From Jaapia argillacea MUCL 33604 (taxonomy: Eukaryota > Basidiomycota > Agaricomycetes > Jaapiales > Jaapiaceae): 64,000 nt of DNA. Location: contig KL197718.1 of assembly GCA_000697665.1 (NCBI GenBank), positions 813,099 to 877,098 of the forward strand, given 5' to 3'. Below, one piece after another: positions 1 to 64,000 of this stretch; the first letter of the stretch is position 1, and every line of letters starts with the position of its first letter. Made by a program: the position numbers and the translations under genes. Under the pieces are notes generated by a model. It ran no database searches. It saw only the letters and a program-made list of their open reading frames with translations, and was not told where the DNA came from.

Positions 1-41
1 CCAGCTGTGATTAAGGAACAGATCAACAATTGGAAGTTTAC

Positions 42-172
42 TTGTGTGGTCGTTGAATGATACCCACGACACGTCCATCAGGAAGAACGGCTTCGTATAC
101 GTCGGATAAGGCACCAGATGCTCTTAACACCCATTTTGGATCCAGCTGCACGAAATCGGTCAAGGAGCTATT
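42..172 (-). CDS. Kinase-like protein, N-terminal lobe exon (cut by left edge)
   Basis: Reading leftward on the minus strand, one open exon encodes the start of a protein-kinase N-lobe: a Leu-Thr-Asp-Phe-Val entry, then a degenerate glycine loop (ASGALSDVYEAVL) and a beta-3-like strand (GRVVGI). It ends at a GT donor just left of position 42; all later exons lie outside the window. The entry segment matches the Asp-Leu-Thr-Gly-Phe-Val entry of the large kinase genes at 36.5 and 61 kb, so it belongs to the same family. Whether it is catalytic cannot be judged because the Lys, HRD and DFG regions are missing. Confidence 0.5.
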
Positions 173-1183
173 CGCGGAAGTGTGATCGAGTGAGAACCGA
201 CCTGGACAGACATATTGAGCTCGACGGGTTGGGAGATGATAGGTTGAGTGGGCACCAATGAGGATGTGGGGTATGGAACGGTAAATGAGAGGGCCAGGCA
301 GGGCGAGTTTTTGAACCTGTCCCACTGATCAGGAGATCGTAAGTTGTAGTCGGTGGTAGTACAGCATAGAAGCAATTATACAGAGCTTAGCTGCGGTCTG
401 TGTTACATGAATGAATGAAAGATAATCCCACCAGGAACAGAGGGATGGAGCGGACGGCCATCGGAACGAGTCGGAACGCGTGACATGATTGGTTCGTAGG
501 TATATTGGATTCCTCAAGGGCATCGACAGGATTGCCACCAAGACACGAACTCTGCGGCGTCCACAACTTGCCCCAACTTCGTTGTGATTGCCACTATGAG
601 GCGCCAGGTACGATGAAAGTCGTATCCTGAAATTTCATCGAGTGGATTCGAGTTGGTTGCAGAGGTTCGCGGGAGGCTGTTCGCGAATCCTTCTGATCAC
701 AGCATCTGGGCACTGCAATCCCAATGCGATGGGGCTCAGAGTAATTTTGGCTGCCAAGACCGAAGATTCGTACTTCCAAGAAGCTGAATTTGACGTCAAA
801 TCTCAACCTCGGTGTCGAGGGAGAAAGGACACACCAGACTCGAGCTCCGCGTCCAGGAAACCACCAGCGCGACAACGCTCCTACATCGCCTCATCTCGGC
901 TTGACCGATGAGCACATGCACGGCGAACGCTGAGCAACTCCACTCATAGAACATCAGTACGAATGAATTCGCAATAGAGTATAACGCCACAAGAACAGGT
1001 CGTGAAAGAAGAAAAAATTTACATGAACACAACTAAATTGTACAGCACGACGATGTTATTCCATCGTGTTCGGGGGTATATAGGAATGCGGGTATACTAC
1101 AACTGTGTCGCTGTAAACAAATCGGGTTAGAGTCCGATGAGCGGAGAGGACGAAACACAGGTTGGACTCACCGGTTCGTACCA
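173..1183. other. Intergenic, no gene recognised
   Basis: Only short overlapping frames on both strands, with no family motif and no convincing splice-linked reading frame. It separates the edge kinase from the next kinase-like gene and presumably holds its own 3' flank plus the promoter of the edge gene. Confidence 0.4.
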
Positions 1184-2265
1184 TTAATACAATTCGGCCA
1201 TAATCTTCAACCTTACAACAATGTCGCCCATAGTAGGGCGCGTGAAGGGCTGTGGTGAGAAGCACTGAATGAGCAAGTCCCACATCTCGGTGCCTAGGCC
1301 AGATCGATCGATCAAAGCTAACTCGCCGTCTCCGAGTATGACACGGCTATAATAATTGTTGGGCGAGAAGGGTGGTTTACCCGTGAGAACCTACAAAAGG
1401 AGGCGTATTTGATGAAAAGGGAAAGGACAGAGGCAGAGAAAATGCTCACCTGATACATTACTCCGGCAAAACCAAAGACATCGTCAGGTCTAGTGGGAGC
1501 TGTGAAGGCGTCGTTGTTGCCCGAAAACACTTCGGTAGCTCTGAACATCCAGGAGGAGGGGATTTGGCCCGGGAAGATTTCATTTAGCGTAGCGCTGACT
1601 CGATAGTCGGTGATCACAATATTGTGATCATCTTTGACCATGACATTCCCCTGTGAATGCTCTGAGCTCATGGCCTTGAAGGTATATCATCACGGACAAG
1701 ATACCAACCGGAACGATGTGCCCGTGTGGACCAAGAAGGTGGTGGATGTTTTCAACGGCTTGCGCAAACTTGATTAACTAAAACAATCATCAACAAGTAC
1801 AACGTATTCGGAGCACCAGAAACTCACCATCTTCATCTTCTCGTTGTTGGGTGCGCCGTTCAGATAAGCACAGATATGCCCATTTTGGTAAAAGGGAAGG
1901 GTGACGTCGAGTATTGCGCGTTCATCGCAAGAAACGGAGTTGATGGGTGAGATGTAGGATGAAATCGACCCGGCGTTCTTGGCTCGCTGAAAATAAGCGC
2001 GGGCGTCAAAGGAGTGAGTCAAAGGACTATGACGTCACGAGAAATTGCAAACCTCAAATAGCCTCATGCCGGATTCGACAATAATCTCAGCAGGCAGTCG
2101 CATCTTCTTTCGCACCATCTGACCATATTGACGGAGGAGCTAAGGATCATACCAACCACCGCAACACGACAAGGGCTTGCTCACCTGGCGTCCTCCTTCA
2201 GTCACGAGATAGAGGTTTGCGTGCTCACCTACGGCGAATGGAAAATCGTGGGTCTTGGCTTCCAT
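1184..2265 (-). CDS. Pseudokinase-like protein A
   Basis: Six exons read through without a break on the minus strand: 2265-2185, 2139-2053, 1986-1828, 1777-1709, 1650-1450 and 1390-1184, giving 267 residues. Every intron is phase 0. The fold follows a protein kinase: strand GEHANLYLV, hinge PFYQNGHICAYL, catalytic-loop exon of exactly 23 codons ending HGHIVP, a GNVMV segment, an APE-like region, and a C-lobe with CFSPQPFTRPTM. The HRD aspartate and the DFG motif are replaced (HGH, ITDYR), so it should not phosphorylate and is best called a pseudokinase. The start is uncertain: codons upstream of 2265 continue to a TTTAG acceptor, and relatives have an extra short first exon I could not place here. 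Confidence 0.72.
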
Positions 2266-3794
2266 TGTATCCTAAAGGTGGTGCAAATTCAGGCTGGGTA
2301 TATCTGGGAGTCGGAGAAGGGTAGTTCACTGTTGAGGAATGCAAGGGAGACACCGCTGAAGATCTCTAACACAACCCGGCTTACTGAACGATCGGTTGAC
2401 GTTGTGGGCTGGTGGTAGTTGAAGGCCGATGGCGTTTTGATCAGTGAGGGCTGGAAGGCGTGATTCTTATATGGCGGAGAAGAAAGCCGCGTGTCGATTT
2501 TTAACCCCTCGACGAGTTCCCACGTGCCCTAGAGCGGTAGTCTGCAGCTGAGCACGAACAAACAATGACAAGCGTCAGTGGGATAGAATGGGAAGGTTAT
2601 GACTTGGTGATGATCCGGTGGGGTAGTCTCGAAGGAGAGGAAAACGCACAGGTTTCGCACAAAGGCCAGACCGGCCACAAGTTCCACCACCTCCGCATCA
2701 ATCAAACGAAGCAGCCTGCCTCCGTCGGACAGTCAGCAGCCAAAACGAAACCCATAGAAAGCAAAGAAATGAGTGGATATTGCACAGCTGGGAGCGGCCG
2801 TTGCGGCTCTCGGCAGTTAGACAGACCGTTGCTGGCTAGTGTGGTATCTAGATGTTTTTGCAGTACCGGGATAGAGCGAGATGGTGAAACAAGAGTGGGG
2901 TTAAACAGGCAATCCATCGAATGCGACGCGATTCTAGCATTCAGAAAGCCATCAGGGTTGAATTGGAGGTGGTTTGGAGCAAGATGTGAGGGCTCAGCGG
3001 GGGTGGGGCAAGGTGAACCCAGCCTGAAGCCCTTTAAGGGATATCGATGGATTACGATCAGCCGCCCAAGTTCGGATCTTGTATCTCCATGGATGTGAAG
3101 CCTTCTTCAGAGGCGATAGAAAGGGTGATTCCAGCCTATTGCTGACAGTCGCCTGAGTCCAACAGACCTTGTTGTTTGCAACGCGAACAAGGTCAACACG
3201 GCGCGACACGACACGATCACATGACTAGCTGTCCGTCACACTGTCACACTCGCCCCGCTTCCCAACATCATGTATCAGAAATTATTCGAATAATGTGAGC
3301 ACATAGTCCATATACTACGGGGTATACACATGAGAGCGACGATTGCATACGAAGAGGTATTACGAGACAGAAATAGCTCAACCAAGAGAGACAAGTTAAC
3401 CAAATACGACTAATACTGAGGTGGGGTATGAAATGACTGGGACGAAGGCACATCAAAGGAGAAACCAAAACGAGTAGATAGTTATCACCGTTGTTCCGGA
3501 ACAACGCGATATAAAGGACCACCCAGACCCTGGCTGGTAAGGTTCGCGATCTAGAGACGATGAATAACGCTAGTCGCGGGAACGAGGGGTTAAGAGATGA
3601 GAGGGAGGCATATGAGTGAGATCATGATGAGGTCTTGAGGTGAAGTTTGGGGCGAGGCTGACTGCGGCGCGAACAGCATTGTGAAGGTTGAGATAACTCG
3701 TGCCAAGTACACAGGTCGCACCCTTTGAACCCCAAAAGTTTAAAAATCACGGATGAAAGCGCAGTCACACGTGAAATAACGCACCCTTGAGTCA
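2266..3794. other. Intergenic, no gene recognised
   Basis: The stretch includes a 177-codon plus-strand open frame at 2565-3098, but it has no recognisable domain, no splice context and unremarkable composition, so I do not call it a gene. The rest shows only short frames. It should contain the promoter of pseudokinase A and the 3' flank of the next kinase-like locus. Confidence 0.4.
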
Positions 3795-4905
3795 TCAATT
3801 ATTGACCATTCGAGAAGCAGGCAACGCAGTCAGCCTGGCGGTGACTTCACCCGCGCTAGGTCGAGCGGAAGGGTTGCCGGGGGACCAGCAATCCGTAAGC
3901 AACCCCCATATGTCATCGGTCAAGTTCCGACGCTCCATGAGTTTCAGTTCTTCGAGGTTCTTGAACATCCGACGACCATAATTGTGGGGATAAAAGGGGG
4001 GCGTTCCCGTAAGGATCTAGCAGAAATAAATGATCTCGACGACCATCAGGCGAATAAGGAGGATGGTGCACACCTCGTATATCACACTCCCAAACCCCGC
4101 ACGATCTCCATTTATGGTATGGACGGGAGGAGAATCTTCTTCACGAGGTAATTCTTCATGTGCTTTGTATCTCCACGAGTTTGGCAGGCGATACCGACCG
4201 CTGGCCTCGCAGATCAACATTTGCAAGGTCGAGTGAATTCGAAGAGGATCCTGATGTCTAGGTCATCGGTGACCAAAAAATTCTCCTACACGGAAGGGGG
4301 AATCAGATGGAGTCATGGGGACCAGGAGAGGACGACGTACCGGCTTGATATTTCCATGAGCGCCGAATGCGCCGTGAACAGCGTCGAGGGCCTTCGAGCA
4401 TTTCAACAACTAAGACAATCATAAATATGGGAGCTACTCATCAGTGGTAGTAAAATACGCACCATTCTTCGCTGCTCATCAACCGGCTTGTCCTTCAAAT
4501 AAGTCCGGATATTTCCATTCCTGAAGTGAGGTATAGTCAACTCCAACGATCCATGGGGGTTGAACGCAATGACGGCAGGAACGAGGTAGGCCGCAGCCAC
4601 AGCATTCGAAGGGTCGGCGATATTAACCACCTAGTCATGGTCATTGCGGGAGCGAAGAAACGTAATGGCCAAGACTTACCTGTTGTAGTGTGGTCCTAAA
4701 ATTGGTGTCCACGAGGATCCCTTCCGGCAACGGTACAACTTTCGTCATCATCATCTACAGCAGAAATGCCGCATATCGGGATGTTGAGGGCGGTGTAATG
4801 TTCGGCGAGGAAATTTTCACTCACAACACAGCCAGTGTCTTCGTTCGTGAACACAGGCGTAGTTTCACCTGTCTGCAGTGGGTGCATACGCTCACCGTCT
4901 TGATA
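3795..4905 (-). pseudogene. Pseudokinase-like gene B, frame broken
   Basis: A close relative of its neighbours on the same strand. Exons can be followed at about 4900-4825, 4754-4680, 4630-4463, 4409-4341, 4285-4074 and 4016-3795. The catalytic-loop exon is again 23 codons and ends HGNIKP; the C-lobe keeps CWSPGNPSARPS. The exon 4285-4074 is 212 bp instead of the 216 bp of copy C and changes frame in its middle (around 4235-4265): ENFLVTDDL is in one frame and RIHSTLQ in another. A one-base indel is the simplest reading, so the locus is probably a recent pseudogene; a sequencing or assembly error is the alternative. The DFG position is also lost. The 5' end is not resolved. Confidence 0.6.
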
Positions 4906-6608
4906 CGGTCGATCAGCAGAGTTGTTGGAAGAGGTGAAAAGATATGACTCACAGAGGGATGATAAGATGCTGCTCGTCGTACTGGGAGCAGCGAGAGAGA
5001 TTGTCAGATTGTCAGAACTCGTAAACCCAAGGTGGTGGTTCGTGGTGGTAGGAAACAATGGGGGTGGTGATGGTTAAAGTGTCGCTTCAGTTCGGCCTAC
5101 AGTTTTATTCACACCAGCGCATCAGATAATAATGGTGCGTAAAAGAGTTGTTTGCCCAGATGGGCTAGATCATAGCAGTTGCGAAAGCAGAGAATGTCGT
5201 GATGCGAGAAAGATTTAGCAAGCCCCGCCACCCCGTATCGATATGAAAGCATAGCCCGCGAAGCTGTTCACATGTGCCGGAATTCTGAGAAAGTCAGGGA
5301 CAGACTGTGGAGCACCTGTGCCAATTCCATGGAAGCACAGTTAAACGTTAAACCATGGGAATACCTGGGTGCCCTGAGCTGGCTTTACGTCCGAAAACCA
5401 CGCGCGTAAATTCAACTGGCGTAACCCGTGAAGAGTGTTGGACGGTAAATCACATCGCCACAGGAGATTACAAAGGAGTTCATCTCCTCGAGTTCCCAAT
5501 AACCACGGGCCAGTGGCCCTGGTAGAGGGGTCGAACGTGAACGAAGGCATGGGCAGTGCGAAGGCGGTACTTCAAAGGCAGTACTTTGGAACATCAGAGA
5601 GTAACCAGAAAAAGGGGCACTCTCGAGGAGTACGGAGCACAATAGCATTCCTAACGGAAAGTTCGAACATTTGGCAGGCGAGCAGCGTGGGGGGATAGAT
5701 CAACCAGGCATCCTTGGTATCAATTAATGTTCAACCCTTTAAATCGATAAACGGTGAGAAAGGGCGCCAAAGGTGGCTCCCAGCTGACCTGTTCTTGACC
5801 TTCATTTGGCACTATGAGGCACGACGAGCACCGTCTTTGCCTCTTGCGGTGACATAGAAGAAACGAAGCTGATGCGGGTTGCCTCGCAATCCGAGCATTC
5901 CAAAGAAGGTGAAATGATTTCACCCTGGTATACGAAAGCAGAGGCAAGGGCAGAGGTCCCGAACTTTGAACGACTGTCGTAACCCGCTCCGTGACATGAT
6001 GTCACACGGTCTTCACGTCTTCACACTTCTTCACAGCTACCACCCCCACAACAATACTGTCCCTCCCGAACGTGTCCCTCCGTTCTCGACAACGGGGAAA
6101 GCATATTGCCATTATCCTAACAGGAATAGATGACGTTGGGAACTACGTCTGCAAAACTGGAACCCCCCCCCCAAAACCTGCTCACTGCAGAACCGCACAA
6201 TTGCTACTACTTGGCGTTTCGAAACCATGCAACAACGCGCTCCCACCGCTAGAGTCGCCACAAGCTACATAATTAACCGCCATCGTGACCTAATCAGTGG
6301 GATGAATAGCGAATCAAAGTGGGGCAACGACGATAAAGGTCCAGATGGCGTAAATGGCAATGCCAGAGGGATGGAAGAATGAGAACCGCAAGCGGGAGAG
6401 TACGATCCGGGAGGCAGATATCGATATCAATGGATCTATCATCTTGGAGAATCTGTGCGGAGGCGTTTGGCTCGACTGTCGTAAACATTGTATTCCGATG
6501 TTGGGATGATCCTTGAGGAATCCGGTGAGGATGACAATCTTCGAACCCCAAAAAATAGAATTTAGGTGTGGCAGAGATGGACACATGAAAGAACTCACCC
6601 TCGATCCG
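4906..6608. other. Intergenic, no gene recognised
   Basis: Several frames of 60-110 codons occur on both strands but none shows a family motif, and they overlap one another. A run of nine C lies near 6163. Nothing else stands out. Confidence 0.4.
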
Positions 6609-7826
6609 TTAATTATGGTCTGTTTGCACTTCCTGGAGCCTGGTAATAACTTCATCCATGGCAGGGCGTGAGGAAGGGTTGTGGGGGGACCAGCAGTCGC
6701 TAAGCAACTTCCAAATGTCGTCGGCCAAGTCGCAGCGCTGCATCAAGTCCAACTCTTCGAGGTCCATGCTGATTCGACGACCGTGGTTGTGGGGATAGTA
6801 AGGCGGAATGCCAGTGAGAATCTACAAGCGCAGCAAACAATTTAGCGGCTATTCGCGAGCCCAAGAAAAACACGGGGGCTACCTCGTACATAACGTTGCC
6901 AAAGGCTGCAACGTCGCCTCCCATGGTAGGCACAGCAGGGGAATCCTCCTCACGAGGTAGTTCTTCGTAAGCCTTGTACCTCCATGAGCCTGGAAAGTAA
7001 TCGCGGCCGACAGCTTCGCAGATAACGGCTCGCAGAGTGGAGTTAATTCGGAAGTCGGTGATGACAACGCCAAGACCATCAGTGACCATGAAGTTGTCCT
7101 GTGCGGAACTTAAATTTAAATCGGATGATAGGGTAACGATCAGGACAGCGTACCGGTGAGATATTACCGTGGGCACCCAGGTCGCCGTGAACTTCGTCGA
7201 GGGCCTTTGCACATTCCAATACCTGACCCCGTTGTAAAATTTGAGTACCACCCGACAAACCGTAAAAGGCTCACCACTCTCCATTTCTCCTCGGCTGGTT
7301 TGTCTTTCAAGTACGTGCGAATATTTCCGTTCTTGAAGTATGGCATGCTGGACTCGAGGTTTCCATAGGCATTGAACGCAAAGGTGGCGGGAACGAGGTA
7401 GGTCGAGCTCCCAGCGGCGACCAAAGCGTTGGTGGCATTGATCGCCTAGTTATTGTCAACGCGGGCCCGACGGGAAGGAACTGCCAAGACTTACTTGTCC
7501 CATCATCGATCTAAATTTGGCGTCGACGGTTATCTCGTTCGGCAGGCGGACGAGCTTCGTGGCTGTCTGGTACGGAAATGCGGCGGAGCGCGAGTGAGCC
7601 CAGTGGAACGCGCGGCACAGACAATTTGCGCTCACAGGACACGCCGCAGAATCATCTATGAACAGAAACGCCCCTTCACTTTCAGCAAACGGGTACACCC
7701 TGACGTCGTCAACCTACGATGTCATTTGCAGCCGGTCAGCGCAGGCAGCCAGTAGCAGCCAAAGAAACGGATACTCACCAGGGTAAGTACAAGTTTCTCC
7801 TCGGTATCGATCGTACCGCTCATCAT
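6609..7826 (-). CDS. Pseudokinase-like protein C
   Basis: Seven exons, all joined in phase 0, give a complete 288-residue reading: 7826-7779, 7713-7636, 7566-7495, 7445-7275, 7222-7154, 7098-6883 and 6821-6609. The order is a short N-terminal exon starting MMSGTID, an N-lobe without a clear glycine loop, the hinge YFKNGNIRTYL, the 23-codon exon ending HGNISP, DNFMVTD, an ELPRE segment in place of APE, and a C-lobe with CWSPHNPSSRPAM. HRD is HGN and DFG reads TDF, so catalysis is unlikely. The C-lobe is very close to that of broken copy B next to it, which points to recent tandem duplication. It is the best-resolved member and a good template for annotating the family. Confidence 0.75.
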
Positions 7827-8887
7827 AACTATGTGAGATAAGTTAAAATGTTGAGTTCTCGAGTATGGCAAGACGGGCGAGGGGAACAAAGTAAGTGGTT
7901 GTGAAGGAACGAGAATTGAGGGGAACAGAGATTCAAGCTGGGTTTTGTTTCCCACCAATTCAGTTGGAGCGTACAATGTTAAACACACGAATTCAGTCTT
8001 CGACGTCGGGGTGCTCGGGGAACCATAGGAGACCAGGCACAGCCGAATCGGCCTGCTTTGTGAGACCAATGGGGTCCCACCACAAGGGCAAACCGGACCC
8101 GAAGACACGTTCTAGCAGGCGACCGGTCCAAAGAAGGCAGCATCAGGATTACAAGATGTGAAGCATTTCGTCACATAAGTTGTGGGTACCAGCTCGGATT
8201 GTTACGTCTTAGAAGCGACTGCGCACCCAGCGGCGAAATATGCTGTCCGTGGGTTGGGATTGTCTCGGAGGGGCCTGAGTCCCCATTGCACCAGTGCCAA
8301 TCGCCACGAGGCGCGGAGGCCCTATGTCAGAGTCGACCGTGGGTTCGTAGAAGACCATTTCAGGGGGAAAAGCAAAGAGGCAGTATCTTTCGGAATCAGA
8401 ACCAATCGAGAGAGAGGGGACAGCTATTCAAGCGCAGAGCAAGTGTTACAGTACGTTCGGGAGGGTTGGGGGTTACGACTAGCCAGGAATTGCCGTGCCA
8501 AGGGATTCAGCCCTTTATAAACCGTCCCATCACAAGATTGACACAAAGACGCCCATAATTGTTCTCGGGTGACAACCATCTGATAGAATGAACGTCAACG
8601 AGCCAGTGAAAACATGTTCTGTTGACAGCGAGCCATGGCATTGGTGCGAGTTGCCTCGGTACCCTGCAACTTTCCATAGACAGACGCAAAAGATCCCAGG
8701 CTAGGACGGCATGGGAGGCAGTGAGAACAGCAAGTACAGCTCCACCAGCGCTTCCTGTCAGCGTAGCTCTTATCATGCGGTGAGCGGAAGAGTGGACGAA
8801 TCTTGAACCGTCACGCTTGACGTGATCAGTGTGACTGTGTGTCACCCTTTCATTTTGCCTTTGACTTTCACGACTTCAGCGACAACG
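7827..8887. other. Intergenic between divergent genes
   Basis: Lies between the start of pseudokinase C (minus) and the start of the GPN1-like gene (plus), so it should hold both promoters. Overlapping plus-strand frames at 8182-8558 lack motifs and look like chance. No repeat or RNA gene seen. Confidence 0.4.
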
Positions 8888-10789
8888 ATGGCGTCCTCAT
8901 CCGAATCGCCTTCAAGCTCCACGACAAAAAAGAAGCCTATAGTGATCATCACAATTGGAATGGCTGGCGCTGGAAAATCCACATTTGTTCAGCGCATCAA
9001 CTCCCATCTTCACACCTTGAACCCCCCTTCGCCCCCATATATCCTAAACCTCGATCCAGCTGTATCGAACGTCCCTTTCGAGGCTAATATCGACATCAGG
9101 GATACTGTGAACTATAAGGAGGTCATGAAGCAGTGTGTGTTCTCTCATTTTGCGCCTTGTGATTAGCTATTGACCCTCAGGCGTTCGGGCCGATCTTTGT
9201 TCTGAAGATATAATCTTGGACCCAATGGCGGCATCCTGACTGCGCTGAATTTGTTCACCACGAAGTTCGATCAGGTGTTAGACCTTGTCGAGAAGAGAGC
9301 AGACACCGTAGAGTACGCTTCCTTGCCTTTTCGTCAGCATCTCGTGACTGATGTCAACAGCTATGTTATCCTCGATACGCCCGGTCAAATCGAGATTTTC
9401 ACCTGGTCAGCGTCTGGGGCGATCATCACTGACGCAGTGGCATCCTCGCTACCTACTGTCGTGGCGTATATCATCGATACACCACGGACAACAGCTCCAG
9501 CCACTTTCATGTCCAACATGCTCTACGCCTGCAGGTATGTCACATATCTTTCGCAACTTAGGGGGAAAGTCGATTCCTCTCGCCCGGATCGACTTCATCC
9601 CTGACATATCCCGCTTAGCTGAGGCTTCAACCCCGTAGTATCCTCTACAAAACCAAACTCCCCTTCATCCTCGTATTCAACAAAACTGACGTTCAACCCC
9701 ACGAGTTCGCCCTCGAATGGATGCACGACTTCGAAGCTTTCCAAGCTGCTTTGGCATCCCACAGCGGATCGAGAGATTCCGAAGGAGAACCGACGTACAT
9801 GAATAGTTTGATGAATAGCATGAGTTTGGTTTTAGACGAATTCTACAAACATCTAAAGGTACATGGTCTTGTCCCAATTGTTGGATGTCGTTACGGACGT
9901 ATGCTCAGTTATTTTTCCCTCGTTCGTGACGTCAAGGCCGTAGGCGTGTCGAGTATGACGGGCGACGGTATCAAGGAATTTTTCGAAGCGGTAGACGCTT
10001 CACGGGAAGAATATGAAAAGTACGTCTGGTTTGGTCTCCTCCCCCTTTACCCCCTCACTCATCTAAACGGTTTTCACCCGTTACACAGAGACTACGTCCC
10101 AGAACTCACCCGCGCTCGTGAATCTCGAGAAGAATCTCTCCGCCTAGCAAAAGAAGACTCGATGAGCAGGTTAATGCAAGATCTCGCAGTTGATAAGGCC
10201 AAGAACCCTCAAGGTGCCCTGAATGATCGATGGGAGGAAGAAGACGACGAAGATGAGGATGAGGATGCGGAGATTGACCTCATCGATCGCAGTGAGTTTC
10301 TAGACTTGATTATTCTTGGTGATTTTTCGAGGGGTCGGGATACCGGCCGACCATCCGCTTTATGCGTTGCTCTCGCTTGGTAGAGATGATATCTGGAAGC
10401 TATGGTATCGTCGCGTGTCATGGTTGGCTGTCGGGGCCATGATTTATTAGAGGTGGCTGTCTTGTCGGGACATGATCGGGATGGCCCCTGTCTGTCCAAC
10501 CCGTCCGCTCCGACATGAGGGACCTCGACATCTTTAGCCCGCCGCTGTCGATGACCCGGCATGATATCTATCGCGGGGCGGTTGCTGTGGTTATTCAACT
10601 GTCTCTACTCCAGTCCCAGATGACCTTCCCAGATGACCCCCTCGCTGGGGTGGCGCGGATCTCGACTTGCGGACATTTCGCTGATATTTGTCCTCCGTAG
10701 GTGAAGAACCTTGGCCGGGTCAGTACATCGATATGACCAGGGCTCGAAGGGGGGAAGACGAGGACATCAAGTGGCCTAGACCAAGTTGA
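8888..10789 (+). CDS. GPN1: GPN-loop GTPase 1 (RNA polymerase II assembly/import factor)
   Basis: Five exons (8888-9132, 9208-9534, 9639-10019, 10089-10291, 10701-10789) give 414 residues. The P-loop GMAGAGKST is near residue 25, the hallmark Gly-Pro-Asn loop (LGPNGG) straddles the first intron junction, DTPGQIE is the switch II region, and NKTD the base-specificity motif. The C-terminus is acidic and ends with a GQYIDMTR segment typical of the family. In other eukaryotes GPN1 (yeast Npa3) pairs with GPN3 and brings RNA polymerase II into the nucleus. ATG at 8888 was preferred to one 66 bp upstream because the upstream residues have no family match. The last intron is 409 bp, far longer than the others (69-104 bp), but the in-frame continuation on its far side supports it. 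Confidence 0.9.
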
Positions 10790-11964
10790 TCAGCGTGGCG
10801 AGCAATGGATGGACAATGAGAAGACGTGACGAAGCAGAGTAGGTTTGTTTGTAATTTTATGTTAGGTGTGTAGGTGTGAAGGGTTTTCATCACACACGTT
10901 CTTTTCGCGTTGTGATAAGTGTTCTTGTGGGGCTGGCTCGGGGCATCTCCAATTCCTTCACGTCAGACCTCCATTCATTTGACCGCTTCCATCTTGCAAT
11001 CACAAACAGAACGGGACGATCGTGATGCAGATAGCTATTCGGATGCTCCGGCTGTTGCTAGGCTTTTGGCGCTCGCTGACATCTTGATCCCTTTCGGAGT
11101 GTTTGCTGGTATTCGAATCGTCCCATTTTTCGTTTGGTGTGGTGGATTAGTGTGAGTTGGGCTTGGGGCTTGTGACTATGTTTGCAACCGGAGGTTGGAT
11201 AACTCCTGTTTGTTGTGAGTTACGGACCGGGAGCATTGTGTTTCCGTTCCTGATGGACACGAATAATAAAGCAGGATAAAGCTAGTTCTGTAGGTGTGAT
11301 GATATGATCGCTGTCGCGAATGTCTCACACCTTGTTTCCATTTGCTGATCTGAAATTTAAACGATTGGGGGGATCTCCACCGAGTTTGGGACGATGAGGA
11401 GGCTTGCTCTGGGTAGGATTAGATACGGTATGGGCCAATGAGTCCTTGTCCATCCTAATTGTTGTTGTGCTGCGAATTTGTTGGAGAATATATCGCTGAA
11501 GATTTCGAATTTACAGTAACGCCGGTTATGGCAGGCATTTCTTCACGTGTAACACGCGACTGTTCGGCCGCGTCTCGGTGGCGGTGCGTGGATTCCATGT
11601 AAACAAAACTCTCTTTTGGTTGGCAAGTCCCCGTCTTTTCCTTTCATCCACCATCAGTCTCCCTCAAATCCCTCAGCAACGCAAGAAACTCGCGTATCAT
11701 TCGCCTACACGCCTCGTCCACGTTTTCCAGGGAGTCATTCCCGTGAATTATATCTTCATTACGTGATTTATCGGACGTAACAACCCCCCAACACTGTTAC
11801 GGATTCCACCAAATCTTTCGTACCTTCACTTCTGGACCACCAGCACATCACATACGGTCCTCTTTTATTCTCATCCTAGATCCCTTTCCTTGCTTTCAAT
11901 TTCCTCGCTCGTCGCCTCTCACTTGTCTTGATATCCATCAGTTTCCTCCGTTACACGCCACACG
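10790..11964. other. Intergenic; GPN1 3' flank and CDK1 promoter
   Basis: Between two head-to-tail genes. The last few hundred bases before the CDK1 start are rich in pyrimidines (CT stretches from about 11810 to 11960), as is common in fungal promoters. No gene recognised. Confidence 0.4.
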
Positions 11965-13900
<1,936 letters not shown>

Positions 13901-14374
13901 TGAATGAGAAAGAGGTCTTGTCTCGCATAGTTTTCTTTCTCCTGTTTTTTCCTCGTTGGTAGTGTTTCGGTCACGTATATCCCATTCATCCCATGTAGCC
14001 CTTTCATCACGATATTGTTACTCTTGTCAACTCAATGTTCTGTGCCGGTGTTTCGTTGTGTCGGCTCTAATGTCGCTCAGCTACATGACCGTGGCCGAGT
14101 GGCGAAAGTAGTATGGAGGTGTCGTTCAGCAGATCTGGTGGCCTAGTTGTCAGCTGGTGAATAGTACTGTCATCTTGTCAAGACTGAAATCCTGGTGGGC
14201 GTGGCAAGCGGTCAGCATCCAGAGGATTTAAAAAAAGTAATGTGCACATTAAAGAGGGTTGTGGTATCACTACAATATTCTGCCCAGTGAGGAGACCAGG
14301 GTTCATTGAAGTCAGAAGGCTGCACGATGTTTATCTCCTTAGACAATGAATTCCACCAGCGGCCTAGCAGCATA

Positions 14375-14445
14375 GCGTTGATGGTGTAGCGGTAACATTG
14401 GGTCTTCCCATGGCCTAGCTCCGGGTTCGACTCCCGGTCAACGCA
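14375..14445 (+). tRNA. tRNA-Gly (CCC)
   Basis: A 71-nt cloverleaf: seven-pair acceptor stem (GCGTTGA with TCAACGC), anticodon stem GGGTC/GGCCT around the loop TTCCCAT with anticodon CCC, T-stem CCGGG/CCCGG around TTCGACT, and discriminator A. B-box GGTTCGACTCC is present. A TTTT run at about 14466-14472 can end RNA polymerase III transcription. No intron. Confidence 0.9.
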
Positions 14446-14750
14446 TATCAGGTGTTGCAAAGGTGATTGTTTTGTTCCAAATCAGTGATTTCCAGGCCTG
14501 CAACGTTCGTTTGGCACTTGCAGTGGAGCAGTTCTTGTTCCTCATAGTACTAGTGGAATACTGAAGAGGACGGTTGGTTCCACCTTGAGCTTGATGAGTG
14601 ATTAGAATCAGAGCACTGTAAATATACAAGGGTGGGTCAGTGATGCATCAATGAGGACTCTATTTCTTTCATTTTCTCCGTGTTTGTTGTTTTAACCCAC
14701 AATATTATTTCAATGGCTATGATATAGGCAAGCATCCGGGCTTTCCCACA

Positions 14751-14786
14751 TCCGATATGGTGTAACGGCTAACATTGCCGCCTTTC
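14751..14786 (+). repeat. 5' half of a tRNA-Glu, left direct repeat
   Basis: These 36 bases are identical to the first 36 of the intact tRNA-Glu at 16235, ending within the anticodon loop (CCTTTC). About 30 bases upstream of each copy (from 14722 and from 16207) also match with few changes (ATATAG, CAAG, CTTCCCAC). The 3' half of the tRNA is absent, so this copy cannot fold. Confidence 0.85.
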
Positions 14787-15382
14787 TCCTATATAGTCTA
14801 CGAGGCAAAGTCGAGGGCTGGGGTGAGCGAGGGCAACACAGTGGGGCAGGTGGGCAAGGGCGGGCAAAGCCGACAAAGCCGGAACGCTGGGTGTGGGGAC
14901 AACTGAATAAGGTTATTCGGTGGCAGTGTACACTTTGTTGAACCCAACGGGATGGTGGTGGCATTGTTGACCTCCTCGTGAGGGGGCATATATATGTAAA
15001 CCGACAACAACGCAATTCCTTGGTTTTTGTCCCTCTTCTCCTCCCACTCCCGTTCTCGAAGCATTGAAACTGTCACTCTCATGTTGCCCTCGCCTTTTAA
15101 AATTGCTGCCTGCCTTTTTCCACGTCGCTCTCGCCGTTTTGCAAGATTTCACTGTCTAATCTGAAATCACTGTCTACCTCGAAATCACTGTCTACGTCTT
15201 GAAAGTGCTGCCCACCGTCATGCCCCTTCTCACTGCTGGCAAATAAACTTGCGCCGAAGTACTCGAGGAACGAACCTCACAAGATCCCGCCTTCCGGCAC
15301 CCGCTCGTCAACTGGGATGAACTCGACAAGCCACTTACCAAACGTCTGACGCATCAAAATCTTGTGGGCGGAATACCGTAGT

Positions 15383-15447
15383 TCGATTTTTGGTGTTGCG
15401 TATTCGACGTATTCCGAATACGTCGAATATGCAACACCAAAACTCGA
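15383..15447. repeat. 65-bp near-perfect palindrome
   Basis: Two 27-base arms (15388-15414 and 15416-15442) are reverse complements with one mismatch, separated by a single C. The pairing resumes for four more bases (TCGA) on each side after one mismatch. The arms contain GGTGTTGC outside and TATTCGACGTATTC inside. Such a symmetrical site is expected for a dimeric DNA-binding protein or recombinase, or may be a cruciform. Confidence 0.9.
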
Positions 15448-15537
15448 CCTTCGAGTCACCCTCGATGCAGATGCATTGCGGAATTCAAGAGAGGACCGAG
15501 ACTTCCCGATGAGAGTAAGTCTCGTTCAGACTTTCAG

Positions 15538-16224
15538 TATGGTCCCCATCTGAGCAGCTCCACAGAGATTGTCAAAGGGCCCGTCCAATGGATTGCTACA
15601 ACACTCAAGGGTCGACTCAAAAAGAATATCACCCACAACAACCTTTCCTTCTACCTCCGGACCTTCCTCGCTCTCTTCCCCCGTTATGCCCTGATTTACG
15701 TTCCCTCTGCACTTCGCCTCAACACTCTGGCTTATTTACTCTTTGAAGAGTTCATGTCTTTTGTCCACTTGTCAAAGCCAACTTCGATAAAGACTTACTC
15801 CGACGTTGTCGACGGCGATATCATCATCGGCTTCATCTGGCAAGATAAGAAAATACTCCGGACCAATCGTATGCACATACAGTGCATCTACGCATTGAAC
15901 ATCTTCACCCTCGCCGGCGAGCGTTCTGGTGCCGTCCTCGTATCAAGCAACTACCGCAACACAAACTAATATCTCGAATACAGGGACTATCAACTCAAGC
16001 CTGATCCAACTCATCCCGGGGGTGTCAGCATCTCCCTACAAGTTACTATCCACCCTCTTAATGGTTTTCGTGAAGACGATGCGACTTCTTTCTCTTCCCA
16101 GAATCAGAGGGGCACGACACCTCCAGCAATGCATGAACTACACATGGCACATCGAGGATTCAACGATTCTGGCGGTTTTGTCCCGGGATTGCTTCTCAGG
16201 TTAACATATAGTCAAGTATCCTGA
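15538..16224 (+). pseudogene. DUF3435-like tyrosine recombinase relic
   Basis: One frame runs open for about 230 codons except for one TAA at 15967-15969. Readable landmarks are TEIVKGPVQW, FIWQDKKILRTNRM, YALNIFTLAGERSGAV and, past the stop, YRDYQLKPDPTHPGG and VTIHPLNGFREDD. This succession is that of fungal DUF3435 proteins; AGERSG holds the arginine that opens the catalytic set of tyrosine recombinases. The stop replaces a glutamine-like position in the usual NTNQ context. The C-terminal His-x-x-Arg and Tyr part is not present before the right tRNA repeat, so the relic is truncated. Upstream sequence (15220-15540) may be a decayed N-terminus. Confidence 0.6.
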
Positions 16225-16234
16225 CCTTCCCACG

Positions 16235-16323
16235 TCCGATATGGTGTAACGGCTAACATTGCCGCCTTTCAGCGCCATAGGCAGCGATCGCGGCAGCTCG
16301 GGGTTCGATTCCCCGTATCGGAG
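16235..16323 (+). tRNA. tRNA-Glu (UUC) with intron
   Basis: Acceptor stem TCCGATA pairs with TATCGGA; the T-arm contains GGTTCGATTCC. The anticodon stem GCCGC/GCGGC brackets a loop with anticodon TTC at 16268-16270. A 17-nt intron (16272-16288) sits one base 3' of the anticodon, the canonical eukaryotic position. A TTTT run near 16347 follows. The first 36 bases are repeated at 14751. Confidence 0.85.
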
Positions 16324-16723
16324 GGCTCGGTTACTATGCCAATCATTTTGCCCAATTATTGTTGCCTCTATTTTCTAATTTTATCCAACATAGCTGTGTA
16401 TATGCCTACCAGGCAATACCACAATCTCCACTGGAGACATTTGGAATAGCTTATGTTCTCATGCACATGTCAGACTGGACGATATGTTCCATCGCAGGGC
16501 TCTAGTGAGCGAAAGCTTTGAGCAGCTTCTACACTTTTTGGAATCGACCCACCAGCCGTAGAAAACTCCTTGGAAACAACTCCAGCAGGCTCGATCAGAG
16601 GATTGCTCCAGAGACAACCAGTCACCGAACACAGCATATTTGACAACCACACTTCGGTAACTCAAGATGGATCACGCTTGAGCGTCGACAGTAATGAACG
16701 CGGTATGACATTCCAATCAAGTC
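16324..16723. other. Intergenic, no gene recognised
   Basis: Between tRNA-Glu and the 3' end of the prefoldin gene. Short frames only. Confidence 0.4.
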
Positions 16724-17431
16724 TCATGCCTTTGATTTCTTTCCCGATGGAGCTGCAGCTTGTGCCTGCGCCTGTACCTTCGACTGTAATATATTCAACA
16801 CGAAATTCAGGTTGTCTTGTTTCTTTTGGAGGGTTTCTTGAAGAGTCTCGAGGTTGGATTGGATGAATTGGACTTTTTGGGAGTAGTATTTGGTTGCTTG
16901 TGCACGGGTCTGGTGGGGTTGGTGATCGAGAGTCAGAAGTTGGTCAAAGAAGTTGGATGGGGGGGGGGCATGAAGAGACGAAGACGAGCGATCGTGACGC
17001 ACCTTTTTGACGTAGTATCCGGTGCCAACGTCGACGATGACGTGCTCTAGGTCGGATAGCTTACCGGGGACGTAGAGGGAGTTGGTCAAGGGTACCAACA
17101 CAGTCTTGCCTGGCGCACGCGAATGCGGGCGATCATCAATCCAATGTCCAACATGTGACTGTAATATAACACTACTCACCCCGGTTCGCAGGCTTGATCT
17201 CCGCAACACTTTCAATGCACGATTTGAACTTTGCCTGAGCTTGTTTCAGCTGAGCAAACGAGTTCGATAGATGTTCCAATTCCTGGACAAGTGAATGATC
17301 GACGGTCAGGTTGCGTATGGTCTCGTGATGTAGAAAGCTAGACGAACCTCTTCCAGCTGTCTCCGTACATCTGCTAATTGGGATACATCGAGGTCAGTTA
17401 CATTGACTTGCTGTTGTTGGGAGGAAGCCAT
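16724..17431 (-). CDS. GIM5: Prefoldin subunit 5 (alpha type)
   Basis: Four exons (17431-17348, 17282-17180, 17109-17003, 16909-16724) give 159 residues, the usual size. The start MASSQQQQ is followed by a first coiled-coil helix (LADVRRQLEEELEHLSN), the central beta-hairpin with the family signature VPLTNSLYVPG and DVGTGYYVKK, and a second long coiled-coil helix ending in a Gln/Ala/Lys-rich tail. Prefoldin is a hexameric co-chaperone that passes unfolded actin and tubulin to the cytosolic chaperonin; this subunit is one of its two alpha subunits. The gene is divergent from the next gene, with starts only about 180 bp apart, suggesting a shared promoter. Confidence 0.92.
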
Positions 17432-17607
17432 GACTGGCGATGAGGGGTACAGAGCTACCGCAGTGACAATCTATGGGTGTGATCTTGACGTGACATGCGT
17501 GAGCCCACTCTCCCACGGTTCTCATGCTGCGAAATTCCGTCCGATATCCAAACGCTCACTGACTACTCAAGCTCCTGTCCCCTTGCTGCAACTTGCAACC
17601 CGCCATA

Positions 17608-20302
17608 ATGTCCCGCCTGGAAGCAGGCAAACCCAAGTTACCCCATGATCTTGGTGAGTCCCCAAGGTCCTTAGTCAGATTCGATGAGGTGGCTGACAAC
17701 ATCTCCTGGAAACGAACAGTGGCGATATTCCATGTATCGTTTCACCCAACGAAAGGGAGTCTCATAGATTGGTCCCTAAAGGCCAGTGAAGGTGAGCTTG
17801 ACCTTTACTTCGAATTCCTGTTGAATTGACTATCGTGACAATACTCGAATAGATTTCGACTTGACAGATGTCGAGTTTAGCTGTCTGCCCAGCGGTCTAC
17901 ATCTGGTCGAACAAGATGTCGTGTATGTCCCCCTCCCTCCCCGTCCGTGACGCTTTTCGTCTGAAACCCCCTGACCTCTCCCTCAGATACTTCACCAAAT
18001 CAACTCACCAAGGTCTTTGCATTTTCCGACGCCGACCAACGACTGACCACGGCCATCGTGGATTCCGCCTCTCCTCGATCGGCATATTATTAGCCAAGTC
18101 AACACGACCGAGGCCATGGAGACATCTTGCGGGCTTGAAGGAGCTTGTGGGGAGGATTTATGGAGGCTTGGCGGAAAGGGGTGGAGTAGAGATGGAAGAG
18201 AGTGATTGGGATATGGCGAAGGCCTGGTTTGAGGAGAGGAAGGTTGGTAGGGGAGATCTGGGAGGTGCTGGGAGGTGGGATGGGTGGAGTCATGAATTTG
18301 ACCTCGTGAGTGCAGATTTTATCATATTTCTGTATCGATTCATCCGCCTTTGTTTATTTACTCACTTTTACGACGTACAGCCCGATTACGAGCCCGCCTC
18401 CCTGGAGCCATCCTCTTCTGCGCCCCGAGCTCCGTCACCATCGACGCACCCGACTCTTCACCTTCCCCACCTACTGCGCATTTTAGGCCCTTCAACCCTC
18501 ACTTTATATAAACACGTCCTCGCACGCCGTCGCATCCTGATATTCACTCTCCCACCAGTAGAAGCCGCTTGCATTCTATGTCACATTGCGGCTGACATGT
18601 GCTTTGAAGATCAGGTCGACTACGACTCTCCGGCTGTTAATGTTAATATCGGTGGAGATGGAGATGGAAGCGGGTGGTTGGGTAATGGAAGTGACGACGG
18701 GGAGGATTTGAGAGTTGGTGGTCTTGACAGTGGGAGAAGTAGGCAACGAAGAAAGTTAAAGGGAAAGTGTAAAGAAGGGATTCAGGTGCTCGGAATGGTC
18801 ACGCTTAATGACTTGGATCGACTGCAGAAGGAAGGGCAAAGTGGAAGAGGGTTTATTGCGTGTAGGTTTGCTGCCTATCCTTGCATAAGGCCTCGTCACT
18901 GACGAGATTGTTGTTCTTAGGTACAACTGACGCGATATTCTTGGAAAAACCCTCCTATTACGACCTGCTGATTGATTTGACTTCCTCGACACCTTCGAAA
19001 GCTTCGCGTCCCACCTTGTACACTACGAAGGTTGTGCCCCCTACCACATCTGGGTCTGGAGGGAGCCGGAGGGAAACCTGGAAACTATCGCGTGTAGGAT
19101 TTGGTTGGAGTGATGTTAAACTTGTAAGCTCTCGCTTGTTTCTTCTCGCTGCTATGGGTGTTAACATTGATTACGTTCAGTGGACGGAATTGGATAGAAT
19201 ACTTCAAATTGATGCTAACGAACGAGCGAATGACCCTTCCCTTCCTCACTCCCATCATCACTGTTGTGACCCTTCATCATACCTCCGCAATCACGCCGCC
19301 TCATCCTCCGACCCGTCGTCGTCGTCGTCCTTCTCTACAACTGGCACAGGAGCCTCATCCAAGCCTCCCTCGTCGTCATGGACTGACGTATGGCGTCTTT
19401 ACGAAGACGTATGTCTGATCTGCGCGGGTTTGTGGATGGGAGGGTGGAGGGGTAACTCAACTGCGAGTTATTCCAGTGTCAACCGGGAGGGAGAGTGGGC
19501 TGTTGGGAATTGGGGAGCGGTTAGGCTGGAAGGGGACGATGATTTGAGTTTAGGCACCGTTGCTGGTGAGAATAGTAGAGGGAGTTATGTGAGGAATGTG
19601 GGAATGGGGATTGAAGGAAGACCAAGTGGGAGTGGAGTTGCGAGTGTTGGGATTGGAAATGGAAATGGGGCGAGAAAGTCGAAGTCGAGCAGGAGGTCGA
19701 GTGGGGGGATGTCTTGGTCAAGTTTGACTGGGAAGGATCGGGATCGTCGTCAGCAACAATCATCGCAATGGCAAGCTGAGGAAGAATCGACATCTTCGAC
19801 GCCGCCCGTTCGGTTGACGGCTCAGGATCCGAAGAAGGTGGAAGCCAAGGATGATAGTGAATTTGAGGTTATTCAGGCTATCAAGGATAAGAGTCGGGAT
19901 AGGGACGTTTTGACGACTCTGGCCCTCCTTCAAACTTTCCATGCTCATACTTCATTCCTCTTATCTCGCCTGGAGTCCTACCTCCCTCCTGTCGACTCCG
20001 AACGTCTCTCGACGGCGAGCACGAGCACGACTACCACAGGTCCTTCAACGCCAAAGATTTCGAACGCCATCATCTCGACATCACCTGCACCAAAGGACCC
20101 ACCCCTCCCGACGGCCTCTCCAAAAATCCTTACTCCAGTCACCCTCACCCCAAAAGACATCGTGACGTTCGAACTTGGTCCTCTCAATTCCATGGATGCA
20201 AAGTTTATTGAGTGGCTGGCGGAGGAATATGGAGGCGGCGTTGGAGTTGTTGTTCGGAGGGGCTGGAGAGATTTGTTAGGATTGGTGTTTGGATTTGGTT
20301 AA
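17608..20302 (+). CDS. Anr2/DENND11 (LCHN)-like DENN-related protein
   Basis: Seven exons (17608-17653, 17720-17791, 17853-17922, 17987-18305, 18381-18861, 18921-19123, 19181-20302) give 770 residues. The N-terminal half has the diagnostic run: VAIFHVSFHPTKGSLIDW, then DVEFSCLPSGLHLV, VVYFTK and IFRRRP, matching the conserved start of the LCHN/Anr2 family. The C-terminal 400 residues are low complexity (Ser, Gly, Asp) except for a helix-rich block near LTTLALLQTFHAHTSFLLSR and a conserved end (FIEWLAEEYGGG). Relatives carry a DENN-type module and are thought to act on small GTPases in membrane traffic; the substrate is unknown. The sixth intron (19124-19180, 57 bp) has no stop in frame and could be retained as 19 extra residues. 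Confidence 0.78.
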
Positions 20303-20561
20303 TTATGTGTTGTGGCTCATAGTATGGTTGCTCTTGATTTATGGTGTTGGATATTACGACTTTTATGGACTTATTATGGATGGACTTCATGTGTGCTTGT
20401 AACGAGTCATATATTTGCCACTGGAGACTCGCCACGAAACTTTGTTTGACTTGCACATACCGAGGGCAAACTGAGACCCCTTCCAGTCTCTTCCCCTCAG
20501 TCGCTTCCCCTCATTCCATTGAAGATTCGAGCTGATCGACTGCTTCACCACCGATATTCGA

Positions 20562-22379
20562 ATGGCCGGTTCTTGGGTCTACAAGATCTATAAACACGCA
20601 GGGCACTATTTCGCATATTACAGACAATGCGATGAAGGAACTGAGGTCAATAACGTCCGCCTCGACTTGTTGCAATCCATCCCCACAGACCCTGTGGCCT
20701 TTTCAGAGTGGCTACAAGCCAGGCGAGCTCACCTCGATTCTCGTCTCGAACAGTGGAATCTAGGAGGTGAAGCCGTGGCTCCCGTACAAGTCGAACAAGT
20801 GCCAGAGTCGGAGGTGTTGTTGGAGACCGAAGGGCATGACTTGCAGGACGACGCCTCGGACGACTCCAACTCAAGTGTCGAATTCGAGGATATTACACTC
20901 GAAGCACCTACTCGAGATTCGGACATGCCCTCGTTGTGCATGCACGAACTCGATCTCGACACCCTTGTCTTCTCTATCGAGCGATTTCCCGTCTTCGGAC
21001 TCGACCACATGCCATCTGAAGACAACTTCTTGGATTGGATTGGAAAGAACCATTACGGCGCTTTAGGGTACTCAGATGATACACCTATCGAGTATCGATA
21101 CACATCCAGTCCGAAGTGGATTGAAAGTTGCCAGCCTCAGCGTCTCGTCGAGCCTGATTCGTCTCTGAGGGAGACGTACGCGCGATGCTCCTCAACATCT
21201 GAATCTCCTAGTTCTGCATCTCACCTTCTCGTCCACGAACTCCTCTCACTATCGCCACGCCCTTCTCTCACCGAACGCGCCCGCGAGCACCTTCTTGAGG
21301 TCCTCGTCGGGCATGCCATCCGGCCAGAACATATTTCCCTTCATCTCCACCAGCTCACCACCGTCCCCGACCGGAACCACATACCTAATGCTACACATGC
21401 GATAGCATCCGGTTTCATTCGGTTGATATTTGAACCCATGGTATTCCACACCGCCTCCCCTCCTGCACCCCCCACATGCGGCAGAGTTGACTCAGATTTC
21501 TTATGGCCCCGGGATGACGTTTGTGTACGAGTATGCACCCACCTGTGCGACGTCGAAAACCTGCGCACCGCTGTCGCTCAAATCATCCTCGAGATAGAGA
21601 GCAGCTTCAGCCGCGGCGTGAATATCGCCAGGTACTATGGCGTAGCATTTTCCATCTTCCATTGTGCTGTAATCCGTATCGCGAAGACCGATAATGGGGA
21701 GTTGCGTTTCCGACATACACCAGCTTTGCAGTTCCTTCCTTCCTGGTATGCAACCTCACCCTCCACGCCAGGCATTTCAGCTCTCGCCCGTCTGAGCTAC
21801 TTGCCCGATGCGTCCATCGTTGAGAAGGTCGCTCGCATATACAAGCTGAGTTTCCTTCTCCGCCACCCAATCCCTCTCATCGGTACTCCGCCTGGGCGAC
21901 AGACGAGAAACCTCCTAGCTGAAGCACCCTCCGAAATTTTGCAGGAGATTGCTGACTACCTGCCACCAGCCCATCTCATCAAGTTTGCATCCATTTGCCC
22001 ACGTACTCGTATCACTGCAGCGAAAATGCTACGGGCACCCTCCATCGACGATTATCGACTAATCGCACCTTTTCAACTCCCATTGCCTGGGGATATGTCC
22101 ACTTTCAACGCATACGTACAGAGTTATCCATGGAAGGGTTACATCTCTCTCTTCACTGGCTGTTTCAAAGCTTTATCCTCTCATAATAACGCAACCCTTA
22201 TGCACGTTGGACAAATCCCCCTCCGCCACTGGTCTACGACCACCACTGTCGCGACACATGGCATAAATCTATCATCGTTCGAGGATAGACGGTATGGGAT
22301 CAGGCTTGAGCCACCGCACCTCCTGTATCATGTTATAAAGTTGAGGGAGCCTGAGGTACCACCCGATCGAAATCAGTAG
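20562..22379 (+). CDS. F-box-like protein of unknown function
   Basis: A single-exon frame of 605 codons. The first 60 residues (WVYKIYKHAGHYFAYYRQCD, then a short IPTDP motif and WLQARR) match the N-terminal module common in Agaricomycete proteins of unknown role. Residues about 80-120 are acidic. Near residue 450 the segment APSEILQEIADYLPPAHLIKF resembles an F-box, the SKP1-binding motif of SCF ubiquitin ligases, but it is far from the N-terminus and no substrate-binding repeats follow. I see no signal peptide or membrane segment. A role in ubiquitin-mediated turnover is an inference only. Confidence 0.7.
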   Translation: MAGSWVYKIYKHAGHYFAYYRQCDEGTEVNNVRLDLLQSIPTDPVAFSEWLQARRAHLDSRLEQWNLGGEAVAPVQVEQVPESEVLLETEGHDLQDDASDDSNSSVEFEDITLEAPTRDSDMPSLCMHELDLDTLVFSIERFPVFGLDHMPSEDNFLDWIGKNHYGALGYSDDTPIEYRYTSSPKWIESCQPQRLVEPDSSLRETYARCSSTSESPSSASHLLVHELLSLSPRPSLTERAREHLLEVLVGHAIRPEHISLHLHQLTTVPDRNHIPNATHAIASGFIRLIFEPMVFHTASPPAPPTCGRVDSDFLWPRDDVCVRVCTHLCDVENLRTAVAQIILEIESSFSRGVNIARYYGVAFSIFHCAVIRIAKTDNGELRFRHTPALQFLPSWYATSPSTPGISALARLSYLPDASIVEKVARIYKLSFLLRHPIPLIGTPPGRQTRNLLAEAPSEILQEIADYLPPAHLIKFASICPRTRITAAKMLRAPSIDDYRLIAPFQLPLPGDMSTFNAYVQSYPWKGYISLFTGCFKALSSHNNATLMHVGQIPLRHWSTTTTVATHGINLSSFEDRRYGIRLEPPHLLYHVIKLREPEVPPDRNQ

Positions 22380-23076
22380 AGCGATAGGTCCATTGTTTAC
22401 GTTGGATGGATTTGTTGAATAGGTAGCTATGATTCGACAAAAGATATAGGTGATGCTTCAATCGCATATGCTATGGAATGGATAGGCGGATACCTAATAT
22501 TTTATTGGAGAGAGGAAATTCCGTGTGTTACAAAAGGATACAAAGAAAAGAAAAGGGGATGCATAGAGTAGTCAAGAAAGAAATCATCCAAACGGATCAA
22601 ACGCCATCAATCCATCGACTCCCCGAAAATTGAGAGCGATACTGAACCAAACGGATAATCCAACCAACAGCAAGAAAAATAGTGTCTCTCGAAGATGCCT
22701 TCAACGACAGGCATAGCTCCACCTCCAGTCATTGGCAAGTTCAAGTAGGATCCGAAAGGTTAATTGGATTTGTGTGATTTGTTGGTATGGACTGCTGTGG
22801 CTTGAAGGAACCGATGGCAAGGAGACAGGACCAGTATCTTCTTCTCCGGAGAGGAGAAGAAGATTCACAGGAGCCAGTGAGATGTTCCCAGATTTGGCGA
22901 ACAAGTCTCTCCTTGTCAAACCTGGATCGTCTGTCGGAACGGGGCCATGAGTGGATCTATCATCAGGCTCATCTGTGGTGGGTCTCGGTTTGCGGACTGG
23001 CAGAAAGGAGCGAACAGGCTCTCGTGAGCGTGGGAGACACATCTGTTGGGGTGATTGCTCACCATTCAATGACGAT
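22380..23076. other. Convergent intergenic region
   Basis: Lies between the 3' ends of the F-box-like gene (plus) and the PIN gene (minus). A 141-codon minus-strand frame at 22701-23126 overlaps the PIN stop in another frame; it is polar and without motifs, so I treat it as chance rather than an alternative C-terminus. Confidence 0.4.
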
Positions 23077-24439
23077 TCACGGGGTGTCGGGGTCCAATTT
23101 CTCTCCTCGAGCGAGGACCCTGACAACCCGACCGCCTCCGCCGGCCTGAGCCTTCTGCCCCACCATCTCCATCATAGCCAGGACAGCAGGTGGGCGCTCG
23201 ACTAGGCCTATGCCACTTCCTTGACCAACGCTTCCACTCCTCTCGCGATCGCTTCCTCCATGAGAATTCCTCCTTCCTCTGCCACCTCCACCTCCTCTCC
23301 TCGGATGACCACGCTCCCCCCGTTCACCACGTTCTGTAGGATAGAACTTTTCGTCATCACCCAGACCGAGAACCGGAGCAGGTCCACCAGGGATAGATTC
23401 GTTGGGGTTGATGGGGGTGGGTTTGACTTCGAAAACCTGAATTCCGGCTTTCTTGGCCCAAAATGAAACGAGAGAGCCAGAGGATCGGGGCTCGAACTTG
23501 TTGGTGTAGGGATGAGGGGCTGGCAACGGGACAGGAGACAGTGTGGGAGAAGTGTCAACCTTGGTTGTGTTACATTGTCCGTCAGCAGTAGAGGAGATCA
23601 CTGCTAGAACGACCTTCGGCTCGACCTTAGGTTCTTGGTTCGTAGCCTTATCAGAGGCAACGGCAGCCGGCTTGGGTGCATGGCCGGCTTCCCATTTGGC
23701 GCAACAAATCGTCCTCCTGACCCATTCAGGAGAACCTTGACGAGCTAAATTGTCGGCATCATCAGAGACCGGATTGTCGGAGAACGTGATTTCGTCCCAC
23801 AAGACGAATGCGTCATCCTGTTGGACTCGGATGCGGGGATTAGTGCCAACTTGAGCTTCAAGGATTCGAGAAGCAGCACGAGCTCGCTGGGCGAGTGTCG
23901 AAGTCCCCTTCTTAAGTAAATCCAAGGTGTTGAGTGCTGTGAACGCAACGCTTGTGAGACCAGACATGGAAAGGAGATGGTATAGACTCACCTTCAAGTG
24001 GCACGATGACGATCTCGTCTCTGTCGTCCCTACACCATTTCTTCACTTGACCAATTGAGTGAACCAGTACACTTGCGTCAAGAACCACGATATCGGCATC
24101 CTTCTCCTTCCTATCCCTCCTACCGACGAAACCATCCACAGCATTCCTCTTAATCCTCACATCCTCTCTTTCTCTTTCGCCTCCATCGCCCCCTCTCTTC
24201 TTTACCGGTTTCCCACCACCTCCAGCATACGGCGGCCTCTTTGCAGCGGGCGCTCCTCTCCCGGAGGGGGTGACACTTCGATCAACGTTCGGATGACCAT
24301 GTCCACCCTGCTTCCTCTCCCTCCAGTTGTTCGAATTCGACGCAGGTCCGTTCGTGACAGACTTCTCGAGCTGCTCGACTTGATGATTGAGAAATGCTGC
24401 GCCGAGAGCGCGGGACATTGCGAGCTTGTTGGTGTTCAT
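23077..24439 (-). CDS. PIN-domain protein
   Basis: Two exons (24439-23992 and 23936-23077) give 435 residues. The start MNTNKLAMSRALGAAFLNHQ is helical; a basic, Gly-rich stretch follows. Near residue 120 comes DADIVVLDASVLVHSIGQVK, the first strand of a PIN nuclease domain with its metal-binding Asp, then VIVPLEALNTLDLLKKG across the intron (conserved Glu), and DDAFVLWDEI with SDDADNLARQ, which supplies later acidic residues. PIN domains cleave single-stranded RNA; SMG6- and Swt1-type proteins act in mRNA quality control. The C-terminus is rich in Arg-Gly and ends VRVLARGEKLDPDTP. Assignment to one subfamily is not possible by eye. The 5' end could lie further upstream in another exon. Confidence 0.72.
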
Positions 24440-24594
24440 AGTTGCAGTGGTTGTAGACCCCTGAATCAATGTCAGATGTTAGCTTATATAGGACATGTGA
24501 ACAAGATAGAATGCACGGACCTTGTCGGGCACAGTAATGCAATGGAGGGGCAGTGGTGTTTTGAACAACAGATGAAAGCTGAGCGGAACCTGTG

Positions 24595-24705
24595 TCAAGC
24601 GGTGTGTGTCACCCCGCACGGTCGTGGTGGCGTTGTGGCGGACCGAGTTGCCTTGTGTAGGGAGCCACGAGGTCCTGGGTTCGATTCGTACAAGGTTCTC
24701 CTTTT
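24595..24705 (+). repeat. tRNA-like sequence, possible SINE head
   Basis: The segment has an A-box-like GTGGCGTTGTGGCGG, a good B-box (GGGTTCGATTC) about 60 bases later, and a T5 run soon after. A full cloverleaf does not form: the acceptor and T stems do not pair properly. This is the pattern of a tRNA-derived SINE or decayed tRNA. I found no second copy in the window to prove repetition. Confidence 0.35.
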
Positions 24706-25399
24706 TCTCCCACCTCAACTCTTGTATTTTTGTTCTCGGACCTGGTGACTCCGATTGACACTTCTTGACTGTGATTGCCGTGATTGCTATGCTGGGGGGT
24801 CGAGCGTTACCATTCATGATACGTGCTTTTCTGACAGAATCCCGTGTAGTGCTCTGGATACAGGGCTTTGTACGACTGGATTGGTAGAGGATACACACAC
24901 AATGCTACGTAGCAGAGCAACTTCGTATGTGTTGTACTTATGTCGAGCGCTATCTCCTCAACACCATTCTTGACACCGTTGTGAACCGCGATTTATTTGG
25001 GGAATTTATACAAGTTTAATCGCGTGCACATGCCCCTACCAATCCGACCTTGACCACAGGCGACAAAGACTCAACTAACCCTGAAACATGCGGACACACG
25101 ATGTTGTTCAGCGAGCGCCGTGCGGACTGGAGTGGAATACCCGCCCATCCGTAGAGCGGGAGATACTTGAAAGAGGGGTTCTCCACCCCTTTCTCGTCGT
25201 ACTAGATCCAGTCTCGCGATTTATTACATCAAACCAGGCAAGTCAGTCCTTTCGCATTTTGCTACCTTCCCGTACTTACCTTCTCGTTTCCTCTCTCACC
25301 CACCCAGTTAGTATTTACGAGTCAGCCGTTTAGCTTTTTGATATCTCTTCGTACTCACCTTTTCGTTTTTGCGCTCTCGTTCCAGTGACTCCCGTAGAG
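24706..25399. other. Intergenic, no gene recognised
   Basis: A plus-strand frame at 25088-25333 starts MRTHDVVQRAP and could be the decayed upstream part of the protease relic that follows, but no motif supports this. Otherwise empty. Confidence 0.35.
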
Positions 25400-26014
25400 G
25401 AAAATGAGTTTCTCAGCCAGTGCACTTTCATCGCTGAGCAAGTCAGCGTCGGATCTCATTCGCCTCTGGTCTCCGACTCCTATTCTGAGGCCCACTCCGA
25501 CTACTATGGCCTCCCTCCAATCCTGTCTCCATCTACCACACAGGGGACCCCTGGCCAAGGCCCGCCGGCGCTGAGGCGCAGCGCGTGCCGAGGGAGGCTA
25601 GACCCATCTGCATCCACTCGATCGCAACGGTTTGGTGCAAACTAGGTCGACAGGTGTACGAGTAATTTGACTCTGACGGCCTCAGGTGGACGAGAATTGA
25701 CCCTGTCCGCTTCGCCGAGGTCGGAAAGGAAAGGAATACAACGACAACGGCACTGCTCGGTCGACGTCCATGGAGATAGCCATCTACCCGTACAGCCACG
25801 AGGACGGCGCTTTCTCCGCCCCTGGGGATTCCGGGTCTATCACGCTGACGCCAATAATCGCATCATCGGCATCCTCACCGGCGGTGCCGGCAAGAAAGAC
25901 TCTACCGATGTTAGCTATGCGTCGCCATACTCATGGGTTGAGGAGCGTATTAAGAAGGCCCTCCCCGACTCCTGCCTCTACCCGATCACAGCCTCCCTCC
26001 CTCCGCGCAAATGA
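25400..26014 (+). pseudogene. Trypsin-like serine protease relic
   Basis: In one frame the sequence reads GAFSAPGDSGSI, the nucleophile motif (GDSG) of the chymotrypsin fold. In another frame directly after it reads ANNRIIGILTGGAGKKDST and YASPYSWVEERIKKAL. Together they match the C-terminal end of a protein family common in Agaricomycetes (GDSGS, then a valine-rich strand, then GGLLTGGAG-type and TYATP motifs). A frameshift lies between the two parts near 25830-25850, and a second upstream near 25730 separates RIDPVRFAEVGKE from YNDNGTARS. The N-terminal two-thirds cannot be followed, so this is a decayed copy. Confidence 0.55.
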
Positions 26015-28344
26015 CGGCCTTGATGTTCGGTCCCAGACAACTTGATACGATTGGCTGGACTGTCGGACAAGCTCGCGACCTTCGAGTGGCGTCTACTGAG
26101 CATATGCAGACATGCGATTAAGTATCCTCGTACGCTACCATCTCGTTTTCTCGAACACTCGCAGCGTAACCGTGTACTATCCCCCTCCCCCACTCCCCCA
26201 CCCCTTTCGGTGACTCATATTAACCTTGTATGCTCACTTTGTATTGTATTGTCCAAAACTCTTCCCAATCCCAGTCGTTTGCCACTCAGGTTGGACTTGG
26301 CTTGACCCCACCTAAGGGACTCCATTTTACGCTGGTAGGTTATAAGGACTTGTTGGGCTGCACCTTGTTAATCTCGTCGTTTCGAGCAGAATGGAGGTTG
26401 ACGGTGCGTGCGGCGGCCAGTCATCAGTCCTCGAGGCTTACCACCCCGCAACCCTAACACGATGGGGGCGGCAGCTCGAAATGCGTTGGGAGTCACACAA
26501 GGCAGTACATAAAATGTCATCTCCTAGGCAACTGCCTGCGTTATCCTGCCTGACTCACTGGCGTAAGTGAGCCTCTCGTTGTGTTTCTACCCCTTTCAGA
26601 CACTGTCATTCATGAGCGCGGAATCGGCTCCGCTCTGTCGGGATGGGAAGTCATTTCCTGTAGTGCACTGTACACCACCATTTTTCGCAGGTTGTGGTTC
26701 CTAAGATTTGTCCTCAGGAAGCGTGTCCACCGGATTTCATGGATTTCATGCCCTACCGGGGCACCTGCATACGGGTGCTAGTGGTCATCCTTCGCCTATT
26801 TCGTCATGCATGCCACTGTCTTCCGTCACACCCTCATCCACAACGAAACCTACAACCAACTGGTGGCCCTGCACATGACTCCCACACGGATCGACCAAGA
26901 AGTTTACTTACCTGCCAAACTGGATCATGCTCCACTTCCTGACGTCGGCGTTGCCAAACCCTTGCTTTCAAAAGAGCCCCGAATGCCACCCTGATCAACC
27001 ACATCCACGTCGTGGACTCGACCCTCCTCAAATGCTGAAACTACTCAATCATCTCACGGGAGTCTTCCCCCTCCTCCATCAAACGGGACTGACTTAATAA
27101 CGGTGTTTCACTCTTCTCTAAATATCGTGACCACAAACGGTAAAGATGTCCAGGCCTCAGTTCCTCGTTTCCATTGGTACAAGGAATGGTATGGTCGAGA
27201 GCCCTGCGGATGATGCTTTAGGCCAGGCGGAGGAGATGTATCGCTGCCCTGCGTCTCGCACGCTGCTCACATCCACCAGGCAACAACGATCTTCATCCAG
27301 ATAATGTTGTTCATTCAGGAACCCTACATTGTGACGGTCACTGTGACGATAAGCACATGACTTGTTGACAGACGTGTGAAGGACGCGTCAAGGAGCGCGA
27401 CCCGTCAGCCCGACATGTTCGTGGGCGCTTGTTTCCAAACGCCCACGAACGACACCACGAGTGAGGCATCCATTCACGTATGGGGGAACTACTGACCGTG
27501 TCAGCAACCTGGGCTATCGAAATAGACCGGCTGAGCATCATCAGATGATGACCAGGTGTCAAGATGGAAAGTTCCATGCCGTTTAGTGGGACGTAAGTGC
27601 TCGGTTTATCCAGCTCTGCCTTATCGATGGTGATTCTCATCGATAGCTCTTTCCTATATAGACCAAGCTGAAGAGTTTTCGAGATTCTTATATCCTCCCC
27701 GCTTCCTGCACGAACGGAGGATTTTGACCATGCAGAACGATGCTACGATGCCCCAGGATGCCCCTCGCCTTGTTCGATTCCTTCGATGCTTCTTCTCTAC
27801 TTTTCCATGATTTTTTTTGATCAATTCTTTGCTTCATTTCCCTTTCGTCTCTGGTGCGGCCCCATTAGCACAAGTGACCTAGACCCTTACCTCGGGGTTG
27901 CCTTGAATGTCAGCAGGTTCGCATTCACAAAGTCACGCGAGTGGTTAAATGGGATTCGTCGAAATTGTTGTTTCGGTGTTCAGGAGCGATATTCTGCTCG
28001 GCTGCTCGGTGCGCTCTGGCTGTGTCTTCATTGGCTCCTGATTTCACCCTAGATTAGCAGACGCTCTGCGAGTCTTCGCTTGTGGCTGATATACTTGTGA
28101 AGGTTCTCCGTCATCGCTTCACTACCTCGTGGGTCCTTGATGGTTCCTGTCGGAATTTCTTTCGTCCAGACTGTCTGACTGCCTTTCTACGTTTACGATC
28201 ACCGCGTGAAGTCACAGCAATTCTCATTCTCCAGTTTTTGCCGATAGCTGGGTCAGAAATCGCCGTCCGGAAACGTATACTGGGAGGATTACTATAAAAG
28301 TCTCCGCGAACCTGTCACCCTTCTCTTCCCCCCCCCCCCCTCTC
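26015..28344. other. Gene-poor region, nothing recognised
   Basis: Short overlapping frames on both strands, none with a family signature. No tRNA, repeat array or terminal repeats seen. The region ends in a C-rich run that borders the assembly gap. It may hold further decayed sequence that only a similarity search would reveal. Confidence 0.35.
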
Positions 28345-28953
28345 NNNNNNNNNNNNNNNNNNNNNNNNNNNNNNNNNNNNNNNNNNNNNNNNNNNNNNNN
28401 NNNNNNNNNNNNNNNNNNNNNNNNNNNNNNNNNNNNNNNNNNNNNNNNNNNNNNNNNNNNNNNNNNNNNNNNNNNNNNNNNNNNNNNNNNNNNNNNNNNN
28501 NNNNNNNNNNNNNNNNNNNNNNNNNNNNNNNNNNNNNNNNNNNNNNNNNNNNNNNNNNNNNNNNNNNNNNNNNNNNNNNNNNNNNNNNNNNNNNNNNNNN
28601 NNNNNNNNNNNNNNNNNNNNNNNNNNNNNNNNNNNNNNNNNNNNNNNNNNNNNNNNNNNNNNNNNNNNNNNNNNNNNNNNNNNNNNNNNNNNNNNNNNNN
28701 NNNNNNNNNNNNNNNNNNNNNNNNNNNNNNNNNNNNNNNNNNNNNNNNNNNNNNNNNNNNNNNNNNNNNNNNNNNNNNNNNNNNNNNNNNNNNNNNNNNN
28801 NNNNNNNNNNNNNNNNNNNNNNNNNNNNNNNNNNNNNNNNNNNNNNNNNNNNNNNNNNNNNNNNNNNNNNNNNNNNNNNNNNNNNNNNNNNNNNNNNNNN
28901 NNNNNNNNNNNNNNNNNNNNNNNNNNNNNNNNNNNNNNNNNNNNNNNNNNNNN
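28345..28953. other. Assembly gap (609 N)
   Basis: A run of N flanked on both sides by long C runs (at least 10 C left, 13 C right). The matching borders suggest that a C-rich homopolymer or simple repeat stopped the assembly, and the gap size may be arbitrary. Confidence 0.95.
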
Positions 28954-28993
28954 CCCCCCCCCCCCCTTTCTCGCCCCCTTCTTCTTCGCTTCG

Positions 28994-30256
28994 ATGGAGT
29001 TCCATATGAAACGTGCGTTTCTCTGTACTCATCCTTCCAGCGCTTGTTCTCGTCTTCTTACATCTACATCATTTGCCACAATGCTCCCTAAACCGATGCC
29101 GCCCATCATCGCTCACAGCGATTACAATACAAGATATTGAACCCCCAGACTCGCTTTGTAGTCGATATCCGGTAAGGACGGGACCAAATGCAAATCTTTA
29201 CAAGTCAGTTGATGGAGGTCGACTCGCAAGTCTCTCTCGTTCTAATCATTAGTCGTCTTACCTGACTGGATTTCCAGATGGTAACCAAGGAAATCAGGCC
29301 CATCCAAGGCGTTTTGTTCGACACAACACATCGAGATGCGATTGCTGAGGTTCGTATGGATTTCCTACATCGTCCATGTTCTTACACATGCTACCACTAG
29401 CTCCTTCGAGGTCCCGCCGGCCACACGCTCCCAGTCTGGAAAGTTGAAAGGGTTGAATTGGCGGAGCGGGGACTTATCACGATCACCGGCCTGTATTATG
29501 CCAATGGCGATATTTTCCAGTATTCTGGAAGCTCTACGAGAGCTGACAAGCTTGCTATGGTGGGTACTCCCTGATGATACACGCTATGAAGCTGTGCTCA
29601 GCCATCATCTCCTAGGCGCTTAAATGTGCCTTAGCGCTTCAAGAGTTCCATGTATTGGGAGCCATTCATGGTAACGTCAAGCCGGTGAGTCCATCTCCAA
29701 CCCCTGCTAAGATCTCAACATGGGCGGCATTCAATGAGTTACCAACAGGAGAACTTCCTTGTCACCGACAACGGTGAAGTGCATATCTCCGATGTTCAGC
29801 TCAACCTTTTCCTTCGCCAACTCGAGCGAGATTTGATCGACAACACCGCTATCCCTGGTTCATCCGTGTACAAGCCTCATGAGGAGGTAATCCTGCAAAC
29901 GGCCACTGGACCTATCCCCTCCAGCACTGCAGGCGACGTGGCGGCCTTTGCTGGCGTTGTGTACAAGGTGAGCCCAGATTTGGTCCACTACTGTCGATGC
30001 CCAAGCTTAACGAACACTCTCGCAGTTGATGATAGGCAGGGCGCCCATGCCATCCGGCCCTTGTGGCCTAGCCCGTCGATGTTTTGAACTCCGCCAGAAC
30101 GGGAACGACTTGGGACTTATCCATCAGCACTCATCCCTCGACGGTGACCTGTGGCAATTATTGATGGACTGCTGGAGCGACCCCGTCACACGCCCCTCGA
30201 TGCAGCAAGTCGTCGCCAGACTGCGAGTCATTGCGGAATCGGGGAGTACTGCCTGA
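28994..30256 (+). CDS. Pseudokinase-like protein D
   Basis: Seven exons (28994-29012, 29134-29225, 29278-29349, 29401-29559, 29616-29684, 29749-29967, 30026-30256) give 286 residues, nearly the same as copy C. Order: short start exon, YPVRTGPNANLYKSVDGGRL, a strand exon, hinge YYANGDIFQYSG, the 69-bp exon ending HGNVKP, ENFLVTDNGEVHISD, an E-x-x-x-Q-TATGP loop, and a C-lobe with CWSDPVTRPSM. HGN replaces HRD and there is no DFG (ISDVQL), so it is a pseudokinase. The second intron appears to use a GC donor (GCAAGT at 29226). The first exon is the least certain part because it lies only 40 bp from the gap. Confidence 0.7.
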
Positions 30257-31193
30257 GATGAATGCAATTCGCGCCCAGTAGCCTTCATCCTCCTGGGAAG
30301 TTTTGACTGGCCGTGACTTCATTCCCTCAAATTAACAGATTAGCGATGCCTGCAGTCGTGATTTGGCGAAGTGTTTACTAGTGATCGCAGCGAACCTCTG
30401 GCGTGATGCACGAGGATCTCCATTGCCTGATGGTCGTAGTTGCCGCAGTGCTTTACAACCCAGCGCATTTCTTGACGTATGCTTTCCAATCTTCGACATA
30501 TGCTTTCCACTCTGCTACATATGCTTTACACTCTTCTACATATGTTTTCCACTCTACTGTATATGTCACTTGTTCTTCTCTGGCATTGCAATGCATTGCC
30601 GTTTGCTGGAGATCCATAGCGCGATCCCCAAAATATAATGATAAAAATTTGAATGTTATGTATTTAAATAACCCCTTATATATGTACTTGTCGCCACGTC
30701 ATCACGGTTGCAAAATATTACAACCGGCAACTCGTTCCTCTTCTCCCTCTTGGCACAATGCTCCTCTGGGCTCTGGCGGGGTTGAGACTACTACGCGGAC
30801 TCTTGAACAGCGGATCGCTGATTATATGCGAGAGTTTCGCGGAGAATGCAGGCTCAGTTAACCTCTGGAGCTTAATATTAATCTTCCTGACTCAAGATTA
30901 ACCTGCATTAAATCCGAAACGCCTATCGGAGCCGCTACTTGCCTCTTTCGAACACAGCGAGCGCTGAATGAGCTTCCGCTGGCCTAAAGTAGTTGTGCAA
31001 GGGGGTTGACACGGTAAGCGGGCCAGCGCAAAGAGGGCAGTGTAGCCCTCAAGGGAGCCACGCTTGTGGCACATTTCAGTCATCTCTGTGAGCTCAAGCC
31101 TAGTATTTAACGTCAATAGACTCTTCGACCCCTTCCCTCACACCACCCTCGAATATTCCCCTCATCGCAGAAGTTCATCCTCAACGTCATGCC
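30257..31193. other. Intergenic with a minisatellite
   Basis: Separates two plus-strand pseudokinase genes. Apart from the 21-bp tandem repeat listed separately, it is AT-richer than its surroundings around 30630-30720 and shows no gene. Confidence 0.4.
30474..30578 (+). repeat. 21-bp tandem repeat, five copies
   Basis: Units start at 30474, 30495, 30516, 30537 and 30558, with core ACATATGCTTTCCACTCT; the last copy is diverged. Because 21 is a multiple of three, one frame reads a seven-residue hydrophobic repeat (YICFPL-type). It lies between genes, so it is more likely a non-coding minisatellite. Confidence 0.85.
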
Positions 31194-32469
31194 ATGTCAG
31201 GACCTCAATCCACCCTAAAGTCGTCTCTTTTTACTGATTGTTCGGTATCCATCTTAGTTCTGCTTCGCCACTTGCTCGCTGGGGACGGCTATACTGGACC
31301 CCCTTTGCCCACCGTATGTCCTTCCAAACGGAAATATCTACGCATCGGCCTCACGCTACCTCATAACTTAGACCTTCGAGCCGCGAGAGTATGAGTTTTC
31401 GTGCCTGCCACATTCAACAATTTACAGGGTGCCAGTACAGGGCTCTCGTATACATTTTGTACGATGTTTGGATTTTTATGATCCGGTATTTTACTGAGAA
31501 CCTCCATCCATACAGGTTGCCGTCAAACTGCTCCGTGTTGATGGCCAAGACCGTGTCGGCAACGAGGTTACGGTATCGGTACAGCAGCTTCGTAGCTTTT
31601 TCATCGCCACACCTAACGGACAGCCTGAAACCATAGATGCTGAGGAAACTCGCAGAAGCCTGCGCTTCTGCAGAGGGTACCGGGATCTGTCCGATCTTGA
31701 GTATCGGCGATGTCGACGGCGTGCCAGCGGTTCTCACCCCCTTCTTCCAAAATGGCCATCTCCTCCATTACCTCGCGAATACACCCCAAGCCAATAGACT
31801 TGAACTTGTGAGGGCTTCGCATTACATCTACCCTCTACCCTCCGTGCTATGCTGAGAAGTACTGGTTTAGGCTGTGTCGGCTGCTAAGGCGCTTAGGCAT
31901 CTCCATGCCCTCGATCTCGCCCACGGGAATGTCACCCCTGTACGCATCCCATATGTTATTCATTGTGTGTGAATAGTCACCACGACTACTCCAGGAGAAT
32001 CTTCTCATTGATGATTGCGGCAACGTTCAGCTGAGCGACGTCCAGATCACCATTCTAATGTGCTGGAAATCTTACTTGGCCGATGGTCGTGTCGCCGTGC
32101 CTCTGGCCTGGCGGTACAAACCACTGGAAGAACTATCTCCTCCCGATGACGCCGTCATCCCGTATACCAAAGCTGGCGATGTCTTCGCTCTTGGTACGGT
32201 GATCTTCGAGGTTCGTGCCCCAATTTGATTGTCCGCAAGAATCGCTCACTCAGCTGGGTTTTTCAAAGATGTTTGGTGGAGTAATCCCATCACACAACAC
32301 TGCCCTAATTCGGAGAGTGCGCCTCACTATGCAGATGGTCGACATTATAGGCTCACGGCCTTCCGAGATCTCTGATGAGTTGTGGCGGTTGATCCAAGAC
32401 TGCTGGAATATTGCGCCTCTTGCTCGTCCTTCGATTGCGATGACAGTAGAATCTCTCGCGTCTTTGTGA
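31194..32469 (+). CDS. Pseudokinase-like protein F (N-lobe uncertain)
   Basis: The C-terminal five exons are clear and in phase 0: VAVKLLRVDG near 31517-31567, 31637-31807 (hinge FFQNGHLLHYL), 31871-31939 (23 codons, ending HGNVTP), 31995-32210 (ENLLIDD, LSDVQ in place of DFG, 72 codons as in copy C) and 32269-32469 (CWNIAPLARPSI). Unlike copies A and C it keeps the VAVK lysine. The 5' part is less clean: a start exon MSGPQSTLKS is plausible, but the second exon (YVLPNGNIYASASRY) meets a stop before a usable donor. The gene may be decaying at its 5' end or I have missed a splice. It converges with kinase G, whose 3' end is 275 bp away. Confidence 0.55.
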
Positions 32470-32744
32470 TCTTTTGCTTCGATGACTTTTTATATCTCAT
32501 TATAGGGGACACTAACCTTTCTCGGTGTCATATAGGCGTATGGACAGCTCTCTTTTGACACTATATTAGTTTTTGGCATAACGTCCTATTGATGTGGATG
32601 CAGGAGCTGTCTGCCACTTATGTCATGTCTTGATTACCAATGGAATACACTGTGATATTCTGGTCGCTTCCTGATTGAAGGCGTCGACGCACGGGAATGT
32701 GTATGAACACGACGGTAAAAATTTAGATAACCAGTTATCAATTT

Positions 32745-33949
32745 TTAGGGGGTCGCCAAGGGCAATTCTCCACGCCCCGTCCCCGTTGTGACCTCCTGAC
32801 AATATTGCATCGTCTCGAGAAACCTCTCTAAGAGTACAGCTGAAGGCCGCTCTCGGGGGTTAGCCTTCCAACAAATCTCGAGCATATCCCATATGCCATC
32901 TGGCATGGCTCCCTGAGGTCTTTTCGGTCGATTGCCACTGATAACACTGAAGATAACTACGCTGTCGTGTCGAATGTTGCTGAAGGGAGGACCTGTTGAA
33001 TAAATCTCCAGGACAGCCATCCCAAATGCATATACGTCGCTTGCATTCGTGAATGGAGGTTCTGATTCATCTTCGGACAGAAGAATTTCCGGGGACATCC
33101 AGCGACAAGGTCCTCCAATGGAGACGGTTGTGAAGTCTGACCGGGATATGATTTGGGAGAGACCAAAGTCTGCCAGTCGTGGAATGTTTTCGTCGTCGAC
33201 TAGGATATTTGCCTTTTTGGGCGGTTAGGACCCATTGCAAGATGTATGTGTGTTTGACCCACTGCACGTATGTCACCGTGAACGATTTCTTTATCATGGA
33301 GGTGTTTGATCCCTCGAGTAACTTGTAATGTCTGGTATTGGGCCAAATCAGGAGTGACCAGGAATGTTACCAACGTGCTCACCAAATCTATTCTGTCAGC
33401 ATTTGGGAATTTTCGAACGTACTGCCCAATGTTCCCATGAGAGCAGAAGGGTAAGACAAGTCCTGGCAAAGGCCCAAAGTTCGTGCACAAACCGAGGCAC
33501 TCTAATACATTGGGGTGAGGCGGGAGCCCACGCCATCGATGTACTAGGGTCGATAAGTGCTTTGGGTAATGCAACAAATTAGATTTTCTGCCTGATATTC
33601 CGGTAAGTCACGTACCTTGCAGAAATCCAAGCGGATTTGTCGATCATAAGAGATTCCTCGGATGACTTTGACTGCGACAGCCTACGAAGAATGCTTAAGT
33701 CGACAGATCATGGAACATAAGGCCTGCACGAACATGTGCCATACTACCCGTCCATCGACATTTATACACGTCGGAGAACTCGCCATTGGCGTAGTAAAAC
33801 TGGTCAATGGGAACAACACATTCGGATTTATCCTGACGGTATGTTTTCAATGGAAGTTCAACGGGATCTAAGACAATACTCACCAGTAATTCCGGTATCA
33901 CCGACGCGGAATAGACATCTACCCTTCTTTGAGTAAACATTGAGACCAT
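32745..33949 (-). CDS. Protein kinase G (TKL-like, catalytic residues present)
   Basis: Exons at 33949-33884, 33832-33734, 33681-33616, about 33587-33383, 33331-33263 (23 codons) and 33212-32745. Landmarks: glycine loop ANGEFSDVYKC, catalytic lysine in AVAVKVIRG, hinge VLPFCSHGNIGQYV, HGDIRAANILV (catalytic Asp and metal-binding Asn present), LADFGLSQI, an APE variant (MSPEILL), a C-lobe DVYAFGMAVLE and RERPSA. All key residues are kept, so activity is likely; the style is closest to tyrosine-kinase-like Ser/Thr kinases. The junction at about 33587 does not keep phase by one base: either the true acceptor differs or there is a one-base error. No membrane segment was found. Confidence 0.7.
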
Positions 33950-34619
33950 TTTACGGTTGAGAGGGGAGTACCAACTTCGAGTATCCTTATAATCAGTTGG
34001 GCGCCAGTTCGGGCGCTAAACGCAGCGGAATGTCGTCCCGAAATAAGCGCTTATGGCGCTTTCAAGTTTGGCTGATACCGCAATATCAACATATGTGGAC
34101 TTGCTGTGTATTGAGCGTCAAGATGGGCGCCCTAGTTTTTGGTTCCTCGGCGTGCGCTGAAATGCAAAGCAACCGCCCGGTTGGAAAGTCTTCGAACGAT
34201 GAATACGGAAAATCAATGTGACGGTCGACGTTGGAGCTTAAAGCGCTGCAATTCACGCGGACCAGTCCCATGGTCCACGAAGTGTCCATAAAGTCCTATA
34301 TGGTTAGGGTCCCCCATTTGGAAGTCCTTGGTGGACTTTGACTACACTGGATTTCCCATACCCTGGTGGCGATCGCCCAATCATAGATCTCTCGTTGCTC
34401 TGTAGGATTCATAGACTTCTCTGACGGTGCCTCACATCACTGTAACCCGACTCCCATGTATATAGAGCGAACAAGTTCACTTCCCAATCGTCGAAACGTT
34501 GAAGTGGGCCATCTTACTGTGCAAACTATCGTGGTCTCTTAGCCTGCCGTGCAGCGAGCTCGGGCAACCCTAAAGATTTACTGCTACTGACATTACTTAT
34601 ATATGAAAGCATCAAATGA

Positions 34620-35826
34620 TCATAGGTACGGTAAGACCTGCCCGATCGAAGGCCTTAAGTGAGGGTCTCCCGCCCAACATTCCTCGAAAATTTGCCATAG
34701 CTGCTCGGGTATACGACCGTGCTTGTCGTTCCCTCGTTGCGGTCTCTTTCCCCCCTTGACGGGCACTACTATTTGATAGTCGAGCAACCCGCGAAAGGGC
34801 TGAACATCCGTGAAAATCTGCTCGGGCGTCCACGCCAAGTCTTAACAGACTCCTTGGGGAACAGTAGTCACGCACCTCAAACCCAACCATCGAGAGAGCA
34901 TAAACATCAGACGCACTGCTAAATGGGACATCACGGTGATTCAATTCTTCATCCTCTCCAACGGCGTCGAGGAACAGCTCTGGGGCCATGTAGGCAGCTG
35001 AGCCTGCAGGGACACCAGGGTGAAATCAAATCTCGGAGGAAGCCTAATCAGGCACTGGGCTCGGTGAAGGATCATACCTGCAACCAAGGAGGTACTGTAT
35101 AAAACGTTACCCATCACTTTAGCTCGCCCAAAATCGCACAATCTGGCCTGTCCTTGATTGTCGATGAGAACATTGTTCTATTTACAGATGACGAGTCAAT
35201 TTACGACACATCTTTGCTATACACTGTACTGACCGTCTTGAGATCCCCGTGTATAATATTCTTTCTGTGCAGGTAATCAAGGCCCCGGGCTACGTGCCTA
35301 ACCTGAGCAAAGGGTCAGAGCCAGACACTCCGTTGAATAGGAGAAGCGCTCACGAGACGCTGACGATCACTGTGGGGATTCCTGCTCAAGTACGCATCAA
35401 CCGTGCCCTCGTGGCAAAGGGGCGAGATCAGTCCTATGGAGGTGGTCGTGGGACCAATAAAAGCCCAGCCAAGGTATGGTTGAATGTGGTTATGGCTTAG
35501 CTGGCACCACACGTCTGACTCGCGGATCAAGCGCTACGGAGGAGGCTATCAGCAAGGGCCGGGGCCGTGGAAACAATGAGCGCGGAACCAATCACCCTCG
35601 CAAACGCGCTCCGCTCTTCTTCATTTCTAGGCTCTCGAAAAATCTTAATGGCAACCTGAGGCAGCGTCATTAATTGCTGTGTCAATGTGAAACTTTCTAC
35701 GCCGGCACTTACTAGAGTATCACCCTGCGTTCTGCGGTAGGCGCCTTCCCAGACCACTGTCGAAGCGCCGCTGCCAATCTCCCACTTGCCTGTGCGCTCC
35801 ACACTTCCGGTTAGGTCCTGTGACAC
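34620..35826 (-). CDS. Protein kinase I (TKL-like, catalytic residues present)
   Basis: Readable exons include the entry QDLTGSVERTGKWEIGSGAS (glycine loop), PQVAIKIFRE with the catalytic lysine, the hinge ISPLCHEGTVDAYL, a 23-codon exon ending HGDLKT, NNVLIDNQGQARLCDFGRAK, then after one more intron GSAAYMAPELF, and DVYALSMVGFE, ending with exon 34817-34620 (CWAGDPHLRPSI). HGD, Asn and DFG are intact, so it is probably active. The intron between SLVA and GSAAYMAPE is absent from kinases H, J and K. The 5' end is unresolved: sequence at 35842-36450 looks like a damaged upstream module of the same gene. Confidence 0.65.
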
Positions 35827-35841
35827 GTCAGTTAATAGGGG

Positions 35842-36450
35842 TTATGAGATGTGGGCTGAGAGGACGAACGTAGCCTCGAACCTGCATAACTTGGATATTA
35901 ATGATATGGATGGGTCATGGAAGGAACCAAGGAACACATCTCCAATGAAGTCAGGCTTTTTATGTACCTCAAACGCCTTGAGGACGGTGATACCTCCAAC
36001 CGAATGTGAGTCGCAGGAGCTGGGGCCGACTTTACGGCACGTACTACGCCACTCGCCCACTCAGCGAGGACGAATAAACACCGCATCTTCTATTCGGAGT
36101 GTGGAATCCCACAGCCTAGCCATGGAACCACCCAGCAGACGCTTTCGAGCGTCTAAGTAAATGAAAAGACTCCGTTGATCGTTGGCGCCAAGATAGCGGG
36201 CGGAACTAGCATGCTCGGACAATTGCTGTTCGATCTCGAGAGAGACGCCAAAGAACCTTGTACATCACTGCAGGTGACCACCAGGGCGACTATAACACTC
36301 CGAGTATCGCGGGAAGGACTTCACCATCACCCTCGGCGCTTGATAACGAAATGCGCAGACACAAAACGTCACACAGACACGAAGCGATTCATGATTAATC
36401 AGCACTCGACATTCAATTTGAGTTCAATAAATTTACCTCGTTGAACTGCA
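35842..36450 (-). repeat. Upstream module of kinase I, duplicated at 42.36-42.70 kb
   Basis: The minus-strand peptide LVPPAILAPTINGVFSF is followed by a stop; the matching segment at 42.4 kb reads LVPPAILTPRINGVFSF and continues openly. Both lie just 3' of a kinase (J and H). The two segments are alignable base by base over about 300 bp, showing that the duplicated unit spanned a kinase plus the beginning of the next gene. A related open peptide (GITAFTNAF, then GLEPVECV) occurs at 44.2-44.5 kb. Confidence 0.6.
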
Positions 36451-36527
36451 GAGAATACTTTAGGGTCGATGAAAACTGGTGAACTTCAAATGCACAATCG
36501 ACGGGAACTGATCGATGACCGCACACA

Positions 36528-39500
36528 TCACAGAGACTGCATGACCTGCTGCATCGTGGGCCTTTCATTTGGTTCCTGTTTCCAGCACTTCTCCATCAGT
36601 GCCCATATCTTGTTGCTGATACGCTTGTCCGTGTTTCTCGCACGCGACGGCCTTCGACCCATTTTCACGTGAGACACAATCTGGACATCCAAAAGACCCT
36701 TTGTGAAGGGGGTCAGGCCCGTCAAAACCTAGGTAAATGTCGTGAGGGTGAGAGATGGTGACCCGAACGCGTTTATACGACCTACCTCAAAAAACACGAT
36801 GCCCAGGGCATAGACATCCGACTGCAACGAACATGGGAGCATAACGCCACCCGTAGGCTCGAGCTCGCTTTCCGAATCAGCGTCATCCAACTCGCGGTGC
36901 AGCTCGGGTGCCATGTAGCAACTCGATCCGGCCGCGAGCCATGTCAGATACGTTGCGTCGTCTCCCTGTACTTTTAATATCCCGAAATCGCAGATTCGAG
37001 CGCACTTATGCTCATCTACAAGGATATTGTTCTACACATAGAATTTAACGTAAATTCGAGAGGGTCACAGGGGGGGACTGACCGATTTGAGATCTCCATG
37101 AACGACAGGCCTGGAGAGAGAGTGAAGGTAAGTCATTCCACTTGCGATGGATTGGATCTAGCCGACCAATCAAAAGAGGAAGTCAGAAATACGGAGGGAA
37201 CGAACCAAAGACATCCGATTGGCCATTGGATCCGTAGCGAGATGGTCCATGATGGTTCCATAGGAGCAAAAAGGAGATATGAGGGCTATTCTGCCCTCAA
37301 ATTCAGCATACCCTAGGTATGGCAGAACGTTGGGATGGGAAAGGGAAGACCATGCTTTGGACTCGCGAATAATACGCTATAATTGAATGGCGATGACTCT
37401 GAATAGTGGTCAATAAGCCGTGCGATCCTACCGTACCTGGCCAACTTGTGCCTGTGAGATATTGATTCCTTCAGGTCGGAGGTCACTGCGAAATACTTTG
37501 ATAGCCACCTGTCAGATGGGTGGTAAGCATCGCAAATGATGGATGCAGAGAGCCGGAGCTAGTAGTACGCACAATACGGGATTTTGAAATACGGGATTTT
37601 GAGTTAGGGGATTGGTAGACTCCACGGTAAACATCACTAAGTACACCACTTCCTATGGCCAGTTGACCGCTAATTTCCACTAGTCCCGTAAGATCCTGGG
37701 ACCTCTCATTAGGAGGGTCACAACTATGAACGACATCAACCTCAACCTCGTAGGATATATCTCCATCAAGCGGGGAGACATCGTCCGACACTCCATTCCC
37801 TTGAGCATCTGGACTGGGCCCATTGGTGTAGCTTGAAGCGGCAACTGAAGGCAAACAATTCGCGGAGTCCTTGTTCCAGCAGTGGGGATGGGCATTTAAG
37901 ATAGAATCAGTGACACATCTACGGAAAATCAGACTATTCTCACAGACGGCGAGTGTTTCTCTACGGGAGTAAAGGTGGTGAACGCATCCTGGGCATCTTC
38001 GGGTCCTCCAAGAGGAGGGACCTTGGTGTTGTCACTCTCCTCATTAAAAGGTACGGTAAGCGCTGGAGGGGAGGCGGGTGTGGGCGTCGGGTCTGTCAGA
38101 TCCTGGGAAAATAGAATCAGCGAGACATGAGTGAATATAAAACTGTTCTCACAGGCGGAGGGCGTGTCTCTGCAGGAGTAAAGGTAATGAGTGCATCTTC
38201 GGGTCCTTCATGAGGAGGGATCTCGGTATTGTCACTCTCGTCATTCAAAGGTTCGGTAAGCACTGGAGGGGAGGCGGGTATGGATGACGGGTCTGTCAGA
38301 TCCTAGAGAAATAGAATCAGCGAGACTTGAGTAAAGACCAGACTGCTCTCACAGGCGGAGGGTGTGTTTCTGCAGGAGTAAAGTTAGTGAATTCATCCTG
38401 AACATTGTCGGGTCTTCCATAAGGGATCTCGGTGTTGTCACTCTCGTCATTCAAAGGTATGGTAAGCACTGGGGGCGCGGTGGTGGGAGCAGCGGCGATG
38501 GGGTCGGCTCTGAGACCATGATTATCGCCCTCACTGAAAAACGGCTCTATCACGGCTATATTCACTGGGGAAAGCCACACTTACACAGTAACGGAAAGAA
38601 ACTCCTGTGAATATGTATCTTTTAGTCCCGGGGCGATGTGCTGTTGAACGAATGGAGCAATGCTTGAAGCTGTCGGAAAGAGGGCGGATCCACAGTCGCT
38701 AAGAGACAACCTTGAGTCCTCAAGCGCTTTCGAGAAGAAGAAAATTTCCAATAAACATTAGTAGATACCTTTGAAGGAGCTGAGTCAATCTCAACAAAGA
38801 CGAAATCCTTGAGCAGTCCGGTAGTAGACAGTCCCGGACACCAACTAAGATTGAGCTGGCAAACCGATCGATCCCGGTGATGTCCATCACGATTCGCTGG
38901 TGGGAAATATCGACATCGTGCCGGTTGATATCCATGTCTTCAATAAGACGCATAGCAGCATCACACATCTTACCAACTAATGAGAACAGACGTTCACGCT
39001 CTCGGTTCTTCCAAAATGTCGACAAGCCTAGTATCCCTCCTAGGTACCTGATAGCGATAAACTTGGGATAGTCGGGATGATCACTACAGTGGCGATGAAA
39101 TGAGGAAGCGGCGTGCTAGACAAAAGACAACGGGGTACCCACTCGGTGATCCTCGCCAACAATGTTTCAGTGACACCGCGAACCTGACCATCCAGCAAGC
39201 CCAATTCACGGGGATAGCAGTGCTCCACTTCGCAAGTAACCTCATTGTCCAACACACAGAACGCTGCGAATTGCATCTTCCAAACCCATTCCAGGGGAGA
39301 TTCTTCCTCGTTTTGACTTTCCCACCCCAGCAGGTGAGCCTGAGTTTTGCTTTGATTGTTGTTTGTCGCTGGTACCGTGACAAGCCGGCGAAGTAGCTGT
39401 CGCGCACCTGGGTAGGCAGTGCACAGTGTTACAATGCATTCGAATGTTTGAAGTCTGGTGCTCGGTGGGTTTCGCCTGCAGCGCGCAACATTCAAAACCA

Positions 39501-39951
39501 CATGATGGCCTTAACTTTTGCCTTGTTGATAACTAGCGAAAACTCACCAATGGGCATAATCAATGAGCTTTCTGCAATCCGTTTGCAGACATTTCATCCA
39601 GAGAGCTTCAAGCTTCAGTTCGTTGTCAGCCCCATCTGAGTCGCGAAGTGTAGCATGGAGGTCGTCCAGCTTTGATTCGATGGCTTCCCTTTGTTTTCCG
39701 AGAATCTTCTCGATGCGTTGGGTGGCTTTGTGCGGTCCCGCTCCCAACCCATACGCAATTCGATTTACCACCACTTCTACTCTCTTTCCCAGCAAACAAG
39801 ACAAGTGCTCGATGACTCCTCCTAGGCCATGAGAGGTGTGTACAACAGCCAGCTCTGTGTGTCGAGCAGAGGCTAACGTTAATAGCCTGTAGGAGCCTGG
39901 GGACTCCGGTATGACAGTAAGTCGCCGATGGTCGTCAACTTCAAGACTCAT
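36528..39951 (-). CDS. Large modular kinase J: helical N-region, repeat-exon linker, kinase
   Basis: The start is MSLEVDDHRRL at 39951. N-terminal exons 39951-39548, 39475-39143 and 39047-38769 encode a helix-rich region (GVIEHLSCLLGK, TFECIVTLCTAYPGARQLLR, LFSLVGKMCDAA); a further exon near 38720-38610 links to exon 38555-38353. Two duplicated acidic, Pro-rich exons follow (38302-38153 and 38102-37944), then a linker and the kinase: IGSGVLSDVYRG, a catalytic-loop exon ending HGDLKS, exon 37031-36786 with NNILVDEHKC and CDFG, MAPELH, and last exon 36728-36528 with ERPTM. HGD and DFG are intact. The paralogue at the right edge has the same order, which supports one gene. I could not settle the phase between the fourth and fifth exons. 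The N-region has no domain I can name; function as a sensor is inference. Confidence 0.6.
37944..38555 (-). repeat. Tandemly duplicated phase-0 exons in kinase J
   Basis: Three exon copies with period of about 200 bp: a longer founder copy 38555-38353 and two that start DLTDP (38302-38153, 50 codons; 38102-37944, 53 codons). Each contains ASPP or APP, DESDNT (or EESDNT) and ends PPP or SPS before GTGAGA. Introns between them also match (TAGAATCAG and CTGTTCTCAC). The unit thus includes one exon and one intron. Confidence 0.85.
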
Positions 39952-40395
39952 CGCCGATTTCTTGCCGTTGCTAAGTGACAGGAATTCGTGGATGGAGTTG
40001 ATTTTGGGCTGCAGTTTGGCTGCAGTAATAGAGAGGCATACCGCAGCGTGGTTACACCGCCCAACCTCGTGTTGTCAACGAGCTGTGTCTTCGTTTTGGA
40101 TATGGAAACGGCACTCGCTGCAATGCTCTGTAAATGAGCATGTGCAGTTCTCCAGCTACTTTCCCACCTTCACCACGGAGTCGCTCGTCAGGCGTCAAGC
40201 CAAGCGAAGGCCTTTGAAACGAATCCAAGCTCTACACTGCCTTCTTGATCAACCGCCAGATGACTGACTCGGAGGTCCATACTGGTTGCCCCACCAGTAG
40301 AGGGCCACCGATCAACACTGACATCGGTGGAGTCCGGATCTCGTTCTATCTCCAAGCGCTTTTCCTAGGTGAATGAACAACCGTGATGTCTTCCC

Positions 40396-41408
40396 GTGAA
40401 GTTTACTCTTATGCTTATTAGGTCTCCTCTCCGTGAGATCAGACTCACAGGATCAAATTGCGGACTCACTACACACTCTACTGGCCACCAACACGGCCAC
40501 CACATTCATCGGTTTACTTTTGGGATTGAAGGCACAGCCAGAGATAATGCTTTATCTGCTCTCCCTTCCCTGGGTCACGACTCTCCTATCTCTCTCTGCT
40601 CATCAACGCATACAAGGGAACACCCGACTCCTCCAGCTATTCTCCCTCGCCCAATCATTCATCTTCTTCACTTTCGCTTTCGCCCTTCTTTCTCATGCGG
40701 ATACTTTTGGTAGTTCCCCGGAATGCAATCACCATGCCCCCTTGTCTTGTTCCGACTATTTACAGCCCTGAGTATCGGAGGTAGAGTCTTTGGTTGGATA
40801 GTGGCCAGCACAGTGGCATTGGTATATGCGTTCATGTCAACCAAGGAGTACCTCCCTCCGGCGACGAGGACAATGGACCAGTGGATGCGGAAAATCAGAG
40901 TCAAAGCACAACAACCCGAACCAGACCAGGTGTGGCCGGTGTTGACCTTGAAGAACTTCACCCGCCCTTTGATACGAAGTCGAATCCTAGTAACAATCAG
41001 TGGGACCAAACTTTCGTTTCGTCCAGCCAGTGAGTTAGCCTGCTTGCTCTTTCGAGGAATCCCACTAACAGCGTCTACCGACTCTGCTAGAAAATGCATA
41101 GCCATGACACCGGGATATCAGATTCCCTCATTGTACTCATGTTTGTCATCATTCTCTCTTGGGCCCTCGCAGTCTCGAACACCGAGCTACTCATAAGACG
41201 GAACCATTTCAACGCTGCTGATGCACCATCGTCGTGGCAATTCGGACAGGTGCTGTGTTATAAATCAACTACTGTTCCGTGCTGGTTGTCGAGTTGAGTA
41301 TGTTCCCAGGTTCTCCCGATGCTGTTGGTTGTCCTTCCGTTTGTGAGCACGATCATAGCTTACAAGAACCATGGCATTTGGAGCCCTAGAATTCGCTATT
41401 TGGGGTAG
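40396..41408 (+). CDS. Multi-pass membrane protein, frame not fully resolved
   Basis: Several hydrophobic blocks follow one another: FIGLLLGL, EIMLYLLSLPWVTTLL, FSLAQSFIFFTFAFALL, then FRLFTALSIGG and FGWIVASTVALVYAFM, later DSLIVLMFVIILSWALAV with NTELLIRRNHF and WQFGQ, and a last exon 41310-41408 reading VLPMLLVVLPFVSTIIAY. The NTELLIRWNHF-WQFGQ block and the hydrophobic end are typical of an Agaricomycete membrane protein family of unknown role. The reading frame changes near 40730 and near 40850 without obvious introns, so this may be a pseudogene, or short introns remain unplaced. It is divergent from kinase J, with starts about 450 bp apart. Confidence 0.5.
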
Positions 41409-42039
41409 TGGGTCTTAGATCGAGGTGTTCTGCGGACAGGGGCTCGTCTCTAATCACGGATTTTGGGGTTCGTGCACATACTCAACTTCTTTTTATCATC
41501 ATTTCTCCTGTCCATTCGCTCTTTCACCACTTTCCACCCTTGGCCTGGACACTCTTCACCTGTTGTTGTTGTCTGGTTTTGGAGCGGCTCCTACTGAAGG
41601 TTGGTTCACGGCTCTTCTCAAACAGGGACTGGGTTCTTGAACGTGACGATCTTTGGTGCGTCGCCGTTGTTGGATGTACCACCTTGCCCTCAGGCATATA
41701 TGCACGAGACTTGGACCGTAATAGCAGTTTGAACACGACATGCTACCATTACTTACATGACCATTTAATGGTTCGGATATTCGACGTTCTTCTGTAGTAC
41801 TTGCTGTATTTGCTGCTGATCTTGTTGTGCCAATGTGGCTGGTCGGCTGTTTTCGCCAAAGGTTTATTTGTCCTGCAATTTGGCTGCGATGCAGGCCTCG
41901 TCGACGGCACTGCGAATCATGAATCGACGAGAAGGCAATTGACAGAAATGAATTGTGTTGCCATGAGGAACATCCATGCTGTTACCTGTACTAGCTGTCC
42001 ATCGGGACTGGAGCAACACTGAGAATTTCCTTAGCATCA
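41409..42039. other. Intergenic, no gene recognised
   Basis: A plus-strand frame at 41408-41797 lacks motifs. No repeats seen. Confidence 0.35.
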
Positions 42040-42700
42040 CCAATCAGAGTTGAATGTATAAACTCGTGAGTCGAGCTGTGAGCCCTTCAGAAATGTGATC
42101 GAGCTCAACCTCGTAGGGTAGTATGCTTCGTCCAGCGGGGGTGTATCCCCCGAGACTCCATTCCCCTGATCACCTGGACTGGGCCAAACTTGAACCAGCA
42201 ACTGAAGTCAAACAATTTACGGGGTCCTTTCGTTCGGCAGTAGGGATGAGCATGCCTCTGCCAGGAATTGGTGTCATACGGTCACAGGTTTAGAAAGGGC
42301 ACCTAAACCTCTCCTCAGAGCAAAATCTTGTAACCTCGCATGAACGGCGTCAAGCACTGAACACACTCAACAGGGGCGCCTTTGAGTGCCTCAGCAAATG
42401 AAAAGACTCCGTTAATCCTTGGCGTCAAGATAGCGGGTGGAACTAACAAGCTCGGCGAAGCGGCAGAACCATGCATGTCGATTGGATCCACGGAGAGACG
42501 GACGCCAAAGAATTTTGTACATTCCCATGTGATCACAAGGCGACTATTATCCTCCGAGTATCGTGGGCAAGGACAGGCAATGCAGGCGATAGATAACAGA
42601 ATGCATGGACCCAAAATGTCACAGACACAAGGAGATCCATGAGTGAACCCTCAACATTCAATCCGAGTTCAGTACATTTACCTTGTAGGAAATTGCACTG
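42040..42700 (-). pseudogene. Orphan 5' module of a kinase gene
   Basis: Two parts of kinase genes lie here with no kinase domain after them. At 42.36-42.61 kb the minus strand encodes a peptide with LVPPAILTPRINGVFSF and GAPVECVQCL, like the upstream module next to kinase I. At 42.10-42.25 kb the bases match the linker of kinase J at 37.73-37.90 kb (shared runs such as CTCAACCTCGTAGG and ACCTGGACTGGGCC). The downstream kinase expected on this strand is missing; the membrane-protein gene occupies that place instead. Confidence 0.55.
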
Positions 42701-42759
42701 CAGGAAACTGGCGAACTTCAAATGCACAATCAACGGGAACCGATCGATGACCGCACACA

Positions 42760-44050
42760 TCACAGAGACTGCATGACCTGCTGCATCGTGGGCCTTTCCC
42801 TTGAGTCCTGTTTCCAGCACTTCTCCATCAGTGCCCACATCTCGTCGCTGATACGCTTGTCCGTGTCTCTCGTACGAAGAGGCCTTCCACCCTTCTTCAC
42901 GTAAGGTATAATTTGGGCATCCAGAAGACCCTTTCTGTAGGGAGTCAGGCCTGTCAAAACCTAGGTACATGTCGTGAGGGTCAGAGATGGTGACCCGAAC
43001 GCGTTGGGACGACCCACCTCAAAAAACACGATACCCACGGCATAGACATCCGACTGCAACGAAAAGGGGACACCAACGCCGTCCGCAGGCTCGGGCTCGC
43101 TTTCCGAATCAGCGCCTTCTAATTCGGGGTGAAGCTCGGGCGCCATATAGCAACTCGATCCGGCCACGAGGGCTGTCAGATACATTGCATCGTCTCCTTG
43201 TACCTTTGATCTCCCGAAATCGCAGATTCGAACACACTTATGTTCATCCACAAGGATATTGTTCTATATGTGATACATTAATAGCGTGAATTGGAGAAGG
43301 GCGCAGCGGGGACCGACCGATTTGAGATCTCCATGAACGACAGGCTTGGAGAGAGTGTGAAGGTAACTCAGACCACTTGCAATGGATTGAATCTAGTCTA
43401 CTGATCAGAAGAAGAAGACAGAAACAGTGAGGGAACGAACCAAAGCCGTCCGATTCGCACTTGGATTTGTAGCGAGATACTCTATGATGGTTCCACAGGA
43501 GCAGAAAGGAGATATGAGGGCCGCTCTGCCCTCGAACTCGGCATACCCTAGGTAAGGCAGAACGTTGGGATCCGAAAGGGAAGCCCATGCTGTAGACTCC
43601 CGAATGATACGCTGTAATTGAAGTACAATCACTGCATGAATGGCGGTCAATAAACCGCGCGATCTCACCTGGCGGACTTTTGCCAGTGACATATCGATTC
43701 CTTGTTGGCTGCCGGTGCGGAATATCTTGATAGCCACCTGTCAGAAGGGTGGTAAACGTCGCAAACACAACTAGCCACAGAGAGCCGGTGTGGGATTTAC
43801 GTACAATCCGGTGATTTGGGTTAGGGGATTGGTAGTTGCCTCGGTAAACGTCACTAAATGCTCCTCCTCCGATGGTGAGTTGCCCCTCAATTGTCACTCG
43901 TCCGGTAAGATCCTGTGCCCTATCATTAGGAGAGCCACCACCTTGAATGACATGCTCACCAATCCCTGAGGCACGCTGCCCATGGTGGAGACAAGAAACG
44001 GGATGGGCTGAAGAAGTGAGAGCACAGCTGCAACGAAGTCGAAGAAGACG
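42760..44050 (-). CDS. Protein kinase H (TKL-like, close paralogue of J)
   Basis: The kinase entry reads AQDLTGRVTIEGQLTIGGGAF, with SDVYRGNYQS, then MAIKIFRTG with the lysine, the hinge ISPFCSCGTIIEYL, a loop exon ending HGDLKS, exon 43263-43018 (NNILVDEHKC, ICDFGRSK, MAPELH, DVYAVGIVFFE) and last exon 42960-42760 (CWKQDSRERPTM). These last two exons have exactly the same length as in kinase J (246 and 201 bp) and about 85-90% similar peptides. HGD and DFG are intact. The tandem acidic exons seen in J are not present upstream; an upstream module (GITAFTNAF, GLEPVECV) lies at 44.22-44.47 kb and may be its 5' exon. The exact start is unresolved. Confidence 0.65.
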
Positions 44051-44217
44051 ACTTTATAGAATTGGCTATTACGTTAATCGTCATTCAGCCCGTTCTTGAT
44101 ATCCAATGAATCAAGTGAACAAACCCCTCGCCCAACGTCCGTATCTGCGAAAAGCTTAAATCGAGCAAGAGTATGCGAGAAGTCCCCTAGCCCTTCTAAG
44201 TCCGGTCACACCTGTTG

Positions 44218-44470
44218 CTAATAAGGAGTGACAACATGAATATTGGAATAACCTTCTCCACAACATGCGCTTGACGGTGGTTGTCGATGGTCATGGGATG
44301 AAGGATCATCTCTCGCCCATTTCTGCAAGAACGAATCATCAGTGCCTATTTCCATGAGACAAGGGATGGTATTGCAGCTGACCATGACACATTCAACGGG
44401 TTCTAGTCCGATCTGGGATCCAATCCAGTTTCGAAAGGCATTCGTGAACGCTGTGATTCCAAACAATCAT
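44218..44470 (-). CDS. Probable 5' module exon of kinase H
   Basis: Minus-strand open stretch GITAFTNAFRNWIG, GLEPVECVMV and NTIPCLMEIG, the intact version of the module that is repeated near 36.2 and 42.4 kb. The protein similarity and its place upstream of kinase H suggest that it belongs to that gene, but I could not join it to the kinase exons with certainty. Confidence 0.4.
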
Positions 44471-44552
44471 CGATGGAACCGCTGAAGTACTGAAAACCAA
44501 GGTTGACTAACCATATCGGGTGGCAAGTGGGCCTGTTACAACGTGGTAACCT

Positions 44553-46020
44553 CTATCTGCAAAGTCGGACACATGGACACATATGGGTCCTGACGAAATA
44601 TAAGTGCGACGAAAATGCAATCTCCTCAACACGTTCAGAAAGTCTCGAACCAACGATTCGTGGTACTGCAGGGGCTAGGACCGATCTGGGTAGCCGCGAG
44701 TCAAGCCAGTTGACGGAGACAGGCTGAATGGCCTGCTGCCAATAGGAGTTAAGGACATTCAGCTGGTGTCCGTACGCACTCACCAACATTATCTCTCCCC
44801 ACTCCGGGTTCCCCACGTTGGAGTTGTTGAAACTCAGCTGTCAGTTGAATCCCTTTGTATCTCCGCGAGGCCATGCCATCCTTCTCTCATTGGACATTTC
44901 GTCTCCCAATATAACGAAATCCGAGAGGAGGAAATTCGGAGTTTCTAGACGTGGATGTGAGGCACATATGCATACCGAAGGTCGAAAGTTACTCACTAAC
45001 TGCGATCCTTTGATAAGACGGACCAGGTCGGACCCACTACGATCGTAATGCCTTGCGACAAAGGGCAAGGAACAACGTGTAAACACTCCGATGATATTGA
45101 CACCATCGTTGTGGGTCCAACGCTTCATGGAAAAGTAGGTTTAGGTTTGAACTTCGATCTCAATCCCAGTCCTCCGCATCCTCGATGCCGGTCTAAGTTT
45201 GAACCATCACTGTCATCTGATGGAAAGATAACCTTGGGTTCCCTCTTTGGTCGTCGGTTTTGAAGGGGCGATTGGAACCCGAACAGAAGAGATCCACTGC
45301 CGAGAAACACAAACTTCGAGTCGAACTTATCAGAAAAATGTGCCAGTGCCGCCTAAGCGGCAAACCTTGATGAGCGAATTTCGGGACCGCTTGAGAGGAA
45401 GGTTCGAGGGAGCAGGGAGCGGAAGCAAAGCATATTAGGATAATAATAGGGGGGCCTAAGTACCCGGAGTTTGAGGCCTTGTGCGAGGTGAGTGAACCCT
45501 ACTAGAAGACGCCGCGGAGTTGACACCGACGAGTCCGACGCAGTTTGTGGCGTGGGAGTTTCTAAAATACGCGCAAACACAGTGGTGGCGCAATCGTTTT
45601 GTATCCCACCTCCACAACCACCTTGACCGATGTCTGATGATCTCCTCGGAACCTGCTGTTCATTCTCCCTGACACTCTGCTGCAATGTCCTAGCAGGTAT
45701 TTGCGTAGACTTTACATCCATTCGTGCGTACCAGCTCCATCTCGATGGCATCCTGAGTCATGAACAAGTGGAACCCAGGTCATTCTTGTACTGAACATCT
45801 CTTCTCATGTTCATGTGGTTCATCGAGCGAGAAAGATGAACTGGAAGACGGGGAACGGGAACCTCTCATTGGAAACGGCGGAGTTGTGGTGGAAGGGAGG
45901 CAGCCGAATCCCCAACCGTATATGACGACGTCTGGCCAATAATATTTTGGGATAGAGGTAAGCACCGGATCGTTCTCTCGTATTCTATCCCGAAATCTGA
46001 CATATTCTGACGGTAGCATT
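44553..46020 (-). other. Unresolved minus-strand coding signals
   Basis: Several minus-strand frames have coding-like composition: NDGVNIIGVFTRCSLPFVARH at 45.0-45.1 kb, FTHLAQGLKLRVLRPPYYYP at 45.4-45.5 kb and YYWPDVVIYGWGFGCLP at 45.9 kb, the last flanked by a Ser-rich stretch. I recognise no family and cannot fix splice sites. They may be the N-terminal exons of kinase H or a separate gene. Confidence 0.3.
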
Positions 46021-46487
46021 CCGACGGGAATTACCCTAAACGCAGCGTATTTCGATCCGCTCTGAGATATCTGTTGTTGAATATTTTGTGGATGGTAAGA
46101 GCCCCACCTAGGCCTTGATATCTATGTGGCTCGACGTATACGCTGGCTGTATTGCTGTATGAATGCACATTTCCGCGCTGTATCATATCTATCCTGTACC
46201 ATTCCTCCACCGCGTCCATGTTACCATTACACCTAACCCCATATCTGTCACGTGTGACACGTAACTGTAACGCCAGTGACACGGCGTTCCCGCGCCTTGT
46301 CGATCAATCGGAGGCTGTCCCTGGATGCTCGTGCGGCGCTGTAGGATGACATAGCCGCGACCTGCGCACTCAGAGCGACAACTGTTATATATCCATCCCC
46401 TCTGCATTGTCTGAGCTGTTTTCACATACCAACGTCGACCCCTTTCCTCCTGATTAACAAGAACTGAGAATTTTTCACATCGAAAAA

Positions 46488-47066
46488 ATGGCAAACTGGC
46501 AAGTTGATTTTATTATCGTCGTGGGTATTGGTATTTTTTGAACAGTCTCCATGTTGATGTAGGATCGACATCGTCTCGCTCATTATCGTACGTCTTCTAT
46601 GCCTATTTTGTTGCCACCCTAGACTTACTTGCTAACTTTTCCATGGGGTGGTTCATATTGTCGATGACACGCTGGTAGACTGCAGCGATCATTGGAGGCT
46701 TGATCTATGGGTTCATGTACATAACTGGGAGCGTATCAACAGCAGTAGCGTCTACAAAAGAGTCGTACGTCTCCTCCTTCCCTCATCCCCCTTATCTATA
46801 CCCCTTTCTCCGACCTCACGCCCCTCCACCTCATCACCTATTCTCACACACCCGCCACGCACAGATTAAAATCCAGAGGTCTAGACATCTCACCCACCGG
46901 CGTCTCAGTCAAAACCTCCGGACGTCTCAACCGCGAAGACTACCTCGACGCCACTCAACGAGGCATCGTCAAGCTAGCAAACGCCGCTTCCTTTGGCAAG
47001 TCCGACGATGCACCAACGAATGGAGAGAAGGATAAGAAGAAGAGGTGGAGTCGAAAGGCGGATTAA
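46488..47066 (+). CDS. Small single-pass membrane protein
   Basis: The last two exons are clear: one with AAIIGGLIYGFMYITGS (a membrane helix) and TAVASTKES, joined across an intron (GTACGT to CACAG) to LKSRGLDISPTGVSVKTSGR, LNREDYLDATQRG and a Lys-rich end ending at TAA 47064-47066. The first exon starts MANWQ at 46488, followed by a possible tiny exon at 46564-46588 (GACATCGTCTCGCTC), but the phase from the first exon into it does not work with any GT donor I can see. The protein would be about 100 residues, with a short N-terminus outside or in the lumen and a basic tail. Similar short proteins of unknown function occur in basidiomycetes. Confidence 0.5.
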
Positions 47067-48062
47067 TGAGATGTGGGGTGTTGGTGTGATGGATTAGGTT
47101 TCTTGGGATCTTGGTTTTTTGGGCATATTGGGCTGTGGCGAGTACTTATTGGAATTGCGGATACTGTCACCCGGGTGCGAGACGACTCTCTTATCCCTTT
47201 TCGCGCGTCCTATGCGTTAGGTGTGTATCATGTCAGAATATGTTTCCTTGGGGTGGGGCACCACCCCCATCGTTGGTGTGATTGACAGGAATACATAGCA
47301 GAACCACATGCATGACCCTGTGTACCAGACCAGTGATAGCGAACTGATATCGGCATGCTTATCCAGTGACTGTCTCGTACTGCAGTTTATGGCTATAGTC
47401 TGTCGTTGGAGCATGGGCCTGATCAACGTTGTGCGGTCCAAGACTGGGAGACTTTCCGTCTCATCCAATGACCATCACTCGAAGCTACGCCAGTGATAAC
47501 AGAACCCCCCCATCCCTCTCATTGAGAACTTGAAGAACTTGAAGAACTCGTCTTCCACTCCGATTCAAGAGACCGTCGTGCCAACGTGAAACCCTCTCAG
47601 ACCATCTAGCCGTATCACGACAATAGTCAATACAACGCTGCTGGATAGCCTCCCAGCTCATCCGAGACACGTTTCTACAGCGCTGACAACCTGTGTAAAG
47701 CTCTACGACCATCAAAAGAACAAAACGAAGATATAGCGCCCAAGGCGTCTATCAAAGCGTTTGTTATGCCTCCCAACAACTCACCCATATAGCTTGACGA
47801 CCCTAACCTGGTACGAAAAGACACAATGGTCATTACCTTCGAACAAACAAGTACGCAACGAGGCCACAAGCAACGGAAACACAAAAGAAAAGTGAAAGCC
47901 AACTGGCCGAGTTCCATCCGAGCTTTTCAAGAAAGGGTCGGAGCATCGACCATCGAAACACCATCTTGCAGAGCACGGAAACCACAGCCTCCTCAAAGGT
48001 CAGTCCACGCACCCAATCAGCCAGAAAACAGACCCACAGAGCCCGCGTGTTTTGACATTTGA
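47067..48062. other. Intergenic, no gene recognised
   Basis: Short frames only. A small tandem run of AACTTGAAG (three copies) is at about 47526-47549. Confidence 0.4.
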
Positions 48063-48110
48063 CTTGAACTCACGTGCTTCGCGCTTTGATTCAAGTGGCT
48101 CTAAATTCGA
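48063..48110 (+). promoter_or_regulatory. Shared promoter block, copy 1
   Basis: Contains ACTCACGTG with a CACGTG E-box at 48071-48076, TCGCGCTTTG, and AGTGGCTCT. The same order appears upstream of the two other family members, each 120-140 bp before the ATG, although the surrounding sequence differs. Confidence 0.6.
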
Positions 48111-48200
48111 CGCGCTGAGCTCTCCAACCTCCTTCATCTTGTGCTCGCAACCATCCCCTCCACTCTACTACCACCTGCTCCATCATCACGTCTGGATAAG

Positions 48201-49155
48201 ATGTCTCAGCGTTCGACCCCACAATCAGGCCTCTTCACAGAGAAATACTGGACTCACAGACCGGACTATACTGGCTACTCGCCAGAATCCATCTCCGAGC
48301 TCTCAGAGAGGTCTCCCAATCACTTGCAATGCAGGCTATTCCACATTCGCCACGGAAACGTAGGACACAAGCAGCGTACCGTCCCGCACCCCACCTTCTC
48401 CTCCCCCGCCCTATCGTCGGGGTCGTCGTCGTCGTCGTCAGTTGCAACCACTAGGTCGGGGAGCGAGAGACCCTACTCGGGGCGGGTGGACTATACACAG
48501 TCTAGATTGTTCCAGATTAGATTTGGAAAACCAACATCGAGGAACATGGATGGGTTGGCGGTCAGTCTTAGCGTGAATTGAACCTTGCCTTCGATAACTT
48601 TGCTGACTGTGGCGATGACAGAGTTCTAGTCCAGCCAACGTTCGCCCTAAATTGGTGATGGAAGTCCATTCGACCTACAGCACCAATGGGGGGCGAACAA
48701 TTGCGGAGACCAAGCTGGTGCCGCCGCTAAGCCGAGCCATCCCCATCGCGAAACAGGTTCCCACCTCCGTGAACACCTTCATCCAGCACCCCAGGCCGTT
48801 CCGCATTTCCAGGCCCCAATGGGTCGACGAGTTCTTCATGAGCGAAGAAGACGTGAGGTCAGCTGAGCCATCATCGGCGTCGCTTGACCAGTACCTCGGG
48901 TCGTGCCAGCTGGCGAGCTCCCCTTGGGAGTTCAATCCTCTCGAGAATGAGTCCGACGTCGAGGAGGATGAGGAGGCGACATTAGAGGAAGACGAGCCCG
49001 CTGATCTCGCTCCATATGACTGGGAGGAGCGCATCTGGAGATTCGACCTCTTCGGGGAAAGTAATGAATTCGAGGAAGAATACCAGTGGCCACCCAGCCC
49101 CAGCGTATGCCAGACGCCAGCATTCAAGTTTGACCCATTCGACGACGATGACTAG
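48201..49155 (+). CDS. Unknown protein with two RLF-x-IR motifs, copy 1
   Basis: Two exons (48201-48560 and 48622-49155, phase 0) give 297 residues. The first part has FTEKYWTHRPDYTGYSPESI, then CRLFHIRHGNVG, a Ser-rich spacer, and a second related motif YTQSRLFQIRFGK. The second exon has PRPFRISRPQWVDEF, a strongly acidic stretch and a repeated WRFDLF / FKFDPF ending, closing with four Asp. No signal peptide or membrane segment is seen. I do not recognise the family. The internal duplication of the RLF-x-IR-x-G motif and the acidic tail suggest a protein- or nucleic-acid-binding role, but that is a guess. It is the intact member of a tandem triplet. Confidence 0.68.
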
Positions 49156-49185
49156 TCCAGGGAGACAAAGGTGAGTTATCATAAT

Positions 49186-49610
49186 CTACCTGGCTTGCGT
49201 CAGTGTACCGCATCTCATGATCAGAATCCAGATACTCACGATCCGTTGCGAGTTCTTCAAATGGATACAATTTGTCCCGTAGTTGAAGTTCAGAGTGAGA
49301 TTGGTGCTTGTGTACATTTGGGAGCGCAGGTTGTTTCTTAGATTAGTAGTGCTTCGTTTAATCGCTTGGACTTGATGTGAAGGTCCTGGATAAGAAGGTC
49401 GACGGGAGGGACATTGGTTGTTTGTACAGACACGGAGTCGAAGTGATGCACCTAGGAGTAGTGTTTCCATTGAAGCGATCAGACTTCTTTCATTTGCGAG
49501 GATTAGATGCAACACTGACCTCCGATGTGCTGTACCTGATCTCGAAAGCATTACCAAATTGCTATGAAATCAAGGTTTTAGATGAGATTTAATGGACATA
49601 AGGCAGTGAA
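49186..49610. other. Spacer between copies 1 and 2
   Basis: About 460 bp with a small intergenic frame on the minus strand and no motif. The next promoter block starts at 49618. Confidence 0.35.
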
Positions 49611-49617
49611 GGCGCGT

Positions 49618-49680
49618 TTGATTCAACTCACGTGAGTCGCGTTTTGGAAAGTGGCTCTGAATCGCGCCCAAACCTTCCTC
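49618..49680 (+). promoter_or_regulatory. Shared promoter block, copy 2
   Basis: TTGATTCAACTCACGTG with the E-box at 49629-49634, then GTCGCGTTTTG, AGTGGCTCTGAAT and AACCTTCCTC. It is 131 bp before the ATG of copy 2. Confidence 0.65.
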
Positions 49681-49748
49681 CTCACCCACAGCTTCATCGA
49701 CTCTTGCTGCACATTAATTCACCGATATCCCATACAATCTGGAACAAG

Positions 49749-50743
49749 ATGTGCCTTCAGCACTCGACCAATGATTCTGAGCTCTTCACCGAGAAATACT
49801 GGACTCACCAACCTAACTCTACCGGCTTCTCGCCACAATGCATCGCCGAACTCGCACAGATACCTCCCAATCACCTCCAATGCAGGCTATTCCATATTCG
49901 CCACGGGAATGTTGGACGCAAGCAGCCAATCACCCCAAAAGCCTCTTTCTCATCACCGGAGCTCGCATCGTCGTTGTCTTCTGACGCGACCTCGTCTACC
50001 TCGTCCACGGACTCTGGATCAGGGAGTGAAAGAACCAACTCCGGGAGGGTGGATTACACCCAATCAAGGTTGTTCCGGATGAGATACGGAAAACCAGTGT
50101 CTAAGCAGGTGGATTTGTCAGAGGTGTGTCTCCCAACGTATTCAATCTTACCTTCGATGAATCTACTAATCACCGGCAACGACAGAACTATACCCCGGCG
50201 AAAGTCGGCCCTCAATTGGCGATGAGAGTCAGTACGGCTCTTATTGACAAAGAAGGGCCACAGGTCGTCGAGGCCAGTTTCGGGTCGTTTCCAACCATCC
50301 CCGTCGCAGACCAGGGTCCCACCTATGTGGACCCATTCATACGGCACCCAAGACCCCTCCGCATCTTCAAGCCATCATGGGTCGACGAGTTCTTCAAGAG
50401 CGTAGACGTGAACTTGGCGCAATCATGGGAGGGATTCAGGCCGTACCAGTGGGTGAACAACCCAGCATTCAGTCCTTTTGCAAAAAATTACGATGGGGAG
50501 GGAGAAGGGGAGGAGCAAGTGACATCGGAAGAAGAACAGTCACTGGGACCAATCCCATGCGAATCGGAGAGCCGCGTCTGGCAGTTCGACCTCTTCGTGG
50601 AAGGCGACGAATGCGAGGAACGATGCGACTGGCCACGCCATCCAAGCGTCTATCGATCACGTTCGACCAATTTGGCGATGAGAAACGAGGTTATAGGGAT
50701 AAACCCGCGTTACTGCTATCTCCGCATCTTATGTGAGTGCTGA
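49749..50743 (+). CDS. Unknown protein with two RLF-x-IR motifs, copy 2
   Basis: Two exons (49749-50123 and 50186-50743) give 310 residues. FTEKYWTHQPNSTGFSP, CRLFHIRHGNVGRKQ, a Ser/Thr spacer and YTQSRLFRMRYGK align with copy 1; the second exon keeps RHPRPLRIFKPSWVDEFF, the acidic run and VWQFDLF. The last 30 residues differ: instead of the FDPF ending the frame reads RSRSTNLAMRNEV, while the next frame contains ITFDQFGDEK. A frameshift near 50660 thus replaced the C-terminus, and the present stop is the first one after it. The protein may still be made with an altered end. Confidence 0.62.
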
Positions 50744-51169
50744 GAGCCATTGTTATGATCGCAGGGACTCACGATAATTTACAAAGCTCGAACCGAGGCT
50801 CGACCTCAGCGCTCAGAGTTGGACGGGTTTCTTGTCGTTCGTTGGTGAGGGTAAATAAACTCTCCCCAGTTTTGGCTGTGTTGTCGGGAAGGGCATGGAT
50901 TTGTTGTTTTGAAGTATGTTTAATCTCGTTTCGAGGGACTATAAGCCTGTGTGGGATGAGATTCATAGCGATCTTTGTATGGATATGGACTCGAAGTGCC
51001 AGACGCAGAAGTTTTGGTTCCAAGGAGGAATCCGACTTCTGGCCATTTGAGAACCACTGACCAACGCCCTGCCCAATCCCAAAGGCGTTATGGGTGACAT
51101 ATCTGCTACCAAATTACGAATCGAGTTATCAGATAAAATTCAATAGACAGAATGGCCCACAAAGCCAGG

Positions 51170-51232
51170 TTTGATTCAACTCACGTACATCGCGTTGTAA
51201 AGAGTGGCTCTCAATTAGCGTCCCAACCTTCC
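51170..51232 (+). promoter_or_regulatory. Shared promoter block, copy 3
   Basis: TTGATTCAACTCACGTA, then ATCGCGTTGT, AGTGGCTCTCAAT and AACCTTCCTC. The E-box core has changed to CACGTA. It is 121 bp before the ATG of copy 3. Confidence 0.6.
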
Positions 51233-51290
51233 TCTTCGTCGCTCCGTCAACTCCTTCTGCACGTCGTGCTCGCATATCACCTGGATCAAG

Positions 51291-52140
51291 ATGTGGCTTC
51301 AGCGTTTGGAATATTTCACTGAGACATATTGGACTTACCAGCTGAATTATACTGGCTTCTCGCCACAATCCGTCTCCGAGTTGGTGGAGTTGGCTCCCAG
51401 CCACCTGCGATGCAGGTTATTTCATATTCGCTACGGGGATGTAGGACGCAAGCAACGGAGCACCCAAAAAATCAGTTTCTCCTCGCCTGCGACCTCTTCG
51501 GCGGGCTCTCGGGTGGGGAATGAAAGAACCGATCCTGAGGGGGGGGGGTAGACTATATGCAGTCCAGAGTGTTCCAAATGAGATATGGAAAAATGGCGAC
51601 TAAGAAGGTAGATTGGTCAGTGGTGGATCTCTCAATGTTTTGAACCTCACCTTCAGACACTATGCTCACGTATTCCAACGACAGAAGAACACCCTGACGA
51701 CAGGTTGCCTTCGATCAGCGATAGGTGCTCCTTGTGCATCTTGAGCTGATCGGAGGCAAGCCATCGACAACATTTACGAGTTCGACCTGGATAGACGGCT
51801 TCAGGCAGCATCCCGGGCCCTTCCGCATCCTCGCGTTCGAGGGGATGGGTGACTTCTTGATGAGGTCTGATGTCTCGCCTTCGGCAAGGTTGGAACTGAT
51901 GGATGACACATGTCGGTTCAATCCTTTTGGGAACGAGGGGCCGAGGGCGAGGTCGAGGAGCAGGAAGAGGGGGAGAGGGAGTAAAATTTGCTTGCGTTCA
52001 CGCCATGTGAGACAGAGGGGCACGTCTGGCGATTCGACCCCTTCGTGGAAGACGAGGAATACGGAGACTGTCGCTGGCCTCCCAGTCCCACCGTGTGCGA
52101 GCGGACCTTCCGGTTCGACCCCTTTGGGGATGAGGAGTGA
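51291..52140 (+). pseudogene. Unknown RLF-x-IR family, copy 3, broken
   Basis: Begins MWLQRLEYFTETYWTYQLNY, keeps CRLFHIRYGDVGRKQ, then reaches a run of ten G (51539-51548) where the frame shifts; beyond it the second motif (VFQMRYGK) is in another frame. The second exon has in-frame stops but its 3' end still reads VWRFDPFVEDEEYG and FRFDPFGDEE before TGA at 52138. Pseudogenisation probably started at the G run. The Ser-rich spacer is shorter than in the other copies. Confidence 0.7.
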
Positions 52141-52850
52141 ACCAGAGGAATATTGTGAGTTGCGCCATCTGCACCTTGGGTTATTGCTGAATGTCATTGT
52201 TGGGATCGAAGGGACTTACGATAGCCCGTAGATATCTCTGGATCGAGCTGCGGAGGGGCTCAAAATCAGCGCTCAGGCTGGGATAGACATTTTAGCACGC
52301 GCGATTGTCATCGGTTGTGATTGTATCTGTTCGTCGTTCTGACATCGCTCAGCGTTTGCGACCTGCGACAGAATATATGCGACGTTGATGCGGGATTTTT
52401 CGCGCGCTCAGAGTCTCTTGGGTTTTGCACCATAGAATGGACTTGGATATGTTGATCGTCGTCCGATCGGCACCGACGACTGCAGCTTTATCCCCCCATC
52501 AAGCCCTGCATTGACCGAAAAGGACAAAGTAAACTCACCGCAAGTGCGTGCTAGCTCGTAGGCCCATAATGTCGATATCTTATCGAGTGGGAGGTCGAAG
52601 TTGAGTTTTTGAGGCTGCTGTGGTCGATTTTCTTATCATTTTGTGAGAAAGATCGATGTGAAGGAGACGAGTCAAGGGCAAGGTACCGACCCGGGTACTC
52701 CGGCCGCAAGCCGTAGACCCCCTATTTAAGCAGCCAAGCGTGATAAAGGGGTAAGCTTGATCCAGGCTTGATCCCCCCAGCTGCACGCACTGACCACCCT
52801 CTATCTTTTGCAGACGAGGCATCCAGCAACGAGCAGCGACAAACTCAATC
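52141..52850. other. Intergenic; FHA gene promoter
   Basis: Nothing recognised except the upstream region of the FHA gene, which includes GCAGCTGCAC-like repeats near 52780. Confidence 0.4.
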
Positions 52851-55287
52851 ATGGACGACGACATCCAGTATCTGGGAACAACAATGCCCGGGTTTGGAGC
52901 TAGGGTTATTGCACCCTCGCACCCTCCTGCACAGCGTGGTGCCTCTGGTTAGTATTCCGATTCTTGACCAAGTCCGAGGGATCTACGATGCTAATCGTCG
53001 TTTTCGAATAGGTCTGCGATTGCATGTCGAGAAATGCGGCCAAGAGCCCGCTCATGTCCTGACATTCTCCAAATCCTTGACGAGCGTCGTGAACGTTGGG
53101 CGGAAGCCCACCTCTTTCGGAGGTCGGAACGGTATCGAGCTCGACAATGCGATGTTCCGTTGCCCAGTGATAAGTCGCAGGCATGCGAAGATAGCCTTCT
53201 CCGATAGCGGCCATGTACGCTCATTCACTTCCTACTCCCGTGCTCGACTCACATATCCTCAGGTCTACATAATCGATCTGAACTCCCATCATGGAACCCA
53301 CATCCTCAAACCCGGAGAGACCGTTTCCAAGCCTCTCACCCCCGAAACTCCATCCATCCTCGTCGACGGTGATATCGTCACCTTCGGAAAGACTGTTGGG
53401 AGGAATGAAGATGCTGTTCGACCTGTTACAGCTCGGGTTCAACTATTATACGACACCAACGTCGATCCATTTGCCACGCCCAAGTCATCATCTTCCGTCC
53501 TTCACAAACCTTTCGCCTTCTACCCATTCGCCAGTTCGAGTACCCACATGGACTTTGGTCCCGTAGACGTCGATCTCGACTCCTCACCAAAGTCGACTTC
53601 AGGTCGATATGGTGTTTACACCCCCGTATCGTCGTCATCGTCCGATTGCTCAGAATCATCCTCTTCGAAGTCTTCCGAGCAAGAAGAACCGAACGTCAAT
53701 AGTGACGCCGCATCTATCACTTCAGAATGGTGCAATAACCAACACCTGCCTGATGGCTCCGATCCTTTCATGGCAAGATCCCGTATCTCCGCCCTGACAT
53801 CACTGGGTCTTCCTTCCCTATGGAAGAGATTCCTTCCTCCCCTCGGCCCCACATCTGCTCGAGCCTCTGAAGAACCATCCTTCGTCAACGATGTCGAAGA
53901 GTTCGACCAGCAGGAGATTGAAGAAGTCCCAGGACCGTCGACTCCTTCTCACAATTCCAATAATGCCGATGAGACCTCGGACCGACCGTCGTCTCCGCCG
54001 GGCGCTTTCCCATGGTCTCCATTCAGCTCACCGATTTGGGATACCCATTACACCCCTGCGAAACGTTATGTCGACATCGACCCCTATTATCCCGTCGGCG
54101 AAGGCTCTTCCGATCATGAGCATGAAGCCCAACGACAACAGAGCCGACACACTTCTATCGAGGCTGTGGCTTCCTCCGGGATTGGGGGCGGTGAGGAGGA
54201 ACGTGAGCATGACAAGCATATGGAGGAGTTCCAAGTCTCACTTACGTCGGAAGAGGACCATGTGCCGATGAGTGAGGCTAGGGCTGTGGAGGACGATGGT
54301 CAGGGCGCCGACGCCCTCGAAGATATGTCTGTGGAAGGGCAATCCGATATCCAGGAACCCGACAGTGTCCCCGCGGATAATGAACCTCCCCTTTCGTTAC
54401 CATCTGAGCCCGAGGCGCAACGTCGTCCAGTAAGCACTTCTGATATTGCAATTAGCTTCTTTCCTGACTCTTTTTGTTAAGCTGTATCCACTATTCGAGA
54501 TCCCCTCGGATGTCCAGGCACAACTCACCAGTCTCACCGAACGCATGGATGAACATATCACAACCACGAACCAGACAATGGATCGTCATCTTCAGCTTAT
54601 CGCAGGAGTGACCTCGGTTTCCCGAACCGCCTCTACGGACATGGGCAAACTAACTACCTTAGTCGAGGACATTGCCCACAAAGACGTACCGAGCCTCCTG
54701 GAACAGATCGAGAAGGTCAAGGCGGACGTGGATATGCTCGCTACTACGAGCAACCAACCCCACGAGCCTGCTGTCCCGACTCCTTCCCTTGACGTTGTTG
54801 AAGAGGCGAAGGATAAGATGGAAGCCTTGGTCGTTGGTAAGTTATATCCCTTTCTTACATGACGCCTTGGCTTGAATGGTCCCTTGCAGAAATCCGGTCT
54901 CTCAGTGACATGGTCTCGCACCGTATGTCTGAGGAATTGGAAGCTGTCAAGTTAGCTCGGGAAGAAGCACACGCAGCCATCGGCCAACAACTTGAACTAC
55001 TCAAGGCTCAAACGCCAGTTGACCGTCCAATCCAGGTACGTGGTTTGAACATGCCATCTGTCTTGCGTCCACATCGCAATCCTATCCAGTCGTTGAAACG
55101 AAAGCGTTCCGAGTCGGAGTCTGAGACTACCGGCGATGACAGTAATGCCGTAGTTGACGATGTTTCGCGAGTGTCGTCGCAGGCACCCCGCAAGCGCGCA
55201 CGTACGATTCTGGCCAAGGTCGTGCGAACCACCGCGACTGTGGGTCTCGGTGCCATCGCCACTTGGACCGCTCTCGCATTCACCTGA
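52851..55287 (+). CDS. FHA-domain tail-anchored protein, SLMAP/Far10-like
   Basis: Five exons (52851-52947, 53012-53214, 53263-54429, 54482-54836, 54890-55287) give 739 residues. Residues about 35-150 form an FHA phosphothreonine-binding domain: VNVGRKPTS, CPVISRRHAKIAF, IDLNSHHGTHI and DGDIVTFGK hold the Gly-Arg, Ser-x-x-His and Asn-x-x-Gly-Thr positions. The middle is acidic and low complexity. Residues about 560-690 are likely coiled coil (LTERMDEHITTTNQTMDRHL, EEAKDKMEAL). The last 25 residues, VVRTTATVGLGAIATWTALAF, form a C-terminal membrane helix. FHA, coiled coil and tail anchor together are the layout of SLMAP and yeast Far9/Far10, scaffolds of the STRIPAK phosphatase complex at the ER and nuclear envelope. 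The 48-bp second intron is in frame and without a stop. Confidence 0.78.
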
Positions 55288-55528
55288 GGTGGTCGTGCAT
55301 GGCAGTTTATGTTGCGGAGCGGAGCAGGCTGGTGCAAGACCGCTAGCCTGTCTCTGCAGGTTTACGAAGGATTTCTTTGTTGTATGATTGGGACTGTAGT
55401 GGTGAAAGTCACTGGACCACAATATCTCACCCGGTGTATGGGCATGTTGCCTTGTATCTTTTGATAAATATGTAATATATAAATTCCCCGAACAACGAAG
55501 CATTGAGCACAGAAGTGAAAAGATCTGT

Positions 55529-58500
55529 CTATCGACCACCACTGTATTTCCCCAAAACATCTCGCGTTAAAGCCCTCAACATAGCTACTGTCACCAAGGA
55601 TTTGTCTCCCATAGATGCGGATGTCGTTACGCTGGGAGAAGGCGATGACGGACCATCATAACTGGGACTGCCTTCATCGCCGATAGCAGCCTCTTCGCTG
55701 GATTGTGATTCGCTGTACAAGGACATTTTCATCCTCTTCGCCGAGGATGTAGGACTAGAAAATATGATTAGTCTCAAGTCCGCTTTTGAGTCACACAACC
55801 GCATACCTGCGACCCTCCTCGTCTTCATCCTCATCGATACGCCTTTTCGGTGTCAAACGGCGGGCATGTTCGAGAACGATTTGGTAGAATGCTGCTGATT
55901 CCGACTCGATAGTGAGAATGAAGGCCTGGACTGAATCGGCGAGCTCCTTCTTGGGAAGAGATACGACAGCATTGCCATCAACCGATAGGGCATGTTCGAC
56001 GCGACCAAACTCCAAATCGGGTAAGCAGTCGATGAACGAGCTGACGGGAAAGCCTGTTAAAGGAGGGAGGACATTAACCAATAAATACACCATTACATAC
56101 TATGGAGCACATACTAGCTCCCATATCCCGGTGTGATTGGAGATCGGATACTATGGCAGCAGAAACTGCATTGAGGGTATCTTCCTCCAGCCAAGATAGG
56201 ACGGAGTCGTACGCCGAGCTGTGATGAGATGAGACACAGCTAGCTCCTGGAGGGTATATATACTCACTCGGAGTCGACTATCTCGTTGAGATAAACCAAC
56301 GATAGCGTGGCCTGGGAGTCGGGGTGCTTCAGAAGGAGGGCTATATGGTCCGTAATAGCTCGCAATGTTCTAATCAGGGCGTGTAGAGCTTGACGAAACA
56401 ACCGCCAGTCAACTGCAGCGGGAATTAGCCAATGCTCAGTGAAAACTATGTGATCCGTACACTGCAGTGATGTGGAACATTTCTCGACGGAATCTGAGGC
56501 GAACTCTTGCCAGGCAGAGGCGAATTGTTTGAATAGGGCTGATTGTAGGGGTGAATAGGAGTCTATGACCATGGATCGAAGGGCCTCACCTCTTAGCGAA
56601 ATCTGTTGCTGAAGCCGTCCAACCAAGTCAAGATCCATTGTGAGCAAGACTTGAGTAAGTTGGCCATCAATGTCCTTCGTAGAAGTCGAGACACGCAAAG
56701 CAGTATGACTTGCCACCACCCCTTCTCGGAGTAGTTCTTCCGTCTTCAGTGGCGATTAGTGTATAGTAGAATACTGAAGCTGAAAGGTACTAGCCTTATT
56801 GAGCAGACGTTGTGGAATCACAGGAGTTCCGTCCTCCGACCAGGTGACATAGAGTAACGAGGGCTGATAACGGCGAGTTTGGGGCAACGATTCAACAATG
56901 TCGCGAAGCCGATAGCAATCTTCGAGAACGCGGGATTCCCTGAGAGCGTAATGCGTCAATCAAAGGCAAAGAGCTCTTCCATCTGGTGGCACACCTTTCC
57001 AGATCATCCTCTACACCTGCCAACGGCGTGCATTCAAATACGATCAATGCAGGAGATTCATCTGATGATGGATCTGATCCATCTACAGAGATTCCGAAGA
57101 TCCCTTCTGAAACCCATTCTCCCGCGGCTGGGATATCGAACTTGTGTTGAACCCAGATAGCTGTGGCATCAACTACTGGATTCGACGTGATCCAGAGTCG
57201 CCACTCGGTTGGTATGGTGCTAGACAAATTCTGGAGATGTGTTCGGATAGACCGCAGGAATGAACCTTGAGCCCAACGACGAGAATTCTCTTGCTGGTTC
57301 TGTGAAGATTGGTATGAGACGTCGGCGAATCGATTTCTGATCAAAGAAACCCATCTGCACCTCTGATAATCGTCGAGCTAGCTCCTCGTCGGTTTGGGGA
57401 GCCTTGTACCCGCTCAGGACGCGTCTTCGGGTGCGCTTTTTGATAACTGAGTCGGGGGAGCCTGTGACACTGCGACGTCTCTTGTCTGGGATGGGCGTTG
57501 CGGAAAGTCGCTCTCGCTCGACTTTCTGCTTGTATGCGTCGCTGCGTCGACAGGCCTCTCTCCACTGAACTCGTTCCGAGGTTTGGCGGTGCCATTCACG
57601 AAACGCGTCCGTCACAACAAGGGACTTTTTCTCAAATTGAAACGCGATGTGCTCAGCCTGCGCGGAGGAGGCCTTCTCCTTGCCTTTTTGGGTGGGTGAA
57701 GTGCCGTTGGGCGGATTTGAACCAGATGCAGGGAAAATCTGAGAGGATACGGATTTCGAAGGAGGAATCACCAAGGAACCACTGGGGTGGAGAAGGGTGG
57801 TGGAAGAGGGTTTGCTGGGAGATGCAAACAAGGGGCTCAACATCCCAGAAGGCAACGATGCCTCCGAACGAATACTCGGGAAGGCGAGGAGAGGATTTGC
57901 AGAGCGTGGGGGTGCACTCTGGAAACTTGAAGTAGGGGTTGAAGGTAGCGATACAGGTTCGACTTTCCTCAAATGTGGGGGGGCATCAAGGGGTGTACGG
58001 GGCTGATCGTTTACTGGACCTAGGTAGTTATTGAGATATAAGCAAAGGAATAGGGGCAGAGGATATTACGCACTGCCGGTTCCTGAGGAGTGAGTACTCT
58101 CAAGCCTGAGGGTGGGGCGATGGCCTAATGGACGGCGACCAGTAGCCTGGGATGGTGAACCCATGGTGACCTGAGTCGTGGATAAAAACAAAGGCTCCAT
58201 CTGGCTTGGTTGAGGGCCGGTGGGAGGCACCTGGGATGGGGTTATTACTGTTTCCGCTCGATGCCCATTGAGCGGTACGGAGGGCTGACTACTAGACCCA
58301 AGGAGACTGGAACTAAAGCTCGGTGCAGGCTGTATAGTCGTAGGCTCGAAGACAGGAGCAGTGGGGTTCAGCGCGAGGTTATGTGACGGGAGGGATGAAG
58401 GCGCTGTAGTGGACGTCGGTCGCGCCGAAGAGGAGATTGCGGGAGATGGAACATTGTCGGTGCCAGGGAAGGGGTACGATTGCGAAGGAGGTGGAATTCC

Positions 58501-60565
58501 GAAATTCGACAACGGCATCGTGCTAAACGGAGTCGCGGAGGTGCTTGGAATTCGGAGTGGCGAGGCAGCGATGGAGGAAAATGGGGGTGCTGTGTCCGTC
58601 GGCGTCGGAGATGTCATTGTAGCATCAACGGCTGAAGCTGGTGCAGATGATGTCGGAGTGGGGATAGTAAAGACCGATGGGGTGGAGGCAGAAACAGGGA
58701 AGGCCGATTTCCCGAATACGGAAGAGCCACCAAAAGCATTCGGTGTTGATTTAAGCGAAGCAAAAGCAGATGCTTGCTGTGGGGCGATGCTTCCAGTCGA
58801 AGGGCCGGATGCCTGGGAGGGGAAGGTCGATAACTGCCCGAAAGCATTCGTCGAAGGAACCGTGAAAGCAGACGAGGATCCGTTGATTGCTTGGGAGAAA
58901 ATGGGTGGTGGTGCGGGGGTGGATACAGGTGCAGGTGCAGGTGCTGAAAGGGTAGATGTGAGGGTCGTGGGTGTATGGTTGGACTCAGAAGCTGATATCG
59001 AACCATCGTCCTCCATTAGCAGCTGGTCAACCTCTGGCGATACCCGACCGGAGGATACACCATCAATGACGTCGGGAACGGCCAGTTCCCCGCGAATGGA
59101 TTCGATGTCCTCGATAGTGTCAGTCCCAAATAGTCGTTCCAATATGCATGCAACGAGATAAATCATGACAAGGCTCCCCGACTCTCGCAACACCGACACA
59201 AGCTGCCCAAAGATCTCCATTCCCTGGTCGTCGACTTTCAATGCGGAAGTCTTGGTTATTGGAGCACTCTTCGCTTGAACGACCAGCCGAAACTGGGTGG
59301 TAAGCTTGAACACGGGATGCTCAAGAATATGTGACGGTATGTCGTCGTGGCGTTCTCTTTGGTCACGAATATGGATTAGGCGATGGTATACACGCATCTC
59401 CAACTCTGTTGGAGATTCGTAACGACCACGTTGATCCTCGTAGTATTCTTTAAGACTTTGTAGGGCTAACCAATGAAGCTTAGAGAGCGGGGCACATCGG
59501 TGGTGTATTCACTCACTATTCATAAGTTGCTGTTCTTCCAATGCGATTGAGAAGCCGGGCTTGTCTCGTAGAAAATGGAGTGCAAGTATGTGATAGCGTG
59601 CGCAACGATCGTGGCATTCGATAGCAAGTGGGCCAGTCTCGTGCTGCATGGTGAAGTCATTCCTGACGGCCCGGGAGCGATCTCGAATAAACGTATGAGT
59701 TTGTGAGAATCCACCTCTGAGCAGGAGATCGTGGAAGAGGTAATCCAAAGTTGTCTGAAAGGCGAACGATGAGTTGCGGCTGGGGTGTGAAGAGTATAAC
59801 GCACTCGTAGAACATGGGGAGGGCGTAAGTCTGAAGGTAGAGTCTTGTCTCCGGCGGCACGTTCATATGCCTTAACGGCACGCTTGTGATCTACTCGCCT
59901 CGTTCCAGGAATCTTCAAGAGGTCAGGCAGATCAAGAAGTAGCGCGATAAAAATGATGCCGACGTACGGTCTCCCATTCCGCCAAGTTGTTCTCTCTCTC
60001 TCTTCGATAGCGCTCAAATCGCGGACACATGTCGAGGCAAGTACCAACCATAGTAATGGCCTCGTCCAAGCGCTTTGGAACCAAAGGATCGTCCATTTTC
60101 CCCTCTGCAATGGCTTTTTTCCGTTCGACTTCGCGTGCTTTCAACAGCTAGCAACAGGTAAGAGTCTCAACAAGCACCAAGAAAGGTTTGGCGTACCTCT
60201 TGATAGAACTTTTCACGTTCCTCCTGTGTCTCAAGCTCGGGCTCCTCGGCAGAATCCTCTTCTTCCTCCATCCCGTCGGTAAGGTCCACATCCTCTTCAG
60301 TGGCTTCGTACTCGTCCCTTGTCTCTGGCTCCTGGTTGAACACAACCGATTTATTCCTCGACTGCACAGTCCTTGGTTTCCCTCTCCCCCCACGTATTCC
60401 ACCTCTCTCCCACCTCTCAGTTTGACCATGCCCAGATGGACCTGCACTCGGGTCCCTACCATGATCCGCCACCCAGTGTCGGTTTCGGGACTGAGATCTG
60501 CTGTTGGAGCCTCGTATTCTAATCCCTGAGGAGGCACCGCGAGGTCGAGAGGACGTTTCCATCAT
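55529..60565 (-). CDS. SAC3: SAC3/GANP mRNA-export factor
   Basis: A large gene with at least twelve exons. It starts at 60565 (MMETSSRP), and the first exon to 60197 is Arg/Gly-rich then acidic. Exon 60147-59968 holds KMDDPLVPKRL and GTCLDMCPRFERYRRE, the diagnostic Cys-rich motif. Exon about 59759-59512 has LDYLFHDLLLRGGF and HDRCARYHILALHFLRD. The SAC3 helical domain continues in QSLKEYYEDQRGRY, EMRVYHRLIHIRDQR and MIYLVACILERLFG. The part near 58.1-59.0 kb is Ser/Pro/Thr-rich with Phe-Gly motifs (NAFGQLS, SSVFGKSAF, NFGIPPP) as in GANP. Later exons contain VTDAFREWHRQTSERVQWRE and a helical C-terminus ending RALTRDVLGKYSGGR at 55531. SAC3 is the TREX-2 scaffold that docks mRNPs at the nuclear pore. 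Several middle splice sites are not verified. Confidence 0.85.
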
Positions 60566-60969
60566 GTCGCAGAAACCAGCCCGAGTGCAAGAAAGGGAGT
60601 GAGACGAACAAAACCGTGGCGAAGTTGAAGGGACGAAGTGACAGTCACGGCAAGTGTGACCGACGTGGAGTCTTGTTACATACTCTGTGACGACGAGGGC
60701 GATGATGGCGACACCAGTCGTGCAGTCCTACTTGCGATTGGGTACATTCATCCGATAAGTCGACGTTGCATCGGAATCCGGTCCCCTCTGGCAGATGGGG
60801 ACTCAAGCGTCGCTCTGAATATAACAATATGGAGACTGAACTCCGATCGGGTAACAAAAGTCAGGCAGGGAAAGTAAATGCGGATATGTACAACTTTACA
60901 AGTGAATGATAGACAGAAGCTGATAACAGAGACACAACGCAAACAGATGGCATATTCATTCTTGAAAAT
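60566..60969. other. Intergenic between SAC3 and kinase K
   Basis: Holds the SAC3 promoter and the 3' flank of kinase K. No gene seen. Confidence 0.4.
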
Positions 60970-63900
60970 CTAGAGTCCATGAGTACGTATCTGCGGCATA
61001 GGAAACAGAATAGAGGCGATCTTAGACTTAGACAACGTGTCAACAACACCGGTCATAAGTGGTCGATCTTGCGGATTTTGGACCCAACAATGGGACATCA
61101 TGTCCCACCAAGTATCAGGAATTGGGGGGTATTCCTCGCGGATTGGCCGGTCGCCCTTCACAACAATGGTAATGACTCGAAACTCCTCCTTCTTATAGAA
61201 GTAAGGAGCCTTGCCGGTGATCACCTAGTGGGGAACGTATATCAAATTCGAAAATCCAACCCACGCTTCTGAATTAAACGACAACTAAGTGGACGCACCT
61301 CTAAGGCAGTGGTTGCAAAACTGTAGACGTCACCTTCCTTCGTAAGCGCCTGTGCGACTTCTGCATTGTGCCCCGGTTCCAGGATTTCCGGTGCCAAATA
61401 TCGATATGTCGCGGAAAACTCTGTTGTGTAACCCCTGTGGCCGATGACTCTCGATCGACCAATGTCACACAACCGAGCCACGCCCCCATCGATGAGGATG
61501 TTGTGCTAGATAACGCAAAGCGTCAGAGGGAAGGAGGAGACATCGATATATGGGGAGCAATCCTATACTGGTTTGAGATCTCCATGAATAGCATCTCTCT
61601 CATGCAGATACGCTAACCCTTTAGCAATGTCTCTGACCTGTGAAATGTGTTCATCATGACAGCGACAGTGGCGAATGCAGGGGACCGACCATCTCATATC
61701 TATTCACTTCTGGGTGGCAGGCAAGATAACCCATGATTGGACCTGAGGCGCAATGCTTTGATACGATTGCGGGGCAAGGAAGCGTATCTGGAACGATTGC
61801 CGTCCCCAGGAACGGAACGATGTTGGGGTGCTCGAGGGAACTCCATAGATGAGCCTCGCGATTCATCATCTACTTTATGTTAGTTGAAGTGACAGTGCGA
61901 AGGAGCTTTGACTTACCTGGGTCATCTTTTGCAGCTCTTGAGGATATATGTGAACACCTCGGAAGACTTTGATGGCAACCTAAGACCGATCAACTCCCGT
62001 GAACATCCGTATCAGGAGGTACAGATCACCACCAGACGCTTACCGCCATTTCCATGCTTCTCCCTGCCTGAATAAAGGAATAGTTGCCCTTGTAGATTTC
62101 AGAGAAATCTCCTGCTGCGAAGGCGTGCTGCTCGGTTTTGTGGACGAATCCGGTCAGATCCTGGGAGATAGAATCAGCGATACATCAGTGGAGATCAGAC
62201 AGCTCTTACATGCGACGGGTTTCCTTCCCTGAACCTTAAGTCAGGACCTGCGGCTGTGCGGACGAATCCAGTCAGATCCTGGTGAAATAGAATCAGGGAG
62301 ATTCGAGCGAAAAGCAGACTGTTCTCACAGGCGGAGGGCGTATCTCTACAGAAGAGGTAGTGAATTCATCCTGAACATTGTCGGGTCCTCCACGGGGAAG
62401 GATCTCAGTGTTATCGCTCTCGTCATCAAAAGGCGCGGTAAGCACCAGAGGGGAGGCGGGTGTGGGCGTTGGGTCTGTGAGATCCTGGGAAAATAGAATC
62501 AGCGAGACATGACTGAATATCAGATTGTTCTCACAGGCGGGGGGAGTGTCTCTGCAAGGGAAAAAGTGGTGAATTCACCCTGAACATTATCGGGTCCTCC
62601 ACGAGGAGGGATCTCGGCGTTGTCACTCTCGTCATCAGAAGGTGCGGTAAGTGGTGGAGGGGAGGCGGGTATGGGCGTCGGGTCTGTCAGATCCTGAGAA
62701 AATAAAATCAGCGAGACATGACTGAAGATCAGACTATTCTCACAGGCGGGGGGCGTGTCTTTGCAGGGGTGACGTCATTCTGAACATTGTCGGGTCCTCC
62801 ATGGGGAGGGAGCTCGGCGTTGTCACTCTCGTCATCAGAAGGTGCAGTAAGTGATGGAGGGGAGGCGGATATGGGCGTCGGGTCAGACACAGGGCCGTGA
62901 TTCTCGTTGTCCTCACTGTGAAGGTTCCCTGTCGCCTCGGTCTCGGAGGACGCGGTTGGAGCAGAAATCGGGATAGTCTCGGCTCTGAGACCATCGTTTT
63001 CGCCCTCGCTGAGAAGCTGCTCTATCACCACTATATTCGCTGAGGAAGGCCACACTTACCCAAGAAGGGTCATAAACACCTGTGCATATGTAGCTTTTGA
63101 TCCCGGAGCAATTGATTGTTGGACCGATGGAGCGATGCTGGAAGCTGTTGGAAAGAGAGCGGATCCGCAGTCGCTAGGAGACAACCACCTTGAGTCTCAA
63201 GCGCTCTCGAGAACGACAAAATTCCAATAAATGTAATTAAATACCTTTGAAGAAGCTGAGTCAATTTCAACAAAGACGAGATCCTCGGGCAGTCTGGCAG
63301 TAGAAAGTCCCGAACACCAGCTAAGATTGAGCTGGCAAATCGATCGATCCCGCTGATGTCCATCACGATTCGTTGGTGGGAAATATCGACATCGTGCCGG
63401 TTGATATCCATGTCTTCAATAAGATGCACAGCAGCATCACACATCTTACCAACTAATGAGAACAGACGTCCGCTGTCTCGGTTCTTCCAAAATGCCGACA
63501 AGCCTAGTATCCCTCCTAGGTACCTGATAGCGGTAAACTTGGGATAGTTGGAAGGGTCACTACAGTGACGATGAGAAGCGGCGGGCTTGACAAAAGACAA
63601 TGTGATGCTCACTCGGTGATCCTCGCCAACAACGTTTCAGAGATACCGCGAACCTGACCATCCAGCAAGCCCAATTCGCGGGGATAACAGTGCTCCACTT
63701 CGCGGGCAACCTCATTTTCCGACACACAGAACGCTGCGAATTGCATCGTCCAAACCCATTCCAGGGGAGATTCTTCCTCGCTTTGACTTTCCCACCCCAA
63801 CGGGTGAGCTTGAGCTTTGCTTTGATTATTGTTTGTCGCTGGTACTGTGACAAGCCGGCGAAGTAGCTGTCGTGCACCTGGGTAGGCAGTGCACAGTGTT

Positions 63901-64000
63901 ACAATGCATTCGAATGTTTGAAGTCTCGTGGTAGGTGGGTTTCGCCTGCAGCGTGACACATTCAAAACACCACATAATGGCTTCAACTTTTGCCGTGCTG
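60970..64000 (-). CDS. Large modular kinase K, paralogue of J (5' end off the window)
   Basis: Exons are well defined: 61224-60970, 61505-61299, 61637-61569 (23 codons), 61869-61690, 61979-61917, 62160-62044, 62278-62210, then three repeat exons to about 63036, and helical N-terminal exons to the window edge. Landmarks: DLTGFVHKTEQ entry, AAGDFSEIYKGNY loop, VAIKVFRG lysine, IVSKHCASGPIMGYL hinge, HGDLKP then HNILI, CDIG in place of DFG (Asp kept), YLAPEILEP and CWVQNPQDRPLM. It should be active. The N-terminal region matches kinase J (TFECIVTLCTAYPGARQLLR, LFSLVGKMCDAA), and its missing first exon should begin right of position 64000. All introns here are phase 0. Confidence 0.72.
62210..63036 (-). 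repeat. Tandem phase-0 exons in kinase K
   Basis: Exon 62278-62210 (DLTGFVRTAAG, 23 codons) and exons 62484-62329 (52 codons), 62693-62535 (53 codons) and a longer founder ending at 62744 follow each other with a period near 205 bp. The middle two start DLTDPTP, and all three linker exons contain DESDN and a GGPDNVQ core and end PPP before GTGAGA. The introns between also match (AAAATAGAATCAG, CTCACAGGCGG). This mirrors kinase J, but the copies within K resemble each other more than those of J. Confidence 0.85.

What the first reader, a model, noticed from the sequence alone, without database searches (positions are those of the whole stretch)
62210..63036. Tandemly duplicated exon modules starting with Asp-Leu-Thr feed a kinase domain
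In kinase K the linker exons and the kinase entry exon all start GATCTGAC(N) or GATCTCAC, are phase 0 at both ends, and repeat with their introns about every 205 bp. Copies can therefore be added, lost or skipped without breaking the frame. A linker that evolves by duplicating whole exons in front of a kinase is unusual for a fungus and would change receptor geometry between strains.
Basis: partly seen in the sequence, partly recalled or inferred. Interest (0 to 1): 0.85.

Follow-up and report, generated by a model that had tools for sequence, protein, structure and literature searches.

The report
Tandem exon repeats before fungal kinase
A mushroom-type fungus has a kinase gene whose flexible linker was lengthened by copying a small exon together with its intron; this is real and neatly in frame, but the process is already known from another fungus and nothing shows that it makes a variable receptor.

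Summary
On the minus strand a 14-exon model (899 aa, 13 GT..AG introns) reads as one frame; exons 6-9 begin GATCT[G/C]AC (Asp-Leu-Thr) in phase 0, and TRF finds 3.0 copies of a 209-bp unit. The genome is Jaapia argillacea, an agaricomycete. Paralogue K2 in the window has its own three-unit array; its deposited protein is spliced as predicted through unit 3. Each unit is an exon plus a ~50-nt intron homologous to the pre-kinase intron. Copies start with DLT because, I infer, the duplicated block took in that intron's 3' splice site and the first codons of the kinase-entry exon (motif DLTG). Exon 8 is a second chimera, kinase entry joined to another kinase's first exon. The linker is acidic and predicted disordered; no transmembrane segment was seen, so 'receptor geometry' is unsupported. 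Skipping and strain variation could not be tested. Strain-variable intron-containing repeats are published for Cryptococcus CNN00420, so this is a new member of a known kind. Interesting extra: three copies of the N-terminal half are joined to three different 3' halves, broken within about 80 nt of the same intron's donor.

The parts
63613..63945 (-). Gene K exon 2 (N-terminal module; exon 1 lies beyond the window, 64019-64416 in window-extended coordinates)
   Evidence: Exon chain with GT..AG introns, single open frame
63245..63559 (-). Gene K exon 3 (N-terminal module)
   Evidence: its product is 92% and 86% identical at the two paralogous loci
63060..63173 (-). Gene K exon 4 (end of N-terminal module)
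62744..63008 (-). Gene K exon 5: unique linker start plus first repeat unit (unit 1, 62744-62884; no DLT start)
62694..62743 (-). Intron 5, 50 nt, homologous to the pre-kinase intron
   Evidence: 45/50 identical to intron 6
62535..62693 (-). Exon 6 = repeat unit 2, starts GATCTGAC (DLTDPTPIPASP), 159 nt, phase 0-0
62485..62534 (-). Intron 6, 50 nt
   Evidence: 46/50 identical to K2 intron 6
62329..62484 (-). Exon 7 = repeat unit 3, starts GATCTCAC (DLTDPTPTPASP), 156 nt, phase 0-0
62279..62328 (-). Intron 7, 50 nt
62210..62278 (-). Exon 8: chimera of 28 nt of kinase-entry exon (DLTGFVRTA) and the 3' end of a K4-type first exon (..REGNPSH), phase 0-0
   Evidence: local alignments; 0 of 2000 shuffles of exon 8 reach either score
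62161..62209 (-). Intron 8, 49 nt, the pre-kinase intron proper
   Evidence: 39/49 identical to intron 1 of kinase K4
62044..62160 (-). Exon 9: kinase-entry exon, starts GATCTGACCGG (DLTGFVHKTEQ..)
   Evidence: D/N-L-T/S-G lead in 6 of 14 relatives examined
60970..61979 (-). Exons 10-14 with introns: rest of the kinase domain to the stop codon
   Evidence: Pfam PF07714 8.1e-38
38353..38533 (-). Paralogue K2 exon 5 containing its repeat unit 1
   Evidence: protein P0001
38153..38302 (-). K2 repeat unit 2, starts GATCTGAC
   Evidence: spliced this way in P0001
37944..38102 (-). K2 repeat unit 3, starts GATCTGAC
   Evidence: P0001 agrees to residues HSP near its end
37895..37898 (-). K2 junction: homology to the K array ends at 37898; sequence shared with the region before kinase K3 and with a region at 42 kb begins at 37895

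Best explanation
Gene K encodes an intracellular protein with three parts: a helical N-terminal module of unknown fold; an acidic, Pro/Ser/Thr-rich disordered linker; and a protein kinase domain of a kind expanded in mushroom fungi. The linker was lengthened by tandem duplication of a ~200-bp block: linker-exon sequence, the 50-nt pre-kinase intron with its branch point and 3' splice site, and the first ~9 nt (Asp-Leu-Thr) of the kinase-entry exon. Each copy is therefore a self-contained phase-0 exon that begins DLT because it carries a fossil of the kinase's own DLTG lead. A later joining to a K4-type kinase gene, within that gene's first exon, left chimeric exon 8. The most likely working is constitutive splicing of all units, with unit number setting the length of the tether (and the number of Ser/Thr-Pro sites) between the N-module and the kinase. 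Shown: anatomy, open frame, homology of exons and introns, chimeric exon 8, junctions. Inferred: the order of events, constitutive splicing, the intracellular location, the tether function.
For: One open frame across 14 exons with 13 GT..AG introns. The same splicing rules reproduce exactly the deposited K4 protein P0037 and the K2 protein P0001 up to the end of its unit 3. The introns after the units and the K4 pre-kinase intron are 49-50 nt (the broken K2 intron 7 was compared as a 52-nt slice) and 65-92% identical pairwise. A 22-base probe of the array-intron 3' end, up to 2 mismatches, finds 7 sites in 43.7 Mb: 5 array introns (3 of K, 2 of K2) and 2 others with 2 mismatches, one of them without the AG; reversed control 0. 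A related probe found only K intron 8 and K4 intron 1. A D/N-L-T/S-G lead was found in 6 of 14 related kinases, including two of Amanita and one of Serendipita. All 7 unit coding segments have lengths divisible by three (141-159 nt; I set the start of the three first units at a codon boundary), and retained introns give stops in 4 of 4. Selection on the rest: N-module dN/dS 0.29-0.44 (three pairs), kinase versus K4 0.40. The linker is 57% P/S/T/D/E; in the K2 model it is coil with block-mean pLDDT 27-41.
Against: No transcript was seen, so splicing in K is predicted. No near-identical deposited protein for K appeared in two searches (both score only the candidates sharing most words and limit candidate length to 0.55-1.75 of the query), so K may be unannotated or annotated in short pieces. 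K's kinase has DIG for DFG and GDF for GGF in the glycine loop relative to K4, so it could be decaying. Linker units show loose constraint (pairwise dN/dS 0.27-1.45, few sites), so their sequence, or even their length, may hardly matter. For 7 of 14 relatives no lead motif was found by the simple rule used. The deposited K2 protein leaves the predicted frame after unit 3, by my reading through a doubtful intron of about 29 nt.
Confidence: 0.82

Rival explanations
1. The array is a regulated cassette: exons 6-8 are alternatively skipped, or vary in number between strains, to tune linker length.
For: All three exons are phase 0-0 and divisible by three, so up to eight in-frame linkers are possible. 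Strict position orthology of units between K and K2 is disfavoured, AU p 0.024, SH p 0.061, so units may have been exchanged or re-amplified. Strain-variable intron-containing repeats exist in Cryptococcus (PMC2395259, section 10).
Against: Both paralogues have three units. Units within K are only 80-89% identical in exon sequence, so there is no sign of recent expansion. No transcripts or second strain were available.
Confidence: 0.15
2. The repeats multiply as introner-like elements, that is, an intron that invades new sites.
For: Several similar ~50-nt introns lie in one gene.
Against: The exon is repeated with the intron (TRF units of 200 and 209 bp). The intron 3' end occurs in K and K2 apart from two 2-mismatch sites. 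The 614-bp array finds only three loci.
Confidence: 0.02
3. The K array is a decaying by-product of segmental duplication: a non-functional or poorly expressed gene with neutral repeats.
For: No matching deposited protein; DIG and GDF changes; loose dN/dS in the units; the sister locus on contig C1 breaks off after one unit.
Against: 899 codons without a stop, all 13 introns canonical; N-module and kinase dN/dS 0.29-0.44.
Confidence: 0.2

Closest known systems
Cryptococcus neoformans CNN00420 intron-containing repeat expansion (Sharpton et al. 2008, PMC2395259; passages and section 10 read)
   Same: A basidiomycete gene with tandem repeats, each holding exon ends and a full-length intron; identical or near-identical introns in series; canonical GT|AG splicing.
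   Different: There the repeat is ~107 nt, ESTs support splicing and strains differ in copy number. Here the unit is 200-209 nt, units are 80-89% identical within K, splicing is predicted, strains are untested, the unit start appears captured from a kinase-entry exon, and the array lies before a kinase.
Intron gain by tandem genomic duplication (review PMC3443670, passages read; Drosophila cases PMC2891723, passages read)
   Same: New exon-intron structure arises from a local tandem duplication within a gene.
   Different: The model described there turns a duplicated AGGT inside exon sequence into new splice sites. Here a ready-made intron with all its signals was duplicated along with exon sequence, giving new exons and new introns.
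Expanded Agaricomycete protein kinases (FslK lineage, PMC3937382; abstract and section 9 read)
   Same: A protein kinase domain (Pfam PK_Tyr_Ser-Thr) with many related copies in one mushroom-fungus genome (151 matching stretches, 138 of 355 candidates scored).
   Different: Clade membership of K was not tested; the abstract and section 9 mention neither this N-module nor a repeat linker (the rest of the paper was not read).

Membership tests
Intron-containing tandem repeat expansion (CNN00420 type) | Tandem repeats each containing coding sequence and a complete intron | tested here: met
   TRF unit 209 bp x 3.0; exon 156-159 nt plus intron 50 nt
Intron-containing tandem repeat expansion (CNN00420 type) | Canonical splice sites in each copy | tested here: met
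   Introns 5-8 of K all GT..AG; K2 intron 7 has lost its usual 3' end
Intron-containing tandem repeat expansion (CNN00420 type) | Splicing supported by transcripts | not testable with these tools
   No RNA data; only a deposited protein model of the paralogue K2
Intron-containing tandem repeat expansion (CNN00420 type) | Copy number differs between strains or orthologues | not testable with these tools
   One assembly held; K and K2 in it both have three units
Introner-like elements | Near-identical introns dispersed in many genes | tested here: not met
   The array-intron 3' end occurs in 5 array introns plus 2 two-mismatch sites in 43.7 Mb
Protein kinase of the PK_Tyr_Ser-Thr (Pfam PF07714) family | Profile match above the curated cut-off | tested here: met
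   130.6 bits against cut-off 23.1
Protein kinase of the PK_Tyr_Ser-Thr (Pfam PF07714) family | Catalytic Lys, HxD and DFG (motif list recalled) | tested here: inconclusive
   VAIK and HGDLKPHN present; DFG reads DIG and glycine-loop GGF reads GDF
FslK lineage (PMC3937382) | Phylogenetic placement in the FslK clade | not tested
   No tree with FslK reference sequences was made
Receptor kinase | Transmembrane segment or signal peptide | tested here: not met
   Best 19-aa hydropathy window 1.41, inside the kinase; no dedicated TM or signal-peptide predictor available

The most novel reading that the evidence does not exclude
The pre-kinase intron and its duplicated copies act as a phase-0 docking zone that lets one N-terminal half (N-module plus linker) be re-joined to different 3' halves, kinases above all. 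Three copies of this half in the genome have three different 3' partners, and their breakpoints fall about 9, 46 and 78-82 nt from the donor of the same kind of intron. Each extra DLT exon would be another frame-neutral landing site, making kinase swapping easy.
Probability: 0.2. Interest if true: 0.55.

Novelty: new member of a known kind. Interest (0 to 1): 0.35.

Why it matters
It gives a readable case, in a mushroom-type fungus, of how a protein linker grows by whole exons. The footprint (DLT at each exon start) shows where the duplicated block ended and why every new exon was in frame from the start. It also hints at how a signalling kinase family can gain new N-terminal partners by breaks near one intron. 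It does not change a major view, since the duplication mechanism is established.

Tried and rejected
Receptor reading: rejected for lack of a hydrophobic segment. Introner-like elements: rejected. DLT as a functional repeat motif of its own: set aside, because it is explained as the kinase DLTG lead carried along. Genome-wide use of [CT]AGGATCTNACNGG as a kinase-entry signature: weak. There were 12 sites against 6 for the reversed control; on reading the 12, only the 5 on contig C10 belonged to these kinase genes (4 kinase entries and K exon 8), the others did not look like kinases, and one could be read for only 7 residues. Exon 8 as a simple tandem duplication inside K: disfavoured, because exon 7 ends like a linker unit and not like a K4-type first exon; a joining of two genes fits better, but this is not proven. 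Unit trees are short and weakly supported. In one search, independent arrays (K units with the C1 unit against K2 units) are not rejected (AU p 0.39), K2 units as one clade are not rejected (0.42), K units alone as one clade are borderline (0.060), and position orthology is rejected by AU (0.024) but not by SH (0.061). So I cannot say whether the array predates the paralogue split and was then homogenised, or grew separately. Favouring an older array: unit-2 introns of K and K2 are 46/50 identical, and the two genes share the junction GATCTGACAGACCC. The AlphaFold2 model of K2 is poor outside the kinase (mean pLDDT 52.6, 12 sequences), so no fold search was made. I make no claim that such an array before a kinase is unpublished: the literature searches were only, and apart from the four papers named in Closest known systems only listings were seen.

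Full report
WHAT IS THERE. The finding lies in a gene on the minus strand that I call K. Chaining exons by GT..AG introns from the window into its contiguous continuation (L004) gives 14 exons, a single frame of 899 amino acids and a stop. Exons 5 to 8 span 62210-63008; the kinase-entry exon is 62044-62160. Exons 6, 7, 8 and 9 begin GATCTGACA, GATCTCACA, GATCTGACT and GATCTGACC in phase 0. TRF gives a 209-bp unit, 3.0 copies, 83% matches at 62271-62884, and 2.0 copies of a 200-bp unit at 37993-38397; these are the only two rows with a period above 50 among the 9 TRF rows for the window. The units are exon plus intron: exons of 159 and 156 nt, introns of 50 nt. The first unit is the tail of a longer exon and lacks the DLT start.

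ORGANISM AND DEPOSITED ANNOTATION. The homologue search returned P0001, hypothetical protein JAAARDRAFT_206847 of Jaapia argillacea MUCL 33604, on a contig of 1,260,779 bases, the length of the window's contig C10. P0157, from the same strain, lies on a contig of 3,433,974 bases, the length of C1. P0001 is not K (56% identity over 97%) but the paralogue K2 at window 36.5-40 kb. My K2 exons 1-7 translate to the same residues as P0001 up to '..TPVEKHSP' near the end of unit 3; beyond that the deposited model leaves, by my reading, through a very short intron that I find doubtful. My K4 model equals the deposited P0037 exactly. So the splicing rules used for K agree with two deposited models, although I saw no transcript evidence. 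Two searches showed no near-identical deposited protein for K itself; both score only the candidates sharing most words, within a length range.

WHY THE MODULES START WITH DLT. Related kinases carry DLTG or NLTG at the start of the kinase: P0038 (Jaapia, the K3 gene), P0041 (a JGI contig), P0043 and P0046 (Amanita), P0040 (Serendipita, NLTG); K4 (P0037) has DLSG. That is 6 of the 14 proteins examined; the window reported for P0001 also ends in DLTG, and for 7 no lead was found by the simple rule. The consensus of the 12-sequence alignment also reads DLTG there. In K4 the intron before DLSG is 49 nt and is homologous to the K introns (65-73% to introns 5-7, 80% to intron 8). A tandem duplication running from inside the linker exon, through the pre-kinase intron and its 3' splice site, to about 9 nt into the kinase-entry exon produces a new exon that begins DLT and continues as linker, in phase 0 on both sides. 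The expected unit length, about 150 + 50 nt, matches 200-209. The shared junction GATCTGACAGACCC in K unit 2 and K2 units 2 and 3 fits this. I infer the event order; the homologies are computed.

EXON 8. It is 69 nt: its first 28 nt match the kinase-entry exon and its last 37 nt match the end of K4's first exon, and 0 of 2000 shuffles of exon 8 reached either score. K and K4 align at 83% over 1,344 bp from inside exon 8 to the edge of the compared stretch beyond the stop. K thus looks like an array-bearing gene joined, in frame, into the first exon of a K4-type kinase gene.

THREE COPIES, THREE PARTNERS. A 110-residue stretch of the N-module matches at three places in the genome (3 of 3 candidates scored), as part of duplicated segments of about 3 kb at 85-92%. 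K continues into a K4-type kinase. In K2, homology to the array ends at 37898, and sequence shared with the region before kinase K3 and with a region at 42 kb begins at 37895; the kinase that follows is not K4-like and by eye resembles the one entering at 43.9 kb. In the C1 copy, homology ends 7-9 nt into the intron after unit 1, and about 27 nt further on begins a sequence copied from, or to, a Ser/Gly-rich stretch (read by eye) about 1 kb away. Measured from the donor of the corresponding intron, the breaks are at about 9, 46 and 78-82 nt. This is three events only; I cannot show that the intron causes the breaks.

EVOLUTION OF THE UNITS. Exon identities among the 7 units are 75-91%, and identities among the 8 introns 65-92%, so exon and intron parts diverge alike. 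Pairwise dN/dS in units ranges 0.27-1.45 with few sites, while the N-module gives 0.29-0.44 and K versus K4 kinase 0.40. All 7 unit coding segments have lengths divisible by three although five lengths occur; I set the starts of the three first units at a codon boundary. In tree tests on exon plus intron, AU p is 0.77 for the free tree, 0.39 for independent arrays, 0.42 for K2 units as one clade, 0.060 for K units alone as a clade and 0.024 for position orthology; SH gives 0.061 for the last. This allows either separate growth or homogenisation within each gene. Both genes now have three units.

FUNCTION. The linker (217 aa between N-module and kinase) is 57% Pro, Ser, Thr, Asp and Glu against 29% in the rest, with 4% Lys/Arg. 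Units in K hold 2-3 Ser/Thr-Pro sites each. In the AlphaFold2 model of K2, residues 381-620 have block means of 27-41 and are coil, while the kinase blocks are mostly 60-96 with dips to 46-55. The simplest function is a flexible tether, possibly phosphorylated. The N-module is predicted helical with low confidence, has no Pfam match up to E 1 and, in the searched collection, is seen only in this species; that search needs shared 5-residue words, so distant relatives could be missed. No transmembrane segment is seen, so there is no support for a receptor.

ALTERNATIVES. Introner-like multiplication is contradicted by the genome-wide probe (5 array introns, 2 other two-mismatch sites, 0 in the reversed control). 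Regulated skipping and strain variation remain possible and untested. Decay of K is possible given DIG for DFG and GDF for GGF, but the reading frame and dN/dS argue for constraint at least until recently.

KNOWN OR NEW. Sharpton et al. 2008 (PMC2395259; passages and section 10 read) describe in Cryptococcus CNN00420 repeats of ~107 nt that include exon ends and a full intron, EST-supported, with different copy numbers among strains. Tandem genomic duplication is a listed mechanism of intron gain (PMC3443670, passages; PMC2891723, passages). A fungal kinase lineage expanded in Agaricomycetes has been described (PMC3937382, abstract and section 9); I did not test whether K belongs to it. The finding is therefore a new member of a known kind, with an informative footprint and an interesting but unproven partner-swapping side.

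Noticed in passing
window 36500-39951 (-): Paralogue K2 (JAAARDRAFT_206847) with its own three-unit array, joined to a different kinase; break at 37898/37895.
   Followed up: yes
L005 about 4300 (contig C1): Third copy of the N-module with one linker unit, broken 7-9 nt into the following intron and followed by a Ser/Gly-rich sequence (read by eye).
   Followed up: partly
L004 about 3640-4760 and L047 6076-7321: Two further related kinases (K3, P0038; K4, P0037) close to the window on the same contig.
   Followed up: partly
window 61299-61505 (-) and 62044-62160 (-): K kinase has DIG for DFG and GDF for GGF in the glycine loop compared with K4; it may be altered in activity.
   Followed up: no
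window about 40000-41700 and L004 about 1500-3230: The duplicated segment upstream of the N-module seems to hold a membrane-protein gene on the opposite strand (read by eye only); it is shared, to differing extents, by all three loci.
   Followed up: no
window 43914 (-): Another CAG|GATCTTACCGG kinase entry (DLTGRVTIEGQLTIGGGAFSDVYRG) that resembles the kinase joined to K2.
   Followed up: no
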